The notes below the pieces were generated by a model, which saw only the letters and a program-made list of their open reading frames with translations, made no database searches and was not told the DNA's origin. From NCBI RefSeq assembly GCF_002161445.1, contig NZ_NFHT01000001.1:248001-312000 (forward strand): a DNA stretch of 64,000 nt. Direction: 5' to 3'. Below, piece by piece: positions 1 through 64,000 of the stretch (position 1 is the stretch's first letter; every line of letters begins with the position of its first letter). The DNA is from Alistipes sp. An66 (GTDB lineage: Bacteria; Bacteroidota; Bacteroidia; Bacteroidales; Rikenellaceae). Both the position numbers and the translations under genes were made by a program.

Positions 1-1212
1 ATGGCCGACATGGCCGCGGCATTTTACGGATTCCCGAGCCGGGAATTGAAACTCGTGGGCATTACGGGCACCAACGGCAAGACGACGACCGTGACGCTGC
101 TCTACGATCTGGTCCGTGCGCTGGGCTACCGCGCCGGACTGATCTCGACGGTGGTCTACAAGATCGACGGACGCGAGATCGAATCGACGCATACGACCCC
201 CGACCCGATCCGTCTGAACGCCATGATGCGCGAAATGACCGATGCGGGGTGCGAATTCTGCTTCATGGAGTGCTCGTCGCACGCCATCGTGCAGGAGCGC
301 ACCCGCGGGCTCGACTTCGCCGGGGGGATCTTCTCGAACATCACCCACGACCACCTCGACTACCACAAGACCTTCGCCGAGTACATCCGGGCCAAGAAAC
401 GCTTCTTCGACGCACTGCCCAAGGGGGCTTTCGCGCTGACGAACGCCGACGACCGCAACGGCGCCGTGATGGTGCAGAACACGGCCGCCGCGGTGAGCAC
501 CTACTCACTGCGGGAGATGGCCGATTTCCGGTGCCGGATCCTCGAAATGCACCTCGACGGCATGCTGCTGCGCATCGACGGGCAGGAGGTCTGGACCGGG
601 TTGCTGGGGCGTTTCAACGCCTACAACCTGCTGGCCGTCTACGGTGCGGCGGTGCTGCTGGGGCTCGACCGGCAGGAGGTATTGCGCGTACTCTCGACGC
701 TGCATCCCGTGAGCGGGCGCTTCGAGGTCGTGCGGGCGGCGAACGGCACGACGGCTGTCGTCGACTACGCCCATACGCCCGATGCGCTGGAAAACGTCCT
801 GCGCACGATCGAGGAGATCCGCACGCCGGATCAGCAGTTGATCGTGGTGTGCGGCTGCGGCGGCGACCGCGACCGCACGAAGCGTCCCGAAATGGCGCGC
901 ATCGCCGTGAAGTACGCCACGACGGCGATCTTCACCTCGGACAACCCGCGCCACGAGTCGCCCGAGGCGATCCTCGACGAGATGACCGCCGGGCTCGACG
1001 CCGGGACCCGCTGCGTGCGCATCACGGACCGCGCCGAGGCGATCCGCACGGCGGTGCTGCTCTCCCGGCCCGGCGACATCCTGCTCGTGGCCGGAAAGGG
1101 GCACGAGACCTACCAGATCATCGGCGACGTGAAACACCATTTCGATGACCGCGAGGAGGTCCGCAAGGCCTTCGGACTCCTCCCCGCGGCGGAAAAACAG
1201 GAAACATTCTAA
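1..1212 (+). CDS. murE: UDP-N-acetylmuramoyl-tripeptide synthetase MurE (5' truncated by window edge)
   Basis: Cytoplasmic Mur ligase that adds the third stem-peptide residue to UDP-MurNAc-dipeptide in peptidoglycan synthesis. The visible 403 residues start just before the ATP-binding loop GITGTNGKTT (about residues 20-29) and include the central-domain SSHA segment and the C-terminal DNPRHE motif; DNPR is known in the family as a marker of meso-diaminopimelate specificity. MurE is usually close to 480-500 residues, so roughly 80-90 N-terminal residues of the uridine-binding domain lie upstream, and the ATG at position 1 is unlikely to be the true start. Only 15 bases separate it from mraY, consistent with a dcw operon. 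Confidence 0.95.
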   Translation: MADMAAAFYGFPSRELKLVGITGTNGKTTTVTLLYDLVRALGYRAGLISTVVYKIDGREIESTHTTPDPIRLNAMMREMTDAGCEFCFMECSSHAIVQERTRGLDFAGGIFSNITHDHLDYHKTFAEYIRAKKRFFDALPKGAFALTNADDRNGAVMVQNTAAAVSTYSLREMADFRCRILEMHLDGMLLRIDGQEVWTGLLGRFNAYNLLAVYGAAVLLGLDRQEVLRVLSTLHPVSGRFEVVRAANGTTAVVDYAHTPDALENVLRTIEEIRTPDQQLIVVCGCGGDRDRTKRPEMARIAVKYATTAIFTSDNPRHESPEAILDEMTAGLDAGTRCVRITDRAEAIRTAVLLSRPGDILLVAGKGHETYQIIGDVKHHFDDREEVRKAFGLLPAAEKQETF

Positions 1213-1227
1213 CATCCATACGCAGAC

Positions 1228-2472
1228 ATGCTTTACCATCTTTTCAAGTATCTGGACGAAGCCTACGACCTGCCCGGTTCGGGCATGTTCCAGTACATTT
1301 CGTTCCGTGCGGCGGCGGCCATCATCCTCTCGCTGCTGATCGTCATCATTTTCGGACGGAAGATCATCGACTTCCTGCGGCGGAAGCAGATCGGCGAGGA
1401 GATCCGCGACCTCGGTCTGGAGGGGCAGCTCCAAAAGAAGGGCACCCCGACGATGGGCGGCGTGATCATCCTCGTGGCCATTCTGGTCCCGATGCTGCTG
1501 GTCGGCAAACTCGACAACATCTACATCCAGCTGATGCTGGTCTCGACGGTCTGGCTGGGCTTCATCGGCGGGCTGGATGACTACATCAAGGTCTTCCGCC
1601 ACCGCAAGGAGGGGCTCAAAGGACGCTTCAAGATCGTGGGACAGGTCGGGCTGGGCATCATCGTCGGCACGACGATGTGGCTCTCGCCCGAGATCGTCGT
1701 CCGCGAGAAGGTCACGCAGCCCGTCGAGACGGTCTACATGGACGAGGACGGCACGGAGATCGGGAGCGTGCAGCGCAACGTCGTGTTGAGCTCCGAGAGC
1801 CGCAAGACCACGCAGACGACCATCCCCTTCGTCAAGAACAACGAGTTCGACTACGGCTGGCTCACCGGGGACAACGAAACCGCCACGTGGCTGCTGTACG
1901 TCCTGGTGGCGATCTTCGTCGTCACGGCCGTGTCGAACGGCGCGAACCTCACGGACGGCCTCGACGGCCTGGCGACGGGCGTCTCGGTGCCGATCGTTGC
2001 GGTGCTGGGCGTGCTGGCCTACCTCTCGGGGCACATCGTCTATGCCGACTACCTCAACATCATGTACATCCCCGCAAGCGGCGAACTGGTGGTCTTCGCC
2101 GCGGCGCTGGTCGGAGCGCTGGTCGGATTCCTCTGGTACAACTCCTTCCCGGCGCAGATCTTCATGGGCGACACGGGCTCGCTCTCGATCGGCGGCGTGA
2201 TCGCCGTCTTCGCGCTCTGCATCCGCAAGGAACTGCTGCTGCCGCTGCTCTGCGGCGTCTTTCTGGTCGAGAGCTTCTCGGTGATGATGCAGGTCGGCTG
2301 GTTCAAGTACACCAAGCGCAGGTACGGCGAAGGACGCCGCATCCTGCTCATGTCGCCGATCCATCACCACTACCAGAAGAGGGGCATCTTCGAGACGAAG
2401 ATCGTCACCCGCTTCTGGATCATCTCGCTGCTGCTGGCAGCCATCACGTTGGTTACGTTGAAGATCCGATAA
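1228..2472 (+). CDS. mraY: Phospho-N-acetylmuramoyl-pentapeptide-transferase MraY
   Basis: Integral membrane enzyme that transfers phospho-MurNAc-pentapeptide to undecaprenyl phosphate, giving lipid I. Family motifs are present in order: GGLDDYIK near residue 112, [24 protein letters not shown] and the histidine-rich [11 protein letters not shown] near the C-terminus. At 414 residues it is about 50 longer than the common 360-residue form; the extra sequence (roughly residues 155-215, acidic and Thr-rich) sits in one loop and is, to my knowledge, typical of Bacteroidetes MraY. It starts 15 bases after murE and ends one base before murD. Confidence 0.96.
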
Positions 2473-2473
2473 C

Positions 2474-3823
2474 ATGAAAAACATCGTCGTACTGGGCGGC
2501 GGCATCAGCGGCTACGGCTCCGCGATCCTCGCCAAAAAGAAAGGTTTCGGGGTCTTCCTTTCGGATGCCGGGAAGATCGCCGACCGTTACAAGGCCAAAC
2601 TGGACGAATGGCAGGTCCCCTACGAGGAGGGCGGCCACACGGAGGAGCGCATCCTCGCCGCTGCGGAGGTCGTCAAGTCGCCGGGGATTCCCGATACGGC
2701 GCCCATCGTGCGGAAGGTCCGCGAGGCGGGCATTCCGGTGATCTCGGAGATCGAGTTCGCGGGCCGCTACATGGGCCGTGCGAAGTGCATCTGCATCACG
2801 GGCTCGAACGGCAAGACCACCACCACGTCGCTCATCTACAAGATCCTGCGCGACGCAGGCTGCAACGTGGCCCTCGGCGGCAACATCGGCGAGAGCTTCG
2901 CCTACTCCGTCGCCACGGGTTCGTACGACTGGTATGTCCTCGAATTGAGTTCGTTCCAGCTGGACGGCATGTACCGCTTCCGGGCCCATATCGGCGTGCT
3001 GATGAACATCACGCCCGACCACCTGGACCGCTACGACCACTGCTTCCAGAACTACGTCGACGCCAAGATGCGCATCACGCGGAACATGACCTCGCGCGAC
3101 TGGTTCGTCTACTCGGGCGACGACCCGGTGATTGGCGGGGAGCTTCCGAAATACGACCTGCGGATGCGCCAGCTTCCCTTCATGGCGCACAGCGCCGTGG
3201 CGAGCGGCGCCGGCGATGCGTTCCTCTGCGACGGGAAGTTCACGGCCACGGCCGGGAAATCCTCCGTGGAGATCGACACCGCGAAGTTGCGGATCAAGGG
3301 GCTGCACAACGCCTACAACGCCATGGCGGCCTCGCTGGCGGCGCTGGCCGCCGGGATCGCCCCGGCGAAGATCCGCCGCTCGCTCTACGATTTCGCGCCC
3401 GTCGAGCACCGGCTCGAACCCGTGCTGGAAAAGGAGGGCGTGCTGTGGATCAACGACTCGAAGGCCACGAACGTCGATTCGGTCTACTATGCGCTGGAAA
3501 GCATGACCCGCCCCGTGGTGTGGATCGCCGGCGGTACGGACAAGGGCAACGACTACGAACCGTTGAAGGCTTTCGCGCGGGCGAAGGTCCGTACGCTGGT
3601 CTGCATGGGGCTGGACAACGAAAAACTCGTGCGCGAATTCACGGGCGTGGTCCCGGAGGTGGTCTCGACCGCGTCGCTCGATGCCGCGATGGAGGCCTGC
3701 AAGCGGGCGGCCCGTCCGGGCGATGCCGTGCTGCTGTCGCCGGCCTGCGCCAGCTTCGACCTGTTCAAGAACTACGAGAACCGGGGCGAACTCTTCAAGG
3801 AGTGGGTCCGGGAACACGCATAG
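2474..3823 (+). CDS. murD: UDP-N-acetylmuramoylalanine--D-glutamate ligase MurD
   Basis: Cytoplasmic ATP-dependent Mur ligase that adds D-glutamate to UDP-MurNAc-L-alanine. The 449-residue length is normal. It has an N-terminal Rossmann-like segment (VVLGGGISGYGSA), the P-loop ITGSNGKTTTTS around residue 112, the NITPDHLDRY block and the C-terminal-domain INDSKATN motif. It begins one base after mraY stops, so the two are probably translationally coupled. The order murE-mraY-murD-ftsW is the standard dcw order. Confidence 0.96.
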   Translation: MKNIVVLGGGISGYGSAILAKKKGFGVFLSDAGKIADRYKAKLDEWQVPYEEGGHTEERILAAAEVVKSPGIPDTAPIVRKVREAGIPVISEIEFAGRYMGRAKCICITGSNGKTTTTSLIYKILRDAGCNVALGGNIGESFAYSVATGSYDWYVLELSSFQLDGMYRFRAHIGVLMNITPDHLDRYDHCFQNYVDAKMRITRNMTSRDWFVYSGDDPVIGGELPKYDLRMRQLPFMAHSAVASGAGDAFLCDGKFTATAGKSSVEIDTAKLRIKGLHNAYNAMAASLAALAAGIAPAKIRRSLYDFAPVEHRLEPVLEKEGVLWINDSKATNVDSVYYALESMTRPVVWIAGGTDKGNDYEPLKAFARAKVRTLVCMGLDNEKLVREFTGVVPEVVSTASLDAAMEACKRAARPGDAVLLSPACASFDLFKNYENRGELFKEWVREHA

Positions 3824-3838
3824 AGAGAGGGATCGGTT

Positions 3839-5305
3839 ATGGAGCGTGACGGATACGGATACGACGAACGGGCCGCGGCGGAACTCGCCCGCGATGCCGT
3901 GCCGCGTCGAACTGCGGGGCCTTCGGCTGCCGTATTCCCGGAGTCGGAGCCGGCTCCGGAGGCGCCCGGCGCACCTTCCGGGGCGCGGGACCGCCGTGCG
4001 GGGCGGAGCGGGACCGCCCCGGGAACGGAGGATCGGAACAACCGTCCGGACCGGATCCCGGAGGAGGCGGAGCGGCCGCGGTTCCGGCTCTTCACCGGCG
4101 ACCGCGTGCTGTGGATCATCATCGCCGCGCTCTCCGTCATTTCGGTGCTGGTGGTCTACTCCTCGACGGCCAAGATGGCCTATGACGCCCATACGGCCCG
4201 GACAACGGCCCATTTCCTGCGTCAGCAACTGATGATTCTGGTGTTCAGTCTCGCCGTCATGGTTGCCGTGCAGAAGATCAACTGCCGGATCTACAACCTC
4301 TTTTCGCGGCCGATCTACTTCCTTTCGGTGGCCCTGACGCTGGCCGTCTATTTCATCGGCGCCACGACCAACGGCGCGGCGCGCTGGATCCCGCTGGGCC
4401 CCTTCCAGTTCCAGCCCTCCGAGGCGTTGAAGGTCGCCACGGTGCTCTTCCTGGCCCGGCAGCTGGCCGGACGCCAGTCGAAAATCGACCGCATCCGCAT
4501 CGTCCCGAGCTGGAAGTTCTGGACATGGCGCTCGTCGGCCCTGCAACGCAAGATCTGGCACGAGGGCACGTGGCCCATCCTGATGCCCGTCTTCGTGTCG
4601 TGTCTGGTGATCTTCCCGGCGCACACCTCGTCGGCCGTGCTGGTCTTCCTGGCCTCGTGGGTCATGATGCTCATCGGGCGGGTGCGGTTCAGCGAACTGA
4701 TGAAACTCGTGGGGTGGGCCGTTGCGGGCATCGTGCTCATCATGACCCTCAACCTCGGACGCAGCGAGACGGCCGAAGGCCGCGTCTCGACCTGGATTCA
4801 CCTCTGGACCCAGCCGCAGACCGAAAAACCGATCGAGCATCTGACCGATACCGAACGCTCGATGATCGCCATCCACAACGGCGGCATCTTCGGTGAGGGC
4901 GCCGGGCAGAGCGCCATGCGCGTGGAGATGATCCACCCGGAGAGCGACTACGCCTACGCCTTCTTCGTCGAGGAGTACGGCATCATTCTGGCCGTGCTGC
5001 TGCTGATGCTCTACCTGTGGATCTTCTTCCGGGCGATCGAGATCTTCCGGCGCTGCGGAACGGCTTTCCCGGGGCTGCTGGTGCTGGGGCTGGCGCTGCT
5101 CATCACGTGTCAGGCGCTGCTGCACATCATGGTGACGGTGAACCTCATACCCGAGACGGGTCAGACCCTGCCGTTGATCTCGCGCGGCGGTTCGTCGGTG
5201 CTCTTCACGACCATTGCGCTGGGGATGATCCTGAGCGTCAGCCGCCAGAACGACGAGCAGTCGCACGACCGGCCGAAGAGCGAGGAGCTGCGGATCAACG
5301 GTTGA
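3839..5305 (+). CDS. ftsW: Lipid II polymerase FtsW (SEDS family) with N-terminal extension
   Basis: SEDS-family peptidoglycan glycosyltransferase of the divisome, an inner-membrane protein of about ten helices. The conserved core begins near residue 90 and includes AARWIPLGPFQFQPSE, the GGIFGEGAGQS segment and the C-terminal LPLISRGGSS motif. The first 80 or so residues are an unusual hydrophilic stretch rich in Pro, Arg, Ala and Glu, presumably a disordered cytoplasmic tail. No ATG lies between the tail and the first helix, so I keep the ATG 15 bases after murD; a non-ATG internal start cannot be excluded. murG and murC do not follow. Confidence 0.93.
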   Translation: MERDGYGYDERAAAELARDAVPRRTAGPSAAVFPESEPAPEAPGAPSGARDRRAGRSGTAPGTEDRNNRPDRIPEEAERPRFRLFTGDRVLWIIIAALSVISVLVVYSSTAKMAYDAHTARTTAHFLRQQLMILVFSLAVMVAVQKINCRIYNLFSRPIYFLSVALTLAVYFIGATTNGAARWIPLGPFQFQPSEALKVATVLFLARQLAGRQSKIDRIRIVPSWKFWTWRSSALQRKIWHEGTWPILMPVFVSCLVIFPAHTSSAVLVFLASWVMMLIGRVRFSELMKLVGWAVAGIVLIMTLNLGRSETAEGRVSTWIHLWTQPQTEKPIEHLTDTERSMIAIHNGGIFGEGAGQSAMRVEMIHPESDYAYAFFVEEYGIILAVLLLMLYLWIFFRAIEIFRRCGTAFPGLLVLGLALLITCQALLHIMVTVNLIPETGQTLPLISRGGSSVLFTTIALGMILSVSRQNDEQSHDRPKSEELRING

Positions 5306-5370
5306 CAAAAAACGGCGGCCGGAAACGCTCCGGCGCTCGGAATATAAAACCAGGAATATTTACTGATATC

Positions 5371-5766
5371 ATGGAAGATATTCGTTTGGACAAATACCTC
5401 TGGGCCGTGCGGGTCTTCAAGACCCGCAGCGATGCCGCCGATGCCATCCGCACGAACAAGGTGACGGTGAACGGCTCCTACGCCAAGCCGTCGCGCGAGG
5501 TGAAGATCGGCGACGTGATCGCCGTGCGGAAACAGCAGGTGACCTACTCCTACAAGGTGCTCGACCTGGTGTCGAGCCGCCAGCCGGCCAAGAACGTCCC
5601 CGCCTACTGCCTCAACATCACCCCGCAGGAGGAGCTGGACAAACTCAACGTTCCGCGCGAGACGATCTTCGTCTTCCGCGACCGCGGCACCGGGCGTCCC
5701 ACGAAGAAGGAGCGGCGCGAACTCGACTCGCTCATGGACGACCTCTACTACGACGATGAGGAGTGA
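5371..5766 (+). CDS. S4-domain RNA-binding protein (Hsp15-like)
   Basis: A 131-residue protein whose first 60 residues form an S4 RNA-binding domain (RLDKYLWAVRVFKTRSDAAD, then VTVNG and KIGDVI). The layout matches the Hsp15/RlbA-like family that binds stalled or damaged ribosomal subunits. The C-terminal half carries basic residues (RPTKKERRELD) and ends in an acidic tail. The ATG at 5371 puts the S4 motif at the extreme N-terminus as expected. It follows ftsW after 65 bases and precedes a bidirectional terminator shared with pth. The exact ribosomal target is not evident from sequence. Confidence 0.88.
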   Translation: MEDIRLDKYLWAVRVFKTRSDAADAIRTNKVTVNGSYAKPSREVKIGDVIAVRKQQVTYSYKVLDLVSSRQPAKNVPAYCLNITPQEELDKLNVPRETIFVFRDRGTGRPTKKERRELDSLMDDLYYDDEE

Positions 5767-5829
5767 GCGCCGGAGAGGCTGAAAAAGACCCGGAAACGGG
5801 ACGCCGCACACCCTCCTTCCCCGAAAATA

Positions 5830-5859
5830 CGAAGGCCGCCTCGAACGGGGCGGCCTTCG
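5830..5859. terminator. Bidirectional terminator between the S4 gene and pth
   Basis: A perfect 11-bp inverted repeat (CGAAGGCCGCC / GGCGGCCTTCG) with an 8-base loop lies between two convergent genes. It is very GC-rich and could stop transcription from both sides, although neither side has a long T run. Confidence 0.75.
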
Positions 5860-5876
5860 CAGTTGCAAATACGGGC

Positions 5877-6440
5877 TTATTTCTTGTTGAAGAAGTTCAT
5901 GGTCAGGGCGCACCCCTGCGTGACGAACGAACGGATGGCGTCGACGAAGACCTTCAACCGTTCGGGCATCGCCTGCCGCTCCTCGTCGGTCCACTCGCCC
6001 AGCACGTACTCCACCTGATGTCCCCGGGGGAAGTCGCCGCCCACGCCGAAGCGCATCCGGGCATACTCCTCGGAGCCCAGCAGTTCGGCGATGTTCTTCA
6101 ACCCGTTGTGTCCTCCGGCGCTCCCTTTGGGGCGCAGGCGCAGGGTCCCGAACGGCAGGGCGATGTCGTCCGAGACGACCAGCAGGTTTTCCAGCGGGAT
6201 CTTTTCGGTGTCGAGCCAGTATCGGACGGCCTTTCCCGAGAGATTCATGTAGGTCGAGGGTTTCAGCAGCACGAGCGTGCGGCCCTTGTAGCGGACCTCG
6301 GCCACATCGCCGTAGCGCGCCGTGGTAAAAACAGCGTTGGACGCCTCTGCGAGGGCGTCCAACACTTTGAAACCGATGTTGTGGCGGGTTCCGACGTACT
6401 CGGCGCCGATGTTCCCGAGCCCAACAATGAGGTATTTCAT
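5877..6440 (-). CDS. pth: Peptidyl-tRNA hydrolase
   Basis: Cytoplasmic hydrolase that frees tRNA from prematurely released peptidyl-tRNA. The 187 residues contain the catalytic histidine segment [12 protein letters not shown], the [10 protein letters not shown] motif and the [11 protein letters not shown] motif, all diagnostic of Pth. It lies 13 bases downstream of the L25 gene on the same strand. The rplY-pth pairing is widespread in bacteria and supports both assignments. Confidence 0.97.
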
Positions 6441-6453
6441 GCCGTTTCAGCGA

Positions 6454-7026
6454 CTATTTGGCGGCAGCCTCGGCACCGCGCGAAGCACGCGTTACGCGCA
6501 CGGCGCAGACGGCCGTCGTGGCCGGAGTCACGAATTTCAGGTTCTCGAACTGCAAGTCGCCGACGAAGATCGTCTTGCCTACGCCGAGGGTCGTCACGTC
6601 GACGACGATCTCGTCGGGCAGGTTCTCGACCAGGGCGCTCACGGTCAGCTTGCGGGCCGACAGGACGAGCTTGCCGCCGACCTTCACGCCCTCGGCGTTA
6701 CCGGTCAGACGTACCGGGATGGCGATCGAGACGGGTTTGCCGTCGGCGATGCGGTAGAAGTCCATGTGGAGGATCTCCTCACGAACGGGGTGGAACTGGG
6801 CCTCGCGCAGTACGGCAAGCTCCTTCTTGCCCTCGACGTCGAATTCGACGATGTAGGAGTTGGGGGTGTAGATCAGGGGTTTGATCTCGCGGGGATCCAC
6901 GGAGAACATCTCCGTTTCGCCGTTTCCGCACAGTACGCAGGGGATGAAGCCCTCGCGGCGTACGGCTTTGGCGGCCTTCTTGCCGAACTCGGCACGTTTG
7001 GTGGCCTTTACCGAAATGGTTTTCAT
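6454..7026 (-). CDS. rplY: 50S ribosomal protein L25/general stress protein Ctc
   Basis: Binds 5S rRNA in the large ribosomal subunit. The 190-residue protein is the long Ctc form: an N-terminal L25 domain (roughly residues 1-95, with REAQFHPVREEILHMDFYR) followed by a beta-rich C-terminal domain and an Ala-rich tail. I chose the ATG at 7026 (MKTISVKATKR) because L25 proteins normally begin there; an in-frame start 42 bases upstream would add an atypical leader. First gene of an rplY-pth operon, with a TATCTTTG -7 element about 86 bases upstream. Confidence 0.95.
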   Translation of the reverse strand: MKTISVKATKRAEFGKKAAKAVRREGFIPCVLCGNGETEMFSVDPREIKPLIYTPNSYIVEFDVEGKKELAVLREAQFHPVREEILHMDFYRIADGKPVSIAIPVRLTGNAEGVKVGGKLVLSARKLTVSALVENLPDEIVVDVTTLGVGKTIFVGDLQFENLKFVTPATTAVCAVRVTRASRGAEAAAK

Positions 7027-7111
7027 GATGTGTTTGTTTTTTAGTGTGTTACCTGCGGCGGTTCTCAATGCGGCCTCGGGGGTCGCATCCCATTTCCGCC
7101 TGTTCGGGGTG

Positions 7112-7119
7112 CAAAGATA
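7112..7119 (-). promoter_or_regulatory. Bacteroidetes-type -7 element for rplY-pth
   Basis: TATCTTTG on the minus strand fits the TAnnTTTG -7 consensus. No clear TTTG -33 box is seen at 19-21 bases upstream, so only the -7 element is claimed. Confidence 0.6.
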
Positions 7120-7184
7120 AGCATTTGGATCGAAAAAAGAAACTTCGCAGCCCGAAAAACGCCCGGAATCACCCTTTTACACGA

Positions 7185-7220
7185 AAAAACGGGGAAGCGA
7201 ACACTCTCCTCCCCGTTTTT
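7185..7220 (-). terminator. Rho-independent terminator downstream of galE
   Basis: An 11-bp inverted repeat (AAAAACGGGGA / TCCCCGTTTTT) with a 14-base loop lies 16 bases beyond the galE stop. In galE sense the descending arm runs into T residues. Confidence 0.75.
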
Positions 7221-7235
7221 CGATTCCGGAATTCC

Positions 7236-8264
7236 TTATTTCATGCCGCGGACGTGCTTCTCCCAGGCCCAGGCGGCTGCCAGCGTCTCGTCGAGCGAGC
7301 GCTCGGCCTTCCAGCCCAGCTCGGTGTTGGCCAGCGTCGGGTCGGCCCAGATGGCGATAATGTCGCCCTCGCGGCGCGGCGCGATCTTGTAGTTGAGCTT
7401 CATGTGGTTGACCTCCTCGAACTTGCGGACCAGTTCCAGCACCGAAACGCCGCGGCCGGTGCCGACGTTGAAGATCTCGTAGGGAGCCTTGTTCTTGTCC
7501 TCGATCATGCGGCGGATGGCAGCCACGTGGGCGCGGGCCAGGTCCACGACGTCGATGTAGTCGCGGATGCACGAACCGTCGGGCGTCGGGTAGTCGTCGC
7601 CGAACACCGAGAGGCATTCGCGGATGCCGGCAGCCGTCTGCGTGATGTAGGGCACGAGGTTCTGCGGCACGCCGCGCGGCAGTTCGCCGATCAGGGCCGA
7701 CGGGTGGGCGCCGATGGGGTTGAAGTAGCGCAGGGCGATACCTTTCAGTCCGGGATAGGCGGCCAGCGAGTCGCGCAGGATATCCTCGCACATCTGCTTC
7801 GTGTTGCCGTAGGGCGAGGTGGCCGGCTTGCGGGGCGTCTGCTCCGTGACGGGCTGCTTCTCGGGTTCGCCGTAGACGGTGCACGACGACGAGAAGACGA
7901 TGTTCTGACGGCCGAACTCGCGCATCAGCGAGATGACGTTCATGAACGACGTGAGGTTGTTGCCGTAGTATTCGAGGGGTTTCTGGACCGACTCGCCGAC
8001 GGCTTTCGAGGCGGCGAAGTGGATCACCGAGTCGAATTCATACTGTTCGAAGACCTTGCGGAAGGCCTCGCGGTCGCAGCAGTCGACCTCAACGAAGGGG
8101 ATCTCCACGCCGGTGATTTTGCGTACGCCCTCGACGGCGCCCATGTCGCTGTTGGAGAAGTTGTCGACGATGACCACGTCGTAGCCGGCATTGATCAGTT
8201 CGACGGTGGTGTGCGAGCCGATGTAACCGGCACCGCCGCTCACCAAGACACACGATTTTTTCAT
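7236..8264 (-). CDS. galE: UDP-glucose 4-epimerase
   Basis: NAD-dependent interconversion of UDP-glucose and UDP-galactose, supplying envelope polysaccharide precursors and the Leloir pathway. It is an extended short-chain dehydrogenase of 342 residues. It has the N-terminal GGAGYIGS dinucleotide motif, the SSCTVYG serine segment and the catalytic YGNTK (YxxxK). The ATG at 8264 (MKKSCVLVSGG) puts the Rossmann strand at the N-terminus; an upstream ATG would add nine residues. It is monocistronic, with its own -7 element and terminator. UDP-GlcNAc epimerase activity cannot be ruled out. Confidence 0.95.
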   Translation of the reverse strand: MKKSCVLVSGGAGYIGSHTTVELINAGYDVVIVDNFSNSDMGAVEGVRKITGVEIPFVEVDCCDREAFRKVFEQYEFDSVIHFAASKAVGESVQKPLEYYGNNLTSFMNVISLMREFGRQNIVFSSSCTVYGEPEKQPVTEQTPRKPATSPYGNTKQMCEDILRDSLAAYPGLKGIALRYFNPIGAHPSALIGELPRGVPQNLVPYITQTAAGIRECLSVFGDDYPTPDGSCIRDYIDVVDLARAHVAAIRRMIEDKNKAPYEIFNVGTGRGVSVLELVRKFEEVNHMKLNYKIAPRREGDIIAIWADPTLANTELGWKAERSLDETLAAAWAWEKHVRGMK

Positions 8265-8288
8265 AAGTCGCAAAGATTGATTGAGTAA

Positions 8289-8296
8289 CAAAGATA
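8289..8296 (-). promoter_or_regulatory. -7 element for galE
   Basis: TATCTTTG on the minus strand, 24 bases upstream of the galE ATG, fits TAnnTTTG. The spacing implies a very short leader. No convincing -33 box. Confidence 0.6.
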
Positions 8297-8612
8297 CTCA
8301 TTTTTTCGAAACAAGCGTGTCGGAACGGTGAAAATTTGCGGCGCGAAGGGGAGTGAAAGGGCGCGAAACGGGGCGGTTGACTGTCTTTTTTCGGGTTGGA
8401 GAGGGCTTTTGCACCGTTTTTTGCAGACCGGATCGTTGACCGGAGCCCTCTCTGCCGGCGGGGAGGACCGAGAATGCGGCGTTGGGTGCGGCAGTCCGGG
8501 AGAGGGTGGGAAATGCCGGTTGGAATTTCGTTTCGGCCGCGGAACTGACAAATCGTAACCCCGGGCGCGAAAAATTAATGTCGGCAAGTGTCTGTTTTTC
8601 GGAAATTTGTCG

Positions 8613-8620
8613 TACCTTTG
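8613..8620 (+). promoter_or_regulatory. -7 element for kbl
   Basis: TACCTTTG, 51 bases before the kbl ATG, fits the TAnnTTTG consensus. The -33 region is only weakly matched. Confidence 0.6.
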
Positions 8621-8671
8621 TAACAGATTGATAGCCCGATAACCGGAATTTCATCAAAACCTTAACGCGAT

Positions 8672-9859
8672 ATGTACGGAAAAATTAAGGAGTACCTGCA
8701 ACATGAACTCGCCGAAATCGAGGCCGCAGGGCTCTACAAGCACGAACGGATCATCTCGTCGCCCCAGCGGGCCGAGATCGAGGTTGCAGGTCGGAAGGTT
8801 CTGAACTTCTGCGCCAACAACTACCTCGGACTCTCGGACAACCCCCGCCTGATCGAGGCCGCAAAGCGCGCCATGGACGCCCGCGGCTACGGCATGTCCT
8901 CCGTCCGCTTCATCTGCGGCTGCCAGGACATCCACAAGGAGCTCGAAAAGGCCGTTTCGGACTACTTCGGAACCGAGGACACGATCCTCTATGCCGCCTG
9001 CTTCGATGCCAACGGCGGCGTCTTCGAACCCCTCTTCACCGACCAGGACGCCATCATCTCCGATGCCCTGAACCACGCCTCGATCATCGACGGCGTGCGT
9101 CTCTGCAAGGCCGTGCGCTACCGATACGCCAACGCCGACATGGCCGAACTCGAAGAGTGTCTGAAAAAGGCCCAGGCCCAGCGCTTCCGCATCATCTGCA
9201 CCGACGGTGTCTTCTCGATGGACGGCAACGCCGCTCCGCTCGACAAAATCTGCGCCCTGGCCGAAAAGTACGACGCCCTGGTCATGGTTGACGAGTGCCA
9301 CTCGGCAGGCGTCCTCGGTGCAACGGGCCGCGGCATCACCGAACTCTACAACCTCCGCGGACAGGTCGACATCCTCACCGGAACCCTCGGAAAGGCCTTC
9401 GGCGGCGCCGTGGGCGGATTCACCACCGGCCGCAAGGAGATCATCGACATGCTCCGCCAGCGTTCGCGCCCCTACCTCTTCTCGAACTCCCTGCCCCCCG
9501 CCGTCGTGGGCGCCGGAATCGAGATGTTCCGCATGCTGGCCGAAAGCAACGAACTCCACGACCGTCTGGTGGCCAACGTCGAGCACTTCCGCAAGGGCAT
9601 GATGGCCGCCGGATTCGACATCAAACCCACGCAGTCGGCCATCTGCGCCGTGATGCTCTACGACGCGAAGCTCTCGCAGGACTTCGCCGCAAAGTTGCAG
9701 GACGAGGGCATCTTCGTCACGGGATTCTACTATCCGGTCGTCCCGAAGGGACAGGCCCGCATCCGCGTGCAGGTCTCCGCAGGCCACACCTTCGAACAGC
9801 TGGACCGCTGCATCGCCGCCTTCACCAAAATCGGCAAGGAGTTGAACGTCATCAAATAA
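8672..9859 (+). CDS. kbl: Glycine C-acetyltransferase (2-amino-3-ketobutyrate CoA ligase)
   Basis: PLP enzyme that cleaves 2-amino-3-ketobutyrate with CoA to glycine and acetyl-CoA, the second step of threonine degradation. The 395-residue protein belongs to the alpha-oxoamine synthase group. It shows NFCANNYLGL, the SSVRFICG block, VDECHSAG (PLP-ring contacts) and the Schiff-base lysine at about K241 in TGTLGKAFGG. The SSVRFICGCQDIH segment favours Kbl over the related BioF or serine palmitoyltransferase. Threonine dehydrogenase is not adjacent. An Lrp-type regulator follows after 10 bases and may control this gene. Confidence 0.92.
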   Translation: MYGKIKEYLQHELAEIEAAGLYKHERIISSPQRAEIEVAGRKVLNFCANNYLGLSDNPRLIEAAKRAMDARGYGMSSVRFICGCQDIHKELEKAVSDYFGTEDTILYAACFDANGGVFEPLFTDQDAIISDALNHASIIDGVRLCKAVRYRYANADMAELEECLKKAQAQRFRIICTDGVFSMDGNAAPLDKICALAEKYDALVMVDECHSAGVLGATGRGITELYNLRGQVDILTGTLGKAFGGAVGGFTTGRKEIIDMLRQRSRPYLFSNSLPPAVVGAGIEMFRMLAESNELHDRLVANVEHFRKGMMAAGFDIKPTQSAICAVMLYDAKLSQDFAAKLQDEGIFVTGFYYPVVPKGQARIRVQVSAGHTFEQLDRCIAAFTKIGKELNVIK

Positions 9860-9869
9860 CCCCACAGAT

Positions 9870-10343
9870 ATGGCTAAAACGACATTGGACGCAATCGACC
9901 GCAAGATCCTCAAATACCTCATCAAGAATGCGCGCATGCCCTTCCTGGAAATCGCACGTGAGTGCGGCATCTCGGGTGCGGCCATCCACCAGCGCATCCG
10001 CAAGCTCGACGAAGCGGGCGTGATCCTCGGCAGCCGGCTGATCGTCGATCCGAAGGTGATCGGCTTCGACGTCTGCGCCTACATCAGCATCATGCTCAAA
10101 GATCCGCAGTTGCAGGCACATACGGTCGAGGAGCTCAAAAAAGTCGCCGAGATCGTCGAGTGCCACTACATCACCGGCAAGGGCAACATCCTTGTGAAAC
10201 TCTACTGCGTGGATAACGAACACCTCATGCACACGATCTTCGACGGCATTCTGCGCATTCAGGGCATCGCCACCACCGAGACCAACATCTCGTTGCAGGA
10301 GGTCTTCCAGCGCGAGGTGAACGTCGACTTCATCGAGGAGTAG
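9870..10343 (+). CDS. Lrp/AsnC-family transcriptional regulator
   Basis: 157-residue feast/famine regulator. The N-terminal winged helix-turn-helix (about residues 6-55) includes LEIARECGISGAAIHQRIRK. The rest is an alpha/beta RAM (AsnC_trans_reg) ligand domain, with the EIVECHYITGKGNILVKLY strand pattern. These proteins bind amino acids and form dimers or octamers. Cotranscription with kbl, only 10 bases away, suggests a glycine-, threonine- or alanine-related effector, but the ligand cannot be read from sequence. Confidence 0.92.
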   Translation: MAKTTLDAIDRKILKYLIKNARMPFLEIARECGISGAAIHQRIRKLDEAGVILGSRLIVDPKVIGFDVCAYISIMLKDPQLQAHTVEELKKVAEIVECHYITGKGNILVKLYCVDNEHLMHTIFDGILRIQGIATTETNISLQEVFQREVNVDFIEE

Positions 10344-10349
10344 CCGGGG

Positions 10350-10470
10350 GCCGTGAGAGGGGCCGGGAGCGCGAGAGAGAGGGAGAGAGGAGCGAGAGGG
10401 GAAGAGGAGCGAGAGGAGAGGAAGAGATGAGGGGAAGAGATGAGGGGAAGAGGAGAGGAAGAGCCGTAAA
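10350..10470. repeat. Polypurine low-complexity tract
   Basis: About 120 bases of nearly pure A/G on the plus strand, built from variations of GAGAGGGA and including GATGAGGGGAAGA repeated in tandem near 10426-10452. No gene. It lies between the Lrp stop and a terminator. Such tracts can slip in replication or form triplexes, but no function is shown. Confidence 0.7.
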
Positions 10471-10513
10471 TGAGAACGGAAGAGAAACACGCCCCGGACA
10501 CGTCCCGGAACTG

Positions 10514-10548
10514 AAAAACGGACGACCTGACAAAGGTCGTCCGTTTTT
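10514..10548 (+). terminator. Strong Rho-independent terminator after the kbl-lrp operon
   Basis: A perfect 15-bp stem (AAAAACGGACGACCT / AGGTCGTCCGTTTTT) with a 5-base loop is followed by further T residues. The A/T flanks make it usable in both directions, so it may also stop kdsC transcription. Confidence 0.88.
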
Positions 10549-10660
10549 TTCGGGAAGTTTCGGCGTGTGCGGGTGTTTCGGGGCCGGGACCGGGCCGAGG
10601 CGGGACCGCCCCGAAACCGGCTCCGGGTCTGTGGGCCCGTGGGAGTGTGACGTTCGCAGA

Positions 10661-10669
10661 CCCCCCCCC
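10661..10669. repeat. C9 homopolymer behind the kdsC stop
   Basis: Exactly nine C residues on the plus strand (G9 in kdsC sense), followed by T and four more C. It begins 11 bases beyond the kdsC stop codon. One of four nine-base G/C runs in the window, all just downstream of genes. Confidence 0.9.
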
Positions 10670-10679
10670 TCCCCTTCTG

Positions 10680-11225
10680 TCAACAGGAGGCGGCCAGCGA
10701 CGAGGGCGTGACGCCCTGCGAATCGCGGGCCCAGTCGCCGTGTGCCCGGAGCACCTGCTCCACGATGTCGCGCACGGCACCCTCGCCGCCCCGGAACTCC
10801 GAGACGTAACGCGACGCTTCGATCACCTCGGCGGCCGAATCGGCCGGACAGACCGGAATCCCCACCTCGCGCATGCATTCCAGATCGGGAATGTCGTCGC
10901 CCATGTAGATCACGTCGGCCGGGTCGACACCCTCGTTGCGGAGGTATTCGTGCAGGGCCGCAATCTTGTCCATGCAGTCGAGGTAGTAGTGACGGATGCC
11001 GAGCATCCGCAGACGGTGTTCGAGCGTCTTGCCCCGCCCGCCCGTGATGACGCAGACGCGGTAGCCCATTTTCAGGGCATAGGCCAGGGCGTAGCCGTCC
11101 TTGGCGTTGTAGCGGCGGATGAAGTCGCCGTCGGCGGTCGGGATGATCCCGCCGTCGGTCATCACGCCGTCGACATCGAAGATGAAGGTCCGGCAGCGTG
11201 CTATCTCTTCCTTGAAGTTTGCCAT
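10680..11225 (-). CDS. kdsC: KdsC-type 3-deoxy-D-manno-octulosonate 8-phosphate phosphatase
   Basis: C1-cap-less HAD-superfamily phosphatase of 181 residues. The nucleophile motif is FDVDGVMTDGG, the lysine/arginine region is ITGGRGKTLEHR, and the Mg-binding motif is GDDIPDLECM. The GVMTDG form is characteristic of KdsC, which dephosphorylates KDO-8-P for lipopolysaccharide; the related NeuA-type or YrbI-like activities are alternatives. The ATG at 11225 lies 25 bases inside the upstream DUF2520 gene, so the two are likely coupled in one operon. Confidence 0.88.
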   Translation of the reverse strand: MANFKEEIARCRTFIFDVDGVMTDGGIIPTADGDFIRRYNAKDGYALAYALKMGYRVCVITGGRGKTLEHRLRMLGIRHYYLDCMDKIAALHEYLRNEGVDPADVIYMGDDIPDLECMREVGIPVCPADSAAEVIEASRYVSEFRGGEGAVRDIVEQVLRAHGDWARDSQGVTPSSLAASC

Positions 11226-12001
11226 ATGTTTTTGCTGATTTGCGTATAGATCTCCTGTAAGGTGGGATCGCCGTCGAGCAGGGCCCGATGGCGCTCCTGC
11301 GTGGCGGTGTCGTTGCGCACGGCGGGGCCCGTCTGCACGTCGCGCGGCGAGCGGGCGTCGCAGGCTTTGGCCGCGGTCTCGGCGATCAGGGGTTTGAGCA
11401 CCCCGAAGTCGAGTCCGGCGCGGCGCACCGTCTCCTCGCCGAGGGCGTACATGTGGTTGGCGAAGTTGCAGGCGAAGACCGCCGCGAGGTGTACCCGGGC
11501 GCGTTGCGCCGAGTCGGCCCAGAGCACCGTCCGGGAGAGCGTGCGGGCGAGGGATTCGAGTTCGGCCCGGAATCCGGGGTCCGCGGTTTCGAGAAAGATC
11601 GGGATGACCGAGAAATCCACCGGGCGTCCCTTCGTGAAGGTCTGCATCGGGTAGAAGACCGCGCGGCGTGCGAAATGCCCGGGGATGGCTTCCAGCGGTA
11701 CGCTTCCGGCGGTGTGGGCCACGGCGGCCGATGCGGGGATCGGGAGCGTCGAGGCTACCTCGGCGACGGCGCGGTCGCTCACGGCGATCAGATAGAGGTC
11801 GGCCGTGCGGTCGAGTCCGGCGGGGTCGTCGCTCCATCCGCATCCGGCGATGCGGGCTACGGCGGGGCCGCGCTCCGGGTTCCGGGCCCAGATCTGTACG
11901 GCTTCGAGACTGCTGGCGGCGACGGCGCGGGCCAGCGCCTCCGCCAGATTGCCGCTTCCGATGATGACGATGCGTTTCATGGGGTGCGTTTCGGAGGTCA
12001 T
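11201..12001 (-). CDS. DUF2520 / Rossmann-fold oxidoreductase-like protein
   Basis: 266-residue protein with an N-terminal NAD(P)-binding Rossmann motif (VIIGSGNLAEALA) and a C-terminal all-helical DUF2520-type domain, resembling F420-dependent NADP reductase and ketopantoate-reductase-like proteins. The ATG at 12001 overlaps the stop of the upstream membrane protein as ATGA, which favours that start; an ATG at 11980 (MKRIVIIG) is the alternative. The substrate is unknown. In Bacteroidetes these genes commonly precede a KdsC-like phosphatase, as here, so a link to sugar-acid or envelope metabolism is possible but unproven. Confidence 0.8.
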   Translation of the reverse strand: MTSETHPMKRIVIIGSGNLAEALARAVAASSLEAVQIWARNPERGPAVARIAGCGWSDDPAGLDRTADLYLIAVSDRAVAEVASTLPIPASAAVAHTAGSVPLEAIPGHFARRAVFYPMQTFTKGRPVDFSVIPIFLETADPGFRAELESLARTLSRTVLWADSAQRARVHLAAVFACNFANHMYALGEETVRRAGLDFGVLKPLIAETAAKACDARSPRDVQTGPAVRNDTATQERHRALLDGDPTLQEIYTQISKNIWQTSRKR

Positions 12002-13302
12002 AGCAGGTCGGTCAGCCGCACGTTTTCCGGGGATTGGCGTACGGTCTGTTTCAGGATTTCGAGTTCCCGGTTCACGCGGGCCAGTTCGGGGGTCTGCCCG
12101 AGGTCGAGTGTGGCCTGCCCCGTCCGTTCGACGGCTTCCAGAATGCCGTAGACGGTCGTCGACGCAAGGTCATGCGCCGGGGTGAAGGCCACGTCGCGTT
12201 CGCCGTCGCCGCTGCGCACGGCGATCAGCTGCCCGGCCTGCACGAGCTGGAAGAGCACGTCATTGACGATGCGGGTCGGGAGTCCGAGGCGTTCGCGGAT
12301 CGTATCGGTCGAGAGCGTTCCTCCGTGGTCACGGAAATTCCGCGCCACGAGGATCATCACCGCGAGGAGCACCTTGCGGCGCTGGTCGTAGCTGATCCGG
12401 AGGGATTCGCGCTCCTCGGCGAAGCGGCTGATGTTCTGGTAGGCGAACGAGAGTTCGCCGCCGAAGAGGAGGATCTCCCACGAGGTCTGCATCCAGATGA
12501 GGAAGAGCGGCAGGGCGGCGAAACTTCCGTAGATGGCGTTGTAGGAGGTCATCCAGCGCTGGACGTAGACGTATCCCCACTGGAAGAGCAGGAAGATGGT
12601 CCCGGCGACGATCCCGGCCATCAGGGCGCTCTGGAAGCGCACCCGGGCGTTGGGGATGATCAGGTAGAGGAGCGTGAACATCGTCCAGATGATGACCATC
12701 GAGGCGAGGTGCGAGAGCGTGTTGAAGTACCACTTGTCGTAGAGTCCGAGCAGCTGTTCGACGTAGTCGCCGGCGGCGTTGGCGAGGATCCAGAGCACGG
12801 GGACGATCATCACCACGGCGATGTAGTCGGTCCATTGGCGTGCGATGCTGCGGGCGACCTTGACCTCCCAGATGTTGTTGAAGGCGCTCTCGATGGAGCC
12901 GAAGACGCGGATCACGGCCCAGAAGAGCATCACCAGACCCACGGCGGCCACGACGCCGCCCTGGGTGCGGGCGAGGGCGTTTTCGGCGAATCCGACGATG
13001 TAGTCGATGGTTTCGGGATGGCGGGGGAAGATTCCGTAGAGGTTTTCGACGAGTCCGTCGGTGAGCCCGAATCCCTTGACGACGGCGAAGACGACGGCGA
13101 GGATCGGGACGAGCGACATCAGCGTGTAGAAGGTGAGGGCCGCGGAGCGGACCAGCGTTCCGTGCTCGACCAGCCCGCGGGCCGTGTAGAAGAGCAGGCG
13201 GTACTGCTGCACGAGCCACCGCACGACGGGGTTGCGCCATTCGCTGACGTCCTGGCGGAAGATCGTGTCGGTGAAGTAGGTGAAGAGCTGTCGGAGTTTC
13301 AT
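11998..13302 (-). CDS. YihY/BrkB-family inner-membrane protein
   Basis: 434-residue polytopic protein. The first 300 residues contain about six hydrophobic helices with the family's SAALTFYTLMSLVPILAV segment, and a cytoplasmic C-terminal region follows (residues 300-434) that looks winged-helix-like (DTIRERLGLPTRIVNDVLFQL). The family was once called RNase BN, but that activity belongs to another protein; its true role is unclear. The ATG at 13302 is chosen over one 33 bases upstream because it puts the conserved N-terminus first. First gene of a three-gene operon with DUF2520 and kdsC, with a well-formed promoter upstream. Confidence 0.88.
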   Translation of the reverse strand: MKLRQLFTYFTDTIFRQDVSEWRNPVVRWLVQQYRLLFYTARGLVEHGTLVRSAALTFYTLMSLVPILAVVFAVVKGFGLTDGLVENLYGIFPRHPETIDYIVGFAENALARTQGGVVAAVGLVMLFWAVIRVFGSIESAFNNIWEVKVARSIARQWTDYIAVVMIVPVLWILANAAGDYVEQLLGLYDKWYFNTLSHLASMVIIWTMFTLLYLIIPNARVRFQSALMAGIVAGTIFLLFQWGYVYVQRWMTSYNAIYGSFAALPLFLIWMQTSWEILLFGGELSFAYQNISRFAEERESLRISYDQRRKVLLAVMILVARNFRDHGGTLSTDTIRERLGLPTRIVNDVLFQLVQAGQLIAVRSGDGERDVAFTPAHDLASTTVYGILEAVERTGQATLDLGQTPELARVNRELEILKQTVRQSPENVRLTDLL

Positions 13303-13332
13303 GGGCCTTGTCCGCCGTCGCGGCGCTTTCGA

Positions 13333-13364
13333 CAAAGATAGCTATTTTAGCCGGATCGCCCAAA
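13333..13364 (-). promoter_or_regulatory. Full Bacteroidetes promoter for the brkB-DUF2520-kdsC operon
   Basis: On the minus strand TTTG (13364-13361), a 20-base spacer and TATCTTTG (13340-13333) match the -33/-7 consensus exactly. The promoter lies mostly within the 3' end of the upstream methyltransferase gene. Confidence 0.8.
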
Positions 13365-14487
13365 AATCGTTCCCGATTTTCGTGAAGGCCATCCGCACGT
13401 CGGCGCCGGGGTGAGCGCCGAGCCGCCGCATCAGTTCGTCGGGCGGCAGCGGGAAGTCGCGTTTGAGGATCTCGACGCCGCGCCCTTTCAGTCCGCGTTT
13501 CAACCGTTTCGGGTCGTAGGGTTCGATGGACTCAATGGGCGATACGCGCCCGATCACGCCGTGCGGCTCCGCGGCGGCGAATCCGAATCCGTTGTCGCTC
13601 CAACAGTCGGCCTTGCCGGCCAGGTGGAGCCGCGTCAGGCGGGCCTTGCGCAGTGCGACGTCGGGGATCACGAGCCAGCGGAAGCGCTCCGGATCGAACG
13701 GCGGGGTTTCGGGCGGCACGGCTCCGGGTGCGGCCGCGAAGCTCCCGATGCCGAGGGCCGTGGCCGTGACGAGCGGTCCCGTTCCGTCGGCGTAGATGAG
13801 CATCTCCTTGCACTCGTCGCCGAGCGAGAGAACCTCCACGCGGCTGTCGGGGAAGAGCCGCAGGGCCTCGTCCACGTCGAACAGCGGGGAGTTTTTCAGA
13901 CAGAGCCGTGCGGTGATGCGGTCGATTTTTGGTTTCAGTGCCACGATGTCGGGCGAGCAGGCTTCCAGCAGGACCAACTTGCGCCCTTCGGCCGAACGCC
14001 GGTCGGGATCGGCGTAGATCCAGTCGAAGTGCAGCCCCTCCTGCCGGAGGTACTCCTCGGCCGAAGTGTTCACGACCTCGATATTCGCCACGCCCATTCT
14101 CGAAAAATTCTCCGACGTGATCCGGGCCAGCAGCGGGTCGCGTTCGAGGGCCACGACGCGGCGAAACCGTCGGGAGAGGTAGAGACTGTCGACCCCGAGT
14201 CCGCAGGTGAGGTCCAGCACCGTGTCGCCCTCGATCGCCTTGTGGGCGGCCGTCGCCTCGCTCGACGCCTGCTCGAAGGCCCGCGGCGGGAGGATGCACT
14301 GCACGGCGGCATACGTCGGGAGTTTGCGTTCGGCACGCGCGAGGTACTTGACCTGCGTGGCCACGAGCCGGGCATGGGGCACCGTGCGGTCGAACGCCAC
14401 GTCCAGCGGGTCGCGTCCGCGGGCGGCGGCGACGGCCTGCCGGAGCTCCTCGGTACGCAGCAGTTCGAATTCTTCGGCGGTGATCAT
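13342..14487 (-). CDS. THUMP-like-domain class I SAM-dependent methyltransferase
   Basis: 381-residue protein. The middle carries a Rossmann methyltransferase core: motif I VLDLTCGLGVDSLYLS, the acidic end of strand 2 (VALERDP) and a YADPDRR motif IV. The C-terminal part (about 310-381) is the THUMP-like extension with RGLKGRGVEILKRDFP, seen in a Bacteroidetes family annotated as class I SAM-dependent methyltransferases. An RNA substrate is likely by analogy with THUMP domains, but it is not known. The ATG at 14487 follows a TACCTTTG element by about 27 bases. Confidence 0.85.
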   Translation of the reverse strand: MITAEEFELLRTEELRQAVAAARGRDPLDVAFDRTVPHARLVATQVKYLARAERKLPTYAAVQCILPPRAFEQASSEATAAHKAIEGDTVLDLTCGLGVDSLYLSRRFRRVVALERDPLLARITSENFSRMGVANIEVVNTSAEEYLRQEGLHFDWIYADPDRRSAEGRKLVLLEACSPDIVALKPKIDRITARLCLKNSPLFDVDEALRLFPDSRVEVLSLGDECKEMLIYADGTGPLVTATALGIGSFAAAPGAVPPETPPFDPERFRWLVIPDVALRKARLTRLHLAGKADCWSDNGFGFAAAEPHGVIGRVSPIESIEPYDPKRLKRGLKGRGVEILKRDFPLPPDELMRRLGAHPGADVRMAFTKIGNDFWAIRLK

Positions 14488-14504
14488 GGGTGTGAAGGGG
14501 TCGT

Positions 14505-15983
14505 TTACAGACGCAAAGGTAGGCTTTTTTTCGGTTCCCGGCACCCTGCGGCGAGGGTTGCGGCGAGGAAAAACAGGTAGACAAGCAATGTCGGTGTCGT
14601 TCCGAGCGTCCAGTCGGCGGCACCTCCGGGCAGCGAGGCCGTTGTGCGGGCCAGCAGATTGACGGCCTCGGCGGCCTTGCCCGTCACCACTCCGAAAAGC
14701 GGTGCGAGCCACCCGACGGGCAGGAGCATCCAGAGGGCGCCGCCGAAGACCACGACACCGGCGATCAGAATGGCTGCCGGATTGATGAGCAGCCCTGCCA
14801 GCGGCACGACACCGAAGACGTGGGAGACGAGCGGAGCGGTGGCCAGCGTGGCCGTCAGTCCGATCAGATAGGCGTCGATGACGGCGTTCAGCCACCGGCG
14901 GCGGGTCCGGCACCTCCGGCAGAGGGGTACGCCCCAGACGAGGATGCCCGCCACGGCGAGGAACGACAGTTGGAAGCTGATGTCACCGATCCAGTTGGGA
15001 TTCCAGAGCAGCATGCCGAAGGCGGCCGTGGCCAGGGCGTTCATTCCGACATACTCCGAGGCCGACGCGAGGGCGGTTTGCAGGAGGGTGCACATCACGG
15101 CGGCACGCACGGCGCTGGGCGGAAACCCGGCCGCGGCGACAAAGAGCCAGACGGCCGCCGCCGCGAGGATGTTTTTCAGCAGATGGCCCCGCCGCAGCAG
15201 GGGCAGCCACCAGAGCAGCACGTTTATGACGACGAAGACGATCCCCGTATGGAGCCCCGATACGGCCAGCAGATGGGACAGCCCGCTGCGGGAGTAGGCC
15301 GTGCGCAGGTCGGCGGGGATGCCGCGACGCTCGCCTGCGGCCATCGCCTCGACGACGGCGCGGGCTTCGGGTTTCATCGGGAGCCGCTCCAACCGTTCGA
15401 CGGCCCGGCGGTGGAGGTTCGCGGCATGGAGCATCTTCCGGTCGAGGATCGCCCGCTCCCCGATCCACAGCGTCCCGGCATAGCCCCGCCGCTCCATCAG
15501 CCGGCGGTAGCTCTCCGCACCGCCCCGGAACGGGCGCACCGTGCCCCGGCAGCGGATGCGCTCTCCGGCCCGGAGTTCCGTCAGCGAATCGGCATAGAGC
15601 CGGATCCGGGCGTCCGAAGCGTTCCAGTGCCCGTCCGCAGGGTTCCGCCAGGCCGTTACGACGGCATCGGCCGACGAGTAGCGCGCCCGCTCGACGGGAA
15701 ACCCCTCCACGACGATCTCGTAGAGGGTGTACACCTCGCGCGGGACGCTCACTTCGGGAGTCCGGAGCTGTGCGGCGGCGAATCCCGCCGTGAGGAGCAT
15801 CGCCGCGGCGGCAGCTCCCGAACGCAGCAGCAGGGCCACGACTCCCGTACAGACGAAAGCCCCTGCGAGAAACCACAGGGGCAGTTCGTACGTTCCGGCC
15901 AGGGCGATCCCCGCGGCGAAGGGCGCGAGGAGCTTGACCATCGGCATACGGTCGAGCCGATCCAACAGGCAGGTGATTTTCAT
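14505..15983 (-). CDS. comEC: ComEC/Rec2-family DNA-uptake channel, short form
   Basis: 492-residue polytopic membrane protein with an N-terminal DUF4131-like region (residues 1-190) and the competence-domain core with the signature SGLSHLLAVSGLHTGIV around residue 225. In naturally competent bacteria ComEC is the inner-membrane channel that imports single-stranded DNA. The C-terminal metallo-beta-lactamase-like domain of full-length ComEC (about 750 residues) is absent; the protein ends after the last membrane helices. The ATG at 15983 is used. Short versions are known in many genomes, so the role in uptake here is uncertain. Confidence 0.88.
   Translation of the reverse strand: MKITCLLDRLDRMPMVKLLAPFAAGIALAGTYELPLWFLAGAFVCTGVVALLLRSGAAAAAMLLTAGFAAAQLRTPEVSVPREVYTLYEIVVEGFPVERARYSSADAVVTAWRNPADGHWNASDARIRLYADSLTELRAGERIRCRGTVRPFRGGAESYRRLMERRGYAGTLWIGERAILDRKMLHAANLHRRAVERLERLPMKPEARAVVEAMAAGERRGIPADLRTAYSRSGLSHLLAVSGLHTGIVFVVINVLLWWLPLLRRGHLLKNILAAAAVWLFVAAAGFPPSAVRAAVMCTLLQTALASASEYVGMNALATAAFGMLLWNPNWIGDISFQLSFLAVAGILVWGVPLCRRCRTRRRWLNAVIDAYLIGLTATLATAPLVSHVFGVVPLAGLLINPAAILIAGVVVFGGALWMLLPVGWLAPLFGVVTGKAAEAVNLLARTTASLPGGAADWTLGTTPTLLVYLFFLAATLAAGCREPKKSLPLRL
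14514..14521 (-). promoter_or_regulatory. -7 element for the THUMP-like methyltransferase gene
   Basis: TACCTTTG on the minus strand, located in the last codons of comEC, fits TAnnTTTG. No -33 box is evident. Confidence 0.5.
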
Positions 15984-16016
15984 ACCTGCAAGATACACAA
16001 AATATGTTGAAAAAAG

Positions 16017-16424
16017 TCAGGAGTCTCCCCGGAAGAGCCTCCATCCTTCCGCGACCTGCCGCATGTCGGCCGGCGTGCCGTTCTCCACGCGCGAGATGGC
16101 GGCCGCAACGGGGATCATGGTCCGGGCGTCGTGCGTGTCGAGTCGTTCGTCGGAGTCGAGGCCCGTGTCGGCGGCCACGGCGCGGATGTAGGCGTCGGTG
16201 TGGTTCTCCGAGGGCGGAGCCCAGCGGGAGATCATCCCCCGGAGGGTGTCGAGCCCGTAGCGGATGCGGTAGGTGTCGAGCAGCACGAAGATGGCGCGGT
16301 AGCCCCAGGCGAGGCTTTCGAACTCCTTGAATGCGGGGTCCCGCGAAGGCCGGACCTCGCCCCGGTAGCGGGCCTTCGACTGCCGGATGTTCCCCGGATT
16401 GCGGTTATCGAGTCCCCGTGCCAT
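16017..16424 (-). CDS. Phage structural protein P5-like / lysin
   Basis: 135-residue protein beginning RGLDNRNPGNIRQS, a signature of the small 'structural protein P5' family found in Bacteroidetes prophages and named after the PM2 protein; relatives are thought to have peptidoglycan-degrading activity. The WGYRAIFVLLDTY and GMISRWAPPSENHT segments are also typical. No signal peptide is seen, so export would depend on the neighbouring holin. It overlaps the holin gene by 20 bases and is the last gene of the cassette. Confidence 0.8.
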   Translation of the reverse strand: MARGLDNRNPGNIRQSKARYRGEVRPSRDPAFKEFESLAWGYRAIFVLLDTYRIRYGLDTLRGMISRWAPPSENHTDAYIRAVAADTGLDSDERLDTHDARTMIPVAAAISRVENGTPADMRQVAEGWRLFRGDS

Positions 16425-16857
16425 AGTCGTCGTCGCGGATTTGGAGGTGGGATTCCATGCGGCGTTTGGCGTAGCGGCGCAGCCAGCGGAAGAGCGGCGC
16501 TTCGGAGAACTGCGCGGCGTTTTCGAGGAACGACCAGAACTCCACGCCGCAGGTGAATCCGGTGAAGAGCTTGGCCAGATTCAACTGCATGAAATCCAGT
16601 ACGAAACGGTCGAGCATCCAGGCCATGGCGATGGCCGTGACGGCGAGTCCCGTCTTGGCGACGGTTCGCCAGGCCTTGCAGCTCTCGAAATACCACTCCC
16701 TGCCTGCGCGCCGGGCCGCGGCCCGGTCGGCGAAGATGCCCGATACGAAGTCCACCCCGATGAAGAGCAGCGTGGTGGCCACGAGCGGGTTGATGGGTGC
16801 GAACAGCGCGGCGATCCCCGCCGCGAGGCCGCTAACGAATCTGAACAAAGCCTCCAT
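16405..16857 (-). CDS. Phage holin-family membrane protein
   Basis: 150-residue protein with two to three hydrophobic segments in the first 90 residues (GLAAGIAALFAPINPLVATTLL, then TGLAVTAIAMAWMLDRFVL, shortened here) and a charged C-terminus. The FIGVDFVSGIFADR motif between them is characteristic of the Bacteroidetes/Firmicutes phage holin 4 (toxin secretion/lysis) family. It would make pores that release the adjacent lysin. The ATG at 16857 overlaps the upstream connector-like gene by 26 bases. Confidence 0.8.
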   Translation of the reverse strand: MEALFRFVSGLAAGIAALFAPINPLVATTLLFIGVDFVSGIFADRAAARRAGREWYFESCKAWRTVAKTGLAVTAIAMAWMLDRFVLDFMQLNLAKLFTGFTCGVEFWSFLENAAQFSEAPLFRWLRRYAKRRMESHLQIRDDDYGTGTR

Positions 16858-17305
16858 CGGTCGTGCAGCGGTTGAGGATGTTTTTTTCGGGGAGGTATTC
16901 CGGGAACTCCCGGCGGTGGCTGTCGAGATACGCGACGGCGCGCCGCAGGAGCGTGCGGGCTTCGCTGCGCAGGGCACGGCATTGGCGGCGGAGCGCCTCC
17001 TTGTCGGCGGGCTGTCCCCAGGAGGATTTCGGCTCCGTGGTGCCGCACTGCCCGGTGCGGATGTCGAGGCGCGGTTGGAGCGCCAGCCGGGTGAAGAGCG
17101 CCGCGGGCGCCGCGAGGTATTCGTCGCGGAATTCGGCATGGGTGCCGGCGAGGAGCTTTTCGTACAGCTCCGGGCCGATCACGGGAACGATGTAACGCTG
17201 TTCGGCTGCGGCGATGTCAGCTTCGCCGAAGGTGTCGGGCGGGAGGTTTTCACCGTTTCCGAAGGCGAGTTTCAGCACTTGGAGGGGTGTGATGAGCGTA
17301 TTCAT
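16832..17305 (-). CDS. Putative phage head-tail connector protein
   Basis: 157-residue, largely helical protein. The N-terminal region (ADIAAAEQRYIVPVIGPELY) resembles small Bacteroidetes phage proteins encoded beside portal and capsid genes, where connector or head-completion functions are expected. No enzymatic motif is visible. The ATG at 17305 is preferred over an upstream start that would add 26 low-complexity residues. Assignment rests on position between portal and holin plus a loose resemblance, so it is tentative. Confidence 0.55.
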   Translation of the reverse strand: MNTLITPLQVLKLAFGNGENLPPDTFGEADIAAAEQRYIVPVIGPELYEKLLAGTHAEFRDEYLAAPAALFTRLALQPRLDIRTGQCGTTEPKSSWGQPADKEALRRQCRALRSEARTLLRRAVAYLDSHRREFPEYLPEKNILNRCTTDGGFVQIR

Positions 17306-17379
17306 GTGCGGGTGTTTTTGCGGAGATCCGCCGTCGTGCGACGCCGGACGATCGGGACCGTCCGGCACCGCACGGCGGA

Positions 17380-18606
17380 TCATCCGATGCTGGTGACGTT
17401 GTATTTGGTGATTTCGGAGAGGAAGTACTGCTGCTTCGGATCCTCGGGGTCGTAGTCGAGACCGTCGGCCTTGCGGGCCTCCCAGACCTTCATGTAGATG
17501 GGTTTCGAGCGGGTCGGCGGACGGTTGACGATCTGCAACGACGCGGTGTCGAGCCCCAGCACCGCGGTGATGACGGTGCGGATCGGTTCGGTGAGCTCGG
17601 CCTGCTCGGCGAGGATCACCGTGTTGAGGGCCACTTCGTACTCGTGGAGGATGCGCTCGGCGTTGAATCCCGAGGCGTAGTCCAGCCCGCTGAGGGTCCG
17701 GAACCAGGAGTGCGCCACGACGATGTCGCCGACGGCCTGCTCGTGCAGGGCCTGCCAGTCTCCCTCGTTCTGGGCGGCGATGGGGATGAACCGCGAGTTG
17801 TCGTCGTCGCCTCCGTCGCGGATGACGAACATCACCTGCCCGGGGTTTCCGGCGAACTTCCGCTCGGCCATCCTTACGATGCGTTCGGCCTCGGCCTCGT
17901 TGTCGACCGACGAGTCGAGCATCATCACGCCCGAGAGCTGGAAGGAGTTGTCCAGGCGCGAGATGTTCCAGCGGTCGGTCTTGTAGGCGATTGCCGAGAC
18001 GTTGAATCCGGCGATGTAGGTCGGGACGCCGTAGTGCTCGAACATGGGTTCGTAATCCTTGTAGTGGATGATGGCGCGGAGGGTTCCGTCGTTCTGTGGC
18101 TCGAAGTTCGGATAGAGGGGCAGCGACCGGGCCTCGGAGGCCTTGAACGCCGACCAGTCGTGGTGCAGGAGGATGTGCTCCGAGTCGCGGGCCACGCGGC
18201 AGCGGGAGGCGTCCTGATGGAAGAGCGAGAGGAACGAACGGTCGGCATCGGTGACGATTTCGAGGAAGGCGTTTCCGAAGAGCGATTTGTCGAAGGCGAG
18301 CTTGTTGAGGAGCTGCCGCAGCGTTTCGCCGCTGCCGTTCACGTCCCGGAGGAAGGCGGCCAGAGCGGGCTGCCGGGCCTCGTCGCAGACGAACCCCTTG
18401 CCCGAGATGTAGTCGGCCTTGTCGTTGATGATGCGGCGGTGGGTGGTCGAACGCCGGGCCATCAGCGCGAGCGCCGCGGGGAAGAGGTTGTCGTCGCCCC
18501 AGCGCCAGAAACGGTCGTTTTCGACGCGCACGGCGCCCAGGGTCAGGTAGGGGTCGGTGCGGTTGGCGACGCCTACGGCGGTTTTGAATTTTTTCGCTTT
18601 GCTCAT
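17380..18606 (-). CDS. Phage portal protein
   Basis: 408-residue protein of the Bacteroidetes phage portal type. The N-terminal region (WRWGDDNLFPAAL, then STTHRRIINDKADYISGKGF) and the later WFRTLSGLDYASGFNAE are typical of portals that form the dodecameric DNA gateway at a capsid vertex. The C-terminal half is helical, as expected for portal stems. Its capsid and protease partners lie directly upstream. No terminase gene, the usual partner of a portal, is found in the window. Confidence 0.82.
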   Translation of the reverse strand: MSKAKKFKTAVGVANRTDPYLTLGAVRVENDRFWRWGDDNLFPAALALMARRSTTHRRIINDKADYISGKGFVCDEARQPALAAFLRDVNGSGETLRQLLNKLAFDKSLFGNAFLEIVTDADRSFLSLFHQDASRCRVARDSEHILLHHDWSAFKASEARSLPLYPNFEPQNDGTLRAIIHYKDYEPMFEHYGVPTYIAGFNVSAIAYKTDRWNISRLDNSFQLSGVMMLDSSVDNEAEAERIVRMAERKFAGNPGQVMFVIRDGGDDDNSRFIPIAAQNEGDWQALHEQAVGDIVVAHSWFRTLSGLDYASGFNAERILHEYEVALNTVILAEQAELTEPIRTVITAVLGLDTASLQIVNRPPTRSKPIYMKVWEARKADGLDYDPEDPKQQYFLSEITKYNVTSIG

Positions 18607-18673
18607 GGCGTATACGGGGTTTCGGGGAAGCGCCGCCGCAGCCGGCGGGGCTGCGGGCGGCGTCCGGGGTTGG

Positions 18674-19654
18674 TTACTGTTTGTAGGCGTAGGTGATCAG
18701 GCTCTCGTCGAGGACCGTGCATCCGGCCATGAAGACGGCGCGCTGGCGGTTCTCCATCTCGTCGGGGTTGTACCACATGCGGACCTCGTTTCCGGGCATG
18801 TCGGCGGTGTTGACGGCCATGACGAGGTTGCGGGTGTCGGTGAGCATGCAGAACGACCGGTGGTAGGTGATCAGGCTTTCGAGATAGCTGCCGATCCGGA
18901 CGTCGATGATCGGGATTCCGTGGTAGGCGAGTCGCGGGCGGCCGTTCACCGTGTCGACGTAGGCGGAGTCGACGCCTTTCGAGTCGAGGTACTTTTCGTA
19001 GAGGTGGCAGATGTCCGAGGAGACGAAATAGGCGAGATGTCCGTCGCCCTTCATGTCCTGAACGCGGGGTTCGGCGTTGACCCAGAGCTTGTCGAGCAGT
19101 TCGGCGATGTAGTTGGGGTCTTCCAGGTCGGTGCTCTGGTAGGTGATGTTGTAGACGGCCTGCTCGGTGACGAGATCCTTGATGATTTTGAGGAATCCGT
19201 CGAAGGTGTTGTACCCCGAATCGGCGGAGGTGTCGCCGATCCACATCGTGGCGCGGATGTTTTCGGCGAGGGCCTGCCGGAAGAGTTCGGTTTCGGCCTG
19301 TTCGAGGATCGTGCCGGAGAGATCCTCCATGTTCGTGTCGGTGATGGCCGCGATCTTTTCGTAGACCATCGAGAAGTAGTCGGCGGCGGAGAATCCGATT
19401 TCGGCCTTCACGCGTTGGAGGTCGATGGCTTTTTCGACGCGCTTGGTTGCGGTACCTCCGGCCCAGCCTGCCGAGGTGAACTTCTGGAGGATGTTGCGCT
19501 GTCCGTCCCAGAGCTGGATATGGGTGGACTGGGGCATGTTGTAAAGGACGCGCACGCCGAGTTCCTGGGCCGAATCGCCGGTCAGAATGGGGCGGAAGAA
19601 GATGTTTTCGAGGTCGGAACCGGTGTACTGTTTCGAATTTTCAAGGTAAGTCAT
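18674..19654 (-). CDS. Putative major capsid protein
   Basis: 326-residue protein placed between the protease and portal genes. Features compatible with a capsid subunit are its length, the N-terminal arm and mixed alpha/beta pattern, and segments such as RVLYNMPQSTHIQLWDG and YHGIPIIDVRIGSYLESLI. I do not see an unambiguous HK97 signature, so the call relies on gene order and the phage context. The ATG at 19654 follows the protease gene by 95 bases, the largest gap inside the cassette, which may carry a strong ribosome-binding site or promoter for high expression. Confidence 0.65.
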   Translation of the reverse strand: MTYLENSKQYTGSDLENIFFRPILTGDSAQELGVRVLYNMPQSTHIQLWDGQRNILQKFTSAGWAGGTATKRVEKAIDLQRVKAEIGFSAADYFSMVYEKIAAITDTNMEDLSGTILEQAETELFRQALAENIRATMWIGDTSADSGYNTFDGFLKIIKDLVTEQAVYNITYQSTDLEDPNYIAELLDKLWVNAEPRVQDMKGDGHLAYFVSSDICHLYEKYLDSKGVDSAYVDTVNGRPRLAYHGIPIIDVRIGSYLESLITYHRSFCMLTDTRNLVMAVNTADMPGNEVRMWYNPDEMENRQRAVFMAGCTVLDESLITYAYKQ

Positions 19655-19749
19655 GGTTTTTGTGTTTTTTTGAGGGTTTATGAATCGGTTTCGGACCGGG
19701 GATTTCCCGCAGTCCGGTATCGTATGTGAGGTTGGGAGGGGGCCGGTCG

Positions 19750-20622
19750 TCAGTTGCGGAAGCATTTGGCGTCTTCGGCGTAGGCGCGTTCGTTGGCCGA
19801 GCGGAGGGCTTCGCCGCAGGAGGGATCCTCGCAGGGAAGAACCCGGGTCGGGGTGATCCGTTTCCGGGTCTCCTGCGCGGCGACGGCCGAACGGCGGTGC
19901 AGCTCCCGCAGTTCGTCGGCGGTGTGGAGGATGTTCCGGTCGGCGGCGGGCTGTCCGGCGGGCTTCACGCCGATCTCGGCGAGCAGACGGCGCCATCCGC
20001 GTGCGAGGTTCCGGGCCAGCGATGCGGGCTCCTGTGCGGCGGTTTCGATCACGCGGTCTGCGAGCCCCGCCTCGACGGCCTCCCGGGGTGAGAGCCATCG
20101 TCCGTTTCCGTTGTTCTCGGCCATGAGGGCCGCGAACTCCTCGTCGGGGCGTCCCGAACGGGCGGCGTAAACCGCGGCGATGCGGGCGTCGGTCTGCCGC
20201 AGGAGTTCGATTTCGCCGGCGATTTCCGCGGCGTTTCCCTCCGTGGCGCAGATCGAGTTGTGGATCAGGTAGAGAGCGTTTTCCGAGATTTCGCGCCCGC
20301 CTTCCGAGGCGGCCTGTGCGATGATCGTGGCAGCCGAGGCGGTGTATCCGTAGCAGCGGGTTACGATGCGTGCGGAGAGCTGGCGGAGGGCGTCGAGGAT
20401 CAGCAGGGCGTCGTTGACATCGCCGCCCGTGGAGCGGATGTTGACCACGACCAGCGGGGCGTCGATCTCGGCGATGCGTTTCAGGGCGTCGCGGAACCGT
20501 TCATAGGTGGCCACGCGGGCGTCGGGGTCATCGAACTGCCACTCTTCGGGGATTCCGATCGTCCCTTCGATGTCGATCTGGCATACGTCGGAGGCGTTGT
20601 TGATTTGGATTTCCGATTTCAT
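19750..20622 (-). CDS. ClpP-like phage head-maturation protease
   Basis: 290-residue protein. Residues 15-190 form a ClpP/crotonase-fold serine protease domain: NIRSTGGDVNDALL gives the oxyanion loop, S96 in GYTASAATII the likely nucleophile, and H121 in YLIHNS the catalytic histidine. The third acidic residue is not certain. Phage proteases of this kind cleave scaffold and capsid arms. The C-terminal 90 residues are charged and may act as scaffold, as in protease-scaffold fusions. Lies just upstream of the capsid candidate and 3 bases after the small helical gene. Confidence 0.85.
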   Translation of the reverse strand: MKSEIQINNASDVCQIDIEGTIGIPEEWQFDDPDARVATYERFRDALKRIAEIDAPLVVVNIRSTGGDVNDALLILDALRQLSARIVTRCYGYTASAATIIAQAASEGGREISENALYLIHNSICATEGNAAEIAGEIELLRQTDARIAAVYAARSGRPDEEFAALMAENNGNGRWLSPREAVEAGLADRVIETAAQEPASLARNLARGWRRLLAEIGVKPAGQPAADRNILHTADELRELHRRSAVAAQETRKRITPTRVLPCEDPSCGEALRSANERAYAEDAKCFRN

Positions 20623-20625
20623 GAT

Positions 20626-20886
20626 TCAGTTTTTGAAGGAGTTGTAAAATGCGTTTCGTGCCTTTTCGTAGGAGCAGCAGAAAGTCTCGGCTGCGACTTC
20701 GAGCGCTTCGCAGCGGGGCACGCCCGACCGCTGCAAACGTTCCACCTCGTCGCGGATGGCCCGGCGTTCGCAGGCCCGGCGGCTGATGAGCCCCGCTTCG
20801 AGGAGTTTGAGTACGGCCTGACGTCCGGTCAGACCCTTCACTTCGCGGAAGAGCGTCTCCGCGAGCCGTTCGTCGAGCCGAGTCAT
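20626..20886 (-). CDS. Small helical (HTH-like) protein of the phage cassette
   Basis: 86-residue, all-helical, highly charged protein. The pattern ACERRAIRDEVERLQRSG then EALEVAAETFCCSYEKARN resembles small helix-turn-helix proteins common in Bacteroidetes phages and mobile DNA. It starts at 20886 with an ATGA overlap with the stop of the 786-residue gene and ends 3 bases before the protease, so it is tightly coupled to structural genes. It could be a regulator or a small structural or DNA-binding factor; I cannot decide. Confidence 0.55.
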   Translation of the reverse strand: MTRLDERLAETLFREVKGLTGRQAVLKLLEAGLISRRACERRAIRDEVERLQRSGVPRCEALEVAAETFCCSYEKARNAFYNSFKN

Positions 20887-23243
20887 GCTTCTGCGATTCG
20901 TTCGAACGTACACCGTGCTGCGCCCTTTTGCGGATCGTACTCTCCGATGCTGCGGAGTGCGGCGCGGACGACTCCGGTCCCGGTGTCGATCCGGAACGCG
21001 GAGCGGATGTCGGGGGCTCCGGTTCCGGGCGAGAAGAGAGCTTCGAACTCGTGGGGAGCGATGCGCAGGGAGACCGAGATCCGCTCTCCGGACTCTTCGC
21101 GCCGCACCTGCCGGTCGTAGAAGCGATGGAGGCCCCGGGCGCCGTCTCGGTCCTCGAATCCCAGCGTGAAGGGCTCCGTCTCATCGTCCCCGGCGAAGAG
21201 GAACGCCGCCAGCGGGTATTCGTTCCGTCCCGAGGGATATCCCCACCGCTCCCCTTCGGGCAGGGCCTTGATGCCGAAGTAGCGGACGATGCGGGGCGTG
21301 AAGTTGGCGCCGTCGTCTTCCGCGTCGTCGCGGTCGCCGACTTGCAGGAGCAGTGCCGAGGGTGCGTTCAGGTAGTGGCCCAGGGAGTTGAGCGTCGGTG
21401 CGAACAGCAGATTCCGGAGCTCCTTTTCACCCCGCAGTGCGGCATAGGAGGGGGTGTCGTGGCTCCATGCTCCGAGGGTGGTCTCCTCTTCGGTGTCGAA
21501 GCGGGTCACGGCGCCGTCTCCGTCCTGAAACCGCCATGTACGGATTTCGTGGATCTCCGGGGCGATCTGCTTCCGGACGATCGGTTGCGAGCGGTCCGTG
21601 CGCCGGCTCCAATCGACCGTCGGGCCGACGCCGAAGAACTCCTCTTCGGGTTCGATCCGTACCGTGCGGGTCTCCTCTTCGGTGTGGAAGCGGAGGTTGA
21701 AGAGATGGGCGACGGCTTCGAGGAGCTCCGACTGGCGGATGTCGTAGCGGACGACGTCCGGGAATTTGACGATTGATCCGAAGGCGGGTCCCGGGAGGAA
21801 GATCGGGCGGAGCGAGCACTCCTTGTGCAGCGTGATCTCCATGCCCTGCTGTGCGCCGGCGAAATAGATCTGATTGAAGTATTTGGGCGATGTGGGGGAG
21901 ATGGTCTCCGAGGGGGTCCGGAGCCGCACCTCGACGGTTGTTTTGCCCGTTTCTCCGATGTATCCGTTGTAGAGGGCCCAGTCGCCCGTGTAGTCGACCC
22001 ATTGGGATCCCTGGAGGATCTGCAAGCTGGGATCGGCGACCGTTCCGTCCGAGGGGGTGGTCACCAGGGCCGAGCGGGCGGCAAAGGAGGTCCAGATGAT
22101 GTCGGTCAGACTGTTGCGGGTATAGAGGAGGCGGTACTGGGCCCCGTCCACGTGGTCGAAGACGATCACGCGGTAGGAGAATCCGAGTGTGATTTCGTTG
22201 CGGAGATCCTGGTAGCGGTTGGCCAGCTGGAAGACGAATTCGGCTCCGGGTCCGAGGTAGAGGGTGTCGAATCCGGTGAGGCGGGTCCGCGAGCGGATGC
22301 GGTGGTCGGTGGTGTATTTCAGGTAGAATTCGAATCCGGCCTTGATCTCCGAGGGGGGCGTGAATACGATCTTTCCGTTGTCGGTGGCGAAGCAGTTGCC
22401 GTTGTTGTAGAGTCCGCTGATGGCTTCGCCGTCGACGTCGATGCTTTGGGGCGTGGCCGTGTCGACGATGTTCCCCACGGTGTTGGCCAGCGCCTTGGGG
22501 TTTGCGGAGACGCGTCCCAAGCTGCTTGCGGCGGCGGTTGCGGGACCGAGCCGGCGGGCCGAGAATCCCATCCGGTTGACGGCTGCGGCGGTGTCTCGCG
22601 AGGCGTAGGCGCCGCTGATGTAGAGCGATCGGAAGAATTCCGAGTCGAGGAACCGGCTCTCGATGCGGTATCCGGCGTCCGAGAATATCTTTTCGACGAG
22701 TGTGGCCAGGTGCAGGAAGGGGTGGTAATCCTCCACGGCGAGGAACCGTTCGGCGGGGAGCAGGTCCGTGGAGCTGTTCTGCTGTTCGTATTCGTCGCGG
22801 TGGACGGGGAAGAAGCGGACGGGCGTGTCGTTCGACCAACTCTGCCAGATGTCCGTCGGTGTCAGCCGGATGTTCCAGTCGATGCCCAGGTCTTCGAGTT
22901 TGCGGCGTACGGCCTGTTCGGCCCAGTCGGCACCGCCGTTGCGGATTTCGAGTTCGAACCCGTTGTCCGTCACGGCCAGCAGGCGGACGCTGCCTCCGAT
23001 CAACCGGGCCCCCTCTGCCGCGAGCTCGGCCCGATGCAGCGAGTCGTTGAATCGTTCGGCCGTATCGGGATCCTCGGCGAATCGGAGGATCGATCGGTTG
23101 CGCTTCGTGATCGGGATTTCGATTTTCAACGACCGTCCTTCGCGTGCGCCGTCGACCGATTCGGTGCTGGCGGCATCGTATCCGGGTATGGCGATCGGAC
23201 TCTCGCCGAGGTCGCAGTTCTGTCCGTCGATTTTCAGTTCCAT
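20883..23243 (-). CDS. Large phage tail/baseplate-like protein
   Basis: 786-residue protein without a signal peptide or enzymatic motif. The N-terminus (ELKIDGQNCDLGES) and a segment near residue 190 (YHPFLHLATLVEKIFSDAGY) resemble large tail-tip or baseplate proteins of Bacteroidetes prophages; the rest is mostly beta-strand, as expected for a tail or receptor-binding structure. The ATG at 23243 overlaps the end of the preceding tail-like gene by 10 bases, and its stop overlaps the next gene by 4. Its exact place in a virion is not established. Confidence 0.65.
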   Translation of the reverse strand: MELKIDGQNCDLGESPIAIPGYDAASTESVDGAREGRSLKIEIPITKRNRSILRFAEDPDTAERFNDSLHRAELAAEGARLIGGSVRLLAVTDNGFELEIRNGGADWAEQAVRRKLEDLGIDWNIRLTPTDIWQSWSNDTPVRFFPVHRDEYEQQNSSTDLLPAERFLAVEDYHPFLHLATLVEKIFSDAGYRIESRFLDSEFFRSLYISGAYASRDTAAAVNRMGFSARRLGPATAAASSLGRVSANPKALANTVGNIVDTATPQSIDVDGEAISGLYNNGNCFATDNGKIVFTPPSEIKAGFEFYLKYTTDHRIRSRTRLTGFDTLYLGPGAEFVFQLANRYQDLRNEITLGFSYRVIVFDHVDGAQYRLLYTRNSLTDIIWTSFAARSALVTTPSDGTVADPSLQILQGSQWVDYTGDWALYNGYIGETGKTTVEVRLRTPSETISPTSPKYFNQIYFAGAQQGMEITLHKECSLRPIFLPGPAFGSIVKFPDVVRYDIRQSELLEAVAHLFNLRFHTEEETRTVRIEPEEEFFGVGPTVDWSRRTDRSQPIVRKQIAPEIHEIRTWRFQDGDGAVTRFDTEEETTLGAWSHDTPSYAALRGEKELRNLLFAPTLNSLGHYLNAPSALLLQVGDRDDAEDDGANFTPRIVRYFGIKALPEGERWGYPSGRNEYPLAAFLFAGDDETEPFTLGFEDRDGARGLHRFYDRQVRREESGERISVSLRIAPHEFEALFSPGTGAPDIRSAFRIDTGTGVVRAALRSIGEYDPQKGAARCTFERIAEA

Positions 23244-24199
23244 GAGGGGTTGTTTTTGGGTCGTACGACAATTTCCAGCGAGCAGAGCATGCCGTGGCGC
23301 TGGATCACGGCCTCTTCGGAGCGGACGTCTACCGGGACGTACTCCCCGTTGCGGAGGATCCACACTTCGGGCGAGAGGAGCAGTCCGGCCAGTGCCTCCA
23401 ACGTCTCCGGAGTTTCGTAGGCGGATTCGAGCACCGTTTCGCGGAGGGACTCCGCAGCCGTTACGAGAAGGCCATCAATTCCTTCGGCGCGCTGCTTGGA
23501 GACACGGAGCGTGGTGGAGCGGATCACCGGGAAGGAGTAGTGCTCGATGGATCCGGCGCAGCTTCTCCACGCGATGCGGAGGGCCTCCTGCGCGGCGGGG
23601 ATGAGCGTGTATGTGACCGTTCCGCAGGCTCCGGCGTCGACCGTCAGGGTTTCGCAGCCGGGGAAATCGCCGGTGTCGAGGCGGAAAACATGGAGTCCGG
23701 CCCCGGCTTCGCGGAAACTCTCGGCCGTGGCGCTTCCTGCGGCCCATCCGGAGACCGTCACGGCGCAGTCGCCGTCGGTCAGCAGGGTCAGTTCGTCGCA
23801 GGCGCCTTCGGGGATGAGCCGTTCGAGGGGCATGGAGGTGCGGATGGCGGGCGCCGTGGCGGGGCCTTCTCCGGGGATGAACGTGCGGGCGGGGGCCGTT
23901 GCTTCGGCGGATCCGCTGCCAGCGGGTCCGGCCTCGACGCGGACGGCCGCCGTGCGGTCCGGGGCGGCGTGAAAACCGGACGCACCGGTCGTCGGGGAGA
24001 ATTGCAGATTCCGGCGCACCACGGGGGCGATGTCGACGTCGGCCGAGACTGTTGCCGTCAGCCGTTTGGCACCGTACAGTGCACCGGAGTTCTCGTCGTA
24101 AATGCGGATGTCGATGTCGGCGGCAGTCTCCTGTTCGACGACATAGCGGACCTCGGAACCGAGGGGCGCATACTGGGGCGGGATTTGGGTGAATTGCAT
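23234..24199 (-). CDS. Phage distal-tail-like protein
   Basis: 321-residue, beta-rich protein and first gene of the cassette. The N-terminus (FTQIPPQYAPLGSEVRYVVE) and the C-terminal region (CAGSIEHYSFPVIRS, then SPEVWILRNGEYVPVDV) are like proteins encoded in the tail modules of Bacteroidetes phages, possibly distal-tail (Dit-like) subunits. The middle (residues 75-130) is an Ala/Pro/Thr-rich linker. No tape-measure gene precedes it; upstream is a 380-base non-coding region, so this is the presumed start of the transcript. Confidence 0.6.
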   Translation of the reverse strand: MQFTQIPPQYAPLGSEVRYVVEQETAADIDIRIYDENSGALYGAKRLTATVSADVDIAPVVRRNLQFSPTTGASGFHAAPDRTAAVRVEAGPAGSGSAEATAPARTFIPGEGPATAPAIRTSMPLERLIPEGACDELTLLTDGDCAVTVSGWAAGSATAESFREAGAGLHVFRLDTGDFPGCETLTVDAGACGTVTYTLIPAAQEALRIAWRSCAGSIEHYSFPVIRSTTLRVSKQRAEGIDGLLVTAAESLRETVLESAYETPETLEALAGLLLSPEVWILRNGEYVPVDVRSEEAVIQRHGMLCSLEIVVRPKNNPSWN

Positions 24200-24330
24200 G
24201 GCGGAAGATTTTTTGGAAGAGAGATGAAAGAGGGGGATGAATGGTTCCGGGAGATGGGAGAGGGGCGGAACGAGGGACGGAAAAGGGCGGAGAGAGCCTG
24301 CGTCGGAGAGGGGTGAGGGAGGGGTCGACC
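24200..24330. repeat. Polypurine stretch upstream of the phage cassette
   Basis: About 120 bases rich in A/G on the plus strand (polypyrimidine in cassette sense), with GAGAGG-like words. No gene is seen. It separates the cassette start from the DnaA-box-like cluster and resembles the tract at 10350-10470. Confidence 0.55.
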
Positions 24331-24333
24331 GTG

Positions 24334-24543
24334 TGTGGATAACGTGTCGAAAAAGTGTTGATAATTGGTAATAATATGCGGCAAGCAGCTTGAAGACAGT
24401 AAATTCCCGATGTCGATAACTTGCCGGAAACCCCGACCGGGGTGTGGATTGCAGGACAAATATACGACGCCGCCTACCCCCTTGTCAAGAGGGCGGCGCA
24501 CTTTTTCCAAAAATTATGGAAAAATTTTCGCAAAAAAGTCTTA
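24334..24543. other. DnaA-box-like cluster with AT-rich stretch (candidate replication origin)
   Basis: Three same-orientation 9-mers share TGTNGATAA: TGTGGATAA at 24334-24342 (exact complement of the DnaA box TTATCCACA), TGTTGATAA at 24356-24364 and TGTCGATAA at 24411-24419. A weaker TGTGGATTG lies at 24443-24451. About 50 bases on, 24500-24543 is a very AT-rich run that could serve as an unwinding element. To the left genes run mostly leftwards and to the right mostly rightwards. By spot counts on the plus strand I see no clear GC-skew reversal, so origin status is only a hypothesis. Confidence 0.45.
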
Positions 24544-24549
24544 CCTTTG
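24542..24549 (+). promoter_or_regulatory. -7 element for the MqnA-like gene
   Basis: TACCTTTG, about 30 bases before the ATG, fits TAnnTTTG. It directly abuts the AT-rich stretch. No clear -33 box. Confidence 0.55.
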
Positions 24550-24579
24550 TTTCGCGAACCAACATTTACAATCGTATGG

Positions 24580-25137
24580 ATGATGGTCACAGTTCCCCGT
24601 ATAGCCGTTGTGTCGTGTTTGAGCACGACGCCATTCATCTATGGTATCCAGCACGAGGGTAATCTCCGTGCCGAACTGCTGTTGTCCGATCCATCCGAAA
24701 TCCTCCGCCTCTTTTCCGACCGTCGGGCCGATCTGGCCCTGATCCCGGCCTCCGCCTACCCGACGCTGAACGGCGCCCGTATCGTCACGGAATACTGCGT
24801 CGGCGGCGTTCCCGGGTCGCTCCCGGAGCTGCTGGCGAGCGACGATCCGCTGGTCGCGGGGTGGAAGCCCTACGGGAAGCTCCCCTGCGCCTTCGCGCTG
24901 TGGGTTGCCGCTCCGGAGGTGGATCCCGAGACCGTCGAAGCGCTGCAACATGCCCTGACCTACGGTCTGGAACACGGTTACGAGGCGATTCTGGAATCTC
25001 CCTACGGAGACGATCCGGGTCGTGCCTACGAAGGACTCTCCCGTTTCGACTACATTTTCGACAATCAGAAGGACAAGGCCCTCAAAAAGTTCTGGGATTC
25101 GGGGCAGAAGGTGGCTCCGAGGAGCAATCCCGGGTGA
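24580..25137 (+). CDS. MqnA/MqnD-family protein with internal deletion
   Basis: 185-residue relative of the futalosine-pathway menaquinone enzyme MqnA (VitK2_biosynth fold). The N-terminal lobe (VVSCLSTTPFIYGI, then DLALIPASAYP and EYCVGG) and the C-terminal lobe (KLPCAFALWVA, then ALTYGLEHG and DYIFDNQKDKALKKF) are recognisable. Normal MqnA proteins are about 250-280 residues; the middle section that follows the CIG motif and contains the SRTS substrate loop is missing, about 60-70 residues. The frame is continuous, so this is not a frameshift. It may be inactive or have a changed role. Start chosen at the first of two adjacent ATGs. Confidence 0.75.
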   Translation: MMVTVPRIAVVSCLSTTPFIYGIQHEGNLRAELLLSDPSEILRLFSDRRADLALIPASAYPTLNGARIVTEYCVGGVPGSLPELLASDDPLVAGWKPYGKLPCAFALWVAAPEVDPETVEALQHALTYGLEHGYEAILESPYGDDPGRAYEGLSRFDYIFDNQKDKALKKFWDSGQKVAPRSNPG

Positions 25138-25209
25138 AGAGCGTAGCGGACCCGGGTGTCCGCCTCTCTTTCCGCACGGATTCACGAACTTCCTAACAGA
25201 GAGCCTTTC

Positions 25210-26193
25210 ATGATTACCATCTACCTCAAACAATACAACAAGATCATCCGGAATGCGGACACGAAGCTCTTTGACGAGCTGGGTTACGACGACATTCTGT
25301 GGATCGACATGCTGACGCCCACGATCAAGGAGCAGAAGGCCGTGGAGAACTTCATGGAGATCAGCTTGCAGACGAAGCAGCAGGTCGAGGAGATCGAGTC
25401 GACGTCGAAGTACTCGGAGAACGAGAATTCGATCGTCTCGAACGCGAACTTCTTCATACCGACGGGGGATTCGTTCATCGTGGAGCCGGTTTCGTTCATC
25501 ATTTCGAACGAGGGCGTGCTGGTTTCGGTGCGGAATGCCGAGTTCCGGACCTTCCGCGAGACGGAGAAGCGCCTGCAAATGAACTACCGGAGCTACTCGA
25601 CGGGCTACCACCTGTTCATTTCGCTGCTGGAAGTGCGCATCGACTTCGATGCGGACCTCGTGGAGCTGATCGCCAAGCAGGTCGCCGCGCTGTCGAAGGA
25701 CATCAACTCGGAGGATTCGATCGACAAGGAGGTTCTGCACCGCATCAGCGCCTTGCAGGAGAGCACGATGTCGTTGCGCGAGAACATCTTCGACCGGCAG
25801 CGGGTGCTGTCGGGCATTCTGCGTTCGGAGCGATTCCCGAACGATATCTACCCGCGGCTGCAACTGATGATCAAGGACGTGAATTCGCTGATCAACCATG
25901 CGGATTTCAGTTTCCAGCGTTTGGACTACATCCAGGACGCGGCGCTGGGTCTGATCAACATCGAGCAGAACGGCATCGTGAAGATCTTCTCGGTGGCGGC
26001 GGTGATCTTCATGCCGGCGACGCTCATTGCGTCGATCTACGGCATGAACTTCAAGACGATGCCCGAGTTGGAGTGGACGTGGCATCTCTCCAACGGGTGG
26101 GTCATTCCGGTGGGTTATCTGTTTGCCATTGGTCTGATGATTGTCTGTTCGATTCTGACGATCTGGTTTTTCCGTTACAAGAAGTGGCTTTGA
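25210..26193 (+). CDS. corA: CorA-family magnesium/cobalt transporter
   Basis: 327-residue inner-membrane divalent cation channel. A soluble N-terminal alpha/beta domain and a long helical stalk (about residues 130-260) are followed by two C-terminal membrane helices. The signature YGMNF lies at the end of the first helix, and the protein ends with basic residues (RYKKWL), as in pentameric CorA proteins. The ATG at 25210 gives a normal N-terminus. No Mg-sensing leader is apparent in the 72-base upstream gap. A terminator follows. Confidence 0.95.
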   Translation: MITIYLKQYNKIIRNADTKLFDELGYDDILWIDMLTPTIKEQKAVENFMEISLQTKQQVEEIESTSKYSENENSIVSNANFFIPTGDSFIVEPVSFIISNEGVLVSVRNAEFRTFRETEKRLQMNYRSYSTGYHLFISLLEVRIDFDADLVELIAKQVAALSKDINSEDSIDKEVLHRISALQESTMSLRENIFDRQRVLSGILRSERFPNDIYPRLQLMIKDVNSLINHADFSFQRLDYIQDAALGLINIEQNGIVKIFSVAAVIFMPATLIASIYGMNFKTMPELEWTWHLSNGWVIPVGYLFAIGLMIVCSILTIWFFRYKKWL

Positions 26194-26231
26194 ACTGGGC
26201 GGCGGCGCTCCGGCCGTCGCGGTTTTCCATA

Positions 26232-26251
26232 CGTCCCGAAACTGCGGGACG
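26232..26251 (+). terminator. Terminator after corA
   Basis: A 7-bp stem CGTCCCG / CGGGACG with a 6-base loop, followed by a run of seven T residues. Confidence 0.82.
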
Positions 26252-26314
26252 TTTTTTTGTGTTCTTCTTTCTTTGAAAGAAGGCGTAAGATGCGGGCAAT
26301 CCGGTTAAAATTTG

Positions 26315-26322
26315 TATCTTTG
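26315..26322 (+). promoter_or_regulatory. -7 element for the flippase-holB-folK transcript
   Basis: TATCTTTG, 19 bases before the flippase ATG, matches TAnnTTTG. The leader would be very short. No -33 box is evident. Confidence 0.6.
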
Positions 26323-26341
26323 CTGCCTATATAGGCTTATC

Positions 26342-27811
26342 ATGCTCGAAAAACTGGCCAAACAGACTGCCGTCTACGGTATCAGCACCATCGTGGTGCG
26401 GTTCCTGAGCTACCTGCTCACGCCCTACTATACGCGGGTGTTCGGGCAGGAGACCTATGGCATCGTTACGGATGTCTATGCCCTGATTCCGCTGGCGCTG
26501 ACGCTGCTGACGATGGGCATGGAGTCGAGCTATTTCCGCTTTTCGGCCAAGGCCGAGGAGGCGGGCGGAGACGTGGCGGGGGCCAAGCGCCGCCTTTTCG
26601 CCACGACGTGGGGGATCACGTCGCTGGCCGCGACGGTTTTTTTTGCCGGGATGGCGCTTTTCCGCAACGGCGTGGCCTCGCTCATGGGCGAGGCTTATGT
26701 TGCCCATCCGGAGTATGTGGTGTGGGTGGCGCTGATCATCCTTTTCGACGTCTGGGCATGCATTCCCTTCTCGCGGCTGCGCGAGCAGGGTCGTGCGATG
26801 ACCTTCGTGGGGCTGAAAGCGATGAACGTGGTGCTGAACGTGGCGCTGGCCTTTGCATTCGGGGCGGCGGGTCTCTTCGCGACGGAGTTCGGCGTGGGAT
26901 GGGTCTTCGTGGCGAACCTCGTGTCCAGCGTGGTGACCTGGCTGGTGATCCTGACGACGACGGACCGCACGGTCCCGCGGATCAACTGGCCGCTGCTGGC
27001 GGCGGTCTTCGCCTATTCGCTGCCGCTGCTGGTGGGGGGTCTGGCCGGCACGGCCAACGAGTTCATCGACCGGCAGCTGATCAAGTACCTCGTCCCGGCG
27101 GGCTCGATGGCGCAGCTGGGCGTCTACGGGGCCATTACGAAGATCGCCGTGGTGATGATGCTCTTCTACCAGATGTACCGGCTGGCCGCGGAGCCGTTCT
27201 TCCTGTCGAACTTCAAGAAGTCGGACTTCGTGGCGATGAACGCCGCGGCGCTGAAATACTACATGATGGCCTCGATGCTGATCTTCCTGGGCATTGCGCT
27301 GTTCCGGGACGTTTTCGCGCTGATCGTGGGCCGGGACTTCCGCGAGGGGATCTTCATCCTGCCGGTGGTGCTGGGGGCGAACGTCCTGACGGGCGTGTGG
27401 CTGAACCTTTCGTTCTGGTACAAGCGCGAGGAGCGGACGTCGCTGGCGATCGTGGTTACGGGGGCGGGACTGGTTGCGATGACCGCCTTCGGGTTCTGCC
27501 TGATTCCCCGCTGGGGCTACTACGGAGCCGCGTGGGCGCGTCTGGCGAGCGAGTCGGTGATGGTCGCCGTGAGTTGGTGGCTCAACCGGCGCTGCTACCC
27601 TACGCCCTACCCGTGGGCCCGGATCTGGGAGTATGTGATCGTGGCGCTGGGCGTCTTTGCGCTCTGCGAGGCGGTGACGCGCCTCGTGGACAATATGTTT
27701 GTCAGCTATGCGTTTAATATAGTGCTGTTTGGGGCATACGCGCTCTACCTGGTCCGCCGCGAACGGATCGATGTGGCTGCGATGCTCCGTTCGGCGTTGA
27801 AACGGAATTGA
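26342..27811 (+). CDS. Wzx/MATE-like polysaccharide flippase
   Basis: 489-residue integral membrane protein with about 14 hydrophobic helices, of the polysaccharide transport (PST) branch of the MOP superfamily. The N-terminus (KLAKQTAVYGISTIVVRFLSYL) is typical of Bacteroidetes lipopolysaccharide or capsule flippases, which move undecaprenyl-linked oligosaccharides across the inner membrane. The ATG at 26342 fits; an upstream start would add ten residues before the promoter-proximal leader. No glycosyltransferase cluster is adjacent, and housekeeping genes follow directly, so it may serve a core glycan. Confidence 0.88.
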   Translation: MLEKLAKQTAVYGISTIVVRFLSYLLTPYYTRVFGQETYGIVTDVYALIPLALTLLTMGMESSYFRFSAKAEEAGGDVAGAKRRLFATTWGITSLAATVFFAGMALFRNGVASLMGEAYVAHPEYVVWVALIILFDVWACIPFSRLREQGRAMTFVGLKAMNVVLNVALAFAFGAAGLFATEFGVGWVFVANLVSSVVTWLVILTTTDRTVPRINWPLLAAVFAYSLPLLVGGLAGTANEFIDRQLIKYLVPAGSMAQLGVYGAITKIAVVMMLFYQMYRLAAEPFFLSNFKKSDFVAMNAAALKYYMMASMLIFLGIALFRDVFALIVGRDFREGIFILPVVLGANVLTGVWLNLSFWYKREERTSLAIVVTGAGLVAMTAFGFCLIPRWGYYGAAWARLASESVMVAVSWWLNRRCYPTPYPWARIWEYVIVALGVFALCEAVTRLVDNMFVSYAFNIVLFGAYALYLVRRERIDVAAMLRSALKRN

Positions 27812-27816
27812 GCGGG

Positions 27817-28962
27817 ATGCGATTTGCGGATATCATCGGACAGGAGGATCTGAAACGGCATCTGGCCCGGTCGGTGGATGCGGGGCGGGTGAGCCATGCG
27901 CAGCTGTTCACGGGCGCCTCGGGCTACGGGTCGCTGGCTTTGGCCGTCGCCTATGTGCAGTACCTCTGCTGCCGGCACCGCCGGGAGGGGGATTCGTGCG
28001 GCGAATGCCCGGACTGCAAACAGATCGAGGCATTGGCGCATCCGGACCTGCATCTGGTCTTTCCGGTGAACAAACAGGGCAAGAAGTCGGGCGAAGCGAT
28101 GTTGAGCGACGAGTTCCTGCCGCAGTTCCGGACGCTGTTCGCCGAGCGTCGGGGATACTTTTCGTCGCAGGAGTGGTACGACCGGCTGGATCTGGGGAAG
28201 ACGCTCAAAGGGATGATCTCGGCGCGTGAGGCCGACGAGATCATCCGCAAGCTGTCGTTCAAGAGCTACGAGGCGGATTACAAGGCGATGCTGATATGGC
28301 TTCCGGAGACGATGAACGAGGAGGCGTCGAACAAGATTCTGAAAATCCTCGAGGAGCCGTGGGAACGGACGGTTTTCATTCTGGTAAGCGAACAGCCGGA
28401 CCGGCTGCTCCCGACGATCCTCTCGCGGACGCAGGAGGTCTCGGTTCCGCGCATCGCCCCGGAGATCCTGGAACGGGAGGCGGCCTCGCGCGGGATTACG
28501 GATCCGACACAGGCGCGGAACATGGCGCGGCTGTCGGGCGGGGACCTGCTGGAGCTCGAACATCTCGCGGCGGGAGAGAACGAAGGCTTGCGGAAGGAGT
28601 ATTTCGATCTGTTCTGCGGGCTGATGCGGTTGAGCTACAACGACAAGCACCTCGAACTGATCGGCTGGGCCGAGGAGGTGGCGCAGTTGTCGCGCGAACA
28701 GCAGCGGGGCTTTCTGCGCAATGCGACGCGTCTGCTTCGCGAGAGTTTCATGCTCCATGCGGGTCTCGGAGAGATCGGCTACCTGTGGGGCGAGGAGCTG
28801 TCGTTCTGTTCGAAGTTTGCGCCGTTCGTCGGGACGCAGAACATCGAACCCTTGATTGCGGAGATCGAGCGGGCAGGGGCCCAGATCGCGCAGAACGGGA
28901 ATCCGACGATTGTCTTCACGCATTTTGCGCTCACGGTGAGCAAGATGATAAAACATTTGTAG
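27817..28962 (+). CDS. holB: DNA polymerase III delta' subunit
   Basis: 381-residue clamp-loader subunit. It has a RuvB/AAA-like N-terminal domain. The P-loop position reads TGASGYGSLALA and lacks the Walker lysine, as expected for the ATPase-inactive delta' subunit. A zinc-ribbon-like CCRH, then CGECPDC, follows near residue 52, and the central segment KILEEPWERTVFILVSE is typical. The ATG at 27817 lies five bases after the flippase stop. A TTG nine bases upstream overlaps that stop but gives a less usual N-terminus. Confidence 0.92.
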   Translation: MRFADIIGQEDLKRHLARSVDAGRVSHAQLFTGASGYGSLALAVAYVQYLCCRHRREGDSCGECPDCKQIEALAHPDLHLVFPVNKQGKKSGEAMLSDEFLPQFRTLFAERRGYFSSQEWYDRLDLGKTLKGMISAREADEIIRKLSFKSYEADYKAMLIWLPETMNEEASNKILKILEEPWERTVFILVSEQPDRLLPTILSRTQEVSVPRIAPEILEREAASRGITDPTQARNMARLSGGDLLELEHLAAGENEGLRKEYFDLFCGLMRLSYNDKHLELIGWAEEVAQLSREQQRGFLRNATRLLRESFMLHAGLGEIGYLWGEELSFCSKFAPFVGTQNIEPLIAEIERAGAQIAQNGNPTIVFTHFALTVSKMIKHL

Positions 28963-28974
28963 CAAGATAACGGT

Positions 28975-29466
28975 ATGGCACGAGTGGCATTGTTATTGGG
29001 TGGAAATCAAGGGGATGTGAAACGGACGTTCCAGACGGCACAACAGTTGATCAACTCGCGTGTGGGGGCGGTCCTGCGGTGTTCGCACCGATACGAGAGC
29101 GAGGCGTGGGGTTTCCGGAGCGCGGATCGTTTCTCGAACCAGGCGTTGGAGGTCTCGACGGACCTGACGCCCCACGAGGTGCTGGACGCCTGCCAGGCGA
29201 TCGAGCGGGAACTGGGGCGCAACCGGGCGGCCGAGGCGATCGAGAAGGCGTCGTCGGGCGCTCCCTACTGCTCGCGGCCGATCGACATCGACGTGATCTT
29301 CTACGACGACGCGGTGCTTTCGGACGAACGCCTGACGCTGCCGCACCCGCATCTTGCGGAACGGGAGTTTGCGCTGGTTCCGCTGAACGAGATCATGCGG
29401 CGGCACCGGCATCCGGTGACGGGTCTCACGGTGGGCGAGATGCTGGAAGCGCTGCGCAAGGAATAG
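28975..29466 (+). CDS. folK: 2-amino-4-hydroxy-6-hydroxymethyldihydropteridine pyrophosphokinase
   Basis: 163-residue HPPK of folate biosynthesis, which transfers pyrophosphate from ATP to the pterin substrate. Motifs are ALLLGGNQGDVKRTF at the N-terminus, the RYESEAWGF segment and the signature RPIDIDVIFYDD with metal-binding aspartates, then LPHPHLAEREFAL. It lies 12 bases after holB. No other folate gene is near. Confidence 0.96.
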   Translation: MARVALLLGGNQGDVKRTFQTAQQLINSRVGAVLRCSHRYESEAWGFRSADRFSNQALEVSTDLTPHEVLDACQAIERELGRNRAAEAIEKASSGAPYCSRPIDIDVIFYDDAVLSDERLTLPHPHLAEREFALVPLNEIMRRHRHPVTGLTVGEMLEALRKE

Positions 29467-29476
29467 GAAAAAAACG

Positions 29477-30445
29477 ATGAAAGGGATACAAACGATATGG
29501 GCGGCGGTTTTGCTGCTTCTGGCGTGGGGATGCTTCAAGGACGGCTCCTTGAAGACGAACTACGTGCTGAAACCGCTGTCGCAGACCTTGTCGACGGACT
29601 CCTACGAGCCGTTGGACGGGGTGCAGGCGTACGCCTTTGCGGCGGATACGAACCTCTATACGGTGGCGAGCTACGAGGATGCGCTGAACGGGGTGATCAG
29701 CCTGAAAGGCGACCTTTCGTCGAAGATTTCGGCTCCGACGGCTGTTTCGGAGCCTTACGGGCAGGAGGGCGCAACGGGCTGGATCCGGATGACGCTGACG
29801 CAGCCGATGCAGATGGTCGTGGCGGTGGATACGGAGCACCGTCTTTACGCCTACACGCAGCAGGAGCTTGAAGTGAACCTTCCGAACCTGTACGTCAGTC
29901 TTCCGTTCCGGGTCTGGAAGGAGGGTAATTCGTATAAGGACGGCAATTGGAGCTATTACAACGAGTTCTACACGCCGCCGGTCTACGTGGACTGCTACGT
30001 GGATCCGTACGTGCAGGCGGCCGAAGGGGGTGAACAGACGCGGATCTCGAAACTGGAAGTCTACGCCTATGCGGCGGACACGACGGCGTGGTACATCGCC
30101 ACCTACGACGATGCGGTGAACGGGAAGATCACCTCGAAGACGGATCCGGAGGATACGCGGACGATTCCGAGTTTCCAGGGCTATGCCGACGGGGATACGG
30201 GACGCTACAAGATGTCGGTGAGCTCCGAGCAGCTGATGGTCGTGGTCGCGGACCGCAGCGATCAGATGTATGCCTATACGCAGCAGCGTGTGGATCTCGT
30301 GACGGCGGACCCAGTGACCTTCCCGGCGCTGGTTTTCCGGCCGTGGCAGACGCTCTGGATCGACAAGACGGATACGGGGGGCTGGACGATCGTGAATCCG
30401 GCCCATGCGCCGGAAGAGGGCGTCACACAAAATGGGAAACAATGA
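29477..30445 (+). CDS. Secreted lipoprotein with two tandem repeats of one domain
   Basis: 322-residue protein with a lipoprotein signal peptide (hydrophobic residues 7-17, lipobox AWGC, Cys19). The mature part contains two copies of a roughly 100-residue module: YAFAADTNLYTVASYEDALNG (shortened) near residue 52 and YAYAADTTAWYIATYDDAVNG (shortened) near residue 205. Each ends in an AYTQQ-containing strand and an aromatic LPFRVW / ALVFRPW segment. I do not recognise the family with confidence. It lies 10 bases after folK and overlaps the next lipoprotein gene by four bases (ATGA), so it probably works with it in the envelope. Confidence 0.75.
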   Translation: MKGIQTIWAAVLLLLAWGCFKDGSLKTNYVLKPLSQTLSTDSYEPLDGVQAYAFAADTNLYTVASYEDALNGVISLKGDLSSKISAPTAVSEPYGQEGATGWIRMTLTQPMQMVVAVDTEHRLYAYTQQELEVNLPNLYVSLPFRVWKEGNSYKDGNWSYYNEFYTPPVYVDCYVDPYVQAAEGGEQTRISKLEVYAYAADTTAWYIATYDDAVNGKITSKTDPEDTRTIPSFQGYADGDTGRYKMSVSSEQLMVVVADRSDQMYAYTQQRVDLVTADPVTFPALVFRPWQTLWIDKTDTGGWTIVNPAHAPEEGVTQNGKQ

Positions 30446-32487
30446 AAAGGACGGATTTTCGACATAAGATGAACACGCTTCGGCTGGCGGTTGCGGTATT
30501 GTTCCTGTCGGCCTTCGGGAGCCGTTGCGCGAGCACGATGACCCCCACGGGAGGTCCTCGGGACTCGCTGCCTCCGGTGATCGTGACGATGGTCCCGGAC
30601 AACTTCACGACCAACCGTCCGACGACGAACCACGGGAAGATCTACATCGAGTTCGACGAGTTCGTGCAGATCAAGGACCAGCAGAAGGAGTTCTTCACCT
30701 CGCCGCAGATGAAGAAGAAACCGACGATCACGATGCGCGGGCGCGGGATCGTGATCCAGCTTCGGGACACGCTGCTTCCGAACACGACGTATGCGTTGAA
30801 TTTCGGGAGCTCGATCCAGGACAACAACGAGGGGAATCCGCTCTATTCGATGCGCTACGTCTTCTCGACGGGTCCGGAGATCGACTCGATGGTGATGTCG
30901 GGCTACACGGCGGACGGCTACAAGGCGGATTCGGTGTCGAAGTCGTTCATCTGGTTCTATCCGGCGGACTCGGTGGAACAGGTTGCGGAGTACGACTCGA
31001 CGGTCTTCAAGTACAAGCCGGCGGTGATCGCGCGTGCGGAGAACAACGGGATTTTCATTGCGCAGAACCTCAAACCGATCCCCTACCGGGTCTATGCCGT
31101 GGAGGACAAGAACGACAACCAGATGTACGATCCGGGGAACGACCAGGTGGGCTTCATCGAGGGGACGTGGAATCCCGCGGAGATGCCGGATTTCGCGATG
31201 TGGTACGATTCGGTGCGGCGTTACGTCTCTGCGGAGCCGCAGCTCTACTTCCGGATGTTCCTGGACAAGGCCTTCAAGCGGCAGGTTCTTTCGGAGAGCC
31301 AGCGTCCGAAGCAGCACCAGGCGATGCTCTACTTTGCGGCGCCGCATCCGGAGATCCGGTCGCTTCGGTTCGACAGCATTCCGTCGGAGCGGGTGATCGT
31401 GGATCCGCAGACGGTGGGAAAGGATACGATCGCCCTGTGGTTCAACGTTCCGTCGGCGATGCTTCCGGATACGATCAAGGGGGAGCTGGTCTACCTGAAA
31501 CACGACACGCTGAACCGTCTGCAACCGGATACGGCGAAGCTGAAACTGTCGTGGCGTCTGATCGAGACGAAGGAGCAGGAGCGAGCCCGGGAGAAGATCG
31601 AACGGGACCGGAAGAAGGCGGAGGCTGCGGGCGAGGAGTTCAAGGAGCCGAAACCGGAGAATCCGTTTGTGTTCAACATGCCGACGTCGGGGGATCTGAA
31701 CCCGGAGAACCACCTGACGATCGACTTCGACTACCCGCTGGTTTCGATCGACTCGTCGCGTCTGCTGCTGACGCGGCAGTTGGAGAACAACACGGTCGAG
31801 GATGTCCCGGTGCACATGGTGCGCGATACGGGGATGCTCCGGCGTTGGCACATCCGGGCCCCGTGGGTCACGGGCGGGCAGTACACGCTGACGATTCCGG
31901 ACAGCGTGTTCCGCGACGTGGCGGGTTATGCGAACGACTCGATCGTGGGGAAATATACGGTTTACGACCCGGAGAAGTTCGCGACGGTGAAGGTGCACGT
32001 GTCGAGCCGGAATCCGGAGATGAAGTATATCGTCCAGCTGCTGGACGGGAGCGGGACGTTGAAACAGGAGCGTCGGGACGTCACGGCGGGCGACATCCAG
32101 TTCAACTACGTTCCGGCCGGAGAGATCAAGTTCCGGGTGATCGAGGACCGGAACGGGAACGGGAAGTGGGATTCGGGCGATCTGGTAGCGCGGATGCAGC
32201 CGGAGCGTGCGGAGATGTATTCGAATTCGAACGGGGAGGACACCTTTGCGACGAAGACGAACTGGGAGATCGAGTTCACGATGGACATGGACCGGATTTT
32301 CGCGCCGGTGACGATGCAGTCGCTGTCGCGGATGCTCGACGAGCGGGAGATGCAGCGTCTGCGCCGGGAGGCGGAGAAGCGGGCGAAGGAGGGGCCGAAG
32401 CAGAATCAGAACCGGAATCAGAACCAGAACCAGAACATGAACAGCAGTTTCGGATCGGCGGGAAGCATGTTCAACAGCATCAGATAG
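30442..32487 (+). CDS. Ig-like-domain cell-envelope lipoprotein
   Basis: 681-residue exported protein. The N-terminal hydrophobic stretch ends at a Cys near residue 29 (GSRCAS), consistent with a lipoprotein, though the lipobox is weak. PTGGPRDSLPPVI then leads into an SbsA/Ig-like beta domain, a widely conserved arrangement in Bacteroidetes proteins annotated as Ig-like domain-containing. Later segments (VYAVEDKNDNQMYDPGND, IEDRNGNGKWDSGD) look like calcium-binding or carboxypeptidase-regulatory-like loops. The C-terminus is a low-complexity Asn/Gln tract. The ATG at 30442 overlaps the preceding stop; an internal ATG at 30469 would give a more compact signal peptide. Confidence 0.82.
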   Translation: MKRTDFRHKMNTLRLAVAVLFLSAFGSRCASTMTPTGGPRDSLPPVIVTMVPDNFTTNRPTTNHGKIYIEFDEFVQIKDQQKEFFTSPQMKKKPTITMRGRGIVIQLRDTLLPNTTYALNFGSSIQDNNEGNPLYSMRYVFSTGPEIDSMVMSGYTADGYKADSVSKSFIWFYPADSVEQVAEYDSTVFKYKPAVIARAENNGIFIAQNLKPIPYRVYAVEDKNDNQMYDPGNDQVGFIEGTWNPAEMPDFAMWYDSVRRYVSAEPQLYFRMFLDKAFKRQVLSESQRPKQHQAMLYFAAPHPEIRSLRFDSIPSERVIVDPQTVGKDTIALWFNVPSAMLPDTIKGELVYLKHDTLNRLQPDTAKLKLSWRLIETKEQERAREKIERDRKKAEAAGEEFKEPKPENPFVFNMPTSGDLNPENHLTIDFDYPLVSIDSSRLLLTRQLENNTVEDVPVHMVRDTGMLRRWHIRAPWVTGGQYTLTIPDSVFRDVAGYANDSIVGKYTVYDPEKFATVKVHVSSRNPEMKYIVQLLDGSGTLKQERRDVTAGDIQFNYVPAGEIKFRVIEDRNGNGKWDSGDLVARMQPERAEMYSNSNGEDTFATKTNWEIEFTMDMDRIFAPVTMQSLSRMLDEREMQRLRREAEKRAKEGPKQNQNRNQNQNQNMNSSFGSAGSMFNSIR

Positions 32488-32488
32488 C

Positions 32489-33313
32489 ATGAGGATCATC
32501 AGACATATCCGGATATTGATACTCTCGGCGGTGTCCGTCATCGCGGTTCAGGGGGTCGTGGCACAACACACGCTGGGGTTCATCGCGGGTTACGGGATGG
32601 GTTCGGGGCGTTTCGACCCGAAGCAGGAGACGCGAGCGATCTGGGGGCTTTACAGCGGGGGTCTCACGTGGCGGTATTACGGGCAGCAGCGTTATGTGGG
32701 GGGCTTCGGCGTGGATCTGGAATTCCAGCAGCAGGCCTTCTCGTTCGCGACGAACTATTCGCAGGTCGACGAGAAGGACCCGGCGAATTATCTGTACTAT
32801 ACGCGGCGGATCAACTCCGTGGTGATGCCGGTCGTCTGGCAGCCGCATTTCTATCTGTTGAAGAACCATGTGCGGGTCTATCTGGAAGCTGCGGCGACGT
32901 TCTTCTACAACTTTTCGTCGACGTGGGAACAGGAGTACTTCCTCGATTCGGAGACGAAACAGAAGGGCAGCTACGGCGGGAATTATGCCTTCAAGGTTCC
33001 CCGTGACAACCGCTGGGGATACGGGTTGGCCGGCGGCGGGGGTGTTGCGTTTCTGATCCGGCGGTTCGAGGTTAACTTCCGTGTACGCTACTACTTCGGC
33101 TATTCGGACATTGTCCGGAACCGGAACCGTTACTACGACAACAGCAGCGACGGCCCGGAAAATCCGTTCTATACGACACCGATGCGGTCCCCGCTGGACA
33201 ATCTGACGATTTCGGTAGGGCTGAACTACCGCTTCAACAAGGAGGGCTTCGAGACGTGGAAACCGCGTCCGAAGCGGGAGAAGAACCGGGAGGGATTCAA
33301 GTTCGGACAGTAA
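32489..33313 (+). CDS. Outer-membrane beta-barrel protein (PorT-like)
   Basis: 274-residue protein with a cleavable signal peptide ending near VVAQ (residue 26). Alternating hydrophobic/aromatic strands (GLTWRYYGQQRYVGGFGVDL, FEVNFRVRYYFGYSDI) end with a final strand SVGLNYRFN. A basic tail of about 30 residues follows, which is unusual because barrels normally end at the last aromatic residue. The pattern suggests an outer-membrane barrel of the PorT/outer-membrane-beta-barrel group. It begins one base after the Ig-like lipoprotein stop, implying a joint role in the envelope. Confidence 0.75.
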   Translation: MRIIRHIRILILSAVSVIAVQGVVAQHTLGFIAGYGMGSGRFDPKQETRAIWGLYSGGLTWRYYGQQRYVGGFGVDLEFQQQAFSFATNYSQVDEKDPANYLYYTRRINSVVMPVVWQPHFYLLKNHVRVYLEAAATFFYNFSSTWEQEYFLDSETKQKGSYGGNYAFKVPRDNRWGYGLAGGGGVAFLIRRFEVNFRVRYYFGYSDIVRNRNRYYDNSSDGPENPFYTTPMRSPLDNLTISVGLNYRFNKEGFETWKPRPKREKNREGFKFGQ

Positions 33314-33325
33314 AAGGAGAGAGTT

Positions 33326-33667
33326 ATGGAAACAACGCGACAACAGAAAATCGCCAAGCAGATCCAGAAGGACATGGCGGATATTTTCCAGAAGGAGGGG
33401 GCCACGCTGGTCCGCGGGACGCTGGTTACGGTGACGGGGGTTCGTGTCTCACCGGATTTCAGCTATGCGAAGATTTACGTAAGCGTCTTCCCGTTCGAGC
33501 AGAGCAAGACGCTCATGGATCGTTTCGCGCATCAGAACTGGTTTCTGCGCCGGGCCCTGGGGCAGCGGATCCGGAACCAGTTGAAGAACGTTCCGGAGAT
33601 CCAGTTCTTCCTGGACGATTCGCTCGAATACATCGAGCACATCGAGAAAGCCCTGAAAGAGGATTGA
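33326..33667 (+). CDS. rbfA: Ribosome-binding factor A
   Basis: 113-residue KH-fold protein that assists 30S maturation and 16S rRNA 5' processing. It shows QQKIAKQIQKDMADIFQKE (helix 1), the VTGVRVSPDFSYAKIYVSVF strand pair and the RIRNQLKNVPEIQFFLDDSLEYIEHIE (shortened) C-terminal motif. It is 12 bases from the barrel gene and 13 before the permease. The rbfA-FtsX-type permease order is common in Bacteroidetes. Confidence 0.95.
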   Translation: METTRQQKIAKQIQKDMADIFQKEGATLVRGTLVTVTGVRVSPDFSYAKIYVSVFPFEQSKTLMDRFAHQNWFLRRALGQRIRNQLKNVPEIQFFLDDSLEYIEHIEKALKED

Positions 33668-33680
33668 CGTCGTTTCCGCC

Positions 33681-34892
33681 ATGGTGCCGTATCTTTTTGC
33701 CCGCCGCTATCTCTTTTCGCCGCAGTCCCGGTCGGTCGTGAACCTGATTTCGGGATTGAGCGTTGCGGCCGTGGCGATCCCCGTGGCGGCGATGGTGATC
33801 CTGCTGTCGGTTTTCAACGGTTTCGAGTCGCTGGTGAAGTCGATGTATTCGGCCTTCGATGCGGACCTGACGGTGACGCCGCGCCGGGGCCAGACCTTTG
33901 CGGCGGAGTCGCTCGACACGGCGGCGCTGCGACGGATCCCGGGCGTCGGGGCGCTGTCGTTCACGTTGGAGCAGAGCGCGCTGCTGGAACACCGGGGGCG
34001 CCAGGCCACGGCCACGGTCCGGGGCGTCGACGATGCCTACGGCGAGGTTTTCGACCTGTCGGACGCCGTCACGACGGGCGAATGGCGGGTCCGTGTCGGG
34101 GATCTGGAACGCCTGGTCGTGGGTCAGTCGATGGCGTGGATGCTGGGCATCCGGACGCTGGCCGATGCCGACGTGTCGCTCTATGCCGTGCGTCGGGGGA
34201 GTTTTTCGACGCTGCTGCCGATGGACAACTACACGCGCCGCACGGAGCCTGTCGGCGGGGTCTACGTGCTGGACCTCGATACGGAGCGGACCTACGTGCT
34301 GGCGTCGCTGCGTCTGGCGCAGTCTCTGTTCGACGCTCCGGGCGAGGTCTCGGGACTGGTCCTGCGACTGACGCCGGATGCGGACATCGGGCGGACGCGG
34401 CAGGCGGTTTCGGACGCTGCGGGCGCGGATTTCCGGGTCCGCACGCGGGATGAGCTGCGGGCGTCGTTCTACCGGATCATGACCTACGAGAAGTGGGGCA
34501 TCTTTTTCATCGCACTGCTGGTGCTGGTGATCGCGTCGTTCTCGGTGGTGGGTGCGCTGTCGATGCTCATCGTGGAGAAGCGTCGGGACATCGCGACGCT
34601 GCGGGCCCTGGGAGCGGACACGTCGCTGATCCGCACCATCTTCCGGACCGAGGGGCTGCTGATCTGCGGTCTGGGGGCGGCGATCGGGCTGACGCTGGGC
34701 GTTGCGTTGAGTCTCATGCAGCAGCACTTCGGAGTGATCGAAATACCGGCGGATACCTTTCTCACGAAGAGCTATCCGGTCGAATTCCGCCTGTCGGACC
34801 TGTTTGCCGTGGCGCTGGCCTTTTCGGGAGTTGCGGTTCTTCTGGCGAACGTCACGGTCCGCAGCATGATAAAAAACAGGTTTTGCCCATGA
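33681..34892 (+). CDS. ABC transporter permease, LolC/LolE (FtsX) type
   Basis: 403-residue inner-membrane permease. One membrane helix follows the N-terminal LFARRYLFSPQSRSVVNLIS, then a large periplasmic MacB-like domain (residues 50-260) and three C-terminal helices with the FtsX core (FIALLVLVIASFSVVGALSM, then VEKRRDIATLRALGAD). This is the LolC/E pattern, suggesting extraction of lipoproteins from the inner membrane. The ATPase (LolD) gene is not next door. Overlaps the DUF4296 lipoprotein gene by four bases (ATGA). Confidence 0.88.
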   Translation: MVPYLFARRYLFSPQSRSVVNLISGLSVAAVAIPVAAMVILLSVFNGFESLVKSMYSAFDADLTVTPRRGQTFAAESLDTAALRRIPGVGALSFTLEQSALLEHRGRQATATVRGVDDAYGEVFDLSDAVTTGEWRVRVGDLERLVVGQSMAWMLGIRTLADADVSLYAVRRGSFSTLLPMDNYTRRTEPVGGVYVLDLDTERTYVLASLRLAQSLFDAPGEVSGLVLRLTPDADIGRTRQAVSDAAGADFRVRTRDELRASFYRIMTYEKWGIFFIALLVLVIASFSVVGALSMLIVEKRRDIATLRALGADTSLIRTIFRTEGLLICGLGAAIGLTLGVALSLMQQHFGVIEIPADTFLTKSYPVEFRLSDLFAVALAFSGVAVLLANVTVRSMIKNRFCP

Positions 34893-35716
34893 AACGACTT
34901 TTTCGGCTTGCGCTCTGCGGGCTGCTGCTTGCCGGCTTCGGTTGTGCCCGCCACAAGATCATTCCGGACGATGAGCTGGCGATGATCTTCCACGATGCGT
35001 TTCTTACGAACGCCTACCTGGGGACGCAGAACGTCCGCACCGACTCGCTGCGGCTCTACGAACCGATCTTTGCCCGTTACGGTTATACGACGGAGGATGT
35101 GTATTATACGATCGGGAACTTTTCGAAACGGAAGAGCGCCCGGTTGGGCGATGTCGTGGAGCAGGCGATCGACCGTCTGGAATCGGAAGGCAAGGTCTAC
35201 GACCGGGCGGTTGCTGTTCTGGACACGATCGACAACGTGGCGCGGCGGACCTTCACGCGGACGGTGCTTTCGGATACGCTGATCCGGGTTTCGTCGCTTC
35301 GGGATACGTCGAAGCTGCACTTCACGCTGGATGTGGAGCCCGGCGAATACCGTCTTTCGCTGAAATACCGGATCGACTCGCTGGACCGGAACGACCGGGG
35401 TCTGAAAGCGGCGATGTGGCTGGAAAAGCGGGACAGCACGCGCGCAAACAACTATACGGTGACGTTGCGCCGGAACCGGGAGGAGCGTTTCACGCGGAAT
35501 TTCACGACCGATACGACGCACGGCCGGCTGTGCCTTCGTCTGCTGACCTTCGGGGAGAAGCCGCAGCGCCCGTCGCTCACGGTGCGGGATTTGAAGGTGG
35601 AGTTCACGCCTCCGACGGACGTCGCCGTGGATCGTCTCTATGAAAAGCAACTCGATATCCGGATCTTTGCCGATGAATTCTTCCGCGCGGCCCTTCCGCC
35701 GAAGGATAGCCTCTAA
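34889..35716 (+). CDS. DUF4296-domain lipoprotein
   Basis: 275-residue lipoprotein with a clear signal peptide and lipobox (LLLAGFGC, Cys at residue 20). Residues 25-110 form a DUF4296 domain: IIPDDELAMIFHDAFLTNAY, then a YGYTTEDVYYTI-type segment. The remainder is a beta-rich region of unknown role. DUF4296 proteins are restricted to Bacteroidetes and uncharacterised. Translation is probably coupled to the upstream LolC/E-type permease (ATGA overlap), and the small downstream gene begins inside its last 44 bases. Confidence 0.82.
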   Translation: MKRLFRLALCGLLLAGFGCARHKIIPDDELAMIFHDAFLTNAYLGTQNVRTDSLRLYEPIFARYGYTTEDVYYTIGNFSKRKSARLGDVVEQAIDRLESEGKVYDRAVAVLDTIDNVARRTFTRTVLSDTLIRVSSLRDTSKLHFTLDVEPGEYRLSLKYRIDSLDRNDRGLKAAMWLEKRDSTRANNYTVTLRRNREERFTRNFTTDTTHGRLCLRLLTFGEKPQRPSLTVRDLKVEFTPPTDVAVDRLYEKQLDIRIFADEFFRAALPPKDSL

Positions 35717-36026
35717 CCTGCTCTGGACCCCGCAGGGAATTGTCCGGTCGCCGGTCGTGACCTTCTACGATGCGGAGGATGATTTCGTGGTGGAGACGTG
35801 CCCCTGTCCGGACCGGCTTCCGGAGACGGAATTCCATGCGGGACTGCTGGTTGCGGACTTTCCGCCGGATTTCCCGGAGGCCTTCGGACGGCTTCGTGCC
35901 TCGTCGGGGGATCTTCTGACGGAGCTGCCGCATACGGTTGTTCCGGGCGGGGTCTGGGTGGTGCTTTCGGGGCTGGACTACGCCCGGATGCGCCTCACCG
36001 CGGAGTCCCGCATCCAGCGGCTGTAA
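35673..36026 (+). CDS. Small protein resembling an amidohydrolase N-terminal strand domain
   Basis: 117-residue protein overlapping the DUF4296 gene by 44 bases. The pattern RIASNLLWTPQGIVRSPVVTF then TEFHAGLLVADFPPDFPEAF loosely follows the start of amidohydrolase-family proteins, where a small beta domain precedes a GFVNAHCH-type metal site; here the metal-binding HxH is replaced by ADFPPDF, so it cannot be a metallohydrolase. It may be a scavenged structural domain. The ATG at 35673 is chosen; an in-frame ATG 33 bases upstream is possible. The functional call is low-confidence; its existence as a gene is fairly likely. Confidence 0.6.
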   Translation: MNSSARPFRRRIASNLLWTPQGIVRSPVVTFYDAEDDFVVETCPCPDRLPETEFHAGLLVADFPPDFPEAFGRLRASSGDLLTELPHTVVPGGVWVVLSGLDYARMRLTAESRIQRL

Positions 36027-36074
36027 CGCCGCTCCGCCGTTTCCGGGTGGCCCCTCCGATTCCCCGTTTCCTCT

Positions 36075-36106
36075 GATTCCCCGATTCCCCGATTCCCCGA
36101 TTCCCT
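36075..36106. repeat. 8-bp tandem repeat (GATTCCCC) x4
   Basis: Three exact copies of GATTCCCC and a fourth ending in T, in a pyrimidine-rich intergenic stretch (36030-36245) between convergent genes. No gene is seen in the 248-base gap. This is a slippage-prone simple repeat. Confidence 0.85.
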
Positions 36107-36274
36107 CCGTTTCCTTTGCCCCCGTTTCTTCCCGACCTGTTGTTTTTCGCTCCGTTCCCTTTCTCCGCCCTGCCGCACCAGTCTCTTCTTGCCCCCTTTT
36201 TCCCCTTTTCCGTTTCACGGCATCACTCTCTTTCTTCTCCCTCCTGTCCTGATCCCGATTCCGGGTGTGCATGT

Positions 36275-37171
36275 TCAGAGCGGCAGATGCTCCTCGACCG
36301 TGCGCCGGAGGTGGCTGCTGTCGAGGTGGGTGTAGATCTCGGTCGTGAGGATGCTTTCGTGTCCGAGCATCTCCTGCACCTGCCGGATCGAAGCCCCTCC
36401 TTCGAGCAGATGGGTTGCGAACGAGTGGCGGAAGGTGTGGGGGCTGATGCGTTTTTCGATTCCGGCATTCCGCGCAGCCTGTTTGAGGATGGTGAAGACC
36501 ATGACGCGCGTGAGGCGGCTCCCGCGGTTGTTCAGGAAGAGAGCATCCTCGCCGGAACGGGTTTCGGGGCGTTTGTCGAGGTAGCGGTGGACGCGTTCGC
36601 GGGCCGTGGCGCTGATGGGTACGAGCCGCTGTTTGTCGCCTTTTCCGATGACGCGGATGTAGCCCTCGCCGAAGAAGAGATCCTGGATTTTCAGGGATAC
36701 GAGCTCCGAGACGCGCAGTCCGCAGGAGTAGAGGAGTTCGAGCATGGCGCTGTCGCGCAGCCCTTTGACGGAGGAGGTATCGACGGTGGCGATGATGCGG
36801 TCGATCTCGTCGGTCGAGAGGATGTCGGGGAGCTGGCGTCCGAATTTGGGGGACAGGATGAACTCCGCGGGCGAATTTTCGATCTTGTCGGAGATCATCA
36901 GGAAGTTGAAGAAGCTCTTGACGCCGCTCAACGCACGGGCCTGGGAGGTCTTTTCGCGCCCGCGGTCGAAGAGCCAGGCCATGTACCGTTCGATCATCTG
37001 GGGTTCGACCTTCTGCGGGGGGACGTCCCACATGCGGAGGATGAAGTGTGCGAAGGATCGCAGGTCGCGCATGTAGGACTCGACGGAGTTCTGTGCGAGA
37101 CGTTTTTCGAGTTTGATGTAGGTGCGGTAGCGACTTGCCGCAGCCTCCCATTTTTTCGTATTTTCGGCCAT
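36275..37171 (-). CDS. xerD: Site-specific tyrosine recombinase XerD-like
   Basis: 298-residue tyrosine recombinase. An N-terminal SAM-like core-binding domain (residues 1-100) precedes the catalytic domain with Arg in YSCGLRVSEL, Lys in the VIGKGDKQR beta-hairpin, HTFRHSFATHLL (HxxR), LGHESILTTEIYTH (His) and the Tyr nucleophile in EIYTHLD. Length and motifs fit chromosome-dimer resolution by XerC/XerD at dif. Standing alone between housekeeping genes it is unlikely to be a phage integrase, although the phage cassette lies 12 kb away. Confidence 0.9.
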   Translation of the reverse strand: MAENTKKWEAAASRYRTYIKLEKRLAQNSVESYMRDLRSFAHFILRMWDVPPQKVEPQMIERYMAWLFDRGREKTSQARALSGVKSFFNFLMISDKIENSPAEFILSPKFGRQLPDILSTDEIDRIIATVDTSSVKGLRDSAMLELLYSCGLRVSELVSLKIQDLFFGEGYIRVIGKGDKQRLVPISATARERVHRYLDKRPETRSGEDALFLNNRGSRLTRVMVFTILKQAARNAGIEKRISPHTFRHSFATHLLEGGASIRQVQEMLGHESILTTEIYTHLDSSHLRRTVEEHLPL

Positions 37172-37201
37172 TCCGGGCGACGTATAATCGAGGAAATATC
37201 G

Positions 37202-37209
37202 TAACTTTG
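37202..37209 (+). promoter_or_regulatory. -7 element for prmA-recO
   Basis: TAACTTTG, about 32 bases before the prmA ATG, fits TAnnTTTG. On the other strand TACCTTCG (37223-37216) is a one-mismatch candidate that would read towards xerD. Confidence 0.5.
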
Positions 37210-37241
37210 TCGGAACGAAGGTACAAAAATTTTACATAATT

Positions 37242-38072
37242 ATGGATTATATCTCCCTTCAAGTTGAAATCCGCGACGAGGAGCAGGGCGAGATCCTGAC
37301 GGCGGAACTGGCGGACTATCCGTTCGAGAGTTTCGAGACGGAGGGCACGACGCTCAAAGCCTACATTCCGGGCGAACGCCTTGCGTCGTGCAAGCCGGAT
37401 GTCGACGCCCTGCTGGTGCGTTACGGGGTTTCGGGACGTTATATCGCCATCGAGACGCAGAACTGGAACGCCGTGTGGGAGCGTAACTTCCCGGCGGTGG
37501 ATGTCGAGGGGCGGCTCCGGATCCGGGCGCCGTTCCACGACCCGGCGCCGGCCGGGGAGCTCGAGGTGGTGGTGATGCCGAAGATGTCGTTCGGCACGGG
37601 GCATCACGCCACGACGTGGCTGGTATCGCGTGCGGTGCTGGATCTGGGCGTTGCGGGCCGCACGGGACTGGACATGGGCAGCGGCACGGGCGTGCTGTCG
37701 ATCGTGGCCGTGAAGTGCGGGGCGGCGCATGTCGACGCGGTGGACATCGACGACTGGGCGGATGCGAACTGCCGCGAGAACGTGGCGATGAACGGCGTCG
37801 GGGAGCGGATCACGCCGCTGCTGGGCGACGTGCGCCGGATTGCGGGACGGCACTACGACTTCATTCTGGCGAACATCAACCGGAACATTCTGCTGGCGGA
37901 CATGTCCTCCTATGCTGCGGCGCTGACGCCGGGCGGGGATCTGGTGATGAGCGGTTTTCTGGAAGCGGACGTCCCGGCGATCGTCTCGGCGGCTGCGGAG
38001 CTGGGTCTTTCCCTGGTCGGGACGGCCTCGCGGGATGGTTGGATGATGGTCCACGTGCGGAAGTCGGCGTGA
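37242..38072 (+). CDS. prmA: Ribosomal protein L11 methyltransferase
   Basis: 276-residue SAM-dependent enzyme that trimethylates L11. The N-terminal substrate-binding domain (residues 1-110) is followed by a methyltransferase core with motif I LDMGSGTGVLSIVA, preceded by the MSFGTGHHATTW block that marks PrmA, then the ANINRNILL motif. Length is normal for the Bacteroidetes form. Its stop overlaps the GTG start of recO. Confidence 0.95.
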   Translation: MDYISLQVEIRDEEQGEILTAELADYPFESFETEGTTLKAYIPGERLASCKPDVDALLVRYGVSGRYIAIETQNWNAVWERNFPAVDVEGRLRIRAPFHDPAPAGELEVVVMPKMSFGTGHHATTWLVSRAVLDLGVAGRTGLDMGSGTGVLSIVAVKCGAAHVDAVDIDDWADANCRENVAMNGVGERITPLLGDVRRIAGRHYDFILANINRNILLADMSSYAAALTPGGDLVMSGFLEADVPAIVSAAAELGLSLVGTASRDGWMMVHVRKSA

Positions 38073-38794
38073 AAAGCTACAAGGGGCGCGGCATCGTGCT
38101 GCATACGCTCAAATACGGCGACACGTCGCTCGTGGCCTATCTGCTGACGGACGTCGGCGGGCGTCGGAGCTACATGGTGCAGGGGGTCCGGAGCCGGAAC
38201 GGCCACGGATCGAAACTGTCGCTGCTCCAACCGATGTTTCCGGTGGAGTTCGAGGGACTGGAATCTCCGCGGCAGCAGATGGACCGTTTCAAGGAGCTTC
38301 GAGCGGGTTTTCCGCTGCAAAGCCTGCCGTTCGACGTGCGGAAGTCGACGATGGCGCTCTTCATGGCGGAAACGCTTTACCGGCTGGTTCGGGAGAGCGA
38401 GCCGAACGATCCGTTGTTCGAGTTCGTTTGGAACTCCACGGCGGCGCTGGATGCCCTGGAAGAGGGCGTATCGAACTTCCACCTGTGGTTTCTGGCGAAT
38501 TTGAGCCGTCTGCTGGGTTTCCGTCCGGGGAACGACTACCGCCCGGGGTGGTGGTTCGACATCCGGGAGGGACTCTATACGGCGTCGAGCCCGCTGCATC
38601 CGGGGTCGATGACGCCGGATTGCGCGGCGCTGTTGGATCGGATGTTGCATTGTGACGTGCGGCGGCTGGGGGAGATCGAGCTGAACCGGACGCGGCGGTC
38701 GGACTTTTTGAACGCCATGTTGTCCTATTTCGGCTATCATCTGGACGCAATCAGCACAGTTCGTTCGGTGCACATACTACGGGAGGTGTTTTGA
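38069..38794 (+). CDS. recO: DNA repair protein RecO
   Basis: 241-residue protein of the RecFOR recombination-repair pathway that loads RecA onto SSB-coated DNA. The N-terminal OB fold (YKGRGIVLHTLKYGDTSLVA, VQGVRSR) is followed by the helical domain (ETLYRLVRESEPNDPLFEF, LGFRPGNDY). The start is a GTG at 38069 with a GTGA overlap with prmA's stop; no in-frame ATG upstream fits. Cysteines for the zinc site of some RecO proteins are absent. Confidence 0.92.
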   Translation: MKSYKGRGIVLHTLKYGDTSLVAYLLTDVGGRRSYMVQGVRSRNGHGSKLSLLQPMFPVEFEGLESPRQQMDRFKELRAGFPLQSLPFDVRKSTMALFMAETLYRLVRESEPNDPLFEFVWNSTAALDALEEGVSNFHLWFLANLSRLLGFRPGNDYRPGWWFDIREGLYTASSPLHPGSMTPDCAALLDRMLHCDVRRLGEIELNRTRRSDFLNAMLSYFGYHLDAISTVRSVHILREVF

Positions 38795-38827
38795 CGTTCT
38801 GACAATAAGGAAAATAAACGCATCGAC

Positions 38828-39217
38828 ATGAAAAAGGGTATTTTGGCTGTGGTTTTTGCCTTGCTTCTGGGGGTATCCGCTCCGGCCCGGGATCCGGAGC
38901 CTCGTTTCGAGTTGAAACCGGATACGGTACGTCGCACGACGCCGGGCTTTACGCTTCCGGACTCGTTGGCGCACATGTCGCCCTGGAAACCGGATTACCG
39001 GACGATGGAGCCGCTCGGGACGAAGCCGGCGGTTTCGATGACGTCGGTTGTTGTGATCCAGCGGGAGAACCTTCCCTCGCGGGTCACGGTGATCGATAAC
39101 AACACGTTGCGTCTGGGGCCCCATTTCAACCTGTCGAACGGGCAGGCGTGGAACTGGGGATCCTTCCCGAACGCCTACCTCGATGCGCGGACGCTGTCGT
39201 TTCCGATGGCCCGCTGA
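38828..39217 (+). CDS. Small secreted protein of unknown function
   Basis: 129-residue protein with a signal peptide (residues 1-20, LLLGVSAPA). The mature part is Pro/Arg-rich with no recognised domain; its C-terminus (FNLSNGQAWNWGSFPNAYLDARTLSFP, shortened) looks like a single beta-rich segment. It lies 33 bases after recO and is followed by a hairpin terminator, so it may be the last gene of that transcript. I do not recognise a family. Confidence 0.65.
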   Translation: MKKGILAVVFALLLGVSAPARDPEPRFELKPDTVRRTTPGFTLPDSLAHMSPWKPDYRTMEPLGTKPAVSMTSVVVIQRENLPSRVTVIDNNTLRLGPHFNLSNGQAWNWGSFPNAYLDARTLSFPMAR

Positions 39218-39261
39218 CCGTCGGCGGACGAGGAATCCGCCCGAGTACACTTCGTATCGAG

Positions 39262-39290
39262 CCCTGCCGAAGCCGGCGGGGTTTTCTTTT
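39262..39290 (+). terminator. Terminator after the secreted-protein gene
   Basis: An 8-bp stem (CCCTGCCG / CGGCGGGG, one G-T pair) with a 4-base loop, followed by TTTTCTTTTT, in the gap before the porin gene. Confidence 0.7.
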
Positions 39291-39378
39291 TCCCGGCCGG
39301 CAATTTAGGTATTTTCGCGTATTGACGGGCAAGGATGAAATTGCGAATTTTGCGACAGAAAAAACAACCGTTCCATTC

Positions 39379-40467
39379 ATGAAGACGTTTTTTGCGCCTT
39401 TTTTGCCTCTTGTTCTGATGATCGTGCCGTTTCGTATCTTTGCGGAACCGCCGCATCCGTCGGCTCCGGATCCTGTGGTTGCGGATCTCTGCGCGGAGCT
39501 GGACTCTCTGAAAACCCGAACGGCGACGTGGGAGAAGATTCTTGCGGCGCTTCCGAAGATTTCGGGCTACGTGCAGACGGGTTATACCTGGTCGGAGCGT
39601 TCGTCGACGTTCTTCATCAAGCGGGTCCGCCTGAATCTGTCGGGAGCGCTTGCCGAGCGTCTCGACTACCGGATCCAGATCGAGTTCTGCTCGCCGAAGA
39701 TCGTCGATGCCTACCTTCGCTACCGGCCGTTCGAGGCGCTGAATATCCAGCTGGGAGAATACAAACTGCCCTTCTCGATCGAGAATACGGAGTATGTCCC
39801 CCTGAAATACGAATTCATCGAATATCCGCTGTCGCTGCGCCGGCTGATGGGCTTCGACGATCTCTGCGGGCTTTCGGCGACGGGCCGCGACATGGGAGCG
39901 ATGCTCTACGGAGGCTTCTTCAAACGCGGGGATTACAGCATCCTGAACTACAACGTGGGCGTCTTCAACGGCGAGGGTCTGAATGTCAAGGACCTGAACC
40001 GGGCGAAGGACGTGGTTGCGCGCCTGACGTTGAAACCCTTCGCGGGTTTCCAGGTGGCGGCTTCGGGCTATTGGGGCCGCTATGGGGAGCGGAGTCTGGA
40101 ACGGACCCGTTACGGGCTTGGTGCGTGCTATGACCGGGGTCCGGTTGTGCTTCGCTGCGAGTACATCTGCGGCACGACGGGTATGCCGCAGGCGGACGGT
40201 GAACAGGTCGTCGGTCAGCAGAGCGAGGGTTGGTATGCCGTGGGCGGGGTGCGGATTACGCGGAGCCTGCTGGCGGTGGCTCGTTACGACACTTTTCTGG
40301 AAGACCGTTCGGTCGGCGCGACGCGCCAGACGAACTGGACGGCGGGCGTGCTGTGGCAGCCGGTGAAGCACCTGCGCTGCCAGCTCAACTATACTTATGA
40401 GGACTACGCATCCCCGGCCGTTGCAAACGGCAACGTGGTTTCGGTGATGCTGTCCGGCATATTCTGA
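39379..40467 (+). CDS. Phosphate-selective porin (OprP/OprO) family protein
   Basis: 362-residue outer-membrane protein with a signal peptide ending near FAEPP (residue 23). A short coiled segment (CAELDSLKTRTATWEKILAAL) precedes a beta-barrel containing the family's GYVQTGYTWSERSSTFFIKR start. The LDYRIQIEF, LGEYKLPFSIENTEY and RDMGAMLYGGF strands are also typical. It ends with an aromatic residue (LSGIF), as required for barrel insertion. The solute is not necessarily phosphate. It lies 13 bases upstream of a YeiH-type anion transporter, suggesting related substrates. Confidence 0.82.
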   Translation: MKTFFAPFLPLVLMIVPFRIFAEPPHPSAPDPVVADLCAELDSLKTRTATWEKILAALPKISGYVQTGYTWSERSSTFFIKRVRLNLSGALAERLDYRIQIEFCSPKIVDAYLRYRPFEALNIQLGEYKLPFSIENTEYVPLKYEFIEYPLSLRRLMGFDDLCGLSATGRDMGAMLYGGFFKRGDYSILNYNVGVFNGEGLNVKDLNRAKDVVARLTLKPFAGFQVAASGYWGRYGERSLERTRYGLGACYDRGPVVLRCEYICGTTGMPQADGEQVVGQQSEGWYAVGGVRITRSLLAVARYDTFLEDRSVGATRQTNWTAGVLWQPVKHLRCQLNYTYEDYASPAVANGNVVSVMLSGIF

Positions 40468-40480
40468 CACTTGTAAAACG

Positions 40481-41761
40481 ATGAAAAATCTGCTTGAAAA
40501 ACTTCGGGTCGAGGATTGGGTCGTGGTCTGGGTCTCGATCCCGCTGCTGGCGCTTGCCGTGCTGATCCCGGCGGACCTTCCGTCGGTCCCCTCGACGCTG
40601 GTCGGCGAGGTGGCGTGGTACAACATCGCCTATCTGTTCGTGATCGTGCTGGCGGTTCTCTACGTGGGGAGCCTGCTGCTGCGCCGTCCCTTGAAGGGGA
40701 TGCTTCCGTCGTTGGCGGTGGTCTTTGCGCTGTCGCTGCTGGCGCAGGTGGTGGCGAAGATCCCGGCCGTTTCCTACTACGGTTTCGAATCGGTCTTCTT
40801 CTCGGTGCTGTTCGGGCTTCTGGTCCGCAACGTGTGGCGGGTTCCGGCCTGGATGAAGCCGGCGATCCAGGGCGAGTTCTTCATCAAGATCGGCGTGGTG
40901 TGCCTCGGCGCGACGATCCTGTTCAGCGACGTGATGAAATCGGGCGTTTTCGGTCTGTTGCAGGCCGTGCTGGTTGTGGCGGCTGTGTGGTTCTTCGGAT
41001 TCTGGTTTTCGCGGCGGCAGGGCGTGGACGAACGCTCGGCGATGATTCTTTCGAGCGGGGTTTCGATCTGCGGCGTCTCGGCCTGCATCACGGCGGCGCG
41101 GGTTGCCGGGGGTGACGACCGGAAGCTCTCCTACATCGTCTCGCTGGTGCTGATCGTGGTGGTCCCGATGATCTACCTGATGCCGTGGCTGGCCAATTGG
41201 ATCCTCCCGCATCTGTTTGCTCCGGAGGTTGCCGAGGAGGTTGCCGGGGCGTGGATCGGCGGCACGGTCGACACGACTTCGGGCGTTGCGGCTTCGAGCA
41301 TGATCGTCGGCGAGGATGCCAACCGGCATGCCGTGATCATCAAGGCGGCGCAGAACGTGCTGATCGGTGTCGTGGCCTTTTTCATTGCGCTGTACCTCTC
41401 GGCCCGCGGCGGGAAAGGCGGCCAGAAACCCTCGCTGGGAATCGTCTGGGAAAAGTTTCCGAAATTCATTCTGGGCTTCGTGGCGGCGTCGCTGGTGTTC
41501 AGTCTCTTGCAGTCGAATGGCGTCTTCGTGCCGGGCGCGAAGGGCAAATTGCTCGAACCGGGCGTTGCGAAGATGTTTTCGTCGGTCTTCTTCTCGCTGG
41601 CCTTCGTCTGCATCGGCCTTGACACGCGGCTGAAAGAGATCATCTCGAAGGAGAACCGCAACATCCTGCGTGCGTTCCTGACGGCCCAGACCTTCAATAT
41701 CGTGGCGACGTTCCTGATTGCCTGCCTGCTGTTCGGGGTGCTGAAACCGCTCTGGTCGTAG
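40481..41761 (+). CDS. YeiH/UPF0324-family putative sulfate exporter
   Basis: 426-residue inner-membrane protein of about ten helices. Characteristic motifs are the SSGVSICGVSACITAARVAGGDD region and AGAWIGGTVDTTSGVAASSMI, both family signatures. Annotated relatives are called putative sulfate exporters; related proteins respond to taurine or sulfonates, but transport has rarely been demonstrated. It follows the porin gene by 13 bases. No LysR-type regulator, common beside yeiH, is adjacent. Its stop is followed by a G9 run. Confidence 0.86.
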   Translation: MKNLLEKLRVEDWVVVWVSIPLLALAVLIPADLPSVPSTLVGEVAWYNIAYLFVIVLAVLYVGSLLLRRPLKGMLPSLAVVFALSLLAQVVAKIPAVSYYGFESVFFSVLFGLLVRNVWRVPAWMKPAIQGEFFIKIGVVCLGATILFSDVMKSGVFGLLQAVLVVAAVWFFGFWFSRRQGVDERSAMILSSGVSICGVSACITAARVAGGDDRKLSYIVSLVLIVVVPMIYLMPWLANWILPHLFAPEVAEEVAGAWIGGTVDTTSGVAASSMIVGEDANRHAVIIKAAQNVLIGVVAFFIALYLSARGGKGGQKPSLGIVWEKFPKFILGFVAASLVFSLLQSNGVFVPGAKGKLLEPGVAKMFSSVFFSLAFVCIGLDTRLKEIISKENRNILRAFLTAQTFNIVATFLIACLLFGVLKPLWS

Positions 41762-41772
41762 GAGAAGAGAGA

Positions 41773-41781
41773 GGGGGGGGG
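41773..41781. repeat. G9 homopolymer behind the YeiH-type gene
   Basis: Exactly nine G residues beginning 11 bases after the stop codon, inside a GAGAGAGG context. One of four such runs in the window. Confidence 0.9.
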
Positions 41782-41862
41782 AGATTTTTCGGAAAAATGC
41801 TGTTGCGGATACGAAATGTCTTGCAAAAAGCGTTTCATGTGAGAAAACCTGACCCTCTGACC

Positions 41863-43602
41863 ATGCGAACCCTGCTGCTTGCGGCAGCGATGCTGACGTG
41901 CCTCGCTGCCCGCCCGGCCCTCTGCCGGAACTCCGAACCGATTGTCCCCACCGCGCCCTTGTCGAACTTTACGCTGACAGCCGCGGATTTCGAAGATCCC
42001 CGCACGCTCGACAACCTCGAAACGCTCTGCCGGGTCTGGGGCTATGCCAAGTACCACCACCCGGTCTTCTGTGACACGCTGTGCCGCGTCGATGTCGACA
42101 GCGCCCTCTTTGCCCTGCTGCCGAAGGTCGTGCACGCCGACCGGGAGACCCGCAACCGGCACCTGCTCGACTGGGTCCGCTCGCTGGGAGATTACACCCC
42201 CAACCGGGTCGAGTGCGAACAGGCGCTGGCTCCGTATGACCTGGTCGGGACGGCCGACCTCGGTTGGACGGCTGACACCGTGTTGCTGGGCGGGGAGCTC
42301 TCGCATCTGTTGCAGGACCTGCGTTATGCCGAGCGCGATGAGAACTACTACCTCCGCATGGGAACAATGGAAACCGAACTGGGCTACCGCTACCTGTCGT
42401 TGCGCGGCGAGAAATCCTATCCGACCCCGCAGATGGATAACGGGCTCAACCTGCTGACGCTCTTCCGGCTGTGGAACGTCATCGAATATTATGCTCCGAA
42501 CCGTTCGCTGACGCTGCACCCCTGGAATGAAGTGCTCTCCACCTATATTCCTCTCATGGGGGTCGAGACGGACCCCGTCCGCTTCTCCCGGCTCTACTTC
42601 CGGCTGATCCGCGAGCTTAACGACGGCCATGCCTACGCGCCGATCGAGATGCTCTTCGGACAGCGGATGCTACCCGTGTGGCCGCTCCAGGCCGAAGGGC
42701 GCCTCTTTGTCGGCCACTCCGGCGACGGGGTTCTCGAGCGGGGCGACGAAGTGGTGGCCATCGACGGGGAGCCTCTCTCCGAACGGCTGGATCTGTTGCG
42801 GGAATATGCCTCGCGATCGAACGAGGCGAGCCTGCGTGAGGCCCTCCGTTTATACGGGCTCTGCACGCGCCGCGACACCGCCGAGGTGGTCCGCCGCCGC
42901 GCCGGGGTCTGCGACACGCTCCGCGTGGCAACGATACCCTATAGCAGCGCCTCCTCCATTTACGACCCGGCCCAACTCGCGCAGCCGCCCTTCCGCCTGC
43001 TGGCCGATTCGGTGGGTTACATCTACGCCGGGACCTTCTCACGCGAGCACCTCGCCGAGGTCGTGCAGACGCTGCCCCGCACGCGGGCGCTCATCATCGA
43101 CCTGCGCACCTACCCACAGAATATGGACATCGCGCTGACAGCGCTGATCGGCCGGTCGCTGCGTACCGAGCCGGTCGTTGCCTGGCAGATGGTGCATCCG
43201 ACGCTGGCCCTGCCCGGCCTCTTCTTCCGGCAGGAGCAGTTGCTGTACAATGGCTTCGAGGAGGGTGCCGAGCGGTGCACCCAGCCCTACAAAGGGCGGG
43301 TAATCTTACTGGTGAACGAGTCGACGCAGAGCAACCCCGAGTACCAGGCCATGGCGTTCCAGAGTTGCCCGCAGACGCTGACCATCGGCTCGCCGACCTC
43401 GGGTGCCGACGGCGATATTGTCTGGATTCCGTTGCCCGGAGGGTTGATGACCTCTTTTTCGGGAATCGGTGTCTTCTATCCGGACGGAACCCCGACCCAG
43501 ACCGTGGGCGTGCGCCTCGATGTCGAGGTGGATGATACGGTGGAGAGTCTGCAGGCGGGACGGGATCTGGTTCTGGAGAAGGCCTTGGAACTGGCTCGTT
43601 GA
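41863..43602 (+). CDS. S41-family peptidase-like exported protein, copy 1
   Basis: 579-residue protein with a signal peptide (residues 1-22). The N-terminal helical part includes CRVWGYAKYHHPVF. The region around 300 is PDZ-like (GDGVLERGDEVVAIDGEPL). The C-terminal part is a tail-specific (S41) protease domain: YIYAGTFSREH, RALIIDLRTYP, then NESTQSNPEYQAMAF, where Ser490 sits at the catalytic serine position, and IGSPTSGADGDIVWIPLPGG with DGTPTQTVG. It belongs to a Bacteroidetes S41 group acting in the periplasm or on the surface. A near-identical copy follows 61 bases downstream. Confidence 0.88.
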   Translation: MRTLLLAAAMLTCLAARPALCRNSEPIVPTAPLSNFTLTAADFEDPRTLDNLETLCRVWGYAKYHHPVFCDTLCRVDVDSALFALLPKVVHADRETRNRHLLDWVRSLGDYTPNRVECEQALAPYDLVGTADLGWTADTVLLGGELSHLLQDLRYAERDENYYLRMGTMETELGYRYLSLRGEKSYPTPQMDNGLNLLTLFRLWNVIEYYAPNRSLTLHPWNEVLSTYIPLMGVETDPVRFSRLYFRLIRELNDGHAYAPIEMLFGQRMLPVWPLQAEGRLFVGHSGDGVLERGDEVVAIDGEPLSERLDLLREYASRSNEASLREALRLYGLCTRRDTAEVVRRRAGVCDTLRVATIPYSSASSIYDPAQLAQPPFRLLADSVGYIYAGTFSREHLAEVVQTLPRTRALIIDLRTYPQNMDIALTALIGRSLRTEPVVAWQMVHPTLALPGLFFRQEQLLYNGFEEGAERCTQPYKGRVILLVNESTQSNPEYQAMAFQSCPQTLTIGSPTSGADGDIVWIPLPGGLMTSFSGIGVFYPDGTPTQTVGVRLDVEVDDTVESLQAGRDLVLEKALELAR

Positions 43603-43663
43603 TATTTAGGTGGATATTCTCACCACAATATATATCTGATTGTATCACATAACAATAAGTAAA

Positions 43664-45406
43664 ATGAGACCAGTGTTTCGTATTTTCTGTATCCTGCTTT
43701 GTCTGTTGTGCGTTACACCTGTCATGCAGGCCCAGCAAACACCCGTCCCTGCCCCCGCCTCCTCCGGATTCAACCTCACGGCGGAGGATCTGAAGGATCC
43801 CCGTGCCGTCGGAAATCTCGAAACGCTCTGCCGCGTCTGGGGCTATGCCAAGTACCACCATCCGGTCTTCTGTGACACGCTGTGCCGCGTCGATGTCGAC
43901 AGCGCCCTCTTTGCCCTGCTGCCGAAGGTCGTGCACGCCGACCGGGAGACCCGCAACCGGCACCTGCTCGACTGGGTCCGCTCGCTGGGAGATTACACCC
44001 CTAACCGGATCGAGTGCGAACAGGCGCTGGCACCGTATGACCTGGTCGGGACGACCGACCTCGGTTGGACGGCCGACACCACGCTGCTGGGCGGGGAGCT
44101 TTCGAAGCTGTTGCAGGAGCTGCGTTATGCCGAGCGCGATGAGAACTACTACCTCCGCATGGGAACAATGGAAAACGGAGCGGGTTATCACTACCTGTCG
44201 TTGAGCAACGAGAGGTCCTATCCGACCCAGCAGATGGATAGCGGACTCAACCTGCTGACGCTCTTCCGGTTGTGGAACGTCATCGAATATTATGCTCCGA
44301 ACCGTTCGCTGACGCTGCACCCTTGGGAGGAGGTGCTCACGAGTTACATTCCGCGCATGGGGGTCGAGACGGATCCCGTCCGCTTCTCCCGGCTCTATTT
44401 CCGGCTGATTCGCGAGCTCAACGACGGCCATGCCTACGCGCCGATCGAGATGCTCTTCGGACAGCGGATGCTGCCCGTGTGGCCGCTCCAGGCCGAAGGG
44501 CGCCTCTTTGTCGGCCACTCCGACGACGGGGTTCTCGAACGGGGCGACGAGGTGGTGGCCATTGATGGGGAGCCTATCTCCGAACGGCTGGAGCTGCTGC
44601 GGGAATATGCCTCGCGGTCGAACGAGGCAAGTCTGCGCCAGGCCCTCCGTTATTACGGGCTCTGCACGCGCCGCGATACCGCCGAGGTGGTCCGCCGTCG
44701 CGCCGGGTCCTGCGACACGCTCCGCGTGGCAACGGTGCCCTATGGCAGCGTCTCCCCCATTTACGACCCGGCCCAGCTCGCACAGCCGCCCTTCCGCCTG
44801 CTGGCCGATTCGGTGGGGTACATCTACGCCGGGACCTTCTCACGCGAGCACCTCGCCGAGGTCGGGCAGACGCTGCCCCGCACGCGGGCACTCATCATCG
44901 ACCTGCGCACCTACCCGCTGAATGTGGACGGCGCGCTGATAGCGCTGATTGGCCAGTCGCTGCGCACCGAGTCGGTCGTTGTTAGGCAGGCGCTTTATCA
45001 GACACTGGCCCTGCCCGGTCTCTTCTACCGGCAGGAGCAGTGGCTGTTCGAGGACTTCGGAGAGGTTGCCGCACGATGTACCGAACCCTACAAAGGACGG
45101 GTAATTTTACTGGTCGACGAACTGACGCAGAGCAACCCCGAGTTCCAGGCCATGGCATTCCAGAGTTGCCCGCAGACGCTGACCATCGGTTCGCCGACCT
45201 CGGGTGCCACCGGCTCCATTGTCTGGATTCCGCTGCCCGGTCAGATAACCAGTTTCTCCGGTGTCGGCGTCCTCTATCCGGACGGAACCCCGACCCAGAC
45301 CGTAGGAGTGCGCCTCGATGTCGAGGTGCTGCCGACGGCCGAAGGGTTGCAGGCCGGGCGTGACGAGGTGCTCGAACGGGTGCTGTCGCTTGCCGCCGGA
45401 GACTGA
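43664..45406 (+). CDS. S41-family peptidase-like exported protein, copy 2 (tandem paralogue)
   Basis: 580-residue paralogue of the preceding gene with the same architecture: signal peptide (ending near VMQAQ), helical domain, PDZ-like region (DDGVLERGDEVVAIDGEPI) and S41 domain with Ser490 in DELTQSNPEFQAMAF. Alignment by eye shows long blocks identical in DNA, including 140 bases (42061-42200 versus 43862-44001). Differences concentrate in the signal peptide, residues 155-185 and the C-terminal 130 residues. Apparent recent tandem duplication or gene conversion. The signal peptides differ almost completely, and so do the upstream regions. Confidence 0.88.
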   Translation: MRPVFRIFCILLCLLCVTPVMQAQQTPVPAPASSGFNLTAEDLKDPRAVGNLETLCRVWGYAKYHHPVFCDTLCRVDVDSALFALLPKVVHADRETRNRHLLDWVRSLGDYTPNRIECEQALAPYDLVGTTDLGWTADTTLLGGELSKLLQELRYAERDENYYLRMGTMENGAGYHYLSLSNERSYPTQQMDSGLNLLTLFRLWNVIEYYAPNRSLTLHPWEEVLTSYIPRMGVETDPVRFSRLYFRLIRELNDGHAYAPIEMLFGQRMLPVWPLQAEGRLFVGHSDDGVLERGDEVVAIDGEPISERLELLREYASRSNEASLRQALRYYGLCTRRDTAEVVRRRAGSCDTLRVATVPYGSVSPIYDPAQLAQPPFRLLADSVGYIYAGTFSREHLAEVGQTLPRTRALIIDLRTYPLNVDGALIALIGQSLRTESVVVRQALYQTLALPGLFYRQEQWLFEDFGEVAARCTEPYKGRVILLVDELTQSNPEFQAMAFQSCPQTLTIGSPTSGATGSIVWIPLPGQITSFSGVGVLYPDGTPTQTVGVRLDVEVLPTAEGLQAGRDEVLERVLSLAAGD

Positions 45407-45433
45407 CCCGGCTCGGACCCTCCCGTCCGGACA

Positions 45434-45442
45434 CCCCCCCCC
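45434..45442. repeat. C9 homopolymer between the S41 gene and its terminator
   Basis: Exactly nine C residues, 28 bases after the second S41 stop and 4 bases before the terminator stem. It also lies just beyond the convergent YgiQ-type stop (G9 in that sense). Confidence 0.9.
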
Positions 45443-45445
45443 ATG

Positions 45446-45477
45446 AAAAAGGCCGATCCGCGCGGATCAGCCTTTTT
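45446..45477. terminator. Bidirectional terminator containing the YgiQ stop codon
   Basis: AAAAAGGC-C-GATCCG / CGGATC-A-GCCTTTTT pairs over 15 positions with one mismatch and a 2-base loop, flanked by A and T runs on both sides. The TGA stop of the minus-strand gene (45467-45469) lies inside the stem. Confidence 0.85.
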
Positions 45478-47305
45478 TTGCGTTTCTCTGAACCGGAGCC
45501 GTTTTTCTTTTCCCGGAGTCTCTGCCGGCGCCTTTTGGACCGACCGTCTGCCGTCCCTCTTTTCCGGCCTTTCTTCGATCCGCGAATCCACTCCGGGCCG
45601 GAGCCTGCCGGGCGAAGAAATAACTCTTCTGCCGCCGTTTCTCCTCCTGCGAGCGGGCCACGTAGACCGCTTCGTGCGTGTAGGGGTTTTCGCCGGTCCA
45701 GAACATCACCGACGAGAGGGTCATCGGCGTGGGGGTCAGGTCCTGCACCTGTTCCAGGTTGAAGTGCAACCGTCCCAACACCTTCTCCGACAACGCCTTC
45801 ATGTCCTGCTCCGTGCATCCCGGATGCGACGAGATGAAGTAGGGAATCAGCTGATAGGGCAGCTGCTCCTCGCGGCAAATGCGGTGGAAGTCGTCGTTGA
45901 GCTTCTCGAAGAGCGCGAAGGTCGGTTTGCGCATCAGCCGCAGCACGCCCTCTTCGGTGTGCTCCGGGGCGACCTTCAACCGCCCGGAGGTGTGATGGAC
46001 CAATACGGTGCGCAGATAGGGCGAGTCGTCGAAGAGGTCGTAGCGGATTCCGCTGCCGATGAACGCCTTCTTGATCCTCTTCACGGCGCGGATCTTCGCG
46101 TAGAGATCCAGCAGCGGCCGGTGGTCGTTGTCGAGATTGGGGCACTTCGCCGGATGGAGGCACGACGCGCGCCGACACCGGGCACAGAGCGCCCGGTCCC
46201 GGCCGCCCATGCGGTACATGTTGGCCGAGGGGGCCCCGACGTCGGAGAGATAGCCCTTGAATCCGGGCATCTTCGTGATGCGCTCCACTTCGGCGAGGAT
46301 CGACCGCTCGCTGCGCGAGTGTACGAACTTGCCCTGATGGGCCGAGATGGTGCAGAACGAGCATCCTCCGAAACACCCGCGGTGGATGTTCACCGAGAAT
46401 TTGATCATCTCCCAGGCGGGGATCTCCCCGCGGCCCGCATACCGCGGATGGGGCGCCCGTTCGTAGGGGAGGTCGAACGAATGGTCCAGCTCTTCGGTCG
46501 TGAGGGCGGCATTGGCGGGCGTCACGACGACATACTGCCCGCCGACGGCCTCGACCAGCGTCGCTTCGGGGGCCATCAGGTTGCTCTGGGTCTCGATCAC
46601 GGTGAAGTTCTCGCCGAAGGCCCGCTTGTCGCGCACGCACTCCTCGAAACCGTGGAGCCGGATCGTGCGCTCGGGATCGAGACGTGAAACATACCCCTCG
46701 TCGGCCAGAAAGGCCACCTGGCGGATCCTGCGCAGCAGCTTGGCGTTGTATCCGTTGCGCATGGCGCGTGCGACCTGCTGGATGACCCCTTCGCCCATGC
46801 CGTAGATCAGCAGGTCGGCGCCGCTTTCGACCAGCACCGAGGGTTTCAGCCGGTCGCTCCAATAGTCGTAGTGGGTCAGCCGCCGCAGCGAAGCCTCGAT
46901 GCCTCCGACGACGACCGGAACATGGGGATACAGCCGTTTGAGAATCTGCGTGTAGACCGTCACGGCGTAATCGGGCCGGAATCCGGCCTTTCCGCCGGGG
47001 GTGTAGGCATCGTCGTGGCGCAGCCGGAGGTTGGCCGTGTAGTGGTTGACCATCGAGTCCATGGCGCCGGCCGATACGCCGAAAAAGAGCTTCGGGGCCC
47101 CCAGTTTGGTAAAGTCGCGCAGGTCGTCGCGCCAGTTGGGCTGGGGGACGATCGCCACGCGGTAGCCCTCGGCTTCGAGCAGCCGCCCCACGACCGCAGC
47201 CCCGAAGGCCGGGTGGTCGATGTAGGCATCGCCCGAGAAGAGGATCACGTCGAGCTGATCCCATCCGCGTTCGCGGACCTCCTTGACGGTTGTCGGCAGA
47301 AACAT
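45467..47305 (-). CDS. ygiQ: YgiQ-family radical SAM protein
   Basis: 612-residue radical SAM protein. The N-terminal UPF0313 region (FLPTTVKEVRERGWDQLDVIL) has SGDAYIDHPAFGAA. The [4Fe-4S] motif is CFGGCSFC (Cx3Cx2C) near residue 325, and the C-terminal region has APEHTEEGVLRLMRKP and SSHPGCTEQDM. The family's reaction is not established. The C-terminal 60 residues are basic and low in complexity. The ATG at 47305 is chosen because YgiQ proteins begin FLPTT; an upstream in-frame ATG would add 46 polar residues. It lies 100 bases after rluD. Confidence 0.93.
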   Translation of the reverse strand: MFLPTTVKEVRERGWDQLDVILFSGDAYIDHPAFGAAVVGRLLEAEGYRVAIVPQPNWRDDLRDFTKLGAPKLFFGVSAGAMDSMVNHYTANLRLRHDDAYTPGGKAGFRPDYAVTVYTQILKRLYPHVPVVVGGIEASLRRLTHYDYWSDRLKPSVLVESGADLLIYGMGEGVIQQVARAMRNGYNAKLLRRIRQVAFLADEGYVSRLDPERTIRLHGFEECVRDKRAFGENFTVIETQSNLMAPEATLVEAVGGQYVVVTPANAALTTEELDHSFDLPYERAPHPRYAGRGEIPAWEMIKFSVNIHRGCFGGCSFCTISAHQGKFVHSRSERSILAEVERITKMPGFKGYLSDVGAPSANMYRMGGRDRALCARCRRASCLHPAKCPNLDNDHRPLLDLYAKIRAVKRIKKAFIGSGIRYDLFDDSPYLRTVLVHHTSGRLKVAPEHTEEGVLRLMRKPTFALFEKLNDDFHRICREEQLPYQLIPYFISSHPGCTEQDMKALSEKVLGRLHFNLEQVQDLTPTPMTLSSVMFWTGENPYTHEAVYVARSQEEKRRQKSYFFARQAPARSGFADRRKAGKEGRQTVGPKGAGRDSGKRKTAPVQRNAKKG

Positions 47306-47405
47306 CGCTTCTTGAAACGGGGTTGTTTTGTCCGGCCTTTCGGGGGCCGTTTTCTGTTTGTTCTCTGTTTTTTCCGAGTCCGGAGACCGGCTTGTCAGGG
47401 TTGTC

Positions 47406-48575
47406 CTATTCCTCCTCTTCCGGGCCGCGGCCGCCGGCCACATAGGCGTCCCACTTGGCGAGCAGCGCCTTGAAGTCGTCGGGCAGCTCGCTGTCGAACA
47501 GGACGTCGCGGTGCGTGGCGGGGTGCTCGAATCCCAACAGCCGGGCGTGGAGCGCGTGACGGGGCATCACGGCGAAGCAGTTCTCGATGAACTGGCGGTA
47601 TTTGGCAAAGGTCGTGCCTTTGAGGATGCGGTCTCCGCCGTATCGCTCGTCGTTGAAGAGCGGATGCCCGATCCAGGCCATGTGGACGCGGATCTGATGC
47701 GTGCGTCCGGTTTCGAGCCGGCACTCCACGAGTGTCACGTAGCCGTACCTGCGCAACACCTTCCAGTGAGTCACGGCGTGCTTGCCGTCCGATCCGTCGG
47801 CAAAGACGTACATCTTCTGCCGGTCCTTCGGGCTGCGGCCGATGTTTCCCGTGATGGTCCCCTCGTCCTCGTCCGGATTTCCCCACACGAGGGCGACGTA
47901 GCGGCGCTGGATCGTGTGGTCGAAGAACTGCTTGGCCAGCCGGGCGTGGGTCTGTTCGTCCTTGGCGATCACGAGCAGTCCCGAGGTGTTCTTGTCGATG
48001 CGGTGGACGAGTCCGGCGCGGTTCTGCTCCTCGGCCGTGATTCCCTGGGCGTTGAGGTGGTACATCAGGGCGTTTACGAGCGTCCCGGTGTAGTTCCCCA
48101 CGCCGGGGTGTACGACCATCCCGGCGGGTTTGTTGACGATCAGCAGATGGTCGTCCTCATAGGGAATGTCGAGCGGGATGTTCTCGGCCACAAGCTCCGT
48201 TTCGCGCCGCGGATAGGGCAGAACGATCTGGATGCGGTCCAGCGGCTTGACCTTGTAGCTCGATTTGGCGGCCTTTCCGTTGACGAGGATATTGCCGCTG
48301 TCGGCCGCCGCCTGGATGCGGTTGCGCGAGCAGTGCTCCATCCGCACGGTGAGGAACTTGTCCAGCCGCATGGGTGTCTGCCCCTTGTCGGCCGTCACGG
48401 CGAAGTGCTCGTAGAGCCCGGCCTCCTCTTCGTCCTCGGCCTCTTCGCTGATCTCGTCTCCGGCAGCCGCCCCGTCGTCGGATACGGACTCCTCCGCAGC
48501 CGTTCCGAATCTTGCGGCAAGGGAATCGGGAGCCGACCGTTCGTTGGATGCGTCGGTATGTCGTTCGGTCTTCAT
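47406..48575 (-). CDS. rluD: RluA/RluD-family 23S rRNA pseudouridine synthase
   Basis: 389-residue enzyme that converts uridines of large-subunit rRNA to pseudouridine. After a 55-residue acidic, low-complexity extension come an S4 domain (about 68-115) and the catalytic domain with D194 in HRIDKNTSGLL, the ETGRTHQIRVHM motif and the GDRIL region. The acidic N-terminal extension and the matching acidic C-terminus (GPEEEE) are unusual. It overlaps the upstream PASTA gene by one base (TGATG); RluD next to a PASTA protein is a familiar Bacteroidetes arrangement. RluC-type specificity is possible. Confidence 0.92.
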   Translation of the reverse strand: MKTERHTDASNERSAPDSLAARFGTAAEESVSDDGAAAGDEISEEAEDEEEAGLYEHFAVTADKGQTPMRLDKFLTVRMEHCSRNRIQAAADSGNILVNGKAAKSSYKVKPLDRIQIVLPYPRRETELVAENIPLDIPYEDDHLLIVNKPAGMVVHPGVGNYTGTLVNALMYHLNAQGITAEEQNRAGLVHRIDKNTSGLLVIAKDEQTHARLAKQFFDHTIQRRYVALVWGNPDEDEGTITGNIGRSPKDRQKMYVFADGSDGKHAVTHWKVLRRYGYVTLVECRLETGRTHQIRVHMAWIGHPLFNDERYGGDRILKGTTFAKYRQFIENCFAVMPRHALHARLLGFEHPATHRDVLFDSELPDDFKALLAKWDAYVAGGRGPEEEE

Positions 48576-49543
48576 CAGTCGAAAAATCCTTCGTTGTCGT
48601 CGTTCCGTTCGCGGACGGAAGCACCTTCGCCGGCGGGCGCAAGGGTCTCTTCGAGCGGGATCCGGGCCAGCGAATCGCTCTCCTGCTGCTCTTCGATCCT
48701 TCGTTCGGCCGCGACCGCCGCAGCCTGCTTTTCGGCCTCGGAGCGGTGTTTCCCGAGCTTCTCCGCATCGAGCGTGAGCCGCAGGTCGACCCTCGATCCC
48801 AGGGCGGCCGAGCGTTCGGCGCCGGGAACCTGAATATAGACCCGAGCATCCTTCTGGTTGAGGAGGTTGATCCCTTCATCGAAGTCGATGCGTCCGACGT
48901 TCAGTCCGAGTTCCCAAATACGGCTTTTGGCCTGGGCGAGGGGCTGCCCGACCAGCTGCGGCACGACGGTCGTGCCGTATCCCTGCTCGACGCCGACGTG
49001 GAGCGTCACGCCGGAGCCCATTTCGGCCTCCATCCGGGAGTGCTGGGTGACGGGTTTTCCGTCGTAGAACTCTTCGAGGACGTAGTTCGTGGCGATGTCG
49101 GCCCGGTAGACGAGCTTCTCGATTTCGAGTCCGGCGATTTCGAGCATGTTCTTGGCCTGCCGCAGGGATCGTCCGGCGACATAGGGCACGGGGACCATCT
49201 TCTGGCGGAAGGAGTTGATCGTGATGTAGACGGTCCGTCCGGGTTTCACCTCGACGCCGCCTTCGGGGAGCTGGTCGAGGACGATTCCGCCCTCGTAGGC
49301 GGGGACGAAGAGCGAGTCGTTGATATGGAGTTTGAGGTCGTGCTTGCGGGCGAGACGCTGTGCGTCGGCGAGGGGCACTCCGGAGAAGTCGGGGACGGTG
49401 CGGCGTGCGCCGTGGCGGGTTCCGATCTGCATGAGCAGGTGTGCGGCGACGGCCATCACGAGGATGATCGCGGCGATGAGGAGGATGTTCCAGAGGAGCC
49501 GGTTCTCGCGGATCCGGGCGATGAGGCTGGGTTGTTTCTGCAT
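48575..49543 (-). CDS. PASTA-domain inner-membrane protein
   Basis: 322-residue protein. A short cytoplasmic N-terminus and one membrane helix (LLWNILLIAAIILVMAVAAHL, shortened) are followed by three periplasmic PASTA domains, starting near TVPDFSGVPLADAQ, VPVPYVAGRSLRQAK and VVPQLVGQPLAQAK. The C-terminal region is charged. PASTA domains bind peptidoglycan fragments; unlike Firmicutes kinases or PBPs, no kinase or transpeptidase domain is attached. The start at 49543 places a Gln-Pro-rich peptide before the helix. It sits in a presumed transcript tgt-lptF/G-PASTA-rluD. Confidence 0.9.
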   Translation of the reverse strand: MQKQPSLIARIRENRLLWNILLIAAIILVMAVAAHLLMQIGTRHGARRTVPDFSGVPLADAQRLARKHDLKLHINDSLFVPAYEGGIVLDQLPEGGVEVKPGRTVYITINSFRQKMVPVPYVAGRSLRQAKNMLEIAGLEIEKLVYRADIATNYVLEEFYDGKPVTQHSRMEAEMGSGVTLHVGVEQGYGTTVVPQLVGQPLAQAKSRIWELGLNVGRIDFDEGINLLNQKDARVYIQVPGAERSAALGSRVDLRLTLDAEKLGKHRSEAEKQAAAVAAERRIEEQQESDSLARIPLEETLAPAGEGASVRERNDDNEGFFD

Positions 49544-49553
49544 GGTTGACAGG

Positions 49554-50657
49554 TTATTTCGGCGCTTTTCTGTACAGATAGACGGCAATGAAGAGGTAGA
49601 TGATGTTGGGGAGCCAGACGGCGAGTCCGGTGGGGAGGGTGCCGCTCTTGGCGAACTCCTCGAAGAAGCGGTTGAAGAGTATGTACGAGAAACAGAGAGC
49701 CACGCCGATTCCGATGTGGAGACCGGTGCCTCCGCGGACCTTTCGCGAGGAGAGCGAGACGCCGATCAGCGTGAGGATGAAGGTCGAGAGCGGATAGGCG
49801 TATCGGGCGTGCTTTTCGACCTCGATGATGTTGATCGAGTCGGATCCTTTGGCCCGCTGCTGGTCGAGGAATCGGTTCAGTTCCGAGATGTTCATCGTCT
49901 GGATCAGGTCGTTGATGGCTCCCAGTTCGGAGACTTCGAGGTTGATGAGCGTGTCGAGGTTCCGGAACTGTTCGAAGGTTTCGCCGCCGTCGGGGGTGAA
50001 GGCGCGAGTGGTGTAGCGGGGCGCTGTCCAGCGTTTGGTTTCGGGGTCGAAGGAGACGTCGGAGGCTTCCAGCGAACGGGTCATGACGTTGTTTTCGTAT
50101 CGTTCCAGCACGAAGAACGAGGCTTGCCGGGCGTTTCCGTTGTAGCCGCGGATGTAGGCGAAGGTTCCGGGTTCGATCTGTCGGTATATGTGCCGGTCGT
50201 AGCGTGTGTTCTGCTTTTTGGGGATGTACTCCTGCTGGAAGGCGAGGACGCGCTGCTGGGAGCGTGGGATGACCCAGAGGTTCAGGGTGAGCGAGAGGGA
50301 GGCGATGATGAGCGCGCCGAGGAAATAGGGCCACATCAGGCGGCGGAACGACATGCCTCCGGAGAGCATGGCGACGATTTCGGTCTGATAGGCCATCTTC
50401 GAGGTGAAGAAGATGCAGGCGATGAAGGTGAACAGACCGCTGAACTGGTTGATGAAGAAGGGGATGAAGTTGACGTAGTTCCGGAAGAGGATCGCTTTCA
50501 GGGGGGCCTTCGTGGCGGTGAAGTCGTCGATTTTCTCGGCGTAGTCGAAGATCACGACGATGACGATGATCATCGCGATGGCGAAGAAGTAGGTTGCGAG
50601 GAACTTGCCGAGTATGTAGCGGTCCAGGATCTTGAACCCGGGGAATCGGATTTTCAT
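49554..50657 (-). CDS. LptF/LptG-family (YjgP/YjgQ) permease
   Basis: 367-residue inner-membrane protein of the lipopolysaccharide-export permease family. Three N-terminal helices (including YILGKFLATYFFAIAMIIVI) are followed by a large periplasmic beta-jellyroll and three C-terminal helices (KVRGGTGLHIGIGVALCFSY). With LptB it extracts LPS from the inner membrane; Bacteroidetes often separate the LptF and LptG genes, and sequence alone does not say which this is. It is 10 bases upstream of the PASTA gene and 7 downstream of tgt. Confidence 0.9.
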   Translation of the reverse strand: MKIRFPGFKILDRYILGKFLATYFFAIAMIIVIVVIFDYAEKIDDFTATKAPLKAILFRNYVNFIPFFINQFSGLFTFIACIFFTSKMAYQTEIVAMLSGGMSFRRLMWPYFLGALIIASLSLTLNLWVIPRSQQRVLAFQQEYIPKKQNTRYDRHIYRQIEPGTFAYIRGYNGNARQASFFVLERYENNVMTRSLEASDVSFDPETKRWTAPRYTTRAFTPDGGETFEQFRNLDTLINLEVSELGAINDLIQTMNISELNRFLDQQRAKGSDSINIIEVEKHARYAYPLSTFILTLIGVSLSSRKVRGGTGLHIGIGVALCFSYILFNRFFEEFAKSGTLPTGLAVWLPNIIYLFIAVYLYRKAPK

Positions 50658-50664
50658 CGGTTGT

Positions 50665-51795
50665 TCAGAGTCTTCGGGTTAGTTTGGGGACCATCGTCTC
50701 TTTCCAGGCCTTGAAATCTCCGGCGAGGATATGGTTGCGGGCCTCGCCGACGAGCCGCAGGTAGAAGGCGATGTTGTGGAGCGAGGCGATCTGTGCGGCG
50801 AGCATTTCGCCGCAGGTGCAGAGGTGGTGCAGATAGGCCTTCGAGTAGAGGGTATCGACGAATGCCGTTCCGTCGGGGTCGATGGGCGAGAAGTCGTCCT
50901 CCCACTTTTTGTTGCGGATGTTGATGACGCCCTCGGCGGTGAAGAGCTGTCCGTTGCGGCCGTTCCGCGTGGGCATCACGCAGTCGAACATGTCGACGCC
51001 TCGTTCGATCGCTTCGAGGATGTTCACCGGGGTTCCGACCCCCATGAGGTAGCGGGGCCGGTCTTCGGGGAGGATGGCGTTGACCACCTCGATCATCTCG
51101 TACATCACCTCGGTGGGTTCGCCGACGGCCAGTCCGCCGATGGCGTATCCGTCGGCGTCGTACTGCTTGACGTTCTCGGCGGCCCGGGCCCGCAGGTCGG
51201 GATAGGTGCACCCCTGCACGATGGGGAACAGCGCCTGGTAGTGTCCGTATTTGGGTGCGGTCTGCCGGTATCGGTTGAAGCAGCGGTCGAGCCAGCGTTC
51301 GGTAAGATCGAGCGACTTGGCGGCGTAGTCGCGCGGCGCGTCGCCCGGGGGGCACTCGTCGAAGGCCATCATGATGTCGGCGCCGATCGTCCGTTCGGTG
51401 TCGATGACGCTTTCGGGGGTGAAGAGGTGCTTCGATCCGTCGATGTGGGAGCGGAAATGGCACCCCTCCTCTTTGAGTTTGCGGCAGGCGGCGAGGGAGA
51501 AGACCTGAAACCCGCCGCTGTCGGTGAGCATGGGGCCGTCCCAGGTGGAGAAGCGGTGCACGCCGCCGGCCTGTTCGAGGATCCGCATGCCGGGTCGCAG
51601 ATAGAGGTGGTAGGTGTTCGCCAGAATGATCTGTGCGCGGGCTTCGTCGCGGACGTCGCGGTGGAAGATTCCCTTGACGGTTGCGGCGGTTCCCACGGGC
51701 ATGAAGATCGGCGTACGGATGACGCCATGATCGGTTTCCAGTTCACCGGCCCGGGCCTGCGAGGCCGGGTCTTTATGTTGCAGGGTAAATTTCAT
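50665..51795 (-). CDS. tgt: Queuine tRNA-ribosyltransferase
   Basis: 376-residue enzyme that exchanges guanine for a queuosine precursor at tRNA position 34. Conserved blocks include IFMPVGTAATVKG, LTDSGGFQVFSL, IVQGCTYPDLR, GGLAVGEP and MFDCVMPTRNGRNG with the nucleophilic aspartate. The classical zinc site Cx1Cx2C before YLHHL is absent: the region reads DPDGTAFVDTLYSKAYLHHL, and a lone CTC occurs afterwards. I recall the same loss in Bacteroides Tgt, so it may be a lineage trait. The ATG at 51795 is preferred; another lies six bases upstream. Confidence 0.94.
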   Translation of the reverse strand: MKFTLQHKDPASQARAGELETDHGVIRTPIFMPVGTAATVKGIFHRDVRDEARAQIILANTYHLYLRPGMRILEQAGGVHRFSTWDGPMLTDSGGFQVFSLAACRKLKEEGCHFRSHIDGSKHLFTPESVIDTERTIGADIMMAFDECPPGDAPRDYAAKSLDLTERWLDRCFNRYRQTAPKYGHYQALFPIVQGCTYPDLRARAAENVKQYDADGYAIGGLAVGEPTEVMYEMIEVVNAILPEDRPRYLMGVGTPVNILEAIERGVDMFDCVMPTRNGRNGQLFTAEGVINIRNKKWEDDFSPIDPDGTAFVDTLYSKAYLHHLCTCGEMLAAQIASLHNIAFYLRLVGEARNHILAGDFKAWKETMVPKLTRRL

Positions 51796-51809
51796 ACGCA
51801 TCTATTCGG

Positions 51810-51838
51810 CAAAAATACACAAAATATTCGTATCTTTG
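51810..51838. promoter_or_regulatory. Divergent -7 elements for tgt and the glycosyltransferase
   Basis: TATTTTTG on the minus strand (51817-51810) faces tgt, and TATCTTTG on the plus strand (51831-51838) faces the glycosyltransferase gene. Both fit TAnnTTTG. They lie only 13 bases apart, so polymerases at the two promoters would compete. Confidence 0.6.
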
Positions 51839-51859
51839 CGCATATTTTGTCAATATGCG
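51839..51859 (+). promoter_or_regulatory. Perfect 8-bp inverted repeat over the glycosyltransferase start codon
   Basis: CGCATATT - TTGTC - AATATGCG begins directly after the -7 element and includes the ATG (51855-51857). It could be an operator at the transcription start or an RNA hairpin covering the start codon. The transcript would have almost no leader. Confidence 0.55.
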
Positions 51860-53009
51860 ATTCTTCGAACAAATTCTGGTCTCGTATGGCTGGGAGGGCC
51901 TTGCGCTTGCGGGGTCCATCGTCCTGATGTTCGGCGTACAGCTCTACTATTATATCTTCGTCTACGGTCGGATTCCCGGCTACAAGAACAACCGGCGCGC
52001 GGTGACGCTGGACCGGGAACCGCCGGTTTCGGTGGTCGTGCCGCTGTTCTCGGAGGACTATTCGTTCGTCGAGGAGCGCCTTCCGCTGATTCTGGCGCAG
52101 TCCTATCCGGATTTCGAGGTGGTGATCGTCTACGTGGGCCACGATACGGACTTCTACGAGGACCTCACGCGGCTGAAACAGTCGTTTCCGCAGATCACGA
52201 TGACGAAGATCCACCTGGATCCACGCTTTCCGATTTCGCGGAAGATGGCGCTCAACGTGGGGATCAAGTCGGCGCATTACGAGCACATGATCTTCACGTC
52301 GACGGATGCCGTGCCGCAGACGGACCGATGGCTGTCGCTCATGGTCAAGGGGTTCATGCGGGGGGAGATCGTCGTGGGCTACTGCGGGATCGAGCGGCGG
52401 AAGGGTTTTTCGAACTACCTGATGCGGACGTGGCGGCTGATGCACGCCGTGGACTGGATCGCGCGGGCCGTGCGGAACCGTGCCTACCGGGGGACGCTCC
52501 ACAACTTCGGATTTACCAAAAGGCTCTATTTCGGGGTCAACGGCTTCGGGCACCTGAACATGAACATCGGCGAGGACGACCTGTTCATGCAGCAGGTGAT
52601 GACGCGCGAGAACGTGAGCGTGATCCTCTCGCCGCGGGCCACGCTGCGCGAGAAGGTCTGGGGCGGTCTGGGGTGGTGGATGAGCCAGCTGCGCTACTAC
52701 GGGTCGTCGTTCCGCTACTATCCGCGGCGCGAGAAGACCCGGATCCGCTGGGAGCTGGGCTCGCGGAGCCTCTTCTTCGTGACGGTGCTCTGCGCACTGG
52801 CGGTCATGCCGCCGGAGTTCAAGTTCGGGGCTGCGTTTTTCGTGCTGGTCCGCTATGCGGTCGTGGCGTTCGAGGTCCGCAGGATCGCCGTGCGGCTGGG
52901 CGAGGAGGGCATCACGGGCCGTTACTTTCTGTATGATTTGTTGAGCCCGCTGTGGGCGGCCCTGCTGGGCGTCATGCTGTTGCGTCGGGACGATCGGGTA
53001 TGGAGATAG
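51855..53009 (+). CDS. Family 2 glycosyltransferase, membrane-anchored
   Basis: 384-residue protein. An N-terminal membrane helix (LALAGSIVLMFGVQLYYYIF) leads into a GT-A domain (PPVSVVVPLFSEDYSFVEER, VVIVYVGHDTDF, MIFTSTDAVPQTDRWLS), and two C-terminal hydrophobic segments follow (FFVTVLCALAVM, YLLYDLLSPLWAALLGVML-like). The LNMNIGEDDLFMQQV segment carries the ED motif of the acceptor site. The expected DxD reads TSTDAV, so metal binding may use the single Asp. The acceptor is unknown, likely an envelope lipid or polysaccharide. It overlaps the sigma-factor gene by 10 bases. Confidence 0.87.
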   Translation: MRFFEQILVSYGWEGLALAGSIVLMFGVQLYYYIFVYGRIPGYKNNRRAVTLDREPPVSVVVPLFSEDYSFVEERLPLILAQSYPDFEVVIVYVGHDTDFYEDLTRLKQSFPQITMTKIHLDPRFPISRKMALNVGIKSAHYEHMIFTSTDAVPQTDRWLSLMVKGFMRGEIVVGYCGIERRKGFSNYLMRTWRLMHAVDWIARAVRNRAYRGTLHNFGFTKRLYFGVNGFGHLNMNIGEDDLFMQQVMTRENVSVILSPRATLREKVWGGLGWWMSQLRYYGSSFRYYPRREKTRIRWELGSRSLFFVTVLCALAVMPPEFKFGAAFFVLVRYAVVAFEVRRIAVRLGEEGITGRYFLYDLLSPLWAALLGVMLLRRDDRVWR

Positions 53010-53569
53010 CCGACTATATCGTAGCCGAGGACCGGGAACTGGTCGATCGGGTGCTCCGGGGCGACGACACGGCCTTCGAGTACCTGTTCAACCGCTACCG
53101 GGATGCGATCCACCGGCTGTTCGTGCAGCGCCTGGGCGGGTCGAACGATGCCGACGACCTGTTGCAGGAGACCTTCATCAAGGTCTACATCAACCTGCAC
53201 CGGTACAGCCGGGACTATACCTTCGGGCAGTGGGTCTATACGATTGCGCGGAACACGTTCATCGACTTCATACGCCGCCGCCAGGACGATCTTTCGATCG
53301 ACGACCGCTTCTCTTTTTCGGCGCCGGCGTCGAGTGCTCCGACTCCGGAGGAGAGCGTGATCAACCTGCAACAGCGGACGCAGATCGAGCACTACCTCGA
53401 ACGCCTTGCGCCGCGTTACCGGCAGTTGATCGTGATGCGCTTTTTCGACGAATATTCCTACGAGGAGATTGCGGCGAAACTCTCGCTGCCGCTGGGTACG
53501 GTGAAGACGCAGATCCACCGGGCGCGGGAGCAGATGTGCCGCCTGATCGCCGAGGGGGAGAAAAACTGA
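53000..53569 (+). CDS. ECF-type RNA polymerase sigma factor
   Basis: 189-residue sigma-70 family protein with region 2 (AFEYLFNRYRDAIHRLFVQR, DADDLLQETFIKVY, then FGQWVYTIARNTFIDFIRRR) and region 4 (LAPRYRQLIVMRFFDEYSYEEIA, LGTVKTQIHRAREQM). The linker is typical of extracytoplasmic-function sigma factors. No anti-sigma gene follows; the next gene is rsmG. The start overlaps the end of the glycosyltransferase by 10 bases, so the two are cotranscribed and possibly coupled, unlike most ECF genes, which pair with a FecR-like or zinc anti-sigma protein. Confidence 0.92.
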   Translation: MEIADYIVAEDRELVDRVLRGDDTAFEYLFNRYRDAIHRLFVQRLGGSNDADDLLQETFIKVYINLHRYSRDYTFGQWVYTIARNTFIDFIRRRQDDLSIDDRFSFSAPASSAPTPEESVINLQQRTQIEHYLERLAPRYRQLIVMRFFDEYSYEEIAAKLSLPLGTVKTQIHRAREQMCRLIAEGEKN

Positions 53570-53594
53570 CAGCGGGGCGGAACGGTATCGTTGT

Positions 53595-53689
53595 CCGTAC
53601 CGGAAAAACGGATGGCCGGGGCGGAAGGTATTGCCGGCCGCATCGGAGAAACATTGACATCAGGTGTCGGCCGTACCGGAGAAAAACGG
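53595..53689. repeat. Three imperfect interspersed copies of CCGTACCGGAGAAA
   Basis: CCGTACCGGAAAAACGG (53595-53611), CCGCATCGGAGAA (53638-53650) and CCGTACCGGAGAAAAACGG (53671-53689) lie in the 149-base gap between the sigma-factor gene and rsmG. No coding potential. They could be a regulatory element or a decayed repeat. Confidence 0.55.
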
Positions 53690-53718
53690 GCGTCCGGCGC
53701 CCCGAATCCCAAATACGC

Positions 53719-54342
53719 ATGGAACTGATCGAAAAATATTTTCCCGAACTGACGCCGGTGCAGCGCGAGCGCTTTGCCGCGCTGTATGACCTCTATGCCG
53801 CGTGGAACGCGAAGATCAACGTCGTCTCGCGCAAGGATTTCGACCAGCTTTATCTGCGCCACGTACTGCATTCGCTGGCCATCGCGAAGGTATGCCGGTT
53901 CGACGACGGAGCGCGGGTGCTCGATGTCGGTTGCGGGGGCGGATTCCCGTCGGTGCCGCTGGCGATTCTCTTTCCGGGTGCGCACTTCACGGCTGCGGAT
54001 TCGATCCGCAAGAAGATCACGGTGGTCGAAGGGGTCTCGCAGAGCCTCGGATTGACGAACCTGACGCCGCGCTGCGTGCGGGTCGAGACGCTTCCGGAAC
54101 GCTGCGACTATGTGGTTTCGCGGGCCGTGACGGCGATGCCGGAGTTCGTGGAGTGGATCTGGTCGAAGATCGACCGGGGCCAGCGGGGGACGCTTCCGAA
54201 CGGCATCCTCTATTTGAAGGGCGGGGATCTGGCCGAGGAGCTGGCCCGCACGGGCAAACGTTGGGATCTCTACGACATCCGCACGTTCTTCGACGAGGAG
54301 TTCTTCGAGACCAAGAAGGTGGTCTATACCCCTAAAAAATAA
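53719..54342 (+). CDS. rsmG: 16S rRNA (guanine527-N7)-methyltransferase RsmG (GidB)
   Basis: 207-residue SAM-dependent enzyme that methylates G527 of 16S rRNA. It shows AAWNAKINVVSRKDFDQLYLRH (shortened), motif I VLDVGCGGGFPSVPLAI, DSIRKKITVVE and VVSRAVTAM. Length and order are normal. The ATG at 53719 is used because reading further upstream gives sequence unlike RsmG. Nine bases separate it from the HXXEE gene. Confidence 0.95.
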   Translation: MELIEKYFPELTPVQRERFAALYDLYAAWNAKINVVSRKDFDQLYLRHVLHSLAIAKVCRFDDGARVLDVGCGGGFPSVPLAILFPGAHFTAADSIRKKITVVEGVSQSLGLTNLTPRCVRVETLPERCDYVVSRAVTAMPEFVEWIWSKIDRGQRGTLPNGILYLKGGDLAEELARTGKRWDLYDIRTFFDEEFFETKKVVYTPKK

Positions 54343-54350
54343 CTTTGTCC

Positions 54351-54872
54351 ATGCTGCCCGACGTGCTGCTGTGGCTGTTTCCGGTTGTCTTTGTGCTCCA
54401 CGAAGCCGAAGAGACCGCTTTTCTCCCGAGCTGGCTGCACCGCCGCGGGGAGCGGTTGTCGCAACGTTTCCCGCACCTCTCCTCGCGCCTGCTTCCCTAT
54501 ATCGCCGGAGTCTCCCGCCGCACGTTCGCCTGCATTGCGGCCGAGGAGCTTTTGCTTGTGGCCGTTGCCACGCTCTGGGCCTCGGCCACGTCTTTTCTCT
54601 ATCCGTGGCTGGCGCTCTTCCTCGCCTTCGGCGTGCACCTTGTCGGGCATCTTTTGCAAATCTTGATGATTCGGCGTTATGTGCCGGTTGTTGCCACGTC
54701 GCTGCTCGGACTGGCCTGCTGCGGATGGGGTCTTCGGATTCTGATCGGCAGCGGGTTGTTCTCCCTTCGGGAATATCTGCTTTGCGGGGTTGCGGGTTGT
54801 ATTGTGGCAGCCGTCAATCTGTGGACCATGCACGCTTTGGCTGCAACGCTCCGCCGCCGTCCGCGGAACTGA
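54351..54872 (+). CDS. HXXEE-domain membrane protein
   Basis: 173-residue, very hydrophobic protein with about five membrane helices. The family signature HEAEE (HxxEE) lies near residue 17, after the first helix, and an H-containing FGVHLVGHLLQ lies in the middle; the conserved His and Glu residues suggest metal binding or proton chemistry in the membrane. Function of the family is unknown. The ATG at 54351 (MLPDVLLW) is chosen. Likely cotranscribed with rsmG. A C9 run follows its stop directly. Confidence 0.8.
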   Translation: MLPDVLLWLFPVVFVLHEAEETAFLPSWLHRRGERLSQRFPHLSSRLLPYIAGVSRRTFACIAAEELLLVAVATLWASATSFLYPWLALFLAFGVHLVGHLLQILMIRRYVPVVATSLLGLACCGWGLRILIGSGLFSLREYLLCGVAGCIVAAVNLWTMHALAATLRRRPRN

Positions 54873-54881
54873 CCCCCCCCC
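54873..54881. repeat. C9 homopolymer directly after the HXXEE gene stop
   Basis: Exactly nine C residues immediately after the TGA stop (54870-54872). A T7 run and a pyrimidine-rich tract follow to about 54955. Confidence 0.9.
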
Positions 54882-55061
54882 TGCTTTTTTTCAGCCTCTC
54901 TCTGTTTCCGTTTGCCCCTCCCCTGTCTCTCCCCCTGCCTCTCCTCGCAGAACGGGGACTGAATCCGAACAAGCCTCCTTTCGCTCTTTAAGCCCCGTTT
55001 TTATATTGCTGAATCACAAAAAGAGATGCTGTTCATTATAGACAAATGAATGGCATTTTTG

Positions 55062-55069
55062 TAATTTTG
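55062..55069 (+). promoter_or_regulatory. -7 element for the AT-rich orphan gene
   Basis: TAATTTTG, 28 bases before the ATG, fits TAnnTTTG; the surroundings are AT-rich. Confidence 0.45.
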
Positions 55070-55096
55070 TACAGTTTATAATGAATATCTTCGCAT

Positions 55097-55336
55097 ATGA
55101 AGAAATGGCAGAAAACAGTCGGTATTATTGCATTTGCTCTGATTGCCATATATGAGTTATTGATATGGATAAATGCCTATGTAGATATGAAATACATGGT
55201 AGATTCCAATGGAAATAACTTTTTAGCAGAGCGTATGTATCTGCGTATTGGCTCATTATCCTTTGGAATGTGGCTGAACTTTGCATTGACGATATTCCTG
55301 TTCATATGCCTTTGGCATAGAGCAGGCAAGCGATGA
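55097..55336 (+). CDS. Small AT-rich orphan membrane protein
   Basis: 79-residue protein with two predicted membrane helices (VGIIAFALIAIYELLIWI and MWLNFALTIFLFICLW) separated by a polar loop containing YLRIGS. No family recognised. Its DNA, and the flanking 54990-55365, are about 40% GC by estimate, far below the neighbours, and codon choices (ATA, TTA, AAT) are unlike the rest of the window. This points to recent acquisition. The frame and promoter look intact. Confidence 0.65.
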   Translation: MKKWQKTVGIIAFALIAIYELLIWINAYVDMKYMVDSNGNNFLAERMYLRIGSLSFGMWLNFALTIFLFICLWHRAGKR

Positions 55337-55361
55337 AAAGATTTGGTAAACTAATTGCGTA

Positions 55362-56393
55362 TTAAGCGGGTTCGTTTTTCATTCGTGTGCTTAACAGTCC
55401 GCAGGCGGCCTGAATGTCCTCGCCGCGGGAGGCGCGGATGGTGGTCTGAATGCCGCGGGCGGTGAGGGCGTCGCGGAATCGGATCATGGCGTCGTCATCG
55501 GGCGAGAAGTAGGGCGATCCGGGAATCCTGTGGAAGCGGATCAGGTTGATGCGGCACTTGATCCCGTTCAGCAGCCGCGACAGTTCGCGGATGTGGCGGG
55601 GGGAGTCGTTGAGCCCGCTCATGACGATGTACTCGAACGAGACGCGGCGCTGGTGGGTGAAGTCGTATTCGCGCAGGATGTCGACGACCCGGGCGATGGG
55701 CCAGGCCTTTTCGACGGGCATGATCTCGGCGCGTTCGTCGGGGAATGGGTTGTGGAGGCTAACGGCGAGGTGGACCTTCGATGAGTCGAGGAACCGCCGC
55801 AACTGGGGCACGACGCCGGCCGTGGAGAGGGTGATGCGGGTCGGAGACCATCCGAACCCCCACTCGGAGGTGATGATTTCGAGGGCGCGCAGGACGTTGT
55901 CCGTGTTGTCGAGGGGTTCGCCCATGCCCATGAACACGAGGTTCGTGAGTCGGTCGCGTTCGGGCAGGGAGACGATCTGGTTGAGGATCTCGGCTGCGGA
56001 GAGCGACTGTTGGAGTCCCTGACGCCCGGTTGCGCAGAAGCGGCAGCCCATGCGGCACCCGGCCTGTGAGGAGACGCAGAGCGTGGCGCGCTCGCCGTCG
56101 GGGATGTAGGCCGACTCGATGAAGTTTCCTTGCAGTGTCCGGAAGAGGTATTTTTTCGTGCCGTCGGCGGAAACGGATGCGTGTTCCGGGGCGCGGAGCG
56201 CCGGGGCGAATCGCTCGGCGAGCCGCTGGCGGTGCGCGGCGGCGATGTCGGTCATGCGGAGCGGGTCCTCGACGTGGCGGACATAGAGCCAGCGTGCGAT
56301 CTGCCGGGCTGCGAATCGCGGCATGCCCGCATCGCGGCACAGGGCGTCGAGCTCTTCGGGGGTCTTCCCGTACAATGTTTCCGGAGCGGTCAT
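55362..56393 (-). CDS. rlmN: 23S rRNA (adenine2503-C2)-methyltransferase RlmN
   Basis: 343-residue radical SAM methyltransferase that also modifies A37 of certain tRNAs. It has the CRMGCRFCATG cluster motif (Cx3Cx2C) near residue 113, LVFMGMGEPLDN, ITLSTAGVVPQLR, SLHNPFPDERAEIMP and a C-terminal cysteine in GEDIQAACGLLS, matching the catalytic Cys of the family. The ATG at 56393 is preferred because an upstream start adds a basic 14-residue leader. The length is normal. Confidence 0.96.
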   Translation of the reverse strand: MTAPETLYGKTPEELDALCRDAGMPRFAARQIARWLYVRHVEDPLRMTDIAAAHRQRLAERFAPALRAPEHASVSADGTKKYLFRTLQGNFIESAYIPDGERATLCVSSQAGCRMGCRFCATGRQGLQQSLSAAEILNQIVSLPERDRLTNLVFMGMGEPLDNTDNVLRALEIITSEWGFGWSPTRITLSTAGVVPQLRRFLDSSKVHLAVSLHNPFPDERAEIMPVEKAWPIARVVDILREYDFTHQRRVSFEYIVMSGLNDSPRHIRELSRLLNGIKCRINLIRFHRIPGSPYFSPDDDAMIRFRDALTARGIQTTIRASRGEDIQAACGLLSTRMKNEPA

Positions 56394-56422
56394 TTTGCGG
56401 CTTCTGGGTTTGTTTCGCAAGA

Positions 56423-56430
56423 CAAAAGTA
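56423..56430 (-). promoter_or_regulatory. -7 element for rlmN
   Basis: TACTTTTG on the minus strand, 30 bases upstream of the ATG, fits TAnnTTTG. Confidence 0.5.
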
Positions 56431-56483
56431 GGCAAAAAATAAAGATTTTTGCTTCGGGGCGTTCATTTTTGAATTTTTATCTC

Positions 56484-56491
56484 TATATTTG
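56484..56491 (+). promoter_or_regulatory. -7 element for tonB
   Basis: TATATTTG, 81 bases before the ATG, fits TAnnTTTG. The same octamer occurs at 61166-61173 in a fuller promoter. Confidence 0.6.
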
Positions 56492-56572
56492 TGGTGCATA
56501 GCGTGCCTGCGCCCGGATGGCTGCGGCCGTGCGATGCCGTCCCTGGAATCGGAACAATTAAAAACTGAATAG

Positions 56573-57256
56573 ATGGAAATCAAGAAAAATCCCAAAGCGG
56601 ACCTTCAGAACAAGCGGGGTCTTCTGCTTGAAATCGGTCTTGTCGTATCGCTTCTGCTGGTGATCGCAGCCTTCTCGTATACGCCGAAGGAGAAGCACGT
56701 TGAGAAAATAGACTTGCAGACGGCCATCGTCGAGGAGCAGATCGTCGAGATCACGCGTCAGGACCAGAAACCGCCCGAACCGCCCAAGAAGGTGGAGGTG
56801 AAGGTGATCGCCGACCTGTTGCAGGTCGTTACCAACGACACGAAAATCACCACGGAGGTGGACTTCGCGGAGTTCGACGACGAGACGGAGTTCATCCAGA
56901 CCGTCGAGGTGAAGGAGGAGGTCATCGAGGACGACCAGCCGTTCCTGATCGCCGAGACGATGCCTTCGTTCCAGGGGGGCGACCTGAATACGTTCCGCAA
57001 CTGGGTTCAGCAGAATGTGAAGTTCCCGCAGATTGCGCTTGAAAACGGTATCCAGGGTCGTGTCGTTCTGTCGTTCGTGATCGAGAAGGACGGGCGTCTG
57101 ACCAACATCCAGGTACTGCAAACCCCGGACCGGTCGCTTTCGGATGAGGCGATCCGCGTGTTGAGCAAGTCCCCGAAATGGAGCCCGGGCAAACAGCGCA
57201 ACCAGGTGGTTCGTGTGAAGTACACGTTGCCGGTAGACTTCCGCGTACAGAACTGA
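56573..57256 (+). CDS. tonB: Energy transducer TonB
   Basis: 227-residue protein that couples the inner-membrane proton gradient to outer-membrane receptors. One N-terminal membrane helix (LLLEIGLVVSLLLVIAAFSY) is followed by a short Pro/Lys/Glu periplasmic linker (QDQKPPEPPKKVEV) and a C-terminal TonB domain with NWVQQNVKFPQIALENGIQG, VVLSFVIEKDG and SPKWSPGKQRNQVVRVKYTLP (shortened). ExbB/ExbD are not adjacent. Single-gene unit flanked by its own promoter and a terminator. Confidence 0.95.
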   Translation: MEIKKNPKADLQNKRGLLLEIGLVVSLLLVIAAFSYTPKEKHVEKIDLQTAIVEEQIVEITRQDQKPPEPPKKVEVKVIADLLQVVTNDTKITTEVDFAEFDDETEFIQTVEVKEEVIEDDQPFLIAETMPSFQGGDLNTFRNWVQQNVKFPQIALENGIQGRVVLSFVIEKDGRLTNIQVLQTPDRSLSDEAIRVLSKSPKWSPGKQRNQVVRVKYTLPVDFRVQN

Positions 57257-57278
57257 TCCGGCTCTTTGAATCTATTGA

Positions 57279-57305
57279 GGGTATCCTGCTTCTTGGAGGA
57301 TACCC
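57279..57305 (+). terminator. Terminator after tonB
   Basis: An 8-bp perfect stem GGGTATCC / GGATACCC with an 11-base loop, followed by TTATTT, lies 23 bases after the tonB stop. Confidence 0.7.
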
Positions 57306-57368
57306 TTATTTGTAGCATGCCGTTTGCATCCGGAGTGTCGTTGTCCGCCTCCGGAGGAACAGAAACCT

Positions 57369-58598
57369 ATGACATTGGAAGAACGTAAACAAACCGTCGC
57401 CCCGACCTCTCCGACGGGCGATTCCGATCCTCGGGAGCGGGCCGTGCTGGTCGCCGTCGTGCGCGACAACCAGGATGCGCGCCAGGCCGACGAATACCTC
57501 GACGAACTGGAATTTTTGGCCGAGACGGCCGATATCCGGGCCGTGAAGCGCTTCACGCAGCGGCTTCCGCAGCCGTCGTCGCGGATCTATGTGGGGCCGG
57601 GGAAATTGGAGGAGATTGCGGCTTACTGTAAGGAGGAGGAGATCGACGTTGTGATTTTCGACGACGAGTTGAGCCCTTCGCAGACGCGCAACATCGAGAA
57701 GGCGCTTCCCTGCCGGCTGTTGGACCGTACGCGCCTGATTCTGGACATTTTCCTCTCGCGGGCCCAGACGGCCTATGCGAAGACGCAGGTGCAGCTGGCC
57801 AACTATGAATACATGCTTCCGCGGCTTTCGGGTCTGTGGACGCACCTCGAACGCCAGCGCGGCGGTACGGGGACGCGCGGCGGCGCGGGTGAGCGGGAGA
57901 TCGAGACCGACCGGCGCATCATCCGCAACCGCATCGCCAAGTTGAAAGAGGATCTGAAAAAGATCGACCGCCAGATGGCCGTCCAGCGTTCGAACCGCGG
58001 GGCGTTGGTGCGCGTGGCGCTGGTGGGCTATACGAACGTGGGGAAATCGACGCTGATGAACCTGATCTCGAAAAGCGAGGTCTTCGCGGAGAACAAACTC
58101 TTCGCGACGCTGGACACGACGGTCCGCAAGGTTGTTTTCGACAACCTGCCGTTCCTGCTTTCGGATACGGTGGGTTTCATCCGCAAACTGCCGACGGAGC
58201 TGATCGAGTCGTTCAAGTCGACGCTCGACGAGGTCCGCGAGGCCGATCTGCTGGTGCATGTGGTGGACATTTCGCACCCGCAGTTCGAGGATCAGATCGC
58301 GGTGGTGAAGCAGACGTTGCAGGAGATCGGGGCCGGGGAGAAGCCGGTCTACCTGGTTTTCAACAAGGTGGACGCCTACACGTGGGTGGAGAAGGCGGAG
58401 GATGACCTGACGCCTCCGACGCGCGAGAACCTTTCGCTGGACGATCTGAAACGGAGCTGGATCGCGCAGGCGAACACGCCGTGCATCTTCCTGTCGGCCT
58501 TGAAGAAACTCAATCTGGAAAAATTCCGCTCGGATCTGTACGGGATGGTGCGCGAGATTCATGCCGGGCGTTATCCGTTCAACAATTTTCTCTATTGA
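57369..58598 (+). CDS. hflX: GTPase HflX
   Basis: 409-residue ribosome-associated GTPase that can split stalled 70S ribosomes. The N-terminal domain has KRFTQRLPQPSSRIYVGPGK and VIFDDELSPSQTRNIEK, then a coiled coil with the RGGTGTRGGAGEREIETDRR hallmark (residues 173-192). The G domain has GYTNVGKSTL, DTVGFIRKLP and FNKVD. The ATG at 57369 is used. It precedes upp by 20 bases. Confidence 0.96.
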   Translation: MTLEERKQTVAPTSPTGDSDPRERAVLVAVVRDNQDARQADEYLDELEFLAETADIRAVKRFTQRLPQPSSRIYVGPGKLEEIAAYCKEEEIDVVIFDDELSPSQTRNIEKALPCRLLDRTRLILDIFLSRAQTAYAKTQVQLANYEYMLPRLSGLWTHLERQRGGTGTRGGAGEREIETDRRIIRNRIAKLKEDLKKIDRQMAVQRSNRGALVRVALVGYTNVGKSTLMNLISKSEVFAENKLFATLDTTVRKVVFDNLPFLLSDTVGFIRKLPTELIESFKSTLDEVREADLLVHVVDISHPQFEDQIAVVKQTLQEIGAGEKPVYLVFNKVDAYTWVEKAEDDLTPPTRENLSLDDLKRSWIAQANTPCIFLSALKKLNLEKFRSDLYGMVREIHAGRYPFNNFLY

Positions 58599-58618
58599 CC
58601 AACCAACCAAACGTTACT

Positions 58619-59275
58619 ATGACACTTCACGTTCTCTCGCAACAGAACACGGTCCTGAACAAATTCATCGCGGAGATCCGCGACCGTCAGATCCAGAAGG
58701 ATTCGATGCGCTTCCGCCGGAATATGGAACGCATCGGTGAGATCACGGCCTATGAGATCTCGAAGGCGCTGCATTACCGTCCGACGGTTGTCGAGACGCC
58801 GCTCGGGGAGGCCGAGGTGGCCGTGATCGACGACCAGCTGGTGATTGCGACGATTCTCCGCGCGGGTCTGCCCTACCACCAGGGATTCCTGAACTACTTC
58901 GACGATGCGCAGAACGCCTTTGTCTCGGCCTACCGCAAGAGCACGAAGGACGGGAAATTCAAGGTGAAGGTGGAGTATATCTCGTGCGGAAGCCTGGAAG
59001 GGAAGACGCTGCTGCTGGTGGACCCGATGCTGGCGACGGGTTCGTCGCTGGTTCTGACCTACAATGCGCTGTGTGAGAAGGGCGGCACGCCGGCCCATAC
59101 GCATGTGGCGGCGGTCGTGGCCAGCGAGCAGGGCATCGACTATGCGATGAAGCACATGCCGCGTCAGACGACGACGATCTGGACGGCGGTGGTGGATGAG
59201 GAGCTGACCTCCCGATCCTATATCGTTCCCGGCATCGGGGATGCGGGTGACCTGGCCTACGGAGAGAAGATCTGA
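58619..59275 (+). CDS. upp: Uracil phosphoribosyltransferase
   Basis: 218-residue pyrimidine-salvage enzyme that makes UMP from uracil and PRPP. It has ATILRAGLPYHQGFL, the PRPP-binding motif LLVDPMLATGSSL and the C-terminal uracil-binding region YIVPGIGDAGDLAYG. Length is normal. It lies between hflX and an LTA-synthase-like gene with gaps of 20 and 6 bases, so the three may be cotranscribed. Confidence 0.96.
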   Translation: MTLHVLSQQNTVLNKFIAEIRDRQIQKDSMRFRRNMERIGEITAYEISKALHYRPTVVETPLGEAEVAVIDDQLVIATILRAGLPYHQGFLNYFDDAQNAFVSAYRKSTKDGKFKVKVEYISCGSLEGKTLLLVDPMLATGSSLVLTYNALCEKGGTPAHTHVAAVVASEQGIDYAMKHMPRQTTTIWTAVVDEELTSRSYIVPGIGDAGDLAYGEKI

Positions 59276-59281
59276 TCGGTG

Positions 59282-61123
59282 ATGAAGCGGAAATTCGGGT
59301 TCGTATTCGCGGTGTTTGCCGCCACGGTGCTGGTGATGGCGTTGCAGAAGCCGGTATTTCTGGCGTGGTACGCCGCGGGGGCGCCCGGAACGGGAATCGG
59401 CGACTGGCTGGCGGTGTTGCGGCACGGGCTGTCGCTCGACCTGACCGTGGCGGGCTATGTGACGGCGCTGCCGCTGCTCGTCACGCTGGCGACGCTGTGG
59501 ATCCGCCTTCCGGAACGGCTCGGACGCCGGATCCTGACGGGTTATTTCGTGCTGGTTTCGGTGCTGACGGCCGTGATTTTTGCGGTCGACGTGGCGCTTT
59601 ACGGCTATTGGGGGTTCCGGCTGGATTCGACGATCCTGATCTACCTTTCGGATCCGAAGGAGGCGATGGCGAGCGTTGATTTCTGGCTGGGAGTGCGCCA
59701 GACCCTGCTGGCTGCGGTCTACGCCGGACTGATGATCTTCCTCTACCGGCGCGTGACGCGGCTCTTCGACGGCGAGCCGACGGGCTGGCGGACGGCCCTG
59801 CCGGGGAGTCTGGCGATGCTGCTGCTGGCGGGATTCGATTTTCTGGCGATCCGCGGCGGGGTGGGCCCCTCGACGGCCAACGTCTCGAAGGTCTATTTCA
59901 GCCCGACGATGTTTCTGAACCATGCCGCGACGAATCCTGTTTTTTCGTTCCTTTCGAGCCTCGGGGACCGGAACGAGGATTACGCGGCCGCTTATCCCTT
60001 TTACGGGGAGGAGGAGCGTGCGGCGCGCTTCGAGGAGCTGCGGGGCAACGGTGCTGCTGCTGCGGCCCCGACGGAACGGGTGCTGACGACCGATCGCCCG
60101 AATGTGGTGATCGTGATTCTGGAAAGTTTTGCCCGCACGGTGATGGACGAGCGGGTGGACGGCGAGTGGGTGATGCCGAACATGCAGCGGCTGAAATCGG
60201 AGGGGGTGTGGTTCGAGAACTTCTTCGCCAACTCCTTCCGCACGGACCGCGGAGAGGTTGCGATTTTGAGCGGATTCCCGGCGCAGACGAACCTGTCGAT
60301 CATGAAACTCCCGGCGAAGGCGCACGGACTGCCCTCGATTGCGCGGACGCTGGCTGCGGCGGGCTACGCGACGAGTTTCACCTACGGCGGGGACCTGAAC
60401 TTCACGAATCAGGCCTCGTACATGTATGCCACGGGGTGGCAGGAGCTGATCTGGCAGAAGGACCTGCCTTTCGGCCCGAATTTTTCGAAGTGGGGTTACG
60501 ACGATTCGCTGGTGTGCGACTGGTTTGCCGACCGGGTGATCGCTCTGGACAAATCCGGCGAACCGTTCCTGGCCGGGTTGCTGACGTTGAGCAGCCACGA
60601 GCCGTTCGATGTTCCCTATGCGAAGTTCGAGGACAAGATCCTGAATGGCATGGCCTTTTCGGACGACTGCGTGGGTCGGATGCTCGACCGGCTGAAAGCC
60701 TCTCCGGCATGGGAGAACCTGCTGGTGGTGCTGGTTGCCGACCACGGCTACCCCTATCCGCGAACGCTGACCTACAACGAGCCGCTGCGGCACCGGATTC
60801 CGATGATCTGGACGGGCGGAGCGGTTTCGGGCCCGCGGATCGTGGATGCCTATGCCTCGCAGATCGACCTGGCGGCGACGCTGCTGGGGCAGCTGGGGCT
60901 CCCGCATGCGGATTTCGATTACAGCAAGGACATCTTCGCGCCGACCCCGCCGCGGAAGTTCGCCTACTATACGTTCAACGACGGCTTCGGCGTGGTGGAT
61001 GCTGTGGGTGAGGCGATCTGGGACGCCACGGGCGACCGGGTCGTCACGGCGACGGATCCCGACCTGCTGGACGTGGGTCGGACGCTGTTGCAGACGACCT
61101 ATACGGACATCGGGCGCCGCTGA
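59282..61123 (+). CDS. LTA-synthase-family sulfatase (membrane phosphoglycerol or phosphoethanolamine transferase)
   Basis: 613-residue protein. Four to five N-terminal helices (residues 5-200) are followed by an alkaline-phosphatase-fold domain in the periplasm: metal-binding Glu in VIVILESFART, the nucleophilic Thr in SFRTDRGEVAILSGFP, LSSHEPFDVPY and VLVADHGYPYP. It belongs to the LtaS/MdoB-like group. Gram-negative relatives add phosphoglycerol or phosphoethanolamine to glycans or lipid A; the target here is unknown. The ATG at 59282 is used, 6 bases after upp. Confidence 0.9.
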   Translation: MKRKFGFVFAVFAATVLVMALQKPVFLAWYAAGAPGTGIGDWLAVLRHGLSLDLTVAGYVTALPLLVTLATLWIRLPERLGRRILTGYFVLVSVLTAVIFAVDVALYGYWGFRLDSTILIYLSDPKEAMASVDFWLGVRQTLLAAVYAGLMIFLYRRVTRLFDGEPTGWRTALPGSLAMLLLAGFDFLAIRGGVGPSTANVSKVYFSPTMFLNHAATNPVFSFLSSLGDRNEDYAAAYPFYGEEERAARFEELRGNGAAAAAPTERVLTTDRPNVVIVILESFARTVMDERVDGEWVMPNMQRLKSEGVWFENFFANSFRTDRGEVAILSGFPAQTNLSIMKLPAKAHGLPSIARTLAAAGYATSFTYGGDLNFTNQASYMYATGWQELIWQKDLPFGPNFSKWGYDDSLVCDWFADRVIALDKSGEPFLAGLLTLSSHEPFDVPYAKFEDKILNGMAFSDDCVGRMLDRLKASPAWENLLVVLVADHGYPYPRTLTYNEPLRHRIPMIWTGGAVSGPRIVDAYASQIDLAATLLGQLGLPHADFDYSKDIFAPTPPRKFAYYTFNDGFGVVDAVGEAIWDATGDRVVTATDPDLLDVGRTLLQTTYTDIGRR

Positions 61124-61141
61124 AAATACCGTGTTTTAGGT

Positions 61142-61173
61142 ATTGCGGCACAGCGCTTGTCTCTCTATATTTG
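61142..61173 (+). promoter_or_regulatory. Promoter for the hemerythrin-LuxR/CDF operon
   Basis: ATTG (61142-61145), a 20-base spacer and TATATTTG (61166-61173) fit the TTTG/TAnnTTTG promoter pattern with one -33 mismatch. The ATG follows 25 bases later. Confidence 0.7.
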
Positions 61174-61198
61174 CGGCGGAAGAAAAATACCTGTTTCT

Positions 61199-62131
61199 AT
61201 GTATAAATCCGGAGGATACGGCGGCGATGACCGCATGTGCGACCTGGTCTGCGACCGCTATTCGGTGTTGCAGGTGATGAGTCGTTTCGGCATTGCATTG
61301 GGCTTCGGCGACAAGACGATCGCGGAGGTCTGCACGGACAACAAGGTGGATACGGCGACGTTTCTGGCAGTGGTGAACCTGCTGATGAATTTCGGCAACG
61401 GCGAAGAGCTGGCCGAAGAGGTCTCGGTGCGGGCCCTGACGGACTACCTGCACAATTCGCACGGTTATTTTCTGGACTTCCGGCTTCCGGCCATCCGCCG
61501 CAAACTGATCGAGGCGGTTGACTGTTCGCAGAGCGACGTTTCGTTTGCGATCATGCGCTTTTTTGACGAGTATGCGGCCGAGGTCCAGCGGCACATGGCC
61601 TATGAGGAGCAGACGGTCTTTCCGTACGTGGAGTCGCTGCTTGCCGGGGAGAAGAACACGACCTATTCGATGGAGATCTTCCGCCGGCAGCACGATCAGG
61701 TGGATGCGAAGTTGCGCGAGTTGAAGAACATCATCATCAAATACTACCCGTCGGGGAGTACGAACGAGCTGAACGGCGTGCTGTTCGACATCTTCACGTG
61801 CGAGCGGGAGCTTGCGTCGCACAACGCCGTGGAGGACGAGATCTTCATCCCGGCGGTGGAGCGTCTGGCGGCCACGGGGCCCCGGTCTGCGAAGCCCGAA
61901 CCGTTGAGCACGCGCGAGAAGGAGATCATCGTCTGCGTGGTGAAGGGGATGACGAACAAGCAGATCGCCGATGCGCTCTGCATTTCGGCGCATACGGTCA
62001 TCACGCACCGGCGGAACATCGCCGCGAAGTTGCAGATCCACTCGGCGGCGGGTCTTACGATCTACGCCATCGTGAACAAACTGGTCGAACTCTCCGAAAT
62101 CAAGGACACTCTGCCCGAACCACAGCCATGA
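61199..62131 (+). CDS. Hemerythrin/RIC-domain transcriptional regulator with LuxR-type HTH
   Basis: 310-residue fusion. Residues 18-75 resemble the ScdA_N/DUF542 domain but lack the usual paired cysteines (GIALGFGDKTIAEVC). Residues 80-225 form a hemerythrin-like domain with ligands spaced as in YtfE/RIC proteins: His88, His132 and Glu136 in RHMAYEEQTVFP, His165 in RRQHDQ, His208 and Glu212 in SHNAVEDEIFIP. Residues 236-300 are a LuxR/GerE helix-turn-helix (LSTREKEIIVCVVKGMTNKQ). It therefore looks like a di-iron sensor of oxygen, NO or redox state that controls transcription. The downstream CDF gene overlaps by four bases (ATGA). Confidence 0.85.
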   Translation: MYKSGGYGGDDRMCDLVCDRYSVLQVMSRFGIALGFGDKTIAEVCTDNKVDTATFLAVVNLLMNFGNGEELAEEVSVRALTDYLHNSHGYFLDFRLPAIRRKLIEAVDCSQSDVSFAIMRFFDEYAAEVQRHMAYEEQTVFPYVESLLAGEKNTTYSMEIFRRQHDQVDAKLRELKNIIIKYYPSGSTNELNGVLFDIFTCERELASHNAVEDEIFIPAVERLAATGPRSAKPEPLSTREKEIIVCVVKGMTNKQIADALCISAHTVITHRRNIAAKLQIHSAAGLTIYAIVNKLVELSEIKDTLPEPQP

Positions 62132-63045
62132 AACCCGAACCGGACCCTCACAGCCACCATCATCACCATCATCACACCCACACGTTGACCTCGCTGAACC
62201 GGGCCTTTCTGTGGGGTATTTCGCTCAATGCGGGCTTCGTGCTCGTGGAGTTCGCCGTGGGACTCTGGTACGGGTCGATGGGCCTTCTCTCCGACGCGGG
62301 GCATAACCTCTCGGATGTGGCGAGCCTGTTGCTGGCGATGCTGGCCTTCCGGCTGGCGCAGGCGCACGCGACGCCGCGCTATACCTACGGATACAAGAAG
62401 AGCACGGTGCTGATCTCGCTGTTGAATTCGGTGATCCTGCTGATTGCCGTCGGGGTGATCGTCGCCGAGAGCGTCGGGCGGATGCTGCATCCCGAGTCGG
62501 TCGTGGGCGGCGCGATTGCGTGGACGGCGGGCATCGGCGTTCTGGTCAACGGATTCACGGCGTGGCTTTTCCTGAAAGACAAGGAGCGGGATCTGAATGT
62601 CAAGGGCGCCTATCTGCACATGGCCGCCGATGCGTTGGTATCGGTCGGTGTGTTGGTTTCGGGCGTCGTGATTTCGTGGACGGGATGGACGCTGATCGAC
62701 CCGATCGTGGGTCTGGCCGTCGCGGGGGTGATCGTAGCTTCGGTGTGGTCGCTGACGCGTGACAGCCTGCGTCTGTCACTGGACGGAGTGCCTGCGGGCA
62801 TCGACATCCCGGAACTGACGCGGCAGATGACCGCCGTCCCGGGAGTGCAGGCGGTCCATCACATCCATGTCTGGGCTTTGAGCACGACGGAGAATGCCCT
62901 GACAGCCCATATCGTGCTGGCGGATTTCTCGGAACAGGAGCGGATCAAGCACGATCTGAAAACGCTGTTGCAGGTTTCGGGCATCCCCCATGCGACGCTC
63001 GAATTCGAGACCGAGTCGGAGCATTGTGCCGATTTTTGCGATTGA
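62128..63045 (+). CDS. Cation diffusion facilitator (CDF/ZnT-type) metal efflux transporter
   Basis: 305-residue inner-membrane antiporter. A His-rich cytoplasmic N-terminus (PHS, then seven consecutive His, then THT) is followed by six membrane helices with the metal-site motifs SDAGHNLSDV (helix 2) and HMAADALVSVGV (helix 5), and a C-terminal cytoplasmic domain with HHIHVWALS. The HxxxD/DxxxD pattern suggests zinc, with cobalt or iron possible. The ATG overlaps the regulator's stop, so the two are coupled. A Cys-rich end (ESEHCADFCD) may bind metal too. Confidence 0.93.
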   Translation: MKPEPDPHSHHHHHHHTHTLTSLNRAFLWGISLNAGFVLVEFAVGLWYGSMGLLSDAGHNLSDVASLLLAMLAFRLAQAHATPRYTYGYKKSTVLISLLNSVILLIAVGVIVAESVGRMLHPESVVGGAIAWTAGIGVLVNGFTAWLFLKDKERDLNVKGAYLHMAADALVSVGVLVSGVVISWTGWTLIDPIVGLAVAGVIVASVWSLTRDSLRLSLDGVPAGIDIPELTRQMTAVPGVQAVHHIHVWALSTTENALTAHIVLADFSEQERIKHDLKTLLQVSGIPHATLEFETESEHCADFCD

Positions 63046-63193
63046 TCGCCTGTTTTTGTCCGGAACTTCGACGTCGGCCGAAATTCCGATCCGAAGAGTT
63101 GGGGTTGCAGTTGTCCGTTTGGAAGAAGGGCACGATCTTTGCGGTTGTAAAAGGGAAGGGTTTCAAGGAGTGAGAGTGACGCAACTTTTGAGT

Positions 63194-63222
63194 ACCGGTC
63201 TGTTTTCAGACCGGTCTTTTTT
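63194..63222. terminator. Terminator between the CDF gene and yidD
   Basis: A perfect 9-bp stem ACCGGTCTG / CAGACCGGT with a TTTT loop, followed by CTTTTTT. It lies 148 bases after the CDF stop and 2 before the yidD stop on the other strand; for yidD the A residues are absent, so it is mainly a plus-strand terminator. Confidence 0.8.
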
Positions 63223-63224
63223 CG

Positions 63225-63485
63225 TTACGGCACGGGATCGTATCCGCTTCCGCCCCAGGGATGGCATTTGGCGAGCCGGCGCAGGGTGAGCCAGAGACCC
63301 TTGACGGGCCCGTATTTGCGCAGAGCTTCGAGTGCGTATTGCGAGCATGTGGGGGTAAACCGGCACGACGGGGGCGTGAGGGGAGAGATGCAGAGCTGGT
63401 AGAACCGCACGAGAAGGATCAGCGGGAAGGCGCAGATCCGTTTACAGACGTTCAGCGACCGTTTCCAGAATTCTGCGGACTGCAT
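63225..63485 (-). CDS. yidD: Membrane protein insertion efficiency factor YidD
   Basis: 86-residue small protein that assists YidC-dependent membrane insertion. The family signature [28 protein letters not shown] (cut here to key parts: [18 protein letters not shown]) and the C-terminal [14 protein letters not shown] are both present. The gene overlaps rnpA by 44 bases, a known bacterial arrangement. Confidence 0.96.
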
Positions 63486-63810
63486 GTGAGATGGTTTTTG
63501 CGGGCAGGAGTTCTTTCGAGGAGTAGATGAGCGCGAGGTCGAGGTTGAGCGGAGCGCCTTCGGTGAGCATCTGTTTTTGCAGGCGGTAAGCCTCTTTGGT
63601 CCTGCGGCGCAGGAGGTTTCGTCTGTTGGCCCGTTTGTGGAATTTCTTGGGAACGGAGAAGAGGACTTCGACGCTTCGTTCGGTATCGGGTTCGGCGAAC
63701 CAGACGTACCGGAACGGGAAAATGAATCCACTCTCCCCGGACTCGAAGAGACGGCGTACTGCACCCAGCGAGCGGAGTCTTTCGTTGCGGGGAAGCGAAT
63801 GCGCGGACAT
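63442..63810 (-). CDS. rnpA: Ribonuclease P protein component
   Basis: 122-residue protein subunit of RNase P, which matures tRNA 5' ends. The N-terminus has [19 protein letters not shown] and the central RNR signature is [19 protein letters not shown]. The length is normal. In many bacteria rpmH precedes rnpA; here the 190 bases upstream hold no ribosomal protein L34 gene, as is common in Bacteroidetes. The yidD gene begins inside its 3' end. Confidence 0.95.
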
Positions 63811-63955
63811 GTTGTGGATTTTTGGGTTTTCCGGAGCGTTTGTCTATCCGGTTTCTGTGATTTTCTGTCTGTATCCGGTTTTCAGCACCGGAGGTCTCTT
63901 CTTTTCAACGGGACAGCCGTCTTCTCATTTATACGTTCATCGTTTTCCCTTTTCT

Positions 63956-64000
63956 GCGCCCTTCTCTGCTGCGCCCTTCTCTGCTGTGCCCTTCTCTGCT
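63956..64000. repeat. 15-bp tandem repeat at the window edge
   Basis: Three consecutive units GCGCCCTTCTCTGCT, GCGCCCTTCTCTGCT and GTGCCCTTCTCTGCT, running to the last base, so more copies may follow. A partial unit (CCCTTTTCT) precedes. The stretch from 63840 is pyrimidine-rich and contains no gene. Confidence 0.9.

Follow-up and report, generated by a model that had tools for sequence, protein, structure and literature searches.

A conserved array of DnaA-box-like sites beside a phage-derived gene cassette in Alistipes

Among the closest described counterparts of the locus reported here are the DnaA-box clusters of Bacillus subtilis, a bacterium in which DnaA is reported to act as a repressor of several operons (PMC4447404). 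One passage of a review credits six extra-origin clusters with restraining initiation, an effect revealed when all of them are removed, and elsewhere the same review calls their role not significant (PMC5295017). The Alistipes array resembles these clusters (PMC5295017, PMC4447404) in lying away from the origin while being near oriC, the title of Okumura et al. (2012) calling the B. subtilis ones oriC-proximal; it differs from them in being a single, helically phased array of near-uniform strand, placed before a phage-derived cassette in another phylum, and in being known from sequence alone. The datA and DARS loci of Escherichia coli are likewise non-origin loci with several DnaA boxes, and they tune initiation; datA is stated to require IHF (PMC5295017), whereas what is known of the Alistipes array comes from its letters. 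At the E. coli asnC terminator, bound DnaA inhibits passing RNA polymerase (Schaefer and Messer 1988, 1989, as given in PMC10950094). The boxes there lie in a transcribed region and their orientation reportedly matters; those of Alistipes are predicted to be transcribed too and are uniform in orientation, but they would occupy a leader near a promoter rather than a terminator region. Finally, Bartonella combines host-kept, phage-derived genes with a possible replication signal nearby, in the form of a gene transfer agent and a run-off origin (PMC2697382). The main text of that paper contains no occurrence of DnaA and, in contrast to Bartonella, the Alistipes cassette comes without a matched terminase or replication gene and without a sign of amplification. 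A literature search over titles and abstract openings returned no Alistipes oriC and no DnaA-controlled phage cassette in Bacteroidetes.

A same-strand array of boxes conserved across the genus

The DNA analysed here (the window, 64,000 nucleotides) corresponds to bases 248001-312000 of contig C1 (451,071 bp) in the draft genome of Alistipes sp. An66 (3,053,716 bp, 53 contigs). The features of the intergenic region and of its right-hand flank are as follows:

24328-24492: conserved element (box array and leftward promoter signature), about 165 bp (profile R1, 118.3 bits)
24334-24342, minus strand: putative DnaA box TTATCCACA (letters, motif scan and matrix scan)
24345-24353, minus strand: putative DnaA box TTTTCGACA, with a 2-bp gap on either side (matrix and letters)
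24356-24364, minus strand: putative DnaA box TTATCAACA (letters, motif scan and matrix scan)
24411-24419, minus strand: putative DnaA box TTATCGACA, 55 bp from the preceding box (letters, motif scan and matrix scan)
24443-24451, minus strand: weak putative DnaA box CAATCCACA (contig box scan)
24457-24464, minus strand: -7 element TATATTTG of a predicted leftward promoter (signature match; consensus TAnnTTTG)
24482-24489, minus strand: -33 region CTTGACAA of the same promoter (TTG 21 nt from the -7 element), within an imperfect palindrome (signature match and letters)
24542-24549, plus strand: -7 element TACCTTTG of a predicted rightward mqnA-like promoter (letters; aligned in relatives)
24580-25137, plus strand: mqnA-like gene (VitK2_biosynth), short form (PF02621, E 1.3e-10)

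The three DnaA-box-like sites singled out in the preliminary description are present, in one orientation (minus strand) and within 86 bases. Their clustering is unusual, as had been claimed, but TTTTCGACA and the weak CAATCCACA had been overlooked. Because TTTTCGACA falls between the first two sites, the boxes at 24334-24364 form a same-strand triple with gaps of 2 bp, reading TTATCAACA-CT-TTTTCGACA-CG-TTATCCACA on the minus strand, a spacing that matches the preference reported for E. coli DnaA for pairs of boxes separated by 2 or 3 bp (PMC11317965). Only the clustering stands out: the motif is not over-represented in the window as a whole (13 sites with at most one mismatch against 11.98 expected). 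Scored with a matrix trained on boxes upstream of nadA, at least three same-strand boxes per 340 bp occur at three loci in 2605 overlapping windows of C1 (the array, the nadA side and C1:163.9 kb) and at two loci (the array and the nadA side) in 2351 windows from the fetched part of contig C6 of a second genome, G053, counts that vary with the window grid, a coarser grid adding a G053 locus near 407.6 kb. The third place on C1 with three same-strand box-like sites in 340 bp (C1:163891-164400, L010) lies in a low-GC stretch. TTATCCACA is scarce genome-wide (9 occurrences against 20 for a reversed control) and the exact close pair of boxes occurs once against twice for the reversed control, so that a single genome proves little and the case rests on conservation.

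Upstream of the mqnA-like gene, the box region aligns in 11 of 13 named relatives. In the remaining two (L061 and L064) the element is found about 1.5 kb farther upstream, and the 1.5 kb lying between it and the mqnA-like promoter, which includes an extra gene, makes the two separable. A sequence-only profile (R1), derived from the window plus these 11 relatives, found the element under strict filters in 51 of the 71 genus genomes that are at least 90% complete, as a single match in 48 of the 51; the sequence-level reading took in all but 16 of these profile-positive genomes. In 19 of the 20 profile-negative genomes, the stretch ahead of the first cassette gene holds at least two box-like sites as well as CAAANNTA and TTGTCAA, spaced 24-25 bp; in the twentieth the contig stops before the region. 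Outside the genus, the same profile returned nothing below E 0.08, whether in two portal-bearing genomes of the sister genus (g2) or in two carriers of the portal that are more distant. Absence of the sites from close relatives had been named beforehand as evidence that would count against a functional element; instead, the array recurs across Alistipes.

Box statistics were gathered with a matrix trained solely on 107 sites upstream of nadA, and the boxes of the array fit this matrix. The candidate regions numbered 63 (55 of the 71 genus genomes and eight named ones), of which 60 were kept by their promoter signature, the other three being too short or devoid of it; the regions share ancestry. 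Among those omitted from the 60 were L120 (the strain's own genome again), L125 (from G103, signature pattern unmatched), L249 (strict pattern unmatched, looser one present) and L268 (contig end). Within 330 bp next to the signature, the cassette coding strand carries 204 boxes and the opposite strand 12, against means of 14.1 and 6.8, respectively, in 40 dinucleotide shuffles, although the shared ancestry of the genomes means that box counts are not independent trials. At least two boxes were found in 58 of the 60 regions (shuffle mean 1.6, maximum 5) and at least three in 50 (shuffle maximum 1). Their spacings peak at 11, 22, 32-33, 55, 66 and 77 bp, and the phase resultant of 0.72 at 11 bp is the highest among nine periods compared, a ranking that carries no computed null. 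With the strict threshold, only 16 of the 60 regions contain a pair 11-12 bp apart and 45 a pair at one, two or three helical turns; with the loose one the counts rise to 26 and 55. In distant members the position and spacing of the array vary and its strand stays constant. Among 1620 control windows of real DNA, which themselves contain elements, 20 hold at least three same-strand boxes; by coordinates, 16 of these are elements, one is the nadA side and three lie elsewhere (L010, L083 and L194).

The phage-derived cassette and the predicted leftward promoter

Genes diverge on both sides of the array, as initially described: a minus-strand gene at 23234-24199 and the plus-strand mqnA-like gene from 24580. 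The phage-like character attributed to the genes on the left was borne out by Pfam and PHROG matches of their products, which left three of the genes (321, 786 and 95 aa) unassigned:

23234-24199, minus strand: first cassette gene, 321 aa, predicted to be beta-rich (predicted structure, pLDDT 90.9)
20883-23243, minus strand: cassette gene, 786 aa, start inferred (ORF reading)
20626-20913, minus strand: cassette gene, 95 aa (ORF reading)
19750-20622, minus strand: ClpP-type protease (PF00574, E 5.8e-26)
18674-20098, minus strand: head-protein-like gene (weak matches, phrog_1623 E 1.3e-7 and phrog_212 E 1.2e-4)
17380-18606, minus strand: portal protein (PF04860 E 7.1e-11, phrog_11226 E 9.7e-21)
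16405-17139, minus strand: holin-like gene (PF05105 E 2.2e-10)
16017-16424, minus strand: small endolysin/tape-measure-like gene (phrog_873 E 1.5e-46)

To the left of this cassette (16017-24199) lie comEC-like and then brkB-like genes. A structure search with the 321-aa protein turned up matches of a generic immunoglobulin-like kind, with TM-scores of at most 0.30 among the 50 listed, and the fold of the 786-aa protein is poorly predicted (pLDDT 46.4). Of the 71 genus genomes, 69 have the portal gene. Across the order it occurs in 9 of 247 genomes (the strain's own included); of the other eight, just two, from the same family, exceed 60% identity. We note that G284, from another family, encodes two portal homologues at 40% identity (C3:313319-314443 and C8:93015-94148), possible kin of the phage from which the cassette came. 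In 19 of the 20 neighbourhoods fetched, the element borders on cassette genes (in L177 on the first three only), which upholds the proposed link between array and cassette as an association, and corA lies across the element from the cassette in 17 of the 20. Host-kept phage structural genes, as expected of a gene transfer agent, are represented by the portal (69/71) and by a gene order kept, at least partly, in 19/20. Since cassette gene order is kept genus-wide, a recent prophage insertion was dropped as an explanation, and we take the cassette to be a vertically kept, domesticated phage locus. Among the cassette proteins compared with Pfam and PHROG there was no match to a replication gene, a regulator gene or a terminase; phrog_2, the terminase family that the wider search covered, gave one weak match elsewhere (21.4 bits, C53).

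To the right of the boxes, the selected regions carry CAAATATA (in one region CAAAGATA) followed at near-constant distance by TTGTCAAG. Read on the minus strand, this signature becomes TTG, 21 nt and TATATTTG, which resembles the -33 (TTTG) and -7 (TAnnTTTG) elements described for Bacteroidetes promoters (PMC7366714). A scan of 1.65 Mb from the strain and its relatives found the form CAAATATA...TTGTCAAG three times, each time at the element, with one looser match elsewhere. These features point to a Bacteroidetes-type promoter within the element and directed at the cassette. Boxes lie at or downstream of the signature in 60 of the 63 candidate regions, the 60 having been selected for that signature. 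With a predicted start near 24450 and the first cassette gene starting at 24199, the boxes would fall inside the leader of that gene; the distance from the promoter to the first recognised cassette gene varies, exceeding 1 kb in some genomes, so that a different transcript may be the target.

An imperfect palindrome, CCCCTTGTCAAGAGG (24479-24492), overlaps the -33 region and is near-invariant in close relatives; it may be an operator for another regulator. An Rfam scan of the window gave no family at the gathering score, the matches near the array being all sub-threshold, and a tRNA scan found none; a known non-coding RNA was accordingly dropped as a candidate.

On the other side, the mqnA-like protein is short, lacking about 70 middle residues of the usual 259-aa form, as it does in at least 10 relatives, and the named records with mqnA-like relatives all belong to Alistipes or Rikenellaceae (26 loci). 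In three regions (L175, L183 and L185) the element stays beside the cassette, and mqnA and corA were not found on its right (L185 ends at the contig edge). Together with the 1.5 kb that separates element and mqnA in L061 and L064, this led us to reject the notion that the array is merely part of the mqnA promoter.

The conserved cis element is well supported, and it is probably bound by DnaA. In our judgement it is slightly more likely than not an origin-proximal DnaA-box array that forms part of the control region for the domesticated head/lysis cassette of phage descent, whose expression it would regulate; perhaps it also titrates DnaA. The leftward promoter (TTG, 21 nt, TATATTTG, minus strand) would fire toward the cassette, and the boxes, helically phased, would occupy the first 120 nt or so of the predicted leader in the direction of transcription. 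Cooperative loading of DnaA on the boxes would then keep the cassette repressed, the simplest route being a block to the elongating RNA polymerase, and cassette expression would track DnaA and the replication state of the cell, while an array this near oriC would also sequester some DnaA. The orientation or directionality of such a block is said to matter, as the title of a 1989 study by Schaefer and Messer has it. Against this reading stand the small share of regions with a pair 11-12 bp apart, the variable distance from promoter to first recognised cassette gene, the array kept without a cassette in G122 and the lack of a significant profile match in the sister genus.

Position relative to the chromosomal origin and alternative readings

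The preliminary description had raised the possibility that the array is the chromosomal origin and had proposed the cumulative GC-skew minimum as a check, a distant minimum counting against the idea. On C1 (first 8 kb excluded), this minimum falls at C1:213395, 59 kb from the array; skew is mostly negative over the first 213 kb or so, whereas all 8-kb tiles from 216 kb are positive, if only barely as far as about 256 kb. Next to the minimum, at C1:214367-214570 (L013:6367-6570), lies the highest-scoring box cluster on the contig, in an AT-rich intergenic region upstream of nadA whose flanking ORFs, as read from their translations, are mrp-like and nadA. In G053, the skew minimum of the fetched 400 kb is at 391102, the orthologous nadA-side cluster at 392175-392331 and the element at 514247. 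On the G103 contig C5 (3,788,833 bp), sampled in 20-kb tiles, skew is negative to 1.16 Mb, positive from 1.33 to 1.92 Mb and mixed thereafter; nadA (1.199 Mb) lies between the two tiles that bracket the sampled sign change, and the element at 1.108 Mb. Skew does not change sign at the element on C1, in G053 or in G085, the last showing no inflection near it, and in the single-contig G124 the sampled skew is so patchy that it does not locate an origin. G085 and G124, like the skew maximum of G062 described below, fit no simple picture. The best dnaA match of the genome lies on another contig (C17). C1:214367-214570, the strongest box cluster of the contig and beside the skew minimum, is the probable oriC of the strain, at the same place as in G053.

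The AT-rich run noted beside the array exists but is modest: computed per 40 bp, GC drops no lower than 0.275 across array and promoter and 0.225 on their right, whereas upstream of nadA it falls to 0.05. Across genomes, the corresponding medians are 0.26 (range 0.075-0.40, 60 regions) and 0.21, against 0.05 in 29 nadA-upstream regions, four of which have no AT-rich stretch and mostly no boxes (one of 30 was too short).

The DnaA-titration or regulatory site that the preliminary description also offered is backed by the conservation, strand bias, phasing and position of the array, DnaA binding being putative. A pure titration or inactivation locus, similar to the B. subtilis clusters or to datA, would time initiation and have the cassette as a mere neighbour; we regard this as unlikely. 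In its favor, the array is intergenic and lies outside but near the probable oriC, as extra-origin clusters do. Element and nadA were both placed in 43 genomes; in the 15 that have them on one contig they are 20 to 143 kb apart, a sample biased to short distances, with 58 kb in the strain's own genome and 91 kb (G103) and 109 kb (G124) on whole-chromosome contigs. In the 28 others they are on different contigs, which weakens the case. One genome, G122, keeps the array and has lost the cassette, the break falling at the array's left edge. Compared with G132, its array is identical at 61 of 63 positions, its box-free spacer at 24 of 34 and its third box at 8 of 10, whereas the right-hand gene shows differences at 47 of its 300 third codon positions compared (P 0.0017). 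An array without a cassette leaves a host role possible, but the loss may be recent, and the pattern suggests either. Against titration, the array accompanies the cassette and a cassette-directed promoter in 19 of 20 neighbourhoods, L175, L183 and L185 retain the array with the cassette where mqnA and corA were not found opposite, and the role of the B. subtilis clusters has itself been called not significant in the review cited above.

It is quite improbable that a protein other than DnaA binds the repeats, such as a helix-turn-helix regulator of phage or host origin with a site that happens to be DnaA-box-like. Direct, phased repeats adjoining a promoter are typical of operators, and the palindrome overlapping the -33 region would fit such a regulator as well. 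The identical 9-mers, however, build the nadA-upstream cluster at the skew minimum, and none of the cassette proteins compared matched a regulator.

We consider it highly doubtful that the element is a secondary, phage-derived origin that amplifies the cassette region in the manner proposed for the Bartonella run-off origin. The phasing of the boxes, their place next to a promoter and phage genes, and the linkage in 19 of 20 neighbourhoods are compatible with it, and a phage-derived origin can accompany the gene transfer agent of Bartonella (PMC2697382). Of the cassette-linked origin envisaged at the outset, it is the link to the cassette that stood; a very AT-rich stretch comparable to that upstream of nadA and, among the cassette proteins compared, a matched replication gene were both missing, and skew keeps its sign at the element in the three genomes named above.

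That the array is itself the chromosomal origin is extremely improbable and was dropped: phased boxes in a conserved intergenic region, the single profile match in 48 of 51 genomes, the proximity to the skew-supported origin and a skew extremum at the element in G062 (contig C4, position 52532, within the element at 52497-52661, L101; nadA on a different contig) speak for it, but that extremum is a maximum and terminus-like, and the skew minimum, a stronger AT-rich cluster and the very AT-rich stretch expected of an unwinding element are all found upstream of nadA.

Implications for the genus

The proposed regulation of the cassette by an origin-proximal DnaA-box array replaces the origin call with a reading that can be tested. 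The skew analysis also yields a concrete candidate for the Alistipes oriC, the mrp-nadA intergenic region, which helps estimates of replication rate from metagenomes. More tentatively, and with considerable reserve, the genus may have placed its domesticated phage head/lysis cassette under direct DnaA control, such that the making or release of particles, or lysis, would be gated by replication state. Should the cassette indeed answer to DnaA, phage genes captured by a common gut genus would, genus-wide, be tied directly to the replication control of their host.
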